Assembly: GCA_021372535.1 (NCBI GenBank)
Contig: JAJFUH010000109.1
Span: 1-45,689, forward strand
Source of the DNA: a bacterium
GTDB taxonomy: Bacteria; Latescibacterota; Latescibacteria; Latescibacterales; Latescibacteraceae
DNA length: 45,689 nucleotides
Reading direction: 5' to 3'
Positions 1 through 45,689 of the stretch are shown piece by piece. The notes beneath the pieces were generated by a model. It did no database searches and was not told the origin of the DNA. It saw only the letters and a program-made list of their open reading frames with translations. Position 1 is the stretch's first letter; each line of letters begins with the position of its first letter. Position numbers and translations under genes: made by a program.

Positions 1-316
1 AGTTCTTGACCGTCTCGCATCCGTATAGTTTTGCAAACTCCTCTGCCCTGTCGGGTTCGATGTCCCAGCAGTGGGTAATACGCATATTGGTGAACGGTGT
101 ATCCTTTTCGCCCTTGCGGGCGTTGATGAGCGGCCCCCAGAGACCGATAAGATGCGAGTAAGAGTACACATTGAGGCATCCCACCCTGAACAATCCGCCG
201 GACTCTTTCGGTTTCTCGGCGGCGTGAACCTTCGAAGCTCCGAGCGCCGCGAGCGCTGCTCCCGCGGAACCGGCTCTGGTCATGAATTCCCGGCGGTCTG
301 ATCCCGATCTTTCCAT
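1..316 (-). CDS. Gfo/Idh/MocA-like oxidoreductase, Tat signal, 3' part outside window
   Basis: Reading leftward from an ATG at 314-316, an uninterrupted frame runs off the window edge (about 105 codons seen). A strong ribosome binding site (AAGGAGG) lies upstream. The N-terminus carries a twin-arginine signal (DRREFM at residues 7-12, then a small-residue stretch ending near HAAE), so export of a folded protein is expected. About 80 residues in, the stretch with HCWDIEPDRAEEFAKLYG resembles the first Rossmann repeat of Gfo/Idh/MocA dehydrogenases, which bind NAD(P) and oxidise sugars or similar polyols. The catalytic part is not in the window, so substrate cannot be inferred. It is divergent from the propeller gene starting at 570. 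Family call is moderate; that it is a real exported protein is quite sure. Confidence 0.75.
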   Translation of the reverse strand, partial: MERSGSDRREFMTRAGSAGAALAALGASKVHAAEKPKESGGLFRVGCLNVYSYSHLIGLWGPLINARKGEKDTPFTNMRITHCWDIEPDRAEEFAKLYGCETVKN

Positions 317-569
317 GGAACCCCCCCTCCTTATTGCTGTGTGGTGTAATTGGCTGATTGTTTCAAAATCCGGTTTTACGTATCTTTATAATAAGCTTAC
401 GCGAATCGGCGAAAACAAGGGAAAATATGATTCTTTTATATGTATGCCGGTCATTTCCGCAGTTTTAAGCGGTCGAAATCGGGATATCATGTTCAACAAA
501 GACTTTGTATCGGAATATACCGGTGCTATATTGGAAACATAGTGGAAACCATACCTGAAAGGATACTTG
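317..569. other. Divergent intergenic region
   Basis: AT-rich spacer between the leftward Gfo/Idh-like gene and the rightward propeller gene. It must contain promoters for both, but I see no consensus pair strong enough to call. The ribosome binding sites AAGGAGG (minus) and AAAGGA (plus, about 556-562) sit at its two ends. No short gene or repeat is evident. Confidence 0.5.
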
Positions 570-1856
570 ATGTCATTGGAAGTGCTTATAAACACTGAAC
601 CTCTGTCGCGGCGACTGTTTCTCCGCACCATGAAAAATGGTGTTCTCTATTCATGTGCGGCTGCCGCAGGGCTTCGGGCGTCTGTTTCGGACGCGGAACT
701 CCTCAAACCTTCAGCGGCTGATGAAGAACTGTACATCAGCACCGACCTCCTCAAGGAAAGCCTGTTTACCTCCGGAATCGAGGGTCCCGCCTGCGACATC
801 AACGGTATTCTCTATGCGGTCAGTTACGGCGCGAAAGAAACTATCGGTATGGTGACTCCCGATGGCGTAAGCAGCCTGTTTGCAACCCTCCCCGACGGAA
901 GCGCGGGCAACGGCATCCGGTTCGACTCGCAGGGGCACATGCTCATTGCCGACTACACCGGCCACAATGTCCTTAAAATCGACATGCAGACCCGTGAGGT
1001 CAGCGTTTATGCTCACGAGCCATCCATGAACCAGCCGAACGACCTCGCCATAGGGGCAAATGACATCCTCTATGCGAGCGACCCCGACTGGAATAATTCG
1101 ACCGGTAACATCTGGCGCATCGATACCGACGGTGCGGTCACCCTGCTCGAATCGGGCATGGGCACGACGAACGGTATCGAGGTGAGCCCCGACGAGCGTA
1201 TTCTCTATGTCAACGAATCCCGGCAGCGGAATGTGTGGGCGTACGCTCTTTCATCGAACGGCGATATCGGGAACAAACGGCTGCTCATCGGATTTCCCGA
1301 TTACGGCATGGACGGCATGCGGTGCGATGTGGACGGCAATCTCTATATCACCCGCACCAGCACGGGCACTGTGGTAAAGGTATCCCCCGATGGCACAGTG
1401 CTTCTCGAAATAAAGCTCAGGGGGAAAAGTCCTTCCAATATCGCGTTCGGGGGGCCGGACGGCTGCACCTGCTATGTAACCATGGCGGACCGCCGCACCA
1501 TCGAGACATTCAGGGTCGACAAACCCGGAAGAAGCTGGAAGCTCTACCAGGAACGTCAGCCAACCGCTGTTGCTGAACATATCGCCCGGACACGTGACTT
1601 TACACTCACGGGCAATTATCCCAATCCATTCAACGCTTCGACGACCATTTCCTACACCCTGATGAGGAAATCACGGATCGAGGTTGCCGTGTTCAATACG
1701 CTCGGCCAGAAAATCGCCGTGCTCAGCGAAGGAATCGAACAGGCGGGGAATCATACGGTACGGTGGGATGCCGGACAGCTCCCGAGCGGAATGTATATCT
1801 GTATGATACGGGCAAACGGGTTGAGCGGGACAAGGAAGATGACGCTCGTGAAGTAG
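570..1856 (+). CDS. SMP-30/gluconolactonase-like beta-propeller, Tat signal, C-terminal sorting domain
   Basis: 428 residues from the ATG at 570; a TTG codon just before it is also open, but the AAAGGA site is best spaced for the ATG. Residues 13-18 (SRRLFL) form a twin-arginine motif followed by a small-residue segment. Residues about 45-320 read as the six-bladed SMP-30/LRE fold, with the expected metal-site neighbourhoods: Glu in IEGPACD, Asn in TTNGIEVSPD, Asp in GMDGMRCD. Family members are lactonases or related hydrolases of sugar lactones. The last 80 residues (NYPNPFNASTTISYTL to KMTLVK) are an FlgD-like, type A C-terminal sorting domain as used by type IX secretion in the FCB group. 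A Tat signal plus this domain is an odd pairing. It is convergent with carB, and its stop codon lies inside a palindrome. Confidence 0.88.
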   Translation: MSLEVLINTEPLSRRLFLRTMKNGVLYSCAAAAGLRASVSDAELLKPSAADEELYISTDLLKESLFTSGIEGPACDINGILYAVSYGAKETIGMVTPDGVSSLFATLPDGSAGNGIRFDSQGHMLIADYTGHNVLKIDMQTREVSVYAHEPSMNQPNDLAIGANDILYASDPDWNNSTGNIWRIDTDGAVTLLESGMGTTNGIEVSPDERILYVNESRQRNVWAYALSSNGDIGNKRLLIGFPDYGMDGMRCDVDGNLYITRTSTGTVVKVSPDGTVLLEIKLRGKSPSNIAFGGPDGCTCYVTMADRRTIETFRVDKPGRSWKLYQERQPTAVAEHIARTRDFTLTGNYPNPFNASTTISYTLMRKSRIEVAVFNTLGQKIAVLSEGIEQAGNHTVRWDAGQLPSGMYICMIRANGLSGTRKMTLVK

Positions 1857-1880
1857 GGGCAATTCGTGAATTGCCCCTAC
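1853..1880. repeat. Perfect 13-bp inverted repeat between convergent genes
   Basis: Arms GTAGGGGCAATTC (1853-1865) and GAATTGCCCCTAC (1868-1880) are perfect reverse complements around a 2-bp centre. The TAG stop of the propeller gene is inside the left arm. No T-run follows on either strand, so it is more like a REP-type palindrome than a classic intrinsic terminator. A bidirectional stop for the convergent propeller and carB transcripts is still plausible. Confidence 0.75.
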
Positions 1881-1921
1881 TACGATATCTACATCCAAAA
1901 AAACTTCACCGTTCCTGCATA

Positions 1922-4900
1922 CTACTTCAGGTAATAATCCTGCAGCGGTTTCGGAGCGGTTTTTTCTTTCTTCATGGCCTCTATACCTTTAACGCTGGCC
2001 TGGGCTGCCGCGATGGTAGTCACATACGGCAGTTTCTGCTGGATCGCCATCATCCGGATAAAACTGTCGTCGTCTTTACTGTAACGGCCGAGGGGCGTAT
2101 TGATAATGAGATGGATGTCGTTGTTTTTTATCGCATCCATGATATTGGGCCGTCCCTCGTGCAGTTTCTTTATCCTTGTGTTGGGAACACAGTTATCATT
2201 GAGATAGGTGCTCGTGTTTTCCGTCGCATAGATCGTAAAGCCCATCTCAGCAAGCTGGCGGGCAACGGGAAGGAGCGCCTTTTTATCCTTGTCCGCGACT
2301 GTCATGAGCACATTTCCCTCGAGCGGGAGCCGCGCGCCCGCTGCTTCCTCGGCTTTGTAGAAAGCGAGGCCGAACGAATCGGCGATGCCCATGACCTCGC
2401 CTGTCGCGCGCATTTCGGGACCGAGCAGAGGATCGACCTCGGGAAACATGTTGAAGGGGAAAACCGCTTCCTTGACGCCGAAATAGGGGATTTTCCCTTT
2501 TTTGAGGTCGGGAAAGTCCCTGATTTTCTTCCCGAGCATGATCTGGGTCGCACGGTGTGCAAGGGTGATACCCGTTATCTTTGACACCACAGGAACAGTC
2601 CGTGAAGCCCGCGGGTTGGCTTCCAGGATATAGACCTTGTCTTCGCAGATCGCATACTGGATATTCATGATGCCGACTACATTGAGGTCACGGGCGATAA
2701 GAGCGGTATACTGCTCGATGGTATCGAGATTCTTTTTACTGATGGTTCTCGATGGAATGGCGCAGGCCGAATCGCCGGAATGTATCCCCGCAAGCTCGAT
2801 ATGTTCCATAACGGCGGGTATGAACACTTCCTCGCCATCGGCAAGCGCATCGACCTCGACTTCGATTGCATCCTCGAGAAACCGATCGACGAGCATGGGG
2901 TATTCGGGGGTTATCTCGATGGCCTCCTGGACATACTTCCGCAGCATGGTTTCATCGTAGATTACCTCCATGCCGCGTCCGCCGAGCACAAACGAGGGGC
3001 GGACCATGAGCGGATAGCCGATCTTCTCGGCAAGAACGAGCGCTTCCTCGAGCGACCGCGCCGTCCCGCTTTCCGGCTGGAGAACACCGAGGGTAATCAT
3101 GTGTTCCCTGAAATACTCCCTGTCCTCGGCCATGCGGATGCTCTCGGGCGATGTACCGAGAATCCTGACACCGTTATCCTTCAGCTCCTGGGCGATATTG
3201 AGCGGGGTCTGGCCGCCGAACTGGACTATGACGCCTTCAGGTTTTTCCTTCTCGTAAATGGCGAGAACATCCTCGACAGTCAGCGGCTCGAAATAGAGCT
3301 TGTTCGATGTATCGTAGTCCGTGGAAACGGTCTCCGGGTTACAATTGACCATGATCGATTCGAATCCCTCGTTGCGGAGAGCAAACGCCGCATGAACACA
3401 GGTATAATCGAACTCTATTCCCTGTCCTATCCTGTTGGGTCCGCCACCCAGAATCATGACCTTACGGTTCTTGGACACCGGAACCGAATCGACATCGTCG
3501 TTATAGGTCGAGTAGTAATATGCCGCATTCTCGACACCGCTCACGGGAACGACTTTATAACGGGCGATTTTCCCGAGCGCGATCCTCTTTTCACGCACCG
3601 TCTTCTCCGGGATGTTAAACAGCCGGGCGAGATACCGGTCGGCAAAGCTCAGTTCCTTCGCTTCTCTGAGTACATCATCCGGAAGGTTTTCCCATGAATA
3701 CTTCAGCAGTTTCTCCTCGAACTCGACAAGCTCTTTCATCTCCGAAATGAACCAGCGACCGATATACGTCAACGCATAGAGTTCCTCGACGCTCATACCC
3801 TTGCGGAGCGCTTCATACATGAGAAACACCCGCTCGCTCGTTGGGTTGACGAGTTTTTCTTTCAACTCCTGGAGGGAAAGGCTCTTGAAATTCTTTGCCC
3901 CGCCGAGACCATATCTGCCGATTTCCAGTGAACGGATCGATTTCTGGAATCCTTCCTTGAAGGTTTTACCGATACTCATGACCTCGCCGACCGCTTTCAT
4001 CTGGGTTCCGAGCATGTCCTTCGCCTTGGGAAACTTTTCGAAAGCCCACCGCGCGAACTTGACAACGACGTAATCACCGCTCGGTTCATACTTTTCGAGG
4101 GTTCCCTCTTTCCAGTACGGAATCTCGTCCATGGTCAGTCCCGCTGCAAGCTTTGTCGATATGCGGGCAATCGGGAAGCCGGTCGCTTTGGATGCAAGCG
4201 CGGAAGACCGTGAAGTCCGTGGATTGATCTCGATGACCACGAGCCTGTCGTCTTCGAGGTTATGGGCAAACTGGATGTTCGTCCCACCCACGACGCCGAT
4301 GGCATCGACGATCCGGTAGGAAAGCTCCTGCATCCGTTTCTGCAGCTTCTCCGGTACGGTGAGCATGGGCGCGACACAGAAGCTGTCTCCGGTGTGAACT
4401 CCCATGGCATCGATATTTTCGATAAAACATACGGTGATCTTCTGGTTTTTGACATCGCGGACGACCTCGAGCTCCAGCTCCTCCCATCCGAGCACGGATT
4501 CCTCGACAAGAACCTGGTGCACGAGACTGGCATTGAGACCGCGCGTAACGACCGTACGAAGTTCCTCCACATTGTATACAATTCCGCCGCCCGTGCCTCC
4601 GAGCGTATAAGCGGGCCGCAACACGACCGGATAGCCGAGCATCTCGGCAATTTTCTCCGCTTCTTCCACGGAATGGCTCGGATCAGATCGGGGAACGGGA
4701 ATTCCAAGTCTGTGCATGGTTTCCTTGAAGGCGATGCGGTCCTCTCCTCGCTCGATGGCATCGGCTTTTACACCGATAACCTCCACTCCGTAACGGTCAA
4801 GGATACCAGCTTTAAAGAGGCTCGACGCAAGATTCAATCCCGTCTGACCGCCGAGGTTCGGCAGGAGTCCGTCCGGACGTTCCTTTTCGATGATCCTTTC

Positions 4901-5122
4901 AAGGCTTTCGACAGTCAGGGGCTCGATATAGGTTCTGTCGGCCATCCCGGGATCGGTCATAATCGTGGCGGGATTCGAATTGACCAGGACGATCGAGTAT
5001 CCTTCCTCCCGCAGCGCCTTGCATGCCTGTGTGCCGGAATAATCAAACTCACATGCCTGGCCGATGATAATGGGGCCGGAACCGATAATCAGAATTTTTT
5101 TCAAATCGTTGCGTCTGGGCAT
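1922..5122 (-). CDS. carB: Carbamoyl-phosphate synthase large subunit
   Basis: 1066 residues, the usual length. CarB makes carbamoyl phosphate from bicarbonate, two ATP and ammonia supplied by the CarA glutaminase, feeding pyrimidine and arginine synthesis in the cytoplasm. Two homologous ATP-grasp halves are visible: the first opens with ILIIGSGPIIIGQACEFDYS (residues about 10-30) and the second with MILGGGPNRIGQGIEFDY (about 555-572). Both contain the FGGQTPLN/LGGQTGLN pattern and ERG/AED ATP-site elements. Residues about 935-1055 form the MGS-like allosteric domain. The start ATG at 5122 has AAGGAG 6 bp upstream. No carA or other pyr/arg gene is in the window; the gene stands alone on its strand, convergent with the propeller gene. 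Confidence 0.98.
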   Translation of the reverse strand: MPRRNDLKKILIIGSGPIIIGQACEFDYSGTQACKALREEGYSIVLVNSNPATIMTDPGMADRTYIEPLTVESLERIIEKERPDGLLPNLGGQTGLNLASSLFKAGILDRYGVEVIGVKADAIERGEDRIAFKETMHRLGIPVPRSDPSHSVEEAEKIAEMLGYPVVLRPAYTLGGTGGGIVYNVEELRTVVTRGLNASLVHQVLVEESVLGWEELELEVVRDVKNQKITVCFIENIDAMGVHTGDSFCVAPMLTVPEKLQKRMQELSYRIVDAIGVVGGTNIQFAHNLEDDRLVVIEINPRTSRSSALASKATGFPIARISTKLAAGLTMDEIPYWKEGTLEKYEPSGDYVVVKFARWAFEKFPKAKDMLGTQMKAVGEVMSIGKTFKEGFQKSIRSLEIGRYGLGGAKNFKSLSLQELKEKLVNPTSERVFLMYEALRKGMSVEELYALTYIGRWFISEMKELVEFEEKLLKYSWENLPDDVLREAKELSFADRYLARLFNIPEKTVREKRIALGKIARYKVVPVSGVENAAYYYSTYNDDVDSVPVSKNRKVMILGGGPNRIGQGIEFDYTCVHAAFALRNEGFESIMVNCNPETVSTDYDTSNKLYFEPLTVEDVLAIYEKEKPEGVIVQFGGQTPLNIAQELKDNGVRILGTSPESIRMAEDREYFREHMITLGVLQPESGTARSLEEALVLAEKIGYPLMVRPSFVLGGRGMEVIYDETMLRKYVQEAIEITPEYPMLVDRFLEDAIEVEVDALADGEEVFIPAVMEHIELAGIHSGDSACAIPSRTISKKNLDTIEQYTALIARDLNVVGIMNIQYAICEDKVYILEANPRASRTVPVVSKITGITLAHRATQIMLGKKIRDFPDLKKGKIPYFGVKEAVFPFNMFPEVDPLLGPEMRATGEVMGIADSFGLAFYKAEEAAGARLPLEGNVLMTVADKDKKALLPVARQLAEMGFTIYATENTSTYLNDNCVPNTRIKKLHEGRPNIMDAIKNNDIHLIINTPLGRYSKDDDSFIRMMAIQQKLPYVTTIAAAQASVKGIEAMKKEKTAPKPLQDYYLK

Positions 5123-5512
5123 GGCGACTCCTTCAGTCTCTGATTCTGTGGTTTAAGAAATTATTTAATGTCGGCTTGCTTGCGGTTTTATCGCCGTACA
5201 CATGGCACAGGATTCGCACCATGGGTAAGTTTTATATGGTATCTAAAAATATTCAAGAATACCAGAAAAAAAACATGACCGAAGAATTATTTCCGGGTTA
5301 TACGGGTCACTGTCATCCGTACTGTGTTTCACCCATATTGGCACCGGATTTCATTTTGATACGAAGCACAGTATAATGTATATTGAGCACATTGGGCATC
5401 CCTGAAAAGGATACCATACCCGAAAGCAAACAAGATTGTTTTTACCGGACAATTCAAACAGAAAAGAAATTATCACAGTAATGCATCCACACTCAGAAGG
5501 AGAAGCACGCTA
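5123..5512. other. 390-bp divergent intergenic region
   Basis: Separates carB (leftward) from the aminotransferase gene (rightward). I see no gene. A perfect TATAAT lies at 5372-5377 on the plus strand, but the sequence 17 bp upstream (TTTCAT) is a poor -35, so a promoter call is weak. Two copies of a TATGGTATC(C/T)-type word occur: at about 5235-5244 (plus) and as GGATACCATA at 5409-5418. The same word recurs upstream of the creatininase-like gene. Confidence 0.4.
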
Positions 5513-6802
5513 ATGGTTTTTGACCCTGAACTTTTGAAGGAAATCGAACAGGAGTTTCCTTATGCACATACCGACCCGTGGGGGAAAAAACGGGTCTTTG
5601 TCGATAACGGCCCCGGTACCCTGATTCTCAAACGCGCCGCGGATGCCCAGTATCATGCTTCGCTTGAATTCAGCAGCAGCTTCGGGCCCGCGTTCCCCGA
5701 ATGCAGAAAAGTGGATGAAATCCAGTCCGAAGGATACAAGGCTGTTTCCGACCTCTTCAACGCCGGTTCCCCCGATACCATAGTCATGGGTCAGACGGCA
5801 ACAAGCCTGCTCTTTCAGATCAGCTATGCCCTCGGAAACGAGTGCGAGAAGCGGCATAACGTGGTCACCACCTACTACGAACACCTCGCCAACGTCAATC
5901 CATGGCTGGAGCTTGTCGAGCGCGGAAAAATCAAGGAAGTCCGCTTCGCTCACCTTCATGAGGACGGTACTCTTGACATGGATCATCTGCGGAGTCTTGT
6001 GGACGAGAATACAAAAGTGATCACCGTGTCCGCCGCCTCCAACCTTCTCGGATCGAAAAGCCCGCTCAAAGAAATCGGGACTATCGCCCGTGATGCCGGC
6101 GCATACTATGTCATCGACGGTGTCCATCATGCGGCACACGGGCACATGAATGTCCGCGATATCGGGTGCGATTTCCTCGTCATTACGGCATACAAAAGCT
6201 TTGCGCCCAAATATTCGGGCTTCATGTTCGGCAAACAGGAACACCTCGAATCCATGCGCCCCTATTCCTCGGGAAAAGACCACGGCCATCCACGCGGCAA
6301 GTGGAGCTGGGGCACTCCTGACCACGGCAAGCTGGCGGCAATCACAGCGGTCGTCGATTACTTCGCATGGCTCGGCGACCGAGTCAAGGATCGCTATACC
6401 GGCAAGTTTGCCGGATATTCCGGGCGGGTGCGGTCGGTCATGATGGGGATGGATGCCATCGACTCGTACGAGAAAGAGATTTCACGGGCTGTACTGACCG
6501 GATTCGACGATGTTCCGGGGCTTCCGGATATTCCCGGAGTCAGTTTTTACGGCCTCGGTGATGTAAACAGGCTCGATGAACGCGACCCCACGTTTGCGTT
6601 CAGTATCGAGGGATTGGAAGGCAGCGCGGTCGAGCGCCGTCTTGTCGATGATTACAATATCGCCATCCGGTCGATCCTGTACTGGTCGAAATCCGAGGAT
6701 TTCTTCAATCTTCATTACCCCGTGAGAGCGAGCTTCGTGCACTACAACACGGTCGAGGAAGTCCATTACATTCTCAAGGCGCTCCGGACGCTCGTTAAAT
6801 AA
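5513..6802 (+). CDS. Class V aminotransferase / cysteine-desulfurase-like PLP enzyme (VC1184-type)
   Basis: 429 residues, ATG preceded by AGAAGGAG. Fold-type I PLP enzyme of class V. VFVDNGPG near residue 28 is the substrate-end motif. YEHLANVNPW (about 122-131) matches the HDANVAPW block typical of the VC1184-like subfamily (TIGR01976). VIDGVHHAAHGH (about 202-213) holds the cofactor Asp, and ITAYKSFAP (about 224-232) holds the Schiff-base Lys. A Tyr precedes that Lys where true NifS/SufS desulfurases have His; this is usual in the VC1184-like group, whose substrate is unknown. No mobile catalytic Cys loop is evident. It is followed after 45 bp by an M20 amidohydrolase, so the pair may process an N-acylated amino acid or related compound (inference). 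Confidence 0.88.
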   Translation: MVFDPELLKEIEQEFPYAHTDPWGKKRVFVDNGPGTLILKRAADAQYHASLEFSSSFGPAFPECRKVDEIQSEGYKAVSDLFNAGSPDTIVMGQTATSLLFQISYALGNECEKRHNVVTTYYEHLANVNPWLELVERGKIKEVRFAHLHEDGTLDMDHLRSLVDENTKVITVSAASNLLGSKSPLKEIGTIARDAGAYYVIDGVHHAAHGHMNVRDIGCDFLVITAYKSFAPKYSGFMFGKQEHLESMRPYSSGKDHGHPRGKWSWGTPDHGKLAAITAVVDYFAWLGDRVKDRYTGKFAGYSGRVRSVMMGMDAIDSYEKEISRAVLTGFDDVPGLPDIPGVSFYGLGDVNRLDERDPTFAFSIEGLEGSAVERRLVDDYNIAIRSILYWSKSEDFFNLHYPVRASFVHYNTVEEVHYILKALRTLVK

Positions 6803-6847
6803 TAGCATCTCGGCTTCGAGCCGTCACCACAACCGGGAGTATCTATC

Positions 6848-8086
6848 ATGAATAAACCAATCGACGATCAGCTTGCGGGATCATTCCGGCAGATACGCGA
6901 ACAGGCCGAACGTATGCTCGATGATCTCATCGCCATCAGACGCGACATCCATGCTCATCCCGAAGTCAGGTTCACGGAGGTTCGGACAGCGAAGATAGCC
7001 GCAGACAACCTGAGGAACCTCGGCATCGACGTACAGACCGGAGTCGGTAAAACAGGCGTTGTGGGACTCCTCAAAGGCGGCCTCGGGGAAGGGAAGGTGC
7101 TCGGTATACGGTGCGATATGGACGCTCTCCCTACACAGGAAAAGAGCGATGTTCCCTATCGTTCCCAGAACGACGGCGCGATGCATGCGTGCGGACACGA
7201 TGTCCACACCACGGTGGTTATCGGCGTTGCGCGCATTCTCGCACGCATGAAAGACAGGTTCAGGGGAACGGTTAAATTCATTTTCCAGCCCTCCGAGGAG
7301 AATCCGTACAAACAGCGCTGCGGATCGCTGAAGATGATCGATGACGGCGTGCTCGAATCTCCCCGCATGGATGCGATTCTGTCCCTTCACTGCTGGCCCG
7401 ATCTCGATGCCGGGCAGGTCGGCGTTGGACCGGGTCCCGCGATGGCCGCCGCCGAAGCATTCCAGGTCGTTCTGAACGGTCAGCAGGCTCATGGCGCTAC
7501 GCCGCAGAAGGGAAGGGACACCATGCTCGGCGCGGCGTATGTAATCAACGATTTCTACCACATAACCTCACGGCGGACAGACCCTGCCGAATCGTATGCC
7601 CTCATAATCAACAATATCGAGGGCGGAAACATCCAGTCCGTCATCGGCGGGAAAATCAGTCTTACCGGAACGGTCAGGACACTCTCGAAGGAATCGATGG
7701 AGTACATCAACGGCCTCATGAAGGACGCCGTGGACGGCATCGCCCGTATACTCGACCTAAAAGGCGAGCTCATCATTGACGATTTCTACCCTCCCGTTGT
7801 GAACGATCAGTACCTCGACACCATAATTTCCGATGCCGCAGCGTCCGTTCTCGGCCCGGAGAACGTCATCGTCCAGAAGAAATGTCCCATGACGGCGGAA
7901 GACTTCTCTCACTTCACCGACAGGGTACCGGGTCACTACCTGAAACTCGGAGTTGCGAACGACGAGAAAGGTATACGGTTCCCGCTCCATAACGATCGCT
8001 TCGATGTGGACGAGCGGTCGATAGCGGTGGGTGTGAGCGTGCTTGCTTCCGCGGCGCTGAGCTTCCTCAGCCAAGATGGTTCATGA
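6848..8086 (+). CDS. M20 family amidohydrolase (hippurate/N-acyl-amino-acid type)
   Basis: 412 residues; GGGAG precedes the ATG. This is a zinc peptidase-like amidohydrolase of the M20D type, which cleaves N-acyl or N-aryl amino acids such as hippurate or indole-acetyl amino acids. Visible features: RRDIHAHPE near residue 35 (family signature), GIRCDMDALP (about 96-105), metal ligands Cys and His in HACGHDVH (about 124-131), Glu pair in QPSEE (about 159-163), His in LHCWPD, and the final His in PLHNDRFDVD (about 381-390). The dimerisation lid lies at about 200-310. No signal peptide, so cytoplasmic. Probably co-transcribed with the PLP enzyme 45 bp upstream. Exact acyl donor unknown. Confidence 0.93.
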   Translation: MNKPIDDQLAGSFRQIREQAERMLDDLIAIRRDIHAHPEVRFTEVRTAKIAADNLRNLGIDVQTGVGKTGVVGLLKGGLGEGKVLGIRCDMDALPTQEKSDVPYRSQNDGAMHACGHDVHTTVVIGVARILARMKDRFRGTVKFIFQPSEENPYKQRCGSLKMIDDGVLESPRMDAILSLHCWPDLDAGQVGVGPGPAMAAAEAFQVVLNGQQAHGATPQKGRDTMLGAAYVINDFYHITSRRTDPAESYALIINNIEGGNIQSVIGGKISLTGTVRTLSKESMEYINGLMKDAVDGIARILDLKGELIIDDFYPPVVNDQYLDTIISDAAASVLGPENVIVQKKCPMTAEDFSHFTDRVPGHYLKLGVANDEKGIRFPLHNDRFDVDERSIAVGVSVLASAALSFLSQDGS

Positions 8087-8145
8087 TGCGGGGAACGGTT
8101 CGGAATTATTGCTTTGGTAATTAAACAGTGACATTGGATGACGTC

Positions 8146-8166
8146 ATGCCGAACTTGTTTCGGTAT
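8146..8166. repeat. REP-like hairpin
   Basis: Arms ATGCCGAA (8146-8153) and TTCGGTAT (8159-8166) pair with one G-T wobble around a 5-nt loop. It lies in the 274-bp gap between the convergent M20 gene and the TIM-barrel gene. The sequence looks like a dispersed palindromic unit rather than a terminator, as no T-run follows. Confidence 0.55.
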
Positions 8167-8206
8167 CTATTCCTGATATGAGTATCATTATTTATTCGCC
8201 GGAGCA

Positions 8207-8347
8207 ATAACCACAAAGGCACAAAGGCACGAAGAATTGATAATACTAGGTTGCGTTTAAAAGGGGTAAAAACCTTTATAATGATGCACCATGAATTAAT
8301 CTTTTCTCATCTATCGTGTCTTCGTGTCTTCGTGTCTTCGTGGTTAT
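8207..8347. repeat. Inverted pair of short-period tandem repeats
   Basis: Left block 8207-8235 reads ATAACCAC followed by two AAAGGCAC units and then GAAG. The right block, on the opposite strand (8347 to 8313), reads ATAACCAC followed by GAAGACAC units (three, the last ending ACGAT). The two blocks share the ATAACCAC end and a roughly 8-9-bp period and face each other across about 77 bp. The middle contains AAAGG...CCTTT (about 8260-8277), a weak stem that might help stop transcription between the convergent genes. Confidence 0.6.
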
Positions 8348-8360
8348 ATGAAGATTTTCA

Positions 8361-9254
8361 TTACAGAACATCCTGATACGCAAGAAACAGCGCCCGGTAG
8401 TAGTGCATGACACGGATCGGGTCGGTGCTTTCCGGTATTTCCGCACAGCAGTATCCCCGGTAACCGTTTCCCCGCAGGAGCGTGAATAGTTTCCGGAAGG
8501 GATATTCTTCCAGAAAGAGGTCGCGCATGTGGACGAAATGTATCTTATCCCTGAGGAGGTTGAAGTTGTCTTCCAGGCCGCCGTCGAGCAGGTCGGACTG
8601 GTTCGAGTTCCAGCAGATAAAGCAGTTGCCGCTGTCCGCATAATTGAGCATCTTTCTGATTCTCGGCACACGGCTTGTTTCGGTTCCATGAACCTCGACA
8701 CGGATTTCGACGCCGTGGTTTCCGGCGAATTCGCTCACCTCGCGGAACGACTTCCCGATCTGTTCGAGCGTTTTTTCTTCGGGGATACCCTCACCGACAT
8801 GGAGGTTGTTGGGCCGCACCTTGACCCCGGCGGCGGCGACATCTTGGGCGAGCAAGATATACTCTTTCGTACCGTCGATATTCTTTTTCAGCACATCCGG
8901 GTCGGGTGAATCGAACTCGAAAGCGCTTCCGAGGCTCGCGAGAACAACCGGCGAATCCTCGAATTTCTTTCGTACTTCCCTGCGCTGCGCCGCGGTCAGA
9001 TCGACCTCGACCTTGTGTGCATGGGTGGTACGGAGCTCGACCGCTTCGAATTTTGTCTCCGTGCAGTTTTTGATGATCGTATCGATATCCCACGATTTCG
9101 CCAGATTATAGGTAACGAGGCCGAGATGCAGCGGTTCACCCGCGCTTTTCTCCTCGGGAGCGCCATGACACGGTGCAGCGGCGAGCAATGACCCCGCAGA
9201 AACCGTGAGGGCAGAAGCCTTCATGAATCCCCTTCTCGATTGTGTTCCAGCCAT
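8361..9254 (-). CDS. Xylose-isomerase-like TIM-barrel (sugar phosphate isomerase/epimerase), Tat-exported
   Basis: 297 residues from the ATG at 9254, chosen over an upstream start at 9287 because AAGGAG sits 8 bp before it and the protein then begins with a Tat signal (SRRGFMK, residues 6-12, then a small-residue run to about 32). The rest matches the AP-endonuclease-2/xylose-isomerase-like TIM barrel: HLGLVTYNLAK (strand 1), FEAVELRTTHAH (strand 2), VKVRPNNLHVGEG (strand 4), IRVEVHG (strand 5, usual metal-ligand Glu), FICWNSNQSD (strand 6), IHFVHMRD (strand 7) and CCAEIPES (strand 8). Known relatives isomerise sugars; the substrate is unknown here. Last gene of the run starting at the rhamnosidase, 79 bp after the cupin gene. 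Confidence 0.88.
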   Translation of the reverse strand: MAGTQSRRGFMKASALTVSAGSLLAAAPCHGAPEEKSAGEPLHLGLVTYNLAKSWDIDTIIKNCTETKFEAVELRTTHAHKVEVDLTAAQRREVRKKFEDSPVVLASLGSAFEFDSPDPDVLKKNIDGTKEYILLAQDVAAAGVKVRPNNLHVGEGIPEEKTLEQIGKSFREVSEFAGNHGVEIRVEVHGTETSRVPRIRKMLNYADSGNCFICWNSNQSDLLDGGLEDNFNLLRDKIHFVHMRDLFLEEYPFRKLFTLLRGNGYRGYCCAEIPESTDPIRVMHYYRALFLAYQDVL

Positions 9255-9333
9255 GACAACCACTCCTTTTCCTGCTTTTTTAAACAATCATGGAGCCGGT
9301 TTATTTTTTTCTCTGGTTCCGATGTTTGTCCCG

Positions 9334-10548
9334 TTACATGCGAAGATCCGGATTTCCGGGCCCGAAATGCTTGAGCATCACTATGGGGTCGGTGGCGGAC
9401 GGATTGGTAATAGTTACCCCTTCGCGGGCCGCCTCCTCACACACGAAGTATTCGTCGTGAGTCAGCTGACCGAACCGTATCAATGCGGGTGTTTCGATGT
9501 CCCATACACCCATCGTTCCATGCCCCTGCATCATTATCAGGCCATACGCCGCGCTGTCTTTGATCGTCACTGTTCGCCCCGGAAGGACAGTCAGTTCCCG
9601 TGCACTGAATGCGTCCGACCGGTAAGAAATCCACATTTCACGGTATCCCTGGGCCTCCATTTCCTCCATCGGCCGCGCCGGAAGCGGGCGCATGAAACGG
9701 TGCTCCTTAAAATTGGGATCGAGGTTCAGGTCCCAGTCGACGATATCGAGCAGAAAGTCGATGTCGCCTTTTTTATCGGAAGGCGTGTCTTTCCAGAGAA
9801 GCTCCTCGGAGACCACCTGGTCACCGGTGAGGGACTGGTACATGGAAAAAACATCCGATGCCTTCTGCGGCTCGTACGTGCAGAGGCTCCCCGGAGCATG
9901 AAGAACTCCCGGCGGAACATCCCAGCCGGTGCCGACCTCGAGGACATATGCCCGTGAGAGGCTGGTAATCCGGTTGTCGCCCTTGGTGAAGTCCATGAGG
10001 CACTGCCGGACCTGTTCCCTAGTCGTGCCGGGTTCGAGCCCGAAAAAGGTATACGGGAAATCGCCGCTGTGATTATTGACCTGCGGGGGAAAATAATACG
10101 CTTCCGGTTTGCCCATCTGGTTTGTCAGGGCCGCGTGTTCGTCACGGTGATGGATGTGATGGGGAAGCGCCTTTTTATTGTCGAAAAATTTCGAATACAT
10201 GGGCCAGCATCCGTGCTTTTTCCAGATACGGTCACCAAGAAGAGAACCTTTCAGCCCGTCGACCGCATCACGGAACAGCACTTTTTCGATACGCGGGCCG
10301 TCCTCGAAAACGATAGAGCTCAGGCCTTCGTTCGGGCTTGTCAGCGGGCCGTTGTCGGCAGGCGTAGTCGAGGAAAACCATCGTTCGTCGATTCCCCCCC
10401 GTTCTCCGCCGAAAGCGTAGTAATCATCGGGGTGCAGTTTTATTCTTCGTCCCGGGATGCAGAAAGAACGGGGTACCCAGGTCGGGGCGAGCCGCACGAT
10501 TCCTTTGCCCCGGTCGAGAGCCGCCGAAGCGAGTGAAAGCGTATTCAT
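9334..10548 (-). CDS. Cupin, class I mannose-6-phosphate-isomerase-like
   Basis: 404 residues; AAAGGAG lies 9 bp before the ATG. The centre resembles type I phosphomannose isomerase: LPHHIHHRDEHA (about 138-149) gives candidate zinc ligands, GKPEAYYF (about 157-164) the GKxE-like Glu, and VPPGVLHAPGS (about 228-238) the later His. The C-terminal part (about 320-400) looks like a second jelly-roll (VLPGRTVTIKDSAAYGLIMM). No signal peptide is visible. PMI-type enzymes interconvert aldose and ketose phosphates, but many relatives of this type are uncharacterised. Its position between a sugar-binding lipoprotein and a TIM-barrel isomerase suggests a role in saccharide use. Confidence 0.8.
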   Translation of the reverse strand: MNTLSLASAALDRGKGIVRLAPTWVPRSFCIPGRRIKLHPDDYYAFGGERGGIDERWFSSTTPADNGPLTSPNEGLSSIVFEDGPRIEKVLFRDAVDGLKGSLLGDRIWKKHGCWPMYSKFFDNKKALPHHIHHRDEHAALTNQMGKPEAYYFPPQVNNHSGDFPYTFFGLEPGTTREQVRQCLMDFTKGDNRITSLSRAYVLEVGTGWDVPPGVLHAPGSLCTYEPQKASDVFSMYQSLTGDQVVSEELLWKDTPSDKKGDIDFLLDIVDWDLNLDPNFKEHRFMRPLPARPMEEMEAQGYREMWISYRSDAFSARELTVLPGRTVTIKDSAAYGLIMMQGHGTMGVWDIETPALIRFGQLTHDEYFVCEEAAREGVTITNPSATDPIVMLKHFGPGNPDLRM

Positions 10549-10665
10549 GAATGTATCTCCTTTATTATAGTTTTGTTATGTATTGTCATTCTCTGTTGTA
10601 TTCCATGTAATTTGCTTCAATCATATTTTTTTCCTTATGCCTTGTGCCTTTTTTATTCAAACCAT

Positions 10666-11658
10666 TCATTGTACCGTCACAGGGTGCAGGAGAGTGTTGA
10701 TTTCAGGCTCGTTCATGTTCGCGGGAGTGGCAAGAACAACGCCCGTATCGATGCGTTTTTCAACTTTCTCCCCACGGAGAACAGCGACCGCTGTTCTGAC
10801 ACCGACAGAGCCGATTTTAAACGGATCCTGAAGTACCAGCCCTTCAATCTCGCCTTTTCCGAGCGCTTCGGTGAGTTTCTCGGATGCATCGAATCCGACG
10901 AGTTTGATTGTATGAGCGAGTCCCCGGGCCTGGAGTGCCCGCAGGCAGCCGAATGTCACCGGCTCGTTGGGAGCGAATATCGCATCCACTTCCTTGAAAC
11001 GGTTGAGAAGGTTCTCGCTCAGACGGTAAGCGGATTCAGTTGTCACTCCCGCATACTGGTTGTCCGAGAGAATCTCGATGGAAGGGAATTTCGAGCGCAT
11101 GGTATCGAGAAATCCCTCTTCACGGTTGGTGTTGGAAGCGCTTCCCTCCTGGTAGCGGAGCACAATGATTTTTCCGGCGCCGTTCAGGAGTTCGCCGACA
11201 CGTTCGGCGGCAAGCACACCGCCGCGGTAGTTGTCGGTCGCGACAAATGCGGCATGAAAATCGCCCTGGAGGTCGGAGTCGATGACAATGGTCGGGATTC
11301 CCAGACGCTGCGCCTCTGCGACCGGTTTTATGAGTGAACGGTCATCGAGGGGAGCGATGACAATGGCGCTCACCCCGGATGAAATGAACGTCTCGACAAT
11401 CTGGAGCTGCTCCTCACGGTCGTCTTCCCTGAGCGGACCTTTCCAGATTATTTCCACTCCGGTGTCACGGGCTGCATCGAGCGCGCCAGCGTGAATGGTT
11501 TTCCAGAATTCATGGATCGTGCCCTTCGGAATGACCGCAATGGTTATGGTTTCTTTCTTCGCCGGTTTTTGGGAGCTTTTCTCGGATTTTCCGCACCCGG
11601 CAGCGGTCAGAGCAAATACCACCGGTATAAGTATGCCATAACATAAAAGTCGGTTCAT
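10666..11658 (-). CDS. Ribose-type sugar ABC transporter substrate-binding lipoprotein
   Basis: 330 residues from the ATG at 11658, preferred to one at 11700 because AGGAG lies about 10 bp upstream and the protein then starts with a lipoprotein signal (MNRLLCYGILIPVVFALTAA, then GC; lipobox AAGC). The mature part is a periplasmic-binding-protein-like I fold of the Peripla_BP_4 type: ITIAVIPKGTIHEFWKTIHA, VSAIVIAPLDDRSL, GIPTIVIDSDL, AFVATDNYRGG, and IEGLVLQDPFKIG near the C-terminus. Such proteins deliver a pentose, hexose or related ligand to an ABC importer or a sensor. No permease or ATPase gene is next to it, so it is an orphan in this view. The gene lies 66 bp after the rhamnosidase. Confidence 0.92.
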   Translation of the reverse strand: MNRLLCYGILIPVVFALTAAGCGKSEKSSQKPAKKETITIAVIPKGTIHEFWKTIHAGALDAARDTGVEIIWKGPLREDDREEQLQIVETFISSGVSAIVIAPLDDRSLIKPVAEAQRLGIPTIVIDSDLQGDFHAAFVATDNYRGGVLAAERVGELLNGAGKIIVLRYQEGSASNTNREEGFLDTMRSKFPSIEILSDNQYAGVTTESAYRLSENLLNRFKEVDAIFAPNEPVTFGCLRALQARGLAHTIKLVGFDASEKLTEALGKGEIEGLVLQDPFKIGSVGVRTAVAVLRGEKVEKRIDTGVVLATPANMNEPEINTLLHPVTVQ

Positions 11659-11724
11659 GGGAATGGTTCTCCTGTGCGCAGCTTCTTTCTTCCTCTTCAC
11701 GGAATCGCGCGGATTCGGCGATCA

Positions 11725-14175
11725 TCACCGCCGGACGAGCGTTTTCCCGCTCAGATTTTCCACCGTAACGGTATATCCGGCAGGAACATCGATGCTGTAC
11801 CTGATGCTCTCGCCTTCCTTCGCCCACGACACATTCACATCGCCACCGGGAACAGGCATCCGTCCCTCGCACCACTCCAGTCCTGTATCGCAGAAACGGA
11901 GGTTCACGCGTTTGTTCTGCGTATCGATACGGTATACACCGAGAATGTCACGGTAGAGACAGTGGGAAACATGCGATGCGAAACCATGGTTGCAGCTTGC
12001 AGTCGTTCCAATATTCTCCCAGAGTGTCCCGGTCTTTTCCGCCATATAGAGGAAGTATCCCGCCAGTTCGTCCTTCTCCTGCCCGCAGAGGCCGTAACGG
12101 CTCAAGAGCTCGATACGGAGGTAATTGCCTATGAAAGCGTTTGCGGGATGGATATCGGGATATGCACCTTTTTTTGCGCGATCCGGCCCGAATTCCGTGG
12201 TCAGCATGCGCCAGAGACCTTCATTCTTTTCGGGAGCGGCGACATCGAAGAAAAAGGCATAGTATTGGCAGACCTCGGTGCGGTTACCGGTAACAGCGAG
12301 TTTGCCGTCCTTTCTCACAGCGTTGTCGACGAAAAAACGCCCGTCGAACGACTGACGCCGTATCACTTCGCGAATCTGCTCAGCCTGAGAGGCAAGTCCG
12401 GGCATATCGTACATTCTGCCGGCGGCGGACAGCGCTGCGGCATAGAGCATGTTGGACGGGTAGTTGACATCCCGGACGAATTGATTGGCCGCAGACCATT
12501 CGACAAATATCCAGTTTTCCAGATTCTCGAGCAGACCGTCACCGTTTCTGAACCGTGTGAAATAGTCGAAAAGCGCCAACACTTTCGGTTTGAGGGCGTC
12601 CACGAGCTCACGGTCGCCGCTGCGGGCCTGATATTCTTCGAGTTCGACGACAAACCACAGCGCCCAGTTGGGGATAAAGACACCGTCGTTGTGGTCGGCC
12701 GGGTAACACATGGGAAGCATCCCGTCCGGCATGTACTCGAAGGACTTCGGGAGAAGGAAATTCTCGTAAAAATTCTTTTCGATGGTCGCATTGCCGCACA
12801 GATCGAACGCCACCCTCGAGGTGAAGAAGCTGTCGCAGAGCCAGCCCGCCCGCTCACGCGAGGGACAGTCCATGAATATATCGACCGCGTTCTGGCGGAA
12901 TGTTTCGCGCGCTGCTTCAAAGATTGTATTGAGACGGGGATCGCTGCAGGCAAAAAAAGCGCCGTCGGATTCGGGATTGGCGAGCTCGCGCAGGTAAAGC
13001 CCTCCGGCCTCGCACGAACCAGAGACCACGTTGAGCTTGAGATAACGGAACGTATAAGGTTCAAAGGATTCAAGGCTGTAGAGTCCCGGTTCCAGCTCGT
13101 ACCCTATTGCATTGACACAGCCGAGCCGTTTGAAATCGACATCGCCATCGGACAGAATCTCGTCGAAAGTCACATACAGTTTCGCTGCCTTCGCGCACCC
13201 GATCCGCATCCCGATGAATCCGGTAAGGTTGGTGCCGAAATCGAAAATGGCGCATGAATTATCCCCGAGCCTGACCGGTGTATCCGGATTATATGAATCG
13301 TCTATCTGCCGCATGGAGACCGTGCGAATTTTTTGAAGCTCGATCGACGGAATAATTTCAAGTTCGCTTTCCTCATATCCCTTCAGTTTGGTGCTGATGT
13401 CTGTCAGCGCCCGGTCTTTCCTGAGCTTTTCAACCGGCACATCACGTTCGAGCTGTCCCTGCGACACATACTGCGAGGGCTGACGGAGCCGGAAGCGCGG
13501 GTACGAAACCCGCCGCGGAATCAGGTTCTTCGCCGGAAGAACAGCACATGCCACTCGCTCCACAGGCGCCGAAACATCGGTCAGCCACCGGTTATATCCC
13601 TCCCCGAGCCGGTAATATTCGATAAAAGGGCGCTGAAAACTGAACCGCTGAACCTTCTGCAGCCGTCTCCCGGGTATGCAGGCATCGAACGGCGTACCTC
13701 CGCCGCCCGTGGATGCGACAACCTTTCCGTCCGCAATTATCTCTGCCTGAAGAAAGGAAGGCTGGTCGAGGAGATAGTAGCTGTTCACATTGTATCCCGC
13801 AACCTCGATAGCGAGCAGGTTTTGCGGCGCAGTCGCCAGCCCGCTCAGATTCCATTCATCGACCCGGTAAAAACCATGCGGACCTCTCGCCGGGCCATGA
13901 CCGACAAACCTGCCGTTCAGATAGATGCGGTAAATCGTCGAACCGGCAACCCGCAGCATGATGTTCCTGGCATCTGATTGTGGGAATGCGGCGCGGAAGC
14001 CGACTGTAAGATTCTTTTCACGGTCACGTCCTTCCGGCCAGACCGGTTTCGCCGATTGAAACGATGCCGTCTCAAGTCCACAAGCCGGTTTGCCTGTGGT
14101 AACGGCATACATCGCGATGGTTCCCGCTGTCATCAGTAACCGTACGATACGCCGATAAAAAACTCTCAATATCAT
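11725..14175 (-). CDS. GH78-type alpha-L-rhamnosidase, exported
   Basis: 816 residues from the ATG at 14175 (AGAGGGG about 8 bp upstream); an ATG at 14208 has no ribosome binding site. Residues 1-33 look like a signal peptide. The N-terminal half has the beta-sandwich with YLNGRFVGHGPARG (about 85-98), typical of rhamnosidase N domains. The (alpha/alpha)6 barrel contains MDCPSRERAGWLCDS (about 445-460), which keeps the conserved Asp, Glu and Asp of the GH78 active site, and GTLWEN near residue 725 gives the late Glu. The C-terminal beta domain ends with YTVTVENLSGKT. It would release terminal rhamnose from glycosides or pectic polymers outside the cytoplasm. First gene of a likely operon with the lipoprotein, cupin and TIM-barrel genes. 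Confidence 0.9.
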   Translation of the reverse strand: MILRVFYRRIVRLLMTAGTIAMYAVTTGKPACGLETASFQSAKPVWPEGRDREKNLTVGFRAAFPQSDARNIMLRVAGSTIYRIYLNGRFVGHGPARGPHGFYRVDEWNLSGLATAPQNLLAIEVAGYNVNSYYLLDQPSFLQAEIIADGKVVASTGGGGTPFDACIPGRRLQKVQRFSFQRPFIEYYRLGEGYNRWLTDVSAPVERVACAVLPAKNLIPRRVSYPRFRLRQPSQYVSQGQLERDVPVEKLRKDRALTDISTKLKGYEESELEIIPSIELQKIRTVSMRQIDDSYNPDTPVRLGDNSCAIFDFGTNLTGFIGMRIGCAKAAKLYVTFDEILSDGDVDFKRLGCVNAIGYELEPGLYSLESFEPYTFRYLKLNVVSGSCEAGGLYLRELANPESDGAFFACSDPRLNTIFEAARETFRQNAVDIFMDCPSRERAGWLCDSFFTSRVAFDLCGNATIEKNFYENFLLPKSFEYMPDGMLPMCYPADHNDGVFIPNWALWFVVELEEYQARSGDRELVDALKPKVLALFDYFTRFRNGDGLLENLENWIFVEWSAANQFVRDVNYPSNMLYAAALSAAGRMYDMPGLASQAEQIREVIRRQSFDGRFFVDNAVRKDGKLAVTGNRTEVCQYYAFFFDVAAPEKNEGLWRMLTTEFGPDRAKKGAYPDIHPANAFIGNYLRIELLSRYGLCGQEKDELAGYFLYMAEKTGTLWENIGTTASCNHGFASHVSHCLYRDILGVYRIDTQNKRVNLRFCDTGLEWCEGRMPVPGGDVNVSWAKEGESIRYSIDVPAGYTVTVENLSGKTLVRR

Positions 14176-14240
14176 CGCAGCGTCCCCTCTTTCGTTCAGA
14201 ACAACCATACATATATTTTAAATTACATTGGGTTATTCAA

Positions 14241-14322
14241 TGAGGAGGGCGGTGAAAAAGTCTCTTTTTCACACGTCCGATAATGAAATGTATTAATTGT
14301 TCGCTGTCAAAAGCATGTAAAT
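14241..14322. repeat. Diverged dispersed repeat, copy A (with hairpin)
   Basis: The core 14267-14322 aligns with 23770-23824 at 43 of 55 positions with one gap (hand alignment), starting TTTCAC and sharing CCGAT, TATTA and TTGTT words. Similarity weakly continues to the left through GGAG and an A-rich run. This copy also has a perfect 9-bp stem, GTGAAAAAG (14252-14260) and CTTTTTCAC (14264-14272), with a 3-nt loop. Confidence 0.6.
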
Positions 14323-14391
14323 TGGAACTTTATGCCGACTCTTGACAGCCTGTATCCCCGAAAACGGTATTTTTCACCATGCTTCTACAGT

Positions 14392-14516
14392 ATTGTACAA
14401 GAATCGTCATTCCCAAGAACGAAGTGAATTGAGAATCCAGTATTACCTTCACTGTGTCATGCGCATGAGATAATGGATTCCCGTTGTCACGGGAATGACA
14501 CTCAAACGTGTACAAT
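14392..14516. repeat. MITE-like palindromic element with terminal inverted repeats
   Basis: Outer ends ATTGTACA (14392-14399) and TGTACAAT (14509-14516) are exact reverse complements. Moving inward, GTCATTCCC (14406-14414) pairs with GGGAATGAC (14491-14499), and GAATCCA pairs with TGGATTC (14474-14480). The right arm has its own small stem, CCCGT/ACGGG. The 125-bp unit therefore folds as one long imperfect palindrome and encodes nothing. GTCATTCCC...GGGAATGAC elements are common as non-autonomous dispersed repeats in many bacteria. Confidence 0.65.
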
Positions 14517-14564
14517 CGTCTCATTCGTAAGTTTTATGCACTCGTTGAATTATCAGAAATTATT

Positions 14565-15518
14565 TCATGTCCCCATGAGCGCTCGCAGGACACGGTTGTC
14601 TTCCTTCAGGTCGCGGATATGGTTTTTAAGCTGTTCGGCTTTCGAGTCACCCGGTATGGGATACTCAAAATGCTGGGTGATGGGAGCCTGATACCCTGAC
14701 TTTTTCAGCATGGTGAAAAATTCGGCGCTGACCATTCCCTTTCCGAGGAGACACCAGTCGACTGTCCCGCCTTTCCCGGGAGTACATTCCCAGGTGAAAT
14801 CCTTGACAATCACCGCTCCGATGTGCGACTGAATAAGCCGGTACTGCGTGCGCCAGGACAATCCGCCCTCCACCGTGGCATGACCGATATCGAAATGCGA
14901 GGCGAGATACCGTGGATCGAGGTCCCGGATGATCTCATACACATCCCAGACAGCGGCGCCGACCATATTCCGGCCCGAATGATTCTGGTAGAGGCCGCAC
15001 ATCCCAAGTTCCTTGTTGAGCTGTGCGAGGTCACGGAGCTGCGGCTTGATTTCCGCGAGCTGATCCTGAATAGCGGCATCGTCCCTGTACTGCCACCACC
15101 CGCAGCGATAGTACCTGATTCCGAGCTTGCTCGCGGTCCGGAGAATTCGCTCCGTATACTGTTCATCGGGATTACGGATTGCGGTCGCCATGATGAGCAG
15201 TTCAAGTTTCCTTTTTCCGAGCGCCTCGACCATCCTGGGGAGGTCATCCTCAACCCGTTCCGGAAGGACATGTCCTTCCGGGCGGACAGGGCATTCGATG
15301 CCGTCCCATCCGACTTCCGCAGCAGCCTCGGCGGTCTCCTCGTAATTGAGTCCAAGGCTCTGGAATGTTTTGGTAAACCCTCCGAATTTGAGCACGGATT
15401 TTTCAGCGGCCTGCGCACCGGTACTGTGACCGGCGCCCAAAACTGCGGATGCAATACCGGCCGTGGAGGCGCCTTTGAGAAACGTCCTCCGTGTCAGGGA
15501 TTTAATTTCGGTCATCAT
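14565..15518 (-). CDS. Xylose-isomerase-like TIM-barrel protein, Tat-exported (second copy)
   Basis: 317 residues from the first of two adjacent ATGs (15518 or 15515); AGAGGAG lies just upstream. A frame extending to 15662 lacks a binding site and would overlap the preceding gene. Residues 10-15 (TRRTFL) are a Tat motif followed by a small-residue segment to QAAEK. The barrel shows LGLNYEETAEAAAEVGWDGI (strand 1 region), RYYRCGWWQYR, LGMCGLYQNHSG (strand 5), YLASHFDIGHATVEGG (strand 6, DxGH) and HIGAVIVKDFTW (strand 7). These are hallmarks of the sugar isomerase/epimerase group, with metal-binding Asp and His. It is only distantly like the copy at 8361. Substrate unknown. Confidence 0.88.
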   Translation of the reverse strand: MMTEIKSLTRRTFLKGASTAGIASAVLGAGHSTGAQAAEKSVLKFGGFTKTFQSLGLNYEETAEAAAEVGWDGIECPVRPEGHVLPERVEDDLPRMVEALGKRKLELLIMATAIRNPDEQYTERILRTASKLGIRYYRCGWWQYRDDAAIQDQLAEIKPQLRDLAQLNKELGMCGLYQNHSGRNMVGAAVWDVYEIIRDLDPRYLASHFDIGHATVEGGLSWRTQYRLIQSHIGAVIVKDFTWECTPGKGGTVDWCLLGKGMVSAEFFTMLKKSGYQAPITQHFEYPIPGDSKAEQLKNHIRDLKEDNRVLRALMGT

Positions 15519-15576
15519 ATACACTCCTCTGTCAGATGTGTCAGTGCATGGTATCAATTTTCCCTTATAACCGGTA

Positions 15577-16212
15577 TCAATGGTATAACCGGTTGAAATC
15601 CTCAAGTATATCGCCGTTGAGCGATACACGGATTTTATCGGGATTATTGACAATGTCGGCAACTATTATTTTCAGATCACGAACGTTGCTCGTCACCCTG
15701 CGGTTGATATACCGGCTCAGGATTGGTGACACCGCCTTGAGCAGCAGGCTGGCAACGATGTTATCGCCTCCCTCGCCGTAGATATTCAATGTTACCGAAA
15801 CGGAGTTTTGATTACCGGTATAATTCAACAGGAAAAGCACTTTCCCCATCAATGATATGGGTATACCCCAGTTTTTCAGTTTCCCGCGGGCATAAAAAAC
15901 CTTGTTGTTTTCGTCTGACTGAATGACGAAAAGGTCACCTTCGATCCCCGTGGGATCGATGACATGGAGAGCGGCGCCCTTCATGCTCACCTTGTAGCGC
16001 GGTGTAAAATCATACACCTCCCACAGCTTGCCGATGAGATAGGGATTGTTCAATATCCGGTTCCACATATCAAGCGTGGCATCGATGGTAAAGCTCGTTT
16101 TATAGGAAATGCTGGCTTTATCGATAAAATCCCTGGTATTCACGGTTTGAGCATGACTATATGTGATACATGATATCCATACAAGCATGGCGGGTACAGT
16201 CATTTTTTTCAT
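15577..16212 (-). CDS. Exported protein, possible START/SRPBCC-like fold
   Basis: 211 residues from the ATG at 16212, with only a weak GAGAA binding site; a TTG at 16218 is also possible. Residues 1-21 (ending SHAQT) look like a Sec signal peptide. The mature part alternates strands and helices. DMWNRILNNPYLIGKLWEVYDFTPRY resembles the opening of START/SRPBCC lipid-binding domains, and a middle run (LFVIQSDENNKVFYARGKLK) looks like beta strands. No catalytic motif stands out and I do not recognise the family with certainty. It ends 58 bp before the downstream TIM-barrel gene, so the two may be co-transcribed. Confidence 0.6.
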   Translation of the reverse strand: MKKMTVPAMLVWISCITYSHAQTVNTRDFIDKASISYKTSFTIDATLDMWNRILNNPYLIGKLWEVYDFTPRYKVSMKGAALHVIDPTGIEGDLFVIQSDENNKVFYARGKLKNWGIPISLMGKVLFLLNYTGNQNSVSVTLNIYGEGGDNIVASLLLKAVSPILSRYINRRVTSNVRDLKIIVADIVNNPDKIRVSLNGDILEDFNRLYH

Positions 16213-16330
16213 ACACAATTATTCTCGCTGAAATGCAATCTCAAAAAGAGTTAAAAATATTAACCGGGCAATTCATAGTGTCAACACCATAAAACCTGAT
16301 AAAAAAAACCATACGTCTGACCATACGCCG

Positions 16331-17245
16331 TCACTGCTTTGTTTTAAGCGGCTGTTCGGAACCGTCGAAGAACTGATTCTGGAGCTTGAGAATGCTGTCG
16401 TCGGTTTTGAGCACCCTGATAAGCTTCACAAGCTGGTCGACCTCGCTGTTGATGAGCAGCTCTCCGATTGCACGGTCGGCGTGGCTCCCGTCCCCCGCAT
16501 AATGATTCGGATACTTCGCATACCACCAGATTCCCATGTACGCATACGGAATCAAGCCGAGACGGTTTAAATCCTCGCCTGACTGATCTCTGCCGCGGTC
16601 CACATGAACCAGGTCAGGCCGGTGAACGAGCATGGTCGATGTTTCGCTCTCATCGGCATGTCCCCCTGTTGTGGTTTTACGGAGCGCGTTCACTTTTTTC
16701 TCCACTTCGGGATCATCGGCGGGACGGAACCAGACCACAACATAATCCTTGCGGCTTGCGAGCTGCGCCTGGCAGAAGTAGGGGAGAAAAGAATTGTTGC
16801 CGCCATGACCGTTCACGAGGATTATCTTTTTAATCCCGTTTCGGGCAAGCTCGTCGCACGTTTCCTGCAGCATATTCCAGACAAGCTGGGGACTGTATGC
16901 GATAGTTCCGGGCTGATGTTTCGCCTCGTATATCTGGCCGAAATAATACTGCGGGTAAATAATGGTATATTCCTTTTCGGCTGCACGCACCGATACTTCC
17001 CTGCAATCAAGCAGGTCCGTTCCGAGTGGCAGATGGGGACCGTGCTTTTCCAGGATGCCGATAGGAATGATACAGGTCATGCCCGATTTTTCAACAGCCT
17101 TTATAAAATCCGGCGCTGTCAGCTCCTCATACCTGACCGGCAGCTTCGCCGCTGCACCGGCTGACTGCTGGGCGGCTACGACACCCGTGAATGAAACTGA
17201 CATCGCGCATGCTAAAATTCCAATTAACCCGCAGAGCGTTTTCAT
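16331..17245 (-). CDS. Creatininase-family amidohydrolase with signal peptide
   Basis: 304 residues; GGGGAG lies 8 bp before the ATG. Residues 1-25 (ending VVAAQQ) form a Sec-type signal peptide, unusual for a family that is mostly cytoplasmic. The creatininase fold is clear: IIPIGILEKHGPHLPLGTD (about 59-77) gives Glu, His and Asp metal ligands, VNGHGGN (about 143-149) the second metal motif, and TTTGGHADESETS (about 190-202) the His/Glu motif. Family members hydrolyse cyclic amides such as creatinine or act on biosynthetic formamides, so substrate is open. It lies 118 bp before the possible START-like gene on the same strand. Confidence 0.9.
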   Translation of the reverse strand: MKTLCGLIGILACAMSVSFTGVVAAQQSAGAAAKLPVRYEELTAPDFIKAVEKSGMTCIIPIGILEKHGPHLPLGTDLLDCREVSVRAAEKEYTIIYPQYYFGQIYEAKHQPGTIAYSPQLVWNMLQETCDELARNGIKKIILVNGHGGNNSFLPYFCQAQLASRKDYVVVWFRPADDPEVEKKVNALRKTTTGGHADESETSTMLVHRPDLVHVDRGRDQSGEDLNRLGLIPYAYMGIWWYAKYPNHYAGDGSHADRAIGELLINSEVDQLVKLIRVLKTDDSILKLQNQFFDGSEQPLKTKQ

Positions 17246-17277
17246 GGTGCTATCTCCCCAGATGAAAAGGTAATAAT

Positions 17278-17320
17278 GGATATGGTATCCGCAAATACCG
17301 AACGATATGGTATACTATCC
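17278..17320 (-). promoter_or_regulatory. Candidate tandem operator upstream of creatininase-like gene
   Basis: Two related sites on the minus strand: GGATACCATATCC (17290-17278), an inverted repeat of GGATA around CCA, and GGATAGTATACCATATC (17320-17304). They share ACCATATC and lie about 33 and 59 bp upstream of the start codon. The spacing of about 26 bp and partial palindromy suit a dimeric repressor or activator, but no regulator is encoded nearby. Low confidence. Confidence 0.3.
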
Positions 17321-17368
17321 GCTCCCGGATGTCACGGTATCCATCTCCCTTTCCCCCGGAGAGGCCGG

Positions 17369-18088
17369 TCATACAGTCCTGAGCGGTTTGGCAAATATTC
17401 TGTTGAGGTATTGTATTACGAGTGAAAGCACTACATACAGGACTATCGCTACAGCCCCCATTCCCGCTTCATCAAATATCAATATGCCGAGCCATACCTT
17501 GACAGTATGGTGAAATATGCCCAGTACGGCACCCATTATTGTATCCGGCCGTGTTGCCATCGCCATGGTTACAGTACCAAAGTATACGTAAATTACTTCG
17601 TATAATCTCCAGGAAAGTATACCGGATATTATCTGATTTATTTTTAAATCAAAACCGTCGCACCACCAGAGCGAGAGATACAACATGAAAAACCACCTGA
17701 ATTCATAGATTTTTATAAAAGACAGGGAACCGCGGGGTTTGACTGGCCGATGCAGAAAGGTCCATACAACCGGGAGAACGGTTACGACAAGCAGAATACC
17801 CATGAATATATATGGTTTAACAGCGACAAACCATGGCCGTTTCCCCCTTGCCATTTCCCTCTGCCATTTCACGAGCAGGGCGCCCAGAAGCAGTATCGGA
17901 GCTATAAAATAAAGAGTTTCCGAATAACGGTGATTACCCTGCATCAATACGGGGTATCCCAGATATAAAACGAGGCTGTCCACTGCCAGCGAGGCGGCAA
18001 TATATGCCCCTATACGCCTTACGAGGGGTACATGTACACACTGTCCCGCCGCATAGTTCGGTGTATCATGATCCGCCATAGTATCCAT
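17369..18088 (-). CDS. Multi-pass membrane protein of unknown function
   Basis: 239 residues from the ATG at 18088 (AGGA 7 bp upstream); a TTG just before it is also open. I do not recognise a family. Around six membrane segments are visible: IGAYIAASLAVDSLVLYLGY, ETLYFIAPILLLGALLV, YIFMGILLVVTVLPVVWTFL, FRWFFMLYLSLWW, a weaker one around EVIYVYFGTVTMAMA, and VAIVLYVVLSLVIQYL at the C-terminus. A conserved-looking polar stretch, WWCDGFDLKINQIISG, sits between segments four and five. It follows ligA by about 230 bp on the same strand and may be independently transcribed. Confidence 0.7.
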   Translation of the reverse strand: MDTMADHDTPNYAAGQCVHVPLVRRIGAYIAASLAVDSLVLYLGYPVLMQGNHRYSETLYFIAPILLLGALLVKWQREMARGKRPWFVAVKPYIFMGILLVVTVLPVVWTFLHRPVKPRGSLSFIKIYEFRWFFMLYLSLWWCDGFDLKINQIISGILSWRLYEVIYVYFGTVTMAMATRPDTIMGAVLGIFHHTVKVWLGILIFDEAGMGAVAIVLYVVLSLVIQYLNRIFAKPLRTV

Positions 18089-18317
18089 CAAGGCATCCTA
18101 TTGTGTACCGCGATATTATTTAAATGGCATCAAGTGATAAAATATGAACAAAATTATATACTAAAAACGGATAGAAAAGGCAACAAAAAATATAACTTCT
18201 GGTTATATGCATGAGGCAATGATGGAAAGGTTGATGTGAATCAGCTTTTTATCAGTTCAAAAATTTCATGGGTATTTTCATACATCACAAAACGTGCCGA
18301 ATGGTAATCATCGACTT

Positions 18318-20839
<2,522 letters not shown>

Positions 20840-20901
20840 ATATCTGTAATCCTTGATGTGCGATAGAAAATCTAAAAACCGGAAATTATCTAATACACTC
20901 G

Positions 20902-22350
20902 TTATTCGCCGTGATAGTGGAGAGTTTGAGAAGTTCGGGCATAGTCCGGGTCTCTGAACGGCCTTAACTGGGCCTCTTTGAAATCCTTGTCGTCGGGAGC
21001 CACATCATCGTACCAGTAAATGGGTGCGCCGCGCTTTATCACGAGCCATTCCTGGAGGCCGTGAGTGTGTTTCCGGTCAGTTGCAAGCGTTATGGTGTTG
21101 ATTTTCAAGCCTGCGCAGTATGCTGCCGCTTCTCCGGCTGCCTCTCCGATAGCCCATTCAACGGACGGCGAGCCGTAAGCGGTACCGGCAACATAAGATG
21201 TGCTTATATTCCCCCCTCCTGCAAGATAATTCGAACAACTCTTTGTTACCAGTGCCCCGAGCGGGATCTGGAACGGTTTCGTCTGTACTATGAGCGGCTC
21301 CGAACCTGAATTCGCATTGGGGATAAGTATTGGCTGATATCCGATGCCTACGGAATCGTGGAAAAAACGGGCGCGTGGTCCCTCATGAAACTGAGCGGAA
21401 ATATCCTGTTCGAAAACACGCTTGAGACCCTTGATTCGTCGGGGCTCTTTGTGGATAACCACAGCTACCATGATATCGGCTGCTCCCGGATTGCGCTGAA
21501 GATCGATTACAGAACACCGTGAAACGTTCCTGTGTGACTTTGAATTCCGGGTATTCGTGTAATAGAACACATCCTGTGCGGAAAGACTGTCGGGGATTTC
21601 GGCTGCATGAGGTTCGTCAGTTTCGGCCCTGCTTTCACGGCCGTAAGAATAATCAAGACCGAGCAGGGGGACAAGATCGCCGGTTCTCGTGGCATCGACA
21701 AACATCCACCCCGTAAACTGAGTTACGGTCAATGAGTCGAGATCCACTGCGACAAGCGATGTGATACGGTCTTTGAATCGTATGACCTTTGCCACTTTGT
21801 GACGCTTGATTATTGTGAGATTACCGTGATCGATCCGTTCCTGGAGCATCCGGTCGATAGCATCGAGCGCCGCTTCGGTTTCAAAACAGAGTCCGTTTGT
21901 CCTGAATTCCCCCAGCAGGGGATATGTATCACGAAAAAGGTCCGGAGGGGACTGGGACTTTTCCGCATACCACTCTTTGATTGTTGATCGGAATTTCTGA
22001 TATGTTCTGGAAGATCCGGAGGTCTCGATAAAACCATTATCCGCAAAATAGCCGGTATCCTGATAGGCGAAACACCCGGCGATTCGGTCTGTTTCCTCGA
22101 CAAGGATCGCTGTACGGCCCGAATAACAGATGGACAGCGCCGCGGCAATACCGCCAAGCCCCCCGCCCAGAATCACAAAATCCGCATCATAAAATTTATG
22201 GAGCTTGGTTTTGTCTCCGGAAAGAATAATCAGTTTATTATTCTCGGTATCCACAACCCGCAATACCGGTATATTTTTTTTCCCGCAATCGGAAAAAACA
22301 AGAAAACTGCTGATAACTATCAACAGAACTAAACGAATACTCCTGAACAT
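20902..22350 (-). CDS. FAD-dependent oxidoreductase (FAD_oxidored type), exported
   Basis: 482 residues from the ATG at 22350 (AGGA about 9 bp upstream), 4 bp after the stop of the epimerase gene; a longer frame would overlap that gene. Residues 1-21 are a hydrophobic signal followed by a Cys (FSDC), possibly a lipoprotein signal with an atypical Asp before the Cys. DFVILGGGLGGIAAALSICY (about 58-77) is the dinucleotide-binding Rossmann motif, and RTAILVEETDRIAGCFA follows as the ribose-binding Glu region. The late block AGGNISTSYVAGTAYGSPSV and AIGEAAGEAAAYC fits the FAD_oxidored (PF12831) C-terminal motif. Family members oxidise varied, mostly unknown substrates. Signal plus FAD suggests action outside the cytoplasm. 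Confidence 0.85.
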   Translation of the reverse strand: MFRSIRLVLLIVISSFLVFSDCGKKNIPVLRVVDTENNKLIILSGDKTKLHKFYDADFVILGGGLGGIAAALSICYSGRTAILVEETDRIAGCFAYQDTGYFADNGFIETSGSSRTYQKFRSTIKEWYAEKSQSPPDLFRDTYPLLGEFRTNGLCFETEAALDAIDRMLQERIDHGNLTIIKRHKVAKVIRFKDRITSLVAVDLDSLTVTQFTGWMFVDATRTGDLVPLLGLDYSYGRESRAETDEPHAAEIPDSLSAQDVFYYTNTRNSKSHRNVSRCSVIDLQRNPGAADIMVAVVIHKEPRRIKGLKRVFEQDISAQFHEGPRARFFHDSVGIGYQPILIPNANSGSEPLIVQTKPFQIPLGALVTKSCSNYLAGGGNISTSYVAGTAYGSPSVEWAIGEAAGEAAAYCAGLKINTITLATDRKHTHGLQEWLVIKRGAPIYWYDDVAPDDKDFKEAQLRPFRDPDYARTSQTLHYHGE

Positions 22351-22354
22351 GAAA

Positions 22355-23302
22355 TCAATCCTGATGTTCCTTATACCAGACAAGTGCCCGTTTTAATCCT
22401 TCCCTCACGGTGATAGCGGGGTCGTACCCGAAAGCACTGCGCGCCGCACCGATATCGGCAAAGGAATCACGGACTTCACCGGGCCGTCCGGGACTATACT
22501 GCGGTGTAATGCCACAACCGAGCTCTTCCGCTATCATCGAGTACAGCTCATTGATGGAAATCTTCGTTCCCCCGCCGATATTGAAGGCACGGCCGTACGC
22601 TTCCGGTTTTGACTGGGTCGCGGCTTTTATATTGGCCTGAACGACATTCTCGATATGAACGAAATCCCTCGTCTGCAAACCATCGCCATAAATAGTCGGG
22701 GCATTACCCTTCATGAGCAGTGAAATAAAACGGGGAACCACGGCGGCATAAAACGAATTCGGGTCCTGACGTTTCCCGAAAACATTGAAGTAACGGAGAC
22801 TGATTATCGGAATGCCGTATACCTCGCTGTACGCGCTGGCCAGCATCTCACCGGCGGCTTTCGATGCCGCATATGGCGACAGCGGGCACAGAGGCATGGT
22901 TTCCACATTCGGAAGGACTGTCGGATTGCCGTACACCGAGGTCGAGGAAGCCCAAACAACCCGTTTCACTCCTGCCTCGCGGGCGGCAAGAAAAACATTC
23001 GAGGTACCTTTGATATTTATCTCGTACGTATCTTCGGGCTTTTCGATCGAGAGGGGAACACTGCACAACGCGGCTTCGTGGAACACATAATCGGCGCCAT
23101 CACACGCTCTGACACACGTTTTCTGATCGGTTATGGTGCCTTCGATAAAGGTGAAATTCCGGTTGTTCTCAAAGGATTCGATATTTTCCTTTTTGCCTGT
23201 CGACAGATTATCGAGAACGACAACTTCCGCATTCCCGTCGAGAAGCGTCTCAACGATATTCGATCCTATAAAACCTGCCCCGCCGGTCACGAGAAAACGC
23301 AT
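22355..23302 (-). CDS. NAD-dependent epimerase/dehydratase (UDP-glucose 4-epimerase-like)
   Basis: 315 residues; AAGGA precedes the ATG. Extended SDR fold: FLVTGGAGFIGSNIVETLL (residues 3-21) is the NAD motif, VVVLDNLSTGKKENI (about 31-45) the ribose-binding part, WASSTSVYG (about 116-124) the catalytic Ser/Thr region and YAASKAAGE (about 143-151) the YxxxK pair. RPGEVRDSFADIGAARSAFGYDP near the C-terminus is typical of nucleotide-sugar 4-epimerases such as GalE/WbpP. Probably epimerises a UDP-hexose for envelope glycans. It is the first gene of a minus-strand run continuing with the FAD oxidoreductase (4-bp gap), DUF4416 and ligA. Confidence 0.92.
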   Translation of the reverse strand: MRFLVTGGAGFIGSNIVETLLDGNAEVVVLDNLSTGKKENIESFENNRNFTFIEGTITDQKTCVRACDGADYVFHEAALCSVPLSIEKPEDTYEINIKGTSNVFLAAREAGVKRVVWASSTSVYGNPTVLPNVETMPLCPLSPYAASKAAGEMLASAYSEVYGIPIISLRYFNVFGKRQDPNSFYAAVVPRFISLLMKGNAPTIYGDGLQTRDFVHIENVVQANIKAATQSKPEAYGRAFNIGGGTKISINELYSMIAEELGCGITPQYSPGRPGEVRDSFADIGAARSAFGYDPAITVREGLKRALVWYKEHQD

Positions 23303-23490
23303 GAGATATATCCTTCATCTGCTTGTGTATATTGAATAAACGATTTCAATATACGCAATTATTCGGTACCAGACAACGTGATAATGAAACCTTGAAACGG
23401 TATGAAGGGTTAATACTCCGGTGGTTAAATATGTAACAACCGACTTATACATGACAATTTAAAAAATCACAGATACGTTCGATTCTGCAT

Positions 23491-23600
23491 AAAATCCCCC
23501 TTAAAAAGGGGGATGTCCAAAGGACAGGGGGATCAAGTATCTCAACAGGTTACGAAGATCCCCCCTGTAATCCCTCCTTATCGAAGGGGGGACAGAAAAC
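23491..23600. repeat. Nested G/C-run hairpin element
   Basis: Successive stems: ATCCCCCTT (23494-23502) with AAGGGGGAT (23506-23514), perfect with a 3-nt loop. TGTCC/GGACA follows (23514-23526). CAGGGGGATC (23525-23534) pairs with GATCCCCCCTG (23557-23567, one extra C). Finally CCTCCTT pairs with AAGGGGG around ATCG. The unit looks like a non-coding dispersed palindromic element. The first stem might also act as a terminator, but no transcript ends here on either strand. Confidence 0.6.
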
Positions 23601-23742
23601 GTGTATATATTCAGCGCATGTTTTTATCGATGATGTCATTGTATAATCACCGGAGCAATAATATCCCGATTAATCCATGATTATGAGTATAGGCCCCTGC
23701 TTAATCGAGGTAAAATGTAAGCGCAATGAGATGAATCCCCTA

Positions 23743-23824
23743 TAAGGAGAGCTCAGAAAAAAATATATATTTCACGCGCCCGATGATTAAATATATTATT
23801 TGTTGCTTTCAGAGGTACGAAAAT
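23743..23824. repeat. Diverged dispersed repeat, copy B
   Basis: Partner of 14241-14322; see that entry for the alignment. Here the hairpin arms are degenerate (an A/T-rich run instead of the perfect stem), and the element ends just before the ribosome binding site GGAG of the SIS-like gene, so it may supply part of its promoter or 5' leader. Confidence 0.55.
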
Positions 23825-23846
23825 CATTCTCTGGAGAAATAATAAC

Positions 23847-25145
23847 GTGACCGTATCCCCGAGAAGAGAATTCCTCAAAAAGATGCTGGCATCATCCGCT
23901 CTCCCGCTGTATCAGCTCAGCCTGTCATGCGGGAAACCGCCCGCTTCGTCGGCTGAAACATACCTTCACGCTCTCATGAAGATTTTCAGCGTTATCATAA
24001 GAACCGAATCCGGAGCCATCCGTGACGCCGCGAACCTTTCCGCGGATACGCTGATCGCCAGAAACCGCTGTTTTCTCTATACCGGATTTCCTGCACAGCC
24101 CGGTTATCTCAACGAGGATATGCCCGGGTTACCGCGGATTTTCATCAACCTCCGCTCTCTGCCCATGGCCGAAACCATACGATCCGGCGATATGCTCCTT
24201 GCGACGGATACCGGCGAATTCACCGATATCGCCCGGAAAAACGGCGCGCGCATTGTCGGTATAACATCACCGCCGTTTACCGATGAATACAAGCAGTCCC
24301 TGTACGGTTCTTTCGCGGTAATAAAACACATGGGAGACAGCGCCGACATGTTGATCCGCTCTCATCTTCCGTTCCGGGACGGGCTCGTGAAACGTCCAGA
24401 ATATCCCTTTTCCATCCTTCCTGCCACTATTCCGGTGCGTCTTCTGCTGGTCATGGCGCTCGCAGGAGAAACCTACCGGCGATCGGGCGGCATTGGATTA
24501 ACGGGAAACACACTTCCCCGCGATGCAGCCGGCTTCATCGGCACGGTTCTCGGCCGCATGAACGAGCTTGCAAATCAGGCTGCAACAATACATCAGGCCG
24601 GAACCATGGCGGCTGAACATATTGCCGGTGGAGGGCGTCTCTGGATTTATGACAGCCGCGATGCGCTGAAAACCATGCTGCCGGATGCATCGGGAATCCC
24701 GCTTTTCGCGCATCCCATTTCACGGCAGGAGATACAGGGCGGCTTCCTGAAATCCGGTGATGTCGTTCTGTTCGGGTCCCTGCGGTCGAATGCAACCGGA
24801 GACCTCAATCTCATCAGGGCGTTACGCTCCGTCACGAATGCCGTGATCACCATCTGCCCCCGCGATGAAACCGGAGGGTACCGCCTGTTCAAGGAATCGG
24901 CTCACGGCCTCGACAACCTGAGCTCCGAGAGCACCGGAGTCATGTCTTTCGATGACGGTCGCCCGCCATTTCTCCATACGGGCGGCATTATGAACTGTAT
25001 TCTTATGTGGATGGTGATCGGAGCGATTACCGACAGTCTCGCTGAACGGGGGGAACCGCCCTGCTATCTCATGGGTTCTCATCTTGCGGGAAGCGAGCAG
25101 TACAACGCGGAAGCGCTGGCGATAGCAGATAAACGGGGATACTAG
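23847..25145 (+). CDS. Tat-exported protein with two SIS-like domains
   Basis: 432 residues from a GTG with GGAG 10 bp upstream. Residues 4-12 (SPRREFLKK) are a near-ideal twin-arginine motif. Two similar halves follow, each like the SIS_2 sugar-isomerase-type Rossmann fold. The first (about 40-215) has AANLSADTLIARNRCFLYTG, then IRSGDMLLATDT and ARKNGARIVGITSP. The second (about 235-430) has TMAAEHIAGGGRLWIYDSRD, then FLKSGDVVLFGSLRSN and VTNAVITICPRD. The closing GGIMNCILMWMVIGAI and CYLMGSHLAGSEQYN match the C-terminal part of SIS_2 proteins. The usual GxGxS sugar-phosphate loop is not intact in either half. SIS proteins are normally cytoplasmic, so an exported tandem form is unusual; it may bind rather than isomerise an aminosugar. 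Function unknown. Confidence 0.75.
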   Translation: MTVSPRREFLKKMLASSALPLYQLSLSCGKPPASSAETYLHALMKIFSVIIRTESGAIRDAANLSADTLIARNRCFLYTGFPAQPGYLNEDMPGLPRIFINLRSLPMAETIRSGDMLLATDTGEFTDIARKNGARIVGITSPPFTDEYKQSLYGSFAVIKHMGDSADMLIRSHLPFRDGLVKRPEYPFSILPATIPVRLLLVMALAGETYRRSGGIGLTGNTLPRDAAGFIGTVLGRMNELANQAATIHQAGTMAAEHIAGGGRLWIYDSRDALKTMLPDASGIPLFAHPISRQEIQGGFLKSGDVVLFGSLRSNATGDLNLIRALRSVTNAVITICPRDETGGYRLFKESAHGLDNLSSESTGVMSFDDGRPPFLHTGGIMNCILMWMVIGAITDSLAERGEPPCYLMGSHLAGSEQYNAEALAIADKRGY

Positions 25146-25197
25146 AAGAGCGGTGTGAAAATCATCTGTATTGTAGTACTGTATAAGCACCCTGGTA

Positions 25198-26550
25198 TCA
25201 GAGTTCGAGGAGCACCACGGTTTCCACATGGGGCGTATGGGGCGACATATCGAACGCTCTGACTTCACTGACCCGGTATCCCGCCATCGCAAGCAGCTCG
25301 ATATCGGCGGGCATCGCCTTGACGTTGCACGAGACATACACCATCCGCGGTATACGGAGACGCACGAGGTTGTTCATCGCCCTCGGGTGAATACCGGCGC
25401 GCGGCGGATCACAGACAACCACATCGAACTCACCTGTGCATCCGTCGAGGAACCGCTCGACCTGCCCCTCAATAAACGTACAATTGACAGCGCTGTTGAG
25501 CTCCGCATTCATCCGCGCATCGTTCACCGCATCCCCGACCGATTCGACCCCGGTTACCGTCCGGACTCCATCCGAGCAGAAAATGCCGATAGTGCCCGTT
25601 CCGCAGTAGAGATCGAGCAGCCGCTGGGTGCCGTCGGGACGGCAGAACGAGCGGATGGTATTATAGAGGTTGAACGCCTGGCGGGTATTGGTCTGGAAGA
25701 ACGAATCCGGAGAAATCCTGAATGCACAGCCGCCGATGGTTTCTTCTATCATGTCTTTCCCGCGCAGAACCTCCCGTTCCTCTCCTGCTGCCACGCTGCC
25801 CGTGCGGCGGTTTATGCTTCTGACAATGGCGGTGGTTTCGGGAATCTCGCGGGCCATGTGCTCGGCAAAAGCTCCGGCAAGCGGGAAATCGTCCCCCGAT
25901 GTCACGACATTGACCATAAAATCGCCGGTGTTTTTCCCGTCACGGATCATGAGAAAACGGAGAAGTCCCTCATGGGATTTGAGACCGTATACGCTCAGGT
26001 TGTGATTTATCGCGAAATCGCGGGCGGTTTGGACGGCGCGGTTGGAACGGTCGCTCTGGAGGAGGCACCGTTCGAGGTCGAAAACCCTGTCATACCTGCC
26101 GGTCTCATGAAGCCCGAGCTGTGCATGCCGTTCCTCGCCCGGAGAGCGGTCGAAGGAAAATTCCATCTTGTTGCGGTAGAAAAATATATCCGGTGATGGG
26201 ACACAGTCGACAGTCCCGGCGTAGTCGATCCCCGGAATTGTGTTCAGCGTGTCTGTAACCAGCCCGGCTTTCAACCGGCACTGGTCGCCGTACGGGACAT
26301 CCTGCCAGGCGCACCCGCCGCACCTGCCGAAATGAGGGCATTCGGCTTCGACACGTTCGACACCCTGTTCGACAATACCTTCGAGGTGAACCCGCGCAGA
26401 ATGACGTTTGAGCCCCATGATTCGCACATCGGCCACATCGCCCGGAAGAGCGCCTTTTATTACGACTGCCCTTCCTTCGATACAGGCAAAACCTTTGCCT
26501 TCGGTTGACAGGCGTTCGATACGGATTCGTACGGTGTCGCCGCGTTTCAT
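25198..26550 (-). CDS. rlmD: 23S rRNA (uracil-5-)-methyltransferase, RumA/RlmD type
   Basis: 450 residues from the ATG at 26550, which overlaps the TGA of the preceding gene (ATGA). Starting upstream would run through that gene. Residues 1-60 are a TRAM RNA-binding domain. CPHFGRCGGCAWQD (about 72-85) with a later Cys (LERCLLQ) gives the 4Fe-4S ligands. LLDLYCGTGTIGIFC (about 305-319) binds SAM, VVVCDPPRAG (about 372-381) is the active-site motif, and VYVSCN (about 404-409) carries the nucleophilic Cys. It makes m5U in 23S rRNA (U1939 for RlmD; RlmC- or TrmA-like specificity cannot be excluded). Convergent with the SIS-like gene. Confidence 0.93.
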   Translation of the reverse strand: MKRGDTVRIRIERLSTEGKGFACIEGRAVVIKGALPGDVADVRIMGLKRHSARVHLEGIVEQGVERVEAECPHFGRCGGCAWQDVPYGDQCRLKAGLVTDTLNTIPGIDYAGTVDCVPSPDIFFYRNKMEFSFDRSPGEERHAQLGLHETGRYDRVFDLERCLLQSDRSNRAVQTARDFAINHNLSVYGLKSHEGLLRFLMIRDGKNTGDFMVNVVTSGDDFPLAGAFAEHMAREIPETTAIVRSINRRTGSVAAGEEREVLRGKDMIEETIGGCAFRISPDSFFQTNTRQAFNLYNTIRSFCRPDGTQRLLDLYCGTGTIGIFCSDGVRTVTGVESVGDAVNDARMNAELNSAVNCTFIEGQVERFLDGCTGEFDVVVCDPPRAGIHPRAMNNLVRLRIPRMVYVSCNVKAMPADIELLAMAGYRVSEVRAFDMSPHTPHVETVVLLEL

Positions 26551-27755
26551 AAAAGCCCCAGGTGCGGGTTGAGTAAACCGTGAGGATCGAGCTCGCGTTT
26601 CAACGATCGTGCAAGCGCCAGTTCGCTTCCGGTGAAAAGCCCCTGAATCCCGCCGGTTACAACGGCTCCCCATTCCACGGGTTGTTTTCCGCCCACAACG
26701 AGCGATGTCTTTTCAAGGATTTGAACGGATTCTGCATCAGCGCACACGATATGGAATCTGCCTAAGAGCGGATGAGCTATTACCGGCGCATTGGGCATGC
26801 TCCGGGACAGACGGTCGAGGAAAGCTCCCGATGCGGATGGCGGCGCTGTTACGGTGTAAAAACCGGGTCCCGTAAGCCGTTTCGCCACATCCCTGTAATA
26901 TGGCCTGAAAATCGTGCCCGGATCGCCCTCGTCATACCCGGTCGAGCCTGGTGATTCCATGAGGCGTCTGCACTGTCCGGCGCTCTTTGTAACGAGCGTT
27001 TCCATGCCTTCGATACCAATACCGGTAACAGTTTCTCCACCGAGTCCGTCGGGAGCGATCAATTCGAGGCTCGTCACATGGTTTACCCTGCCAAGTTGTG
27101 CAAAAATATCATCGGAGAGACGGGCGCCCCGAGCGAACCTCGCAACCGCACAGGTTCGTGATTCGGGCAGCGGGAGAACCTTGACGGTCAATTCCGTTAC
27201 AATCGCGAAGAGTCCCATCGTACCCCATAGAAACCACGTGATATCATATCCGGTGACATTCTTAGGAGTTCGTCCGCCGAATCTGACAACCTTCCCTTCG
27301 GCCGTAACACACCGTACCCCGATGACCGCATCCCGGAAAGACCCGTAACCGGCTGATGAAGGCGCAACCGATCCGGAAGCAAACGCGCCGCCGACTGTAG
27401 CCGCAGAACCCGATGTGATATCGAGGGGAAGATGAAGGTTACCGGCGTGGGCCTCTTTCACGGCATAGTCGGCGACAGCCCCGGCCTGTGCCACGATGAC
27501 AAAATCGTGGGGGCTCACTTCACGGACAGCCGAAAGCGCCCTGAGCGAGACGGTGACGCAGTTGTCCATTCGGGATGGAGCGGGCAGGGTACCTCCTCCG
27601 ACAATATGAATTTTCACGCTTTTCCTGCCCGCCAGAACAACCGTACCGCAGAGCTGTTCCTCGTCAGCCGGTCTGAGAACCGGCGGATCGGCAGTCATAT
27701 CGAAGTTTTCAGGGCCAATGAGATTTTCAAAATCCCCGTAAAACGCATCGCTCAT
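26547..27755 (-). CDS. FAD-linked oxidase, glycolate oxidase GlcE-like
   Basis: 402 residues from the ATG at 27755, whose ATGA overlaps the stop of the GHL10 gene; GAGG lies about 8 bp upstream. PCMH-type FAD domain: KIHIVGGGTLPAP (about 46-58), LDITSGSAATVGGAFASGSV (about 109-128), and the GlcE-like block GRTPKNVTGYDITWFLWGTM (about 158-177) leading to GLFAIVTELTVKVLPLPE. The C-terminus (KRELDPHGLLNPHLGLL) is the FAD-oxidase C4 motif. GlcE is one subunit of glycolate oxidase (with GlcD and GlcF), but neither partner is here. So it may be a stand-alone 2-hydroxyacid or sugar-acid oxidase (inference). Overlaps rlmD by 4 bp. Confidence 0.87.
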   Translation of the reverse strand: MSDAFYGDFENLIGPENFDMTADPPVLRPADEEQLCGTVVLAGRKSVKIHIVGGGTLPAPSRMDNCVTVSLRALSAVREVSPHDFVIVAQAGAVADYAVKEAHAGNLHLPLDITSGSAATVGGAFASGSVAPSSAGYGSFRDAVIGVRCVTAEGKVVRFGGRTPKNVTGYDITWFLWGTMGLFAIVTELTVKVLPLPESRTCAVARFARGARLSDDIFAQLGRVNHVTSLELIAPDGLGGETVTGIGIEGMETLVTKSAGQCRRLMESPGSTGYDEGDPGTIFRPYYRDVAKRLTGPGFYTVTAPPSASGAFLDRLSRSMPNAPVIAHPLLGRFHIVCADAESVQILEKTSLVVGGKQPVEWGAVVTGGIQGLFTGSELALARSLKRELDPHGLLNPHLGLL

Positions 27756-29014
27756 TTTTTCGACCTCACATACGGTTTGAATTCCCCGGGCGGTTGCACG
27801 TTTTCGGAGGAAAGCTCGCGGAAAAATGTTGCCCGGTACTGCGAATTCTCCGTAAATGTAGAATAGGAAAACAGGCAATATCCGAGGAGTCCTGCCTCGC
27901 GGACGCTTGTTATCTGCTGCATCGCCTTTTCGGGGTCCATTCTGTAAATACCTATCCCGCCGATGATCTTCTTTTTATCGACCTTTTTGAGGGCTCTGTC
28001 AATGTTCGCGGTAAAAACACCGTTTTCAGGAAAGTAACCCATGGTGACGACAAAGTCAACTATGCCTTCATCGAGCCATCCGACCCAGTTCTGGCCAAAC
28101 TCGTACATCGCCTCATCGGGATGAGGTTTCACCGCGGCGGAAAGCCTGATATGCCGGTCGACCAGCCTGATACGATCCGAAATGGCTCGCACGGTGCTGT
28201 CGATCTGACGTGTCCGGTGTGTAACCCACGTCTCGAGGAATTTCAAATCCGGATCGATTCCCTTGCCATTGTTCACAATATCGAGCGGATCGATACCATA
28301 CCGCCGCTTGAACTGGCTCCGGACCGAACTGTGAAAATCAAAATCGCGCCCCGGGTAACGGACATAATCCAGGTGAACGCCGTCAACGGCATAATTCGTG
28401 ACAACCTCGCTGATCACCCGGACGATGTATAACCTCACAGCCTCTACTCCGGGCGATAAATAACGTCCTTCAAGTGTAGGGCTGATGATGGAATCGCCGG
28501 GACATCTTCCCAGGTTTTTTCCCGTTTTCGATACCATGAACCAGTCGGGATGCATGTTTACCGGATGTTTTGGATCGACGGGGGAATCGGTCTGGGACCA
28601 TGCCAGATATATGTTGAACCAGGCATGAACCTCGATACCACGCTTATGTGCGAGCTCGATTATGGTTGCGAGCGGATCGAACGAATCGGGGATGTTCGGG
28701 TAACCCTCAGGCGGCGGCACAAATGCGCTTTTATAGTAAGCATCGCCCCTTCCCCTGACCTGGACAAAAAGAACCGAGACATGAAGCGAGTCGGCAAGCG
28801 CCACAACTTTTTTAACACGCTCAAGGCTCACGATGCTGTCACGGACAACCCACAGACCGCGCACCTCAGACCCGGCATCAACCGCTGGCGTACGGGAGAA
28901 AAAGAGGAACAACAGTATTCCCACGCAGAAATAACGGGAAAACTCAGAACAAGAAAAGGGTGCGGTTTTAACTGTCCCACACCCTTCCATGCTGTATTCA
29001 TATATAAGTGCCAT
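27752..29014 (-). CDS. GHL10/DUF187-type glycosyl-hydrolase-like protein, exported
   Basis: 420 residues if begun at the ATG at 29014. A GTG at 29020 touching the rplQ stop and an ATG at 28990 are also possible; none has a strong ribosome binding site, so the start is uncertain. After a hydrophobic signal (YFCVGILLFLFFSRTPAVDA) comes the TIM barrel of the glycosyl hydrolase-like 10 family: EVRGLWVVRDS, LFVQVRGRGDAYYKS, FDPLATIIELAHKRGIEVHA, DGVHLDYVRYP (about 209-219) and IVDFVVTMGYFPENG (about 315-329). Relatives cleave or bind cell-wall glycans, often with unknown specificity. It starts 7 bp after rplQ and may be read from the ribosomal operon. Confidence 0.86.
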   Translation of the reverse strand: MALIYEYSMEGCGTVKTAPFSCSEFSRYFCVGILLFLFFSRTPAVDAGSEVRGLWVVRDSIVSLERVKKVVALADSLHVSVLFVQVRGRGDAYYKSAFVPPPEGYPNIPDSFDPLATIIELAHKRGIEVHAWFNIYLAWSQTDSPVDPKHPVNMHPDWFMVSKTGKNLGRCPGDSIISPTLEGRYLSPGVEAVRLYIVRVISEVVTNYAVDGVHLDYVRYPGRDFDFHSSVRSQFKRRYGIDPLDIVNNGKGIDPDLKFLETWVTHRTRQIDSTVRAISDRIRLVDRHIRLSAAVKPHPDEAMYEFGQNWVGWLDEGIVDFVVTMGYFPENGVFTANIDRALKKVDKKKIIGGIGIYRMDPEKAMQQITSVREAGLLGYCLFSYSTFTENSQYRATFFRELSSENVQPPGEFKPYVRSKK

Positions 29015-29020
29015 GTACAC

Positions 29021-29659
29021 TTACTCTGATTTCTCTGAGTTTTCCTCTCCGGCGGATTGTTTTTTCTCATCCTCCGCGGACGATTCAGCCGTTTCATCAG
29101 CCGCTTGTTCTTCACCTTCGGCGACTTCCTCAGAATCTTCAGTTTCCGTATCTTCGGCTTCGGCGGAAGCTTCTACAGCTTCAGTCTCTACTTCCTGAGA
29201 TTCGGTTTCACCCGTTTCAACCGTTTTTCCGGTTTCTTTTGTGGCTTTTTTACGGGTTTTGGCTTTTGCTGTCTTCGTTTTTTTCGCGGCTTTTATCTCC
29301 GCTTCCTCACCGACAAACTCAATGAGAGACACAGGCGCGCTGTCGCCGTTTCTGAATCCGAGCTTGAGAATACGGGTATAGCCACCAAGACGATCCGCAA
29401 ACCGTGGCCCGAGTTCATCAAAGAGCCTCTTGACCGCCAGAACATCCTTGAGACGTGAGAGCACAATTCTCCGGGCATGTAAATCGCCCCGCTTTGCAAA
29501 GGTAACCATGCGTTCAACGAAAGGTCTGATCTCTTTGGCTTTTGCATCGGTCGTTTTTACTCTGCCGCTTTTGATGAGTGAGGCCGCGAGATTCGTAAGC
29601 ATCGCCGTGCGATGTGACTTTCTCCTTGAAAGTTTCCGGCCGGTTTTAAGATGCCTCAT
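29021..29659 (-). CDS. rplQ: Ribosomal protein bL17 with long charged C-terminal tail
   Basis: 212 residues; usual L17 is about 115-130. Residues 1-120 are normal L17 (MRHLKTGRKLSRRKSHRTAM, VRTTDAKAKEIRP-like region, LGPRFADRLGGYTRILKLG). After about residue 120 comes a roughly 90-residue low-complexity tail. It is Lys/Thr rich first (KKTKTAKAKTRKKATKE) and then Glu/Ser/Ala rich to the end (repeated E-x-E and S-A-E blocks). Such a tail is likely disordered and could project from the 50S exit side, where L17 sits. Last gene of the alpha operon, 6 bp after rpoA. Confidence 0.97.
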   Translation of the reverse strand: MRHLKTGRKLSRRKSHRTAMLTNLAASLIKSGRVKTTDAKAKEIRPFVERMVTFAKRGDLHARRIVLSRLKDVLAVKRLFDELGPRFADRLGGYTRILKLGFRNGDSAPVSLIEFVGEEAEIKAAKKTKTAKAKTRKKATKETGKTVETGETESQEVETEAVEASAEAEDTETEDSEEVAEGEEQAADETAESSAEDEKKQSAGEENSEKSE

Positions 29660-29665
29660 CTATTA

Positions 29666-30673
29666 TTACCCTGCCTTTCTGCTTTTCTGATACTTAACCA
29701 GCTCTGCATCGTATCCTGAAACATCAAGCCCGAAAGACAAACCCATATCGGTGAGAACCTCGTTGAGTTCACTGAGCGATTTACGGCCAAAATTACGGTA
29801 TTTGAGCATATCGGCTTCAGTTCGGGTAACCAGGTCGCGGATACGTTTTATTCCTGCTGCCTTCAGGCAATTTGACGATCGTACGGACAATTCCATTTCT
29901 TCCACCGGCATATCGAGAAGCTGTGCGATTCTGACCTTCTCCTCATCGATGGACTCGTCCGAAACCTCTTCGAACTCCTCCTCGAAATTGATAAAGAGCT
30001 TGAGATGGTCCGTAATGATTTTTGCTGCATACGCCAGCGCATCCGCCGGCATGATGGTCTTGTTTGTAAAGATTTCAATGGTGAGTTTATCGTAATCGGT
30101 TTTGTGACCGATACGGGCGTTTCCGACTATGTAATTAACTTTACGGATCGGGCTGTATATCGAATCTATGAGAATTGTATCTACCGATTGTTCGCCTCGT
30201 GTCTTTTCATCGGCGGGAACATACCCTCTGCCGTCATTGATCACGAAATCACATACAAATTGACCATCTTTATCGATCTGGGCAATGTAGTGGTCCGGAT
30301 TCATGATTTCAAATCGCGAATCCACTGCAAGATCTCCCGCAATCAGTTTATGAGGACCTTTGATATTCACCGAAAATTGAACCGGGTCGTCAGCATGAAG
30401 TTTTATATCAATTTCCTTGAGATTAAGAATAATTTCGGGAATATCCTCAACCACCCCCTGAAGCGTGGAGAATTCATGATGCACGCTTTTAAATCGTACT
30501 GAATCTAGTGCTGCTCCCTGAATAGATGATAGCAGAACACGGCGCAAGGCATTTCCGAGGGTTATACCGAAACCACGCTCGAGGGGCTGTATTTCAAATT
30601 TTCCATACGAGTCGGTCAGTGTCGCATCATCGACTTCAATGCTCTTGGGCATGTGGAGACTTTTCCATTTCAT
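29666..30673 (-). CDS. rpoA: RNA polymerase subunit alpha
   Basis: 335 residues, normal size. N-terminal dimerisation/assembly domain: FEIQPLERGFGITLGNALRR (about 27-46) and LLSSIQGAALDSVRF. The C-terminal domain has two helix-hairpin-helix motifs: LSVRSSNCLKAAGIKRI (about 262-278) and MLKYRNFGRKSLSELNEVL (about 289-307), which bind upstream promoter DNA and activators. ATG start with AAGG upstream. It lies between rpsD and rplQ as in the standard alpha operon. Confidence 0.98.
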   Translation of the reverse strand: MKWKSLHMPKSIEVDDATLTDSYGKFEIQPLERGFGITLGNALRRVLLSSIQGAALDSVRFKSVHHEFSTLQGVVEDIPEIILNLKEIDIKLHADDPVQFSVNIKGPHKLIAGDLAVDSRFEIMNPDHYIAQIDKDGQFVCDFVINDGRGYVPADEKTRGEQSVDTILIDSIYSPIRKVNYIVGNARIGHKTDYDKLTIEIFTNKTIMPADALAYAAKIITDHLKLFINFEEEFEEVSDESIDEEKVRIAQLLDMPVEEMELSVRSSNCLKAAGIKRIRDLVTRTEADMLKYRNFGRKSLSELNEVLTDMGLSFGLDVSGYDAELVKYQKSRKAG

Positions 30674-30739
30674 GAGGTATCACACCTTTCAAAAAGGTTA
30701 TGACAATGCTATCTTGCAAGGGTAATGTATGGCTTACCC

Positions 30740-31348
30740 CTATTTCGAGTAGAACTCAATTACCATATTCTCATTAAGCTCTACCGGAATCATATCCCGT
30801 GACGGAACAATCGTTAACGTGAAGCTCAAGTCCGGTCTTGAAACTTCAAGAAACGTACCAGGGGTATTCGAAGTTTTACCGACAGCATCGCGGAGCTGTT
30901 GATTGTTCTGCATACTCTCGGTCACTTTAACCTTCATCCCCGGCTTGATCTGAAACGAGGGCACATTCACAACCTTACTTTCAACCATAATATGTTTATG
31001 CGTAACAAGCTGCCGTGCTTCACGGATTGTATGAGCGAAACCGGCTCTGTATACAAGATTGTCAAGACGGGTTTCGAGCATCTGAAGCAGGTTTTCGCCG
31101 GCCACACCTGATTTGGCCATCGCCTTACGGACATAGTTTCTGAACTGCTTTTCCTGAAGACCGTAGATAAAACGGAAACGTTGTTTTTCAAGGAGATGCC
31201 TGCCATAATCAGACAACTTTCGAGCACCTTTCCCGCCATGCTGACCGGGGGGATTGGGCCGTTTTTCCATGATGCGCGCCGATTTATCGGAAAGTGGTAT
31301 TCCAAGCCTTCTGGATTTTTTTACAATCGGGCCTCTGTATCGTGCCAT
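30740..31348 (-). CDS. rpsD: Ribosomal protein uS4
   Basis: 202 residues from the ATG at 31348, with GGAGG upstream; an open extension to 31435 runs into the rpsK end and is not used. Begins MARYRGPIVKKSRRLGIPLS. The S4 RNA-binding domain is seen at METRLDNLVYRAGFAHTIRE (about 92-111). The Cys residues of the zinc-bearing S4 form are absent, so this is the zinc-free type. The C-terminus EFYSK is family-typical. S4 nucleates 30S assembly and in some bacteria represses this operon. No S4-binding pseudoknot was identified. Confidence 0.98.
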   Translation of the reverse strand: MARYRGPIVKKSRRLGIPLSDKSARIMEKRPNPPGQHGGKGARKLSDYGRHLLEKQRFRFIYGLQEKQFRNYVRKAMAKSGVAGENLLQMLETRLDNLVYRAGFAHTIREARQLVTHKHIMVESKVVNVPSFQIKPGMKVKVTESMQNNQQLRDAVGKTSNTPGTFLEVSRPDLSFTLTIVPSRDMIPVELNENMVIEFYSK

Positions 31349-31379
31349 TAATAGTGCCTCCAAGATTTTTCTTGGTGTA

Positions 31380-31769
31380 TTAAACTCTGCGCCTCTTGGG
31401 AGGTCTGCAGCCGTTATGTGGAATAGGGGTAACATCTTTTATCGCTGTAATTTCAAGACCGGCGGCCTGGAGGGAACGAACGGCGGCTTCACGGCCGACA
31501 CCCGGACCTTTGACCTCGACTTCGACTTTCCTGAGACCGAGCGCTATCGCTTCCTTGGCCGAATTCTCAGCCGCAGTCTGGGCCGCAAACGGTGTCGATT
31601 TCCGTGAACCTTTAAATCCGACTTTCCCTGCGGAAGACCACGAGATAGTATTCCCGTTCATGTCGGTTATGGTAACGATCGTGTTGTTAAAAGTCGCTTG
31701 AATATGCGCCATTCCCCGCGACTCTACCTTTTTTTCCTTTTTCTTGGTCCGTTTTTTGGGAGTTGCCAA
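31380..31769 (-). CDS. rpsK: Ribosomal protein uS11
   Basis: 129 residues. The start is a TTG (31769) with AGGAGG 7 bp upstream and no ATG nearby. [20 protein letters not shown] (about 21-40) and the C-terminal [12 protein letters not shown] are diagnostic. S11 lies on the 30S platform near the E site. Separated from rpsM by about 126 bp that contain short-period repeats. Confidence 0.98.
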
Positions 31770-31895
31770 ACCGGAACCTCCTGTTTGAATTATGTTTTAT
31801 GAATAGTGAATCATGAATATGAACGGCTGAAAACATGATTCGTCACCGTTTATCATCCCTCATGGTTCATGCTTCAGTATTCATCACCTGATATG

Positions 31896-32264
31896 CTACT
31901 TTTTCTTACCCGCCACAGTCCGCTTCGGGCCTTTTCTCGTACGCGCATTTGTCTTGGTCCGCTGACCATGAACAGGCAGCCCGCGGCGATGTCTCAAACC
32001 GCGGTAGGAACCGATATCCATGAGCCTCTTGATGTTCATCGTGATCTCAGTCCGAAGCTCGCCTTCAACCGTGTAATCACCCTCGATAACATGGCGGAGC
32101 TGATTGATCTGTTCCTCGGTGAGATTCATTACCCGCGAATCATCAGGAATATTGGCCTTCGAGCATATTTCTCTCGCCAGCGCATGACCTATCCCGAATA
32201 TCCGGGTAAGCGCTATTTCCGTCCTTTTTTCCCTTGGCAGGTCCACTCCTGCAATTCTTGCCAC
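31896..32264 (-). CDS. rpsM: Ribosomal protein uS13
   Basis: 122 residues from a GTG at 32264 preceded by TTGGAGG. An ATG further upstream is open but gives a non-homologous extension and lacks a binding site. [20 protein letters not shown] opens the protein; [20 protein letters not shown] (about 90-109) and a basic C-terminus follow. S13 contacts the 50S and the P-site tRNA. Confidence 0.98.
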
Positions 32265-32366
32265 GTGCAATACCTCCAAACATATGATTATGAAGGTTGA
32301 AGCCTGAAGAATGATACATGGCCGAAGCCATTCACCCTTGTGCCTCACACCTCATGCGTATATGGT

Positions 32367-32480
32367 CTACCCCTGTCTCTGCTTATGCCGGGGGTTGGTG
32401 CAGATAACGCGCAATACTCCCTTGCGTTTAATGAGCTTGCACTGATTGCACCGCTTTTTCACAGATGCTTTTACTTTCAT
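32367..32480 (-). CDS. rpmJ: Ribosomal protein bL36
   Basis: 37 residues, read directly from the sequence. It runs from [20 protein letters not shown] through [17 protein letters not shown] to a TAG stop. The zinc ligands Cys11, Cys14, Cys27 and His32 are all present, so this is the zinc-bearing form. ATG start at 32480 with GAGG about 10 bp upstream. It sits between infA and rpsM as in most spc/alpha clusters. Confidence 0.97.
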
Positions 32481-32535
32481 ACTCTCACATCCTCTATGCT
32501 ATACTTTGGTATGGTGAATCACCGTTAACACCACA

Positions 32536-32754
32536 TCACTTGTGCCGATACGTAATCCGTCCCCTCGAAAGGTCATACACAGAAAGCTCTACTGTTACCT
32601 TGTCTCCCGGCAGTATCTTGATAAAATGCATCCTCATCTTTCCGGAAATATGAGACAGAATAACATGCCCGTTCTCAAGCTTGACCTTGAACATTGCATT
32701 AGGCAGAGACTCAACAACTACACCTTCCGCAGTTATTGTGTCGTCTTTCGCCAT
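32536..32754 (-). CDS. infA: Translation initiation factor IF-1
   Basis: 72 residues, exact family length. [20 protein letters not shown] and the end [13 protein letters not shown] are the IF-1 OB-fold signature. IF-1 occupies the 30S A site during initiation. Its ATG shares one base with the TAA of map (TAATG), indicating coupled translation. Confidence 0.98.
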
Positions 32755-33512
32755 TATCGCTCCTCATCCATGAGTGTCAGTATTTCAGCATATCCGTCAC
32801 GGATAACGCATGTATTCTCATAATGCGCCGACAGTTTCCTGTCTGCTGTTATAAAAGTCCAGTCATTGTCCAGAACCTCGACAGCCCAGTCGCCCATGTT
32901 GACCATGGGCTCTATAGCAAGTATCATGCCCGGCTTGAGCATCTGCCCGGAACCCTGATGACCGAAATTGGGCACCTGCGGGTCTTCATGAAGATGACGG
33001 CCGATGCCATGCCCGACAAGGTCCCGTACGACAGAATATCCATGCAGTTCCGCATATGCCTGAATCGCATGGCCGATATCCCCGACACGGTTTCCGGCGA
33101 CTGCCTTGCCGACACCTTTAAAAAAAGCTTCCCGGGTCGTTTTTACAAGCGCCTCGGCCTCGGCAGATATCTTCCCGACAGGATACGAACGAGCCATATC
33201 ACCGTAAAAACCGTTCAGATAGGTACCGATATCGAGTTTAACAAGGTCGCCTTCCCTGAGAACACGGTCACCTGGAATTCCGTGTACAACCTCTTCATTG
33301 ACAGAGACACAGATCGCTCCCGGAAATCCGTTGTATCCCAGAAAGGCCGCTTTTGCACCGTGTTGTTCTATGAATCCCCTCGTTTTTTCTTCAATCTCAC
33401 GGGTTGTCACACCCGGTTTTATCTCTTTACCGGCTTCTTCCATCGTTTCCGCGGCAAGACGGCATACAGACCGCATATGAGCTATGTCTTCTTCTGAACG
33501 TATATGGATCAT
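32754..33512 (-). CDS. map: Methionine aminopeptidase, type I
   Basis: 252 residues from the ATG at 33512, which overlaps the adk stop (TGATG); a GTG one codon earlier is also open. Metal ligands are visible: Asp in VKLDIGTYL, Asp in [10 protein letters not shown], His in [14 protein letters not shown], Glu in LAIEPMVN and Glu in HYENTCV. It removes the initiator Met from new proteins. Lies in the spc operon between adk and infA. Confidence 0.98.
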
Positions 33513-34072
33513 CACCCGAGAACTGCCTTTATCCTGTCAAAAATCTCTTCAACCGTCCCGACACCGTCAACCGATTTGAGAATTCCAAGTTTCTTGTAGT
33601 AATCCTTGAGCGGTTCTGTCTGCGTATAATAGACTCCCAGCCGCTTCTGGATTGTTTCACGGTTATCATCGGGCCTGCCTTCGATTTCGGCGCGTTTGAG
33701 CAGGCGATCGACGACTATCTTATCGGGCACATCAACCGAGACAACGGCATCCAGACCTGTGTTACGAGCCTTGAGCAGCCGGTCAAGACCCTCGGCCTGA
33801 GCAATCGTCCTCGGAAAACCATCGAAAAGGAATCCGTTTTTCATGGACGGCATATCGAGCCGTTCATCAATGATACCCAGGATGATATCATCCGGAAGAA
33901 GCTTCCCCGCATCCATGAACTCTGCGGCCTTTTTTCCGAGTTCCGTGCCGGAAGACCTCGCCTCGCGAAGAATCTCGCCGGTCGAAACATGCGGTATTGT
34001 ATAATGTTCCTTCAATTTCGCCGCCTGAGTGCCTTTTCCGGCTCCGGGGCCGCCAAGAAGTACCAGTCTCAC
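33512..34072 (-). CDS. adk: Adenylate kinase, short-LID form
   Basis: 186 residues from a GTG start with AAAGGA upstream. P-loop GGPGAGKGT (residues 7-15). FLFDGFPRTIAQAEGL (about 82-97) is the NMP-kinase signature. Residues 115-135 (LLKRAEIEGRPDDNRETIQK) show the short LID, without the zinc Cys residues or the roughly 30-residue insertion of long forms. It equilibrates ATP, ADP and AMP. Starts about 110 bp after secY, following a small hairpin. Confidence 0.98.
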   Translation of the reverse strand: MRLVLLGGPGAGKGTQAAKLKEHYTIPHVSTGEILREARSSGTELGKKAAEFMDAGKLLPDDIILGIIDERLDMPSMKNGFLFDGFPRTIAQAEGLDRLLKARNTGLDAVVSVDVPDKIVVDRLLKRAEIEGRPDDNRETIQKRLGVYYTQTEPLKDYYKKLGILKSVDGVGTVEEIFDRIKAVLG

Positions 34073-34096
34073 CGGTTAATCCTTTCTCCATGACCT

Positions 34097-34125
34097 GTTA
34101 CCGGCCTTTTCTTCATACCGGTAAC
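34097..34125 (-). promoter_or_regulatory. Hairpin in the secY-adk spacer
   Basis: GTTACCGG (34097-34104) and CCGGTAAC (34118-34125) form a perfect 8-bp stem with a 13-nt loop, starting 24 bp upstream of the adk start codon. No T-run follows it on the minus strand, so a role in mRNA processing or partial attenuation is more likely than termination. Low confidence on function. Confidence 0.35.
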
Positions 34126-34182
34126 CACCACATTATAAAATTTTCCTCAACGTTCGATCGAATCCGGGTTCTTGTCGCCGTT

Positions 34183-35502
34183 TTAACGACGGCCCCGTAC
34201 TTTTGCACCTTTCAGCAGACCCTCGTAATGACGCTCCACCATCTTCGCCTCGATCTGCTGCAGAGTATCGAGCGCAACACCGACAACAATCAGAAGACCG
34301 GTGCCTCCGAAGAACGATGCAAACTGATAATTCACCTTACCGAATCTGATCAGGAAGTACGGCATTATCGCAATAAGCGCAAGGAAAATCGATCCGGGGA
34401 GTGTAATCCTCGTAAGGATTTTATCGATATGCTCCGCCGTTTTCTTTCCGGGGGGTTTCTGCGGAATCACCGCGCCATACTTCTTGAGATTGTCGGCAAG
34501 GTCAACAGGGTTGAACACAATCGCCGTATAGAAATACGTGAAAAAGATGATCAGCAGTCCGTAGAAAATCCAGTACACCGGATGAGTCATCTGGAAATAG
34601 GACTGTAACCATCTGAAAAATTCCAGCGGTACCAGCGTGGCAACCGTGCTCGGAACAAACATGATCGCCTGTGCAAAAATGATGGGTATAACTCCCGCCG
34701 TATTGACACGCATGGGAATATAGGTCGACTGGCCGCCATATATCTTGCGTCCGATGACCTTCTTGGGATACTGCACCCTGATTCTGCGCTGGGCCTGTGT
34801 CAGCACCACAACGGCCGCAACAACAATGACCATGAATACCAGGAGTATGATGAAGGTGAAAATATTCATGGTCCCGGCCATCAACTCCCTGATCTGAAGA
34901 CTGAATGCATTCGGGAGACGGTCGACAATACCGAAAAAGATGATAAGCGAGATACCGTTTCCGATACCGTGCTCGGTCATCTGTTCTCCAACCCACATGA
35001 GGAATACGGTTCCCGCTACAATGGTTATCATCGCAAGGAGTATGAAATTGACTCCCGGATTGGGTACAACCATCATTCCGCCGCCTATCTGTACGCTCTC
35101 AAGCCACTTGGCAATACCAAATCCCTGGGCAGCAGCCAGAACCACGGTTCCGTACCGGGTGTACTGGTTGATTTTCTTGCGTCCTTCTTCGCCTTCCTTG
35201 GACAGTCGCTGAAAAAACGGTACAACCGAGCCGAGAAGCTGGATAATAATAGACGCTGAAATGTAGGGCATGATACCGAGGGCGAAAATGGTCATCTTGC
35301 TGAATGCGCCGCCCACGAACATATCATATAATCCCATGAGGGTATTGCTCATATTGCTCATGTAAGCCATGAGCGCCTGGGCATTAATGCCAGGAATGGT
35401 AATGACTCCCCCGATCCGGAACACAATACACATGAGAAGAACAAATGTCAGGCGTTTCCTGAGATCGGGGATCTTGTACAAACTGTTCAATGATCCTACC
35501 AC
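34183..35502 (-). CDS. secY: Protein translocase subunit SecY
   Basis: 439 residues from a GTG start, one base after the rplO TGA. The GAGG serving it lies inside the end of rplO. Ten membrane segments are expected and visible in outline; PGINAQAL near residue 35 and the plug region follow segment 1. The cytoplasmic loop YTRYGTVVLAAAQGFGIA and the C-terminal GLLKGAKVRGRR are typical. SecY forms the Sec channel for exported and membrane proteins. Confidence 0.98.
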   Translation of the reverse strand: MVGSLNSLYKIPDLRKRLTFVLLMCIVFRIGGVITIPGINAQALMAYMSNMSNTLMGLYDMFVGGAFSKMTIFALGIMPYISASIIIQLLGSVVPFFQRLSKEGEEGRKKINQYTRYGTVVLAAAQGFGIAKWLESVQIGGGMMVVPNPGVNFILLAMITIVAGTVFLMWVGEQMTEHGIGNGISLIIFFGIVDRLPNAFSLQIRELMAGTMNIFTFIILLVFMVIVVAAVVVLTQAQRRIRVQYPKKVIGRKIYGGQSTYIPMRVNTAGVIPIIFAQAIMFVPSTVATLVPLEFFRWLQSYFQMTHPVYWIFYGLLIIFFTYFYTAIVFNPVDLADNLKKYGAVIPQKPPGKKTAEHIDKILTRITLPGSIFLALIAIMPYFLIRFGKVNYQFASFFGGTGLLIVVGVALDTLQQIEAKMVERHYEGLLKGAKVRGRR

Positions 35503-35503
35503 G

Positions 35504-35947
35504 TCACATTTCCTCTACGGTTCCGCCTGCGTTCACGATCTTCTCTTTTGCAGACCGGCTAAACGCATGAGCCTTGATTGTCAATGCCTTCCCGAGTTCG
35601 CCTACACCTAGAATCTTAACTTTTGCACCGGCCTTCTTGACAAGACCCGCCGATCGTAATATTTCCGGGGTAATCTCGCCTTCAAGGTTTTTTCTCACGA
35701 TATCGGATAAATTCACAATTTCGTAAGTTTTCCTGAACAGGTTGAAAAAACCTTTTTTTGGTACTCTGCGGATAAGCGGCATCTGGCCGCCTTCAAACCC
35801 GGGCCGGACTTTCCCGCCGGAGAGGGCTTTCTGCCCTTTATGGCCCCTGCCGGCTGTACCACCCTGACCGGTACCTCTTCCCATCCCGCGCCGTTTCGTC
35901 GGTCTTGAGGTGGCTTTCTTCGGAACCTTTAATTCATTAAGTTTCAC
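35504..35947 (-). CDS. rplO: Ribosomal protein uL15
   Basis: 147 residues from a GTG start. The Gly/Arg-rich N-terminal arm RRGMGRGTGQGGTAGRGHKG (about 19-38) and FEGGQMPLIRRVPKKGFFN (about 50-68) are diagnostic. L15 is a late-assembling 50S protein. Directly precedes secY. Confidence 0.98.
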   Translation of the reverse strand: MKLNELKVPKKATSRPTKRRGMGRGTGQGGTAGRGHKGQKALSGGKVRPGFEGGQMPLIRRVPKKGFFNLFRKTYEIVNLSDIVRKNLEGEITPEILRSAGLVKKAGAKVKILGVGELGKALTIKAHAFSRSAKEKIVNAGGTVEEM

Positions 35948-35986
35948 AACAGCCCTCGCTCGTTTTATCCATTATATGTTAATATA

Positions 35987-36169
35987 TTATTCCACTTCCG
36001 TAACATCGAGAAGGTGACCGATCTTGTTGATCATGCCCCTGATCTGCGGTGTGTCGTTATGCGTGACAACAAGTCCCATTCTGGTAATACCCAGGGCGAC
36101 AAGCGTCTCCCGCTGATCGTATTTCCTCCCGATATGCGAACGAACCTGCTTTATCTGAAGTTTACCCAT
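35987..36169 (-). CDS. rpmD: Ribosomal protein uL30
   Basis: 60 residues. LQIKQVRSHIGRKYDQRETL and LGITRMGLVVTHNDTPQIRG match the short bacterial L30. ATG start. It lies between rpsE and rplO as usual. Confidence 0.97.
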   Translation of the reverse strand: MGKLQIKQVRSHIGRKYDQRETLVALGITRMGLVVTHNDTPQIRGMINKIGHLLDVTEVE

Positions 36170-36233
36170 TACGTTCCCTTTCAGCAGTCAGCCAGCCGGA
36201 TAAATAAAATCGGAAAGTACAGACTGACAGATG

Positions 36234-36731
36234 TTAACGAATCTTATTAACCGGCAAATCACGGATCTTTGAAACCGAATATACATCGGTGAGCTCAAGC
36301 AAACCCTTCATGGTAGCCTTCACGACATTATGAGGATTCGGCGAACCGAGCGATTTTGCCAGAATATTGATAATTCCCGCCGGTTCAAGGACAGCCCGCA
36401 CAGTACCGCCGGCGATGAGTCCCGTTCCCGGAGCCGCAGGTTTGAGCAGAACCCGGGCCGCTGAATACTTGGCTTCGATGATATGAGGTATCGTCCCGTT
36501 TTCAACGGGTACGGAAACCATGTTCTTCTTGGCGTTTTCTGTTCCCTTGCGTATGGCTTCAGATACTTCAGACGCCTTACCAAGACCGACTCCGACCTTT
36601 CCCTTGCCATCACCGACCGAAACAAGTGCGCTGAACGAAAAGCGACGGCCACCCTTGACAACTTTTGCGACGCGGTTAATATGAATTACGTTTTCCAGTA
36701 ATTCGGTCTCTTCTGTTTGCATCCTTGCCAA
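36234..36731 (-). CDS. rpsE: Ribosomal protein uS5
   Basis: 165 residues from a TTG at 36731 (AAGGAG 10 bp upstream); an in-frame ATG at 36722 is the alternative, losing three residues. The double-stranded-RNA-like domain has [20 protein letters not shown] (about 20-39) and [33 protein letters not shown] (about 100-118) follows. S5 helps fidelity and mRNA entry on the 30S. Confidence 0.97.
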
Positions 36732-36831
36732 GACGAGTACTCTCCTTCTTTATAAGGATTCAGGATAAACACATGTTGAATGACGTTTTACCAGCAAAAA
36801 CGCTTTCTGGCGTTTATCCTCCGTGTATACA

Positions 36832-37203
36832 CTAAAAATTCAGTCCCCCCTCACGTGCGCCGTCAGCAACTGCCTTTATGCGTCCGTGATAGAGGTATCC
36901 CGATCTGTCAAAAACAATGTTGATGATCCCTTTTTCTTTCGCTTTTTCGGCAACAAGTTTACCGACAGCTTTGGCATAACCAGTTTTCCCGCCCGTAACC
37001 GTCTGTCCCTTCATCTCGGGGCTCTTTGTTGAAACGCCAAGGAGCGAAACACCTTTTGTATCGTCGATCAGTTGAACGTAAATATTGGTCAGACTCCTGA
37101 AAATAGCCAATCGCGGCCTTTCAGGTGTCCCCTGTATTTTACGTCTGATTCGGTGTGCCCGTTTTTCACGGGGGTCCATTTTCACTTTCTTTGGATGCTT
37201 CAT
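36832..37203 (-). CDS. rplR: Ribosomal protein uL18
   Basis: 123 residues. [20 protein letters not shown] (about 18-37) and the C-terminus [20 protein letters not shown] match L18, which binds 5S rRNA with L5 and L25. ATG start. Spacers of about 100 bp flank it on both sides. Confidence 0.98.
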
Positions 37204-37310
37204 CGCTTTATGAAACTCCGTTTTTTTATCATTGAATGTTCACAGCAGCATAGAACCGGCGAGCCTGCACGATTGAATCAGCCCGCAGGCTGACAGAGCT
37301 GTAAACCACA

Positions 37311-37874
37311 TTAACCGGCAGCCTTCCCCGCTTTTCTGCGCACATACTCGCCACGGTACCGTATTCCCTTGCCCTTATACGGCTCGGGCGGCTTCAAGGC
37401 ATGAATCTCGGCGGAGACATCACCGACAAGCTGCTTATCAATCCCCGTAACTTTTATCACATGGATTGTCTGCCCCTCAAGAGACTCCTGAGCCACCTCA
37501 AACGAAATTCCATGAGGGGGTGTCATTACGACCGGGTGTGAATGCCCGACCTGAATATCCAGGTTCTTTCCTTTAAGCAGCGCACGGTATCCAACACCAC
37601 GAATCTCAAGTTCCTTTGTCCATTGCTTATGGAGACCTTTTACCGCATTGGAGATGAGAGCTCTTGTCAACCCCCACAGTGCGCTGTTCTTGTCCGTTTT
37701 CGAAACAGGTGCAACCGTAACAGTTTTACGATCCTCCGAAACTTTTACTTCAACAGCCTCGGAAAACGGCACCTTCAGTTCTCCCTTCGAGCTTTTTGCC
37801 GTAAACATCTGGCCGGTGATATTCACCGTAACTCCGTCAGGGACCTTTATCGGTTGTTTGCCAATTCGTGACAC
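37311..37874 (-). CDS. rplF: Ribosomal protein uL6
   Basis: 187 residues from a GTG with AAGGAA upstream. Opens SRIGKQPIKVPDGVTVNI. The C-terminal L6 signature is at KPPEPYKGKGIRYRGEYVRR (about 161-180). L6 sits near the factor-binding centre of the 50S. Confidence 0.98.
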   Translation of the reverse strand: MSRIGKQPIKVPDGVTVNITGQMFTAKSSKGELKVPFSEAVEVKVSEDRKTVTVAPVSKTDKNSALWGLTRALISNAVKGLHKQWTKELEIRGVGYRALLKGKNLDIQVGHSHPVVMTPPHGISFEVAQESLEGQTIHVIKVTGIDKQLVGDVSAEIHALKPPEPYKGKGIRYRGEYVRRKAGKAAG

Positions 37875-37897
37875 AGTATTCTTCCTTTGATTTACTC

Positions 37898-37914
37898 TTG
37901 ACGATTGACGATTA
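37898..37914. repeat. Short-period repeat in rpsH-rplF spacer
   Basis: TTGACGATTGACGATTA contains two 7-bp TTGACGA units in the spacer between rpsH and rplF. One of several such low-complexity spacer repeats in this cluster. Confidence 0.5.
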
Positions 37915-37958
37915 CCGGTGCCGGTTCGCCAGTCGCATTTCGTACGTCGTCATGTAAT

Positions 37959-38357
37959 TCACCAGATAAAGCAGATAACTTCGCCGCCGACACCTTTTTT
38001 ACGGGCATCACGATCAGTCATCACACCACTCGATGTGGATACAATTGCAACCCCGAGACCGTTTAATACCCTCGGGAGTTCACTGGCACGGGAATATCTC
38101 CTCAACCCCGGTTTCGAAACCCGTGTAATTCCTCGTATCGTGGGCTTCTCGTTCTTTCCGTATCTGAGGTATATTCTCAGTATTCCCTGCTTGTTATCTT
38201 CGGTGTATGTATACCGATCGATGAAATGCTCTTCAGCAAGAATTCGTGCAAGGTCCTTCTTCAACTTGGAAGCAGGCAGATCTATCCACTTTTTCCGTGC
38301 GTGGGAACCATTTCGAATCCGTGTAAGCATATCAGCGACAGGGTCTGTCATACCCAT
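37959..38357 (-). CDS. rpsH: Ribosomal protein uS8
   Basis: 132 residues; ATG with GAGGAG upstream. MTDPVADMLTRIRNGSHARK (about 3-22) and the C-terminal VSTSSGVMTDRDARKKGVGG are diagnostic. S8 binds 16S rRNA helix 21 and in enterobacteria represses spc expression. That control site was not looked for beyond inspection. Confidence 0.98.
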   Translation of the reverse strand: MGMTDPVADMLTRIRNGSHARKKWIDLPASKLKKDLARILAEEHFIDRYTYTEDNKQGILRIYLRYGKNEKPTIRGITRVSKPGLRRYSRASELPRVLNGLGVAIVSTSSGVMTDRDARKKGVGGEVICFIW

Positions 38358-38464
38358 TGAAACGCTCCTCGTTCACTTATGTACATTCTATATAGTGGTT
38401 TTGTTTATGGTACTTTCTCCGTAGCTATCCAAACAAAACATCCACTACGAAGGACGAAATTATA

Positions 38465-38650
38465 TTACCAGCTTGCTTTTGTTATTCCGGGAATATCTCC
38501 CCGAAGGGACAACTCACGGAAACAGATTCTGCAAATTCCGAATTCCCGCATGTATCCTCTGGCCCTTCCGCATCGAAAGCACCGGGTGTATGCTCGCACC
38601 CGAAATTTCGGTTTTCTCTTCTGCTTCACGATCATTGATTTCTTTGCCAC
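38465..38650 (-). CDS. rpsN: Ribosomal protein uS14, zinc form
   Basis: 61 residues from a GTG start. The length and the four Cys (Cys24, Cys27, Cys40, Cys43 in TRCFRCGR and GICRICFRE) identify the short zinc-binding S14 (type Z), unlike the about 100-residue zinc-free form. It follows rplE by 27 bp. Confidence 0.98.
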
Positions 38651-38677
38651 AGAAGCATGCCCTCCCGAAGTGATGTA

Positions 38678-39220
38678 TTAATCCCTGAACGGCATTCCGA
38701 AGTGCCTCAACAGTGCCTTGGCTTCCTCGTCATTCTTCGCCGTCGTAACGAAGGTTATATCCATTCCACGTGTTTTGTCAATCTTATCGAAATCGATCTC
38801 AGGGAATATAATCTGCTCCTTTATACCGAGCGTATAATTCCCGCGTCCGTCAAACGAACGTCCCGGAACTCCACGGAAATCTCTGATTCTCGGAATCGCA
38901 AAGGATAAAAGCCTGTCCAGAAACTCGAACATCCGGTCTCTGCGCAACGTCACCTTGCAGCCCACCGGCATCCCTGCCCTCAATTTGAAGTTCGATATCG
39001 ATTTCTTCGCCCGCCTTATGACCGGCTTCTGTCCTGTAACCACGGTCATATCCTCAACAGCCCCGTCAAGATTCTTTATATCCTGTACAGCTTCTCCGAC
39101 ACCAATATTCACAATAATCTTGGTCAGCCGCGGAATCTGCATCGGGCTCTTGTATTGAAACTCCTTCAGAAGAGCGGGGGCAATTTCATCTGTATACATC
39201 TGTTTCATTCTCGGCGCCAT
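38678..39220 (-). CDS. rplE: Ribosomal protein uL5
   Basis: 180 residues from the ATG at 39220 (AGGTGG just upstream), giving the usual L5 length; a start 9 bp earlier is less likely. [18 protein letters not shown] (about 30-47) and [20 protein letters not shown] (about 113-132) match. L5 binds 5S rRNA and contacts P-site tRNA. Confidence 0.98.
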
Positions 39221-39234
39221 ACAGTCCACCTCTT

Positions 39235-39561
39235 CTACTTCGCTGATCCGGTGATCATCTCACCGCATTTCCTACATGCTCTCGACTTACGACCATCCGA
39301 GAGTATAATCGTTTTTGTCTTAACGCCTTCGTTGCACTTGCTGCAGATAACCATGAGATTGGTCATGTGCACCGGCGCTTCTTTCTCGATAATCCCTCCC
39401 TGGGGATTGACCCGGGAAGGTTTCTGGTGACGTTTTACAAAATTGATTCCCTCTACGATTGCCCGTTCTTTCGCCGTATCGACCTTGAGCACAAGACCCT
39501 CTTTTCCACGGTCCTCGCCGGTCAACACAATTACTCGATCACCCTTTTGTATTTTTTTCAT
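39235..39561 (-). CDS. rplX: Ribosomal protein uL24 with C-terminal zinc ribbon
   Basis: 108 residues from the ATG at 39561; a GTG at 39579 overlapping the rplN stop is possible but less like the family start. [20 protein letters not shown] (KOW motif, about 6-25) and [14 protein letters not shown] follow. Two CxxC pairs, CSKC and CRKC (about 74-77 and 96-99), form a zinc ribbon seen in many bacterial L24 proteins. Confidence 0.97.
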
Positions 39562-39575
39562 AGTATCACCACTTC

Positions 39576-39944
39576 TCACAATACCTCGCTCGCAAGCGAG
39601 ATAATTTTCATATACTGTTTTTCACGAAGTTCACGCGCCACCGGTCCGAAGATACGGGTTCCTTTCGGTTCCTTCTGCGCATCAATGATCACAGCAGCAT
39701 TGTCATCGAACTTTATGTAAGAACCGTCTTTACGCCTTATGGCTTTCTTGGTGCGGACTATCACCGCTCTGGCAACTTCACCTTTTTTCAACTGCCCGTT
39801 CGGCGCTGCATCTTTAACGGAACAGACAATGATATCACCAATACTGGCATATTTACGGCGTGTGCCTCCAAGTACCCGGAAACACATGACGCGCCGGGCA
39901 CCGGTGTTGTCCGCCACATTAAGTATTGAATATTCCCTGATCAT
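39576..39944 (-). CDS. rplN: Ribosomal protein uL14
   Basis: 122 residues from the ATG at 39944 (GGAG upstream), exact family length. [20 protein letters not shown] (residues 3-22) and the C-terminus [20 protein letters not shown] are diagnostic. L14 forms intersubunit bridges. Confidence 0.98.
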
Positions 39945-40019
39945 TCGACCACTCCACAAGCATCGTACGTTTGACGATTCCCATAAAATCAAAAACCGTC
40001 CCCGTACTTCATAAACCGT

Positions 40020-40280
40020 TTACTTGGCCCGTTCGATTATTTTCGTGAGCCGCCAGTGTTTTGTTTTCGATAGGGGCCTAGTCTCCATTACCTCGACAAG
40101 ATCTCCCGATTTCGCCTCATTCTTTTCATCATGGGCCATAAATTTTTTCTTGGTTTTTACAACACGGCCGTACACAGGGTGACGGTATGTGCGCTCAACA
40201 GTAACCGTAATGGTCTTCTCGCGGACATCACTCGTTACCCTTCCCGACCTGATTTTACGTTTTCCTCTTTCAGCTTCCAT
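40020..40280 (-). CDS. rpsQ: Ribosomal protein uS17
   Basis: 86 residues. OB-fold protein with [20 protein letters not shown] (about 13-32) and [20 protein letters not shown] (about 59-78). Its ATG overlaps the rpmC TAA (TAATG), so translation is coupled. Confidence 0.97.
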
Positions 40281-40519
40281 TATTTTTCCTCCCCGCCGGC
40301 CGCAACCTTCGACTCCACAAGGGTATGAATACCGAGCTCATGTTCCCTGATAATGGTTTTCAATCTGGCAATATCATGCTTTGTTGCCCTGATCATTGAT
40401 GATTTTTCAAGCTGGGATGTTACCAGCTGAAATCTCAGGGTCCTCAGGTTTTCCTGAGCGGCCAGAAGGTCGTTTTTCACTTCTGCCAAGGTTTTATCTC
40501 GAATATCATGCGGCTTCAT
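40280..40519 (-). CDS. rpmC: Ribosomal protein uL29
   Basis: 79 residues. Helical hairpin with [20 protein letters not shown] (about 26-45) and [10 protein letters not shown]; slightly longer than the usual 60-70 because of a C-terminal extension ending AAGGEEK. Its ATG directly abuts the rplP stop. L29 lies at the peptide exit. Confidence 0.97.
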
Positions 40520-40942
40520 TTATCCTTCTCCATATTCCTTCCGGATTACAAACTTGGTCTTTATCGCGAGTTTGTGCCCCGCCAGTCGCATGGCTTCCCG
40601 TGCGATACTTTCATCGACACCTTCCATCTCGAACAGAACTAATCCGGGCTTGACAGGTGCCACCCAGTGATCCGGCGCGCCTTTCCCTTTGCCCATACGG
40701 GTTTCCGCAGGTTTGACCGTCACCGGCTTCGATGGAAAAATCCTGATCCAGACTTTTCCGCTTCTTTTTACATGCCTCGTTATGGCAACACGGGCCGCTT
40801 CGATCTGACGGTCGGTTATCCATCCGGGCTCCATCGCCGCAAGTCCATACTCACCAAAGGAAATCGTGCGGCCACGGTATGCAAGACCTCTCATGCGACC
40901 CCGCTGTTCCTTACGGTGTTTGACTCGTTTTGGCATTAACAT
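40520..40942 (-). CDS. rplP: Ribosomal protein uL16
   Basis: 140 residues from the ATG at 40942 (GAGG 9 bp upstream). [20 protein letters not shown] opens the protein; [19 protein letters not shown] (about 82-100) is the signature. L16 positions the A-site tRNA. Confidence 0.98.
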
Positions 40943-41034
40943 GATCTGTATCCTCTATGTTAAAATTGGTAGAACATTATATGCTGTAACAATAAACCTT
41001 TATCGGCGTCCGGATATCCGGCCGGAATTCAGCA

Positions 41035-41682
41035 TTACTTTGATATTCCGTGCGTATCCAGAACTTCGCCTTTGGATATCCACACCTTGATGCCAATCGT
41101 TCCGTACGTCGTGTAGGATATGGCGGTCGCATAGTCGATGTCTGCCCTGAGCGTATGAAGCGGCACACGTCCGACAAGATATCCTTCTTTTCGCGCCATT
41201 TCGGCTCCGCCGAGACGACCGGAGCAGGCAACGCGGATTCCTTCGGCGCCAAGACGCATCGCGGAGGTTACCGCTTTCTTCATTGCGCGCCGGAAACTGA
41301 CCCGCTGTTCGAGCTGACGGGCAATACCTTCAGCCACGAGTTTCGCTTCCATTTCGGGGTGTTTGACCTCAACGATGTTTATGAATACATCCTTTTTTGT
41401 CAGGAGCTTCAGCTCATCCCTCAGTTTATCGACCTCCAACCCTTTACGTCCGATAACAATACCGGGACGAGCAGTAAATATATTCACAGTAACCTGATTC
41501 GAAGTACGCCGTTCGATCTCTATCTTGGAAACACCGGCACGAGCCAGACGTTTCGTCACATACTTCCTCAGCATTATGTCTTCCTGGAGATTTTCTTCAA
41601 AATCCCGATGACTGAACCACCGTGAATTCCATGTTCTGGATATCCCGAGCCTTAATCCCAAGGGATGAGTTTTTTGTCCCAA
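41035..41682 (-). CDS. rpsC: Ribosomal protein uS3
   Basis: 215 residues from a TTG at 41682, preceded by AAAGGGGG and matching the family start ([13 protein letters not shown]). The KH-type RNA-binding motif is at [20 protein letters not shown] (about 71-90). The C-terminal domain has [20 protein letters not shown] (about 147-166). S3 lines the mRNA entry tunnel. Confidence 0.98.
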
Positions 41683-41696
41683 ATTCTTAACCCCCT

Positions 41697-42041
41697 TTAT
41701 TCTTCAGAAGTTACCACGATTTTCACATGGCAGGTTCTTTTCCGTATCCTGTATGCTCTCCCCATCGCCCGTGCCTGAATCCTTTTCATCATGGGACCAT
41801 CATTGCACAATGCCTCGGTAATCGTGAGAGTATTTGGATCATGCAGTTTATCGCCATATATATTTACCGCATTTGCAACAGCTGATCTCACAACCTTCTC
41901 GAGGGTGAAAGCACTCTTTTTCCGCGTAAAACGGAGAACATTGATGGCTTCCTCAACATTCCTGCCCCGCACAAGATCCATGACCTGCCTCATCTTGCGG
42001 GCAGAACCTCTTACAAATTGAGCTTTTGCAACAGCTTCCAT
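41697..42041 (-). CDS. rplV: Ribosomal protein uL22
   Basis: 114 residues from the ATG at 42041, 8 bp after AAGGA; the ATG 9 bp earlier directly abuts that site. [20 protein letters not shown] (about 13-32) and the loop and tail [20 protein letters not shown] (about 84-103) match L22, which reaches into the peptide exit tunnel. Confidence 0.98.
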
Positions 42042-42155
42042 GTTCCACATCCTTTATGAGCTCTGAGCGTTCAGCAATCAGCTTCTTACGGTTATCCGGT
42101 ACATCCGCAATTCCGCATCACGTAACCTGCAGCCGTAAACCGATCGCCGTCCGCT

Positions 42156-42443
42156 TTATTTAAGCGATATGGCGCGTTCTACGAGCTTGCCGCCGTGACC
42201 ACGGTATGTTCGGGTTGGGGCAAATTCCCCGAGTTTGTGCCCAACCATGTTCTCAGTGATATAAACAGGTACGAACTTGTTCCCGTTATGCACCGCTATC
42301 GTGTGACCAATAAACTCGGGTGTTATTGTCGAACGCCTGGACCATGTCTTTATGACTTTCTTTTCATTCCGTTTGTTGAGATCATTGATCTTCTTCATGA
42401 TATGATCGTCTACAAATGGTCCTTTCTTTACCGACCGCGCCAC
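42156..42443 (-). CDS. rpsS: Ribosomal protein uS19
   Basis: 95 residues from a GTG with AGAGG upstream. [19 protein letters not shown] and the C-terminus [15 protein letters not shown] are diagnostic. S19 pairs with S13 in the 30S head. Confidence 0.98.
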
Positions 42444-42460
42444 TTTATATACCTCTGTCC

Positions 42461-42490
42461 TGGTTTATGGTTTATTGTTTTGGTTAATGG
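42461..42490. repeat. Short-period repeat in rplB-rpsS spacer
   Basis: Three imperfect copies of a TGGTTTATGG-like unit of about 7-10 bp (TGGTTTATGG, TTTATTGTTT, TGGTTAATGG) lie just before rpsS. See the spacer-repeat finding for companions elsewhere in the cluster. Confidence 0.5.
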
Positions 42491-42544
42491 CTGATCATAT
42501 AATGCTGTTCGGCCTTAAACCGGTATCAATGAATTACCGTACGG

Positions 42545-43369
42545 TTACTTCCTGCGTTTTACAATGACCTTATCGGACGCTTTTTTCAGTTTACGGGTCT
42601 TGTACCCCTTGGTCGGCACACCCCATGGAGTCACCGGATGACGGCCTCCTGAGGTTTTACCTTCTCCTCCGCCATGCGGATGGTCATGGGGGTTCATCGC
42701 CACACCACGAACTTTGGGACGTTTTCCGACCCAACGCGATTTGCCCGCTTTTCCCCAGCTCTCATTCGAATGTTCGAGATTCCCGACCTGCCCGATGGTT
42801 GCCATGCAGTCCTCATTGAACATGCGCATTTCGGATGACGGGAGTTTCAGCGTCACCTTACCTGCGTCACGGGCCATAACCTGGCACGACACACCTGCGC
42901 TGCGGGCAAACTGGGCGCCCTTCCCCGGCTTCAGCTCAATGGCATGCACCATGGACCCGAGGGGTATTTTCGCCAGGGGAAGTGAATTACCCGTACGGAT
43001 TTCGGCATTCGGCCCGCTCATCAGGGTATCACCCGGATTCAGACCATCGGGAGCCAGTATATACCGTTTCTCACCGTCGGCATAAAGCAGAAGCGCTATA
43101 CGCGCCGAACGGTTCGGGTCATACTGTACGGAATCGACTTTTGCTATGATGCCATACTTTTCACGTTTAAAATCGATAATACGATAAAACCGCTTATGCC
43201 CCCCACCGCGCCTGCGAACGGTTATCCGGCCATACGAGTTTCTTCCGCCGGAACTCTTGAGCGGAGCAAGGAGAGATTTTTCAGGAACAGTAGACGTTAT
43301 CTCCTTAAAATCGGACGTCGTCATGTACCGCCGCGACGGTGTTACCGGTTTGTATGTCTTAACACCCAT
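42545..43369 (-). CDS. rplB: Ribosomal protein uL2
   Basis: 274 residues, normal size, ATG start. [20 protein letters not shown] opens it; [20 protein letters not shown] (about 225-244) carries the conserved His of the peptidyl-transferase neighbourhood. L2 is needed for subunit association and peptide-bond formation. Confidence 0.98.
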
Positions 43370-43467
43370 AATAAAATCCTTATGTGATGCGCTATCTTGG
43401 ATTTACGATTTTATTTCCTGTTATTGACGGAAATAATCATCTCCCGTAAATCACCCTGTGAACGTTA

Positions 43468-43758
43468 TCAGACCCCTTCAAAAAACTCGATGGAATCGCC
43501 TTGCTTAAGCTCGACAACAGCCCGTTTCCAGTCGGGTCTTTTCCCGAAGAACCTGCCGCGGGACCTTATTTTACCGTGTGTTATGTATGTTTTTACGCTT
43601 TCGACAGTCACCCCGAAGAGTTCTTCGACAGCTTTTTTTATCTCGATTTTATTGCAGTCCCGCACAACCTCGAATACGTATTTATTCGACTTATCCTTAA
43701 GCCTCGTGGCTTTCTCGGTAATAATGGGCTTCCGTATGATATTTTTCATGCTTTTCAT
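43468..43758 (-). CDS. rplW: Ribosomal protein uL23
   Basis: 96 residues. IIRKPIITEKATRLKDKSNK (about 7-26) and VEELFGVTVESVKTYI match L23, the docking site for SRP and trigger factor. Its ATG overlaps the rplD TGA (ATGA), so the two are translationally coupled. Confidence 0.98.
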   Translation of the reverse strand: MKSMKNIIRKPIITEKATRLKDKSNKYVFEVVRDCNKIEIKKAVEELFGVTVESVKTYITHGKIRSRGRFFGKRPDWKRAVVELKQGDSIEFFEGV

Positions 43759-44384
43759 CCCTGGAAAACCTCCTTTACCTTCTCAACCGCTGATTTCGTA
43801 AAGAGAAGGAAATCCGAATTCATGAGATCGTAGGTATTTGCGTTTTCTGCGATTTCCAGGTTCAGGCGCGGTATGTTCTGTGAAGATTTATGGAGAGTAT
43901 CATCTTTTCCGACCATGAGGAATATGGTTTTTTCACCTGCGATACCGAGCGCTTTAAGCATACCGACGAATTCTTTAGTTTTCGGGCTTTCCAGCGTGAA
44001 ATCCTCGACAATTTTAATCCTGTCTTCCTGCGCCTTCATGCTGTATGCACTCTTGAGGGCAAGCCGTCGCATTTTTTTGTTAACCTTCTGGGAGTACGAA
44101 TGGGGTTTTGGTCCGAATGCAATACCTCCACCAACCCATAACGGAGAATTTGCACTTCCCGCACGTGCACGGCCGGTTCCCTTCTGACGAAAAGGCTTGG
44201 ATTTCGTTACATCAACCTCGCTCCGTGTTTTGGTCGAAGCATTCCCCTGCCGTTTGTTGGCGAGGTACGCTTTTATAACCTGGTAGAGCACAGTCGCATT
44301 CGGCTCTATCCCGAAAATCTCCTCGGGCAGCTCCATGGTTCCCGCTTCACTACCGTCTTTTCTGTAAACCGTAACCGTTTTCAT
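43755..44384 (-). CDS. rplD: Ribosomal protein uL4
   Basis: 209 residues, ATG start. The extended loop is visible at TKPFRQKGTGRARAGS-like sequence (SKPFRQKGTGRARAGSANSP, about 65-84). The globular Rossmann-like domain follows (IKIVEDFTLESPKTKEFVGM). In E. coli L4 also autoregulates the S10 operon; the leader would lie outside this window because tuf precedes rpsJ. Confidence 0.98.
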   Translation of the reverse strand: MKTVTVYRKDGSEAGTMELPEEIFGIEPNATVLYQVIKAYLANKRQGNASTKTRSEVDVTKSKPFRQKGTGRARAGSANSPLWVGGGIAFGPKPHSYSQKVNKKMRRLALKSAYSMKAQEDRIKIVEDFTLESPKTKEFVGMLKALGIAGEKTIFLMVGKDDTLHKSSQNIPRLNLEIAENANTYDLMNSDFLLFTKSAVEKVKEVFQG

Positions 44385-44474
44385 TATATTTTACCCTTAC
44401 ATCATAACAAGGATTGTAATTCACGATTTACTGGTCCATTATTCTATCGATTATACCATGCTGATCGTAAATTA

Positions 44475-45092
44475 TTAAACCTGCTTAGTCACAAAAATAA
44501 TACCTTTTCTCGGCCCGGGTACTGCACCCTTGACAAAAATCACGTTGTTTTCGGGATCGACGACAAGAACTTCCAGCCCCTTAACCGTATTCTTTACAGC
44601 GCCATAGTGCCCGGGAAGCTTCTTACCCTTGAAAATTCTTGAAGGATCCGATGAACCTCCCATTGAGCCCGGGATTCTCTTGGCACGGCATCCGTGAGTA
44701 TCATCGCCGCCCTTGAATCTGTGACGTTTGGTGACACCCGCAAAACCGCGACCCTTCATTGTACCGCTGACTATCACCGTATCACCGACCGCGAAAACAT
44801 CAGCTTTGAGAACAGACCCGGCAAGGTAATCAGCAATATTGTTTACCCGAAACTCGCTCAATACCTTGACACCGGGCAGTCCGAGCTTCGAAACAATTCC
44901 TTTAATGGGCTTAGACACTTTCCTGGATTCCCAGAATCCGAGCTTCACGGCATTGTACCTGTCTTTTCCTTCAGCGGTTTTCACCTGGACAACAGGACAG
45001 GGACCGACCTCAAGAACAGTAGCCGGACATATTTCGCCGTTCTCCTTGTAAATCTGGGTCATTCCGATTTTTCTTCCGATAAGTCCAATCAT
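44475..45092 (-). CDS. rplC: Ribosomal protein uL3
   Basis: 205 residues, ATG start. GLIGRKIGMTQIYKENGEI opens it; SGTMKGRGFAGVTKRHRFKG (about 109-128) and the DDTHGCRAKRIPGSMGGSSD block contain the loop reaching the peptidyl-transferase centre and the Gln-methylation region (here THG). Spacers of about 85-90 bp flank it. Confidence 0.98.
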   Translation of the reverse strand: MIGLIGRKIGMTQIYKENGEICPATVLEVGPCPVVQVKTAEGKDRYNAVKLGFWESRKVSKPIKGIVSKLGLPGVKVLSEFRVNNIADYLAGSVLKADVFAVGDTVIVSGTMKGRGFAGVTKRHRFKGGDDTHGCRAKRIPGSMGGSSDPSRIFKGKKLPGHYGAVKNTVKGLEVLVVDPENNVIFVKGAVPGPRKGIIFVTKQV

Positions 45093-45118
45093 ATTTTACT
45101 CCGTAATAGCGGCCAGTC

Positions 45119-45169
45119 CTCAGCGGTCAGCATCCATATCAGCTTTCTGAAACCTGAAGCTGACGGCTC
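45119..45169. repeat. Short-period CAGC repeats and hairpin in rpsJ-rplC spacer
   Basis: Repeated TCAGC words with a rough 7-8-bp period (CTCAGCGGTCAGCATCC at the left), plus an inverted pair TCAGCTT (45140-45146) and AAGCTGA (45157-45163). Noncoding; likely a degenerate tandem repeat. Confidence 0.5.
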
Positions 45170-45176
45170 AAAAGTA

Positions 45177-45485
45177 TCAAACCTGTATTTCTATGTCAAC
45201 TCCGGCCGGAAGGTCGAGTTTCATGAGTGAATCCACTGTCTGTGGATTGGAATCATAAATGTCGATAAGACGTTTATGTATCCTGCGCTCAAACTGCTCT
45301 CTCGATTTCTTATCAATAAAAGGGCTTCGAAGAACCGTATATATCGTCCTCTTTGTCGGAAGAGGTACCGGTCCCGAAATCCTCGCTCCGGTGCGTTTAG
45401 CCGTTCTCACAATCTCATCGCTCGAATGATCGAGTGATGCATGATCGTAAGCTTTTAATTTTATTCTGATTTTCTGACCAGCCAC
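45177..45485 (-). CDS. rpsJ: Ribosomal protein uS10
   Basis: 102 residues from a GTG with CAGGAG upstream. [20 protein letters not shown] (about 37-56) and [20 protein letters not shown] are diagnostic. S10 also acts with NusB in antitermination. It follows tuf after 14 bp, so this organism joins the str and S10 clusters through tuf. Confidence 0.98.
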
Positions 45486-45499
45486 AGAACGATCTCCTG

Positions 45500-45689
45500 T
45501 TATTCAATAATTTGTGTGACCACACCGGCGCCGATCGTCCTTCCGCCTTCGCGGATAGCGAATCGAAGCCCTTCGTTCATAGCAATCGGGGTAATCAGCT
45601 CACCATAGATTTCGATACTGTCTCCCGGAATCACCATCTCGACTCCCTCGGGCAGATTCAGTATCCCCGTCACATCTGTCGTGCGGAAA
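45500..45689 (-). CDS. tuf: Elongation factor Tu, C-terminal end only
   Basis: Read directly on the minus strand. The frame entering from the right edge encodes [20 protein letters not shown], a middle stretch with [20 protein letters not shown], and [19 protein letters not shown] before IIE and a TAA stop. This is domain III of EF-Tu (last 62 residues). EF-Tu delivers aminoacyl-tRNA to the ribosome. The rest of the gene lies outside the window. Confidence 0.98.

Follow-up and report, generated by a model that had tools for sequence, protein, structure and literature searches.

The protein described here is related to the SIS domain proteins of the UPF0309 group and is not a new fold. Its gene lies on a contig of 45,689 nucleotides (the window) from a bacterium of the family Latescibacteraceae. 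SIS domains have been described as cytoplasmic phosphosugar proteins. Here, two unequal SIS halves, termed A and B, follow a Tat-type signal, and we give an even chance to the view that the protein, a member of an asymmetric tandem-SIS family of A-B order, is exported, probably anchored by a lipid, and binds a sugar without catalysis. Held somewhat more tentatively, just short of an even balance, is the wider proposal of an exported family of asymmetric two-half SIS proteins with about 20 paralogues per genome. These would share a composite A/B site for non-phosphorylated sugars and occur as A-B fusions, B-A fusions and split pairs that may hitchhike through Tat. If true, this large exported branch would have moved SIS chemistry or binding to sugars outside the cytoplasm. 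The tandem exported form is described by none of the Pfam and NCBIfam models searched, and no paper in the literature collection searched combines 'SIS domain', 'twin-arginine' and 'periplasm'. Coordinates of the gene, its features and its rearranged relatives are collected in Table 1.

Table 1. Features of the tandem-SIS gene in the window and rearranged members of its family elsewhere
Feature	Coordinates	Strand	Basis
Tandem-SIS protein, 432 aa, predicted to be exported, A-B order	23847..25145	+	ORF, fold, family profile
GGAG ribosome-binding sequence, 10 bases 5' of GTG	23833..23836	+	sequence
Predicted Tat signal peptide, residues 1-28	23847..23930	+	RR and Cys kept in L043 and L044; TatC in genome
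Twin arginine, residues 6-7	23862-23867	+	
Cys28, probable lipobox Cys	23928-23930	+	
A-type SIS half, residues 34-218	23946..24500	+	A profile 73.7 vs B 19.0 bits; hhalign to NagS; tree
A-half loop, residues 73-96, His53 site, here NRCFLYTGFPAQPGYLNEDMPGLP	24063..24134	+	His absent, Arg64 equivalent is Met
B-type SIS half, residues 222-432	24510..25142	+	B profile 126.2 vs A 13.1 bits; hhalign to NagS; tree
C-terminal lid and tail, YLMGSHLAGSEQYN...KRGY	25065..25142	+	equivalent of NagS loop 226-232, alignments
B-A order proteins	L042:4328-5704, L057:2528-3865, L113:8099-9565, L048:7641-8813, L054:3655-5133		
Split pairs	L040:8221-9569, L060:9399-10690, L051:3549-5024, L114:7954-9622, L115:1114-2518		

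The reading frame runs from a GTG start at 23847 to a stop at 25145, exactly as the initial annotation had placed it. That annotation had also singled out a Tat motif. The N-terminus, MTVSPRREFLKKMLASSALPLYQLSLSCG, does contain the twin-arginine motif SPRREFLKK (RREFLKK), which appears near-ideal; a hydrophobic region accompanies it and the Tat machinery is present in the genome (TatC, 216.8 bits), all of which points to export via Tat. The same RR signal was found in the orthologues of two other genomes, and both the RR and the Cys are retained at only 40-50% identity between orthologues. The Cys that closes the signal is shared by all three orthologues, which would fit a Tat lipoprotein; the suggested lipobox, LSLSC, is non-canonical, with unusual residues at positions -3 and -2 when compared with the form [LVI][ASTVI][GAS]C.

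The assignment to the SIS superfamily draws on several lines of evidence. The closest described relative is NagS (SCO4393), the GlcNAc-6-phosphate dehydratase of Streptomyces (UPF0309/PRK02947, PDB 9eol; PMC12680351), placed with the present family in one SIS subfamily by both profile and fold. The two halves, already annotated as similar and SIS-like, match each other (hhalign, E=1.1e-27) as well as NagS (E=1.3e-16 for the N half, E=3.1e-21 for the C half), and the profile of the whole family reaches E=2.5e-24 against the same enzyme. All 40 aligned family members match NF002805 (PRK02947, 'sugar isomerase domain'). Taken as a single sequence, the window protein scores below the curated cut-offs, both for NF002805 (E=2.9e-10, 39.7 bits, cut-off 135) and for Pfam, where the first half obtains 16.5 of 27 bits with SIS_2 and the second 14.3 of 22.3 bits with DUF2529; for this reason it is the profiles of the family and the fold that carry the assignment. 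Its two halves in 432 residues also set it apart from UPF0309 proteins, which are single-domain and about 250 residues long. A scan of the genome contigs with the single protein returned no relative, and a wide alignment contained no usable conserved stretch; an alignment of the subgroup was usable.

An AlphaFold (AF2) model based on a 40-row family alignment is confident (mean pLDDT 86.5, pTM 0.87) and displays the SIS alpha/beta/alpha fold. Its top Foldseek match in the PDB is NagS (9eol, E=1.7e-10), which covers one half, followed by GlmS/GFAT isomerase domains and other tandem-SIS proteins along about 400-415 columns; a search of a viral fold library returned solely GlmS-like matches. A phmmer search of the PDB likewise found NagS (E=0.0013), best along the final 60 residues. 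This stretch, which the initial annotation had likened to SIS_2 proteins, fits UPF0309/PRK02947 (NagS 181-241). No GxGxS loop is left in either half, in line with the annotated lack of a clean one, and the protein lacks the Ser/Thr-rich phosphate-binding loops (GxGxS, SxSGxT type). With a SIS match in each half and the signal present on the orthologues, nothing was seen on these two points that speaks against the initial annotation.

Like the window protein, the GlmS/GFAT isomerase domains combine two SIS domains in one chain. They are, however, cytoplasmic, consist of symmetric-type repeats with phosphate-binding loops, share 10-12% identity at an rmsd of 6-8 Å, and are not the closest relatives by sequence. 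Another weak likeness leads to DUF2529 (PF10740, Bacillus YwjG type), which differs in being single-domain and matches the B half of 13 among the 40 members, with E=1.4e-6 at best.

Where is this family found? In the four genomes available for the Latescibacteraceae a profile search at E<=1e-20 gave 24, 25, 14 and 27 matches, counts that include some genes yielding two pieces, versus 0-3 per genome in the other 60 genomes of the Latescibacterota. Lone relatives come from Poribacteria, from other Latescibacterota and from one Planctomycetes MAG; outside the Latescibacterota sampling is thin, and in the more than 300 genomes sampled there no match was as strong as 1e-40. We read 76 full-length members, namely 21 paralogues from each of three well-sampled genomes (G000, G001, G003); G002 contributed one more, and 12 come from outside the Latescibacteraceae.

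This distribution bears on the possibility that the N-terminal RR is a coincidence and that the protein binds phosphosugars in the cytoplasm, where SIS proteins are normally located. Some relatives from outside the Latescibacteraceae are indeed without a signal, and a cytoplasmic UPF0309 protein exists in the same genome. Yet an export signal, called by a home-made rule that accepts either RR or a hydrophobic region of Sec type within the N-terminal extension, precedes 64 of 64 full-length members from the Latescibacteraceae, 55 of them RR-type and nine Sec-type, whereas 11 of the 12 from elsewhere lack one, the Planctomycetes member being RR-type. One of the 55 RR cases, L057:8557-9903, resembles a Sec lipoprotein more. 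Together with the retention of the RR in the orthologues this renders a cytoplasmic protein highly improbable. As for the UPF0309 protein, the single-domain gene C112:6336-7082 is the only one in the genome to pass the NF002805 cut-off (234 bits). It has no signal, so the genome encodes a normal cytoplasmic protein of this kind beside the exported tandem family. It is accompanied by a sodium:solute symporter, a ROK-type kinase and a PIG-L deacetylase gene, and this locus (L119:658-5019), in which kinase and symporter were named by eye, looks like a cytoplasmic amino-sugar route.

In a tree of all halves, A-type and B-type sequences form separate clades (support 98/94 for A and 97/96 for B), a split with which the HMM scores agree. 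A and B are thus best described, as judged from their sequences, as ancient, distinct and specialised paralogues rather than interchangeable repeats. They occur in three arrangements: A-B fusions, B-A fusions and adjacent split genes. In the five B-A proteins the first half scores as B-type (88.5 vs 27.7 bits in one example) and ends in the B-type tail, while the second is A-type by a smaller margin. In all five split pairs the B gene comes first and the A gene second, with a four-base overlap in L040 and L060 according to the coordinates. The Tat signal sits on A, and in four pairs no signal is obvious on B (in the fifth, L115, the start of the gene is uncertain). Tat is known to transport folded complexes that carry a signal on one subunit, as in HybOC and PaoABC (PMC4273604), and on this basis we infer that B leaves the cytoplasm together with A, as a Tat hitchhiker. 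The likeness lies in a signal-less subunit gene beside one with a Tat signal; it differs in that HybOC and PaoABC are redox enzymes and that the split SIS pairs are known from gene content alone. The pairs would predict a new kind of Tat hitchhiker.

Can a function be read from the residues that have been kept? In NagS the active site is assembled from two protomers, one contributing H53, S54, S91, E94, S119 and S121 and the other R64, A65, G227 and N228; none of the variants H53A, R64A, E94A and D179A has activity, and a loop formed by residues 226-232 closes to cover the substrate (PMC12680351). In the alignment, 72 of 76 A-type halves have the equivalent of His53, and none of the B-type halves does. 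It is the B-type halves that keep the lid (G227/N228), whose N228 is missing from 75 of 76 A halves. This division, with A keeping the histidine and B keeping the lid, fits one composite pocket per molecule, which the sequences suggest for the family. In ordinary members the ligand would accordingly bind at the A/B interface, with A giving the His53 equivalent and B the lid, and the second pocket would have been dismantled, since B has no His and A no lid. The segment around Glu94 falls into a gap in 76 of 76 A halves and 76 of 77 B halves; this loss throughout the family means that the chemistry is not that of NagS.

The phosphate serines of NagS (S54, S119, S121) are not conserved in the family either. 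They are also missing from the signal-less relatives in Poribacteria and other Latescibacterota, so that their loss is not specific to export, and the change of ligand probably preceded it. The ligand itself would probably be a sugar or amino sugar that carries no phosphate and is encountered outside the cytoplasm. NagS is a cytoplasmic single-domain protein whose homodimer has two equal sites, whereas the present family unites two unequal halves in a single chain that is predicted to be exported. Its B half carries the same C-terminal lid and tail, and the geometry of the dimeric site has plausibly been rebuilt within one chain. Going back to one ancestral A/B duplication and preserved in three arrangements, the family would offer a natural system to follow the change from a symmetric dimer to an asymmetric protein with a single site.

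The window protein departs from this scheme. Among the full-length members, only this protein and its G001 orthologue have the His in neither half, and the shortened G003 orthologue likewise has none. Both Arg64 equivalents are gone from this clade, which sits on a long branch of 1.5 changes per column. Equivalents of H53, R64 and E94 are absent from both halves of the window protein, the D179 equivalent is retained in the A half throughout the clade, and among the phosphate serines only the S119 position is Ser, in the B half. The fold, the signal and, in the window and G001 proteins (two of the three orthologues), the lid have been kept. The loss of a near-universal histidine leans towards binding over an isomerase, and the whole pattern of losses and retention makes non-catalytic sugar binding the most likely role. 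The protein would reach its folded state, an intramolecular pseudo-dimer, while still in the cytoplasm and then be exported by Tat, a lipid on Cys28 probably holding it at the membrane, where it may act as a sensor, a scavenger or the partner of an active paralogue.

Catalysis of some kind may survive without the NagS residues, since GlmS-type SIS enzymes use others, and the D179 equivalent kept by the clade also speaks against a purely non-catalytic role. The main rival to the binding role is an active periplasmic isomerase, epimerase or dehydratase that would act on a non-phosphorylated sugar through other residues, for example the motifs of the B half. Indeed, SLxSNA, CPxxxxGGYRL and LHTGG in this half are the best conserved stretches among the three orthologues, the Ser at the NagS Ser119 position lies in the B half as well, and paralogues have transporter, PIG-L, Gfo/Idh and DUF362 genes in their vicinity. 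With all but one Asp of the NagS-essential residues missing and the clade on its long branch, we nevertheless consider such an enzyme unlikely.

Less probable again, though not negligible, is that the gene is a decaying paralogue of little or no function that has been kept only recently. The clade evolves fast, and a deletion inside the A half has removed about 45 residues from the G003 orthologue (L044:436-1557), which also lacks the C-terminal lid and shows no residual homology beyond its truncated end. These defects would also argue against a strictly conserved binding function. Decay is difficult to reconcile with an ORF that is intact across three genera, with the confident fold and with the retained RR and Cys. 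Codon-position differences between the window gene and L043 (0.34, 0.27 and 0.65) are highest at the third position, as would be expected of a constrained coding sequence, dS being saturated in this comparison.

For the preferred sugar-binding role, the genomic surroundings of the window gene provide no functional clue. The neighbours, all on the opposite strand, encode a GalE-like epimerase, a lipoprotein-type FAD oxidoreductase and a tRNA/rRNA methyltransferase, and this neighbourhood is not conserved around the orthologues. Other paralogues lie near sugar-type transporters and DUF362, Gfo/Idh and transglutaminase-like genes, a mixed picture that is consistent with carbohydrate use outside the cytoplasm and not decisive. 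PIG-L deacetylases occur near a few paralogues and may give a weak hint at amino sugars; just one of the eight in the genome is so placed.

DUF362 genes, several of them Tat-type, stand beside tandem-SIS genes at L033:15361-17016 and L036:11144-12898 and on L053, L057, L100, L102 and L112. The domain shares a Pfam clan with the LarA racemases (PMC11770544), and its structure model was of poor quality (pLDDT 57.7) and carries no weight here. A partner link to DUF362 was rejected: the genome contains 38 DUF362 matches and the window gene adjoins none.

Three further observations concern the window itself. The FAD oxidoreductase (FAD_oxidored, PF12831; 20902-22383, minus strand) has the lipoprotein-type N-terminal signal LVFSDCGKK and appears to be a flavoprotein that is exported with no RR motif. 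Two TIM-barrel proteins resembling xylose isomerase (PF01261) at 8361-9287 and 14565-15662, both on the minus strand, have Tat-type N-termini, and further sugar-type enzymes are thus apparently exported in this genome. Finally, a homologue of ribosomal protein L17 (29021-29659, minus strand) carries a long Glu-rich C-terminal extension.
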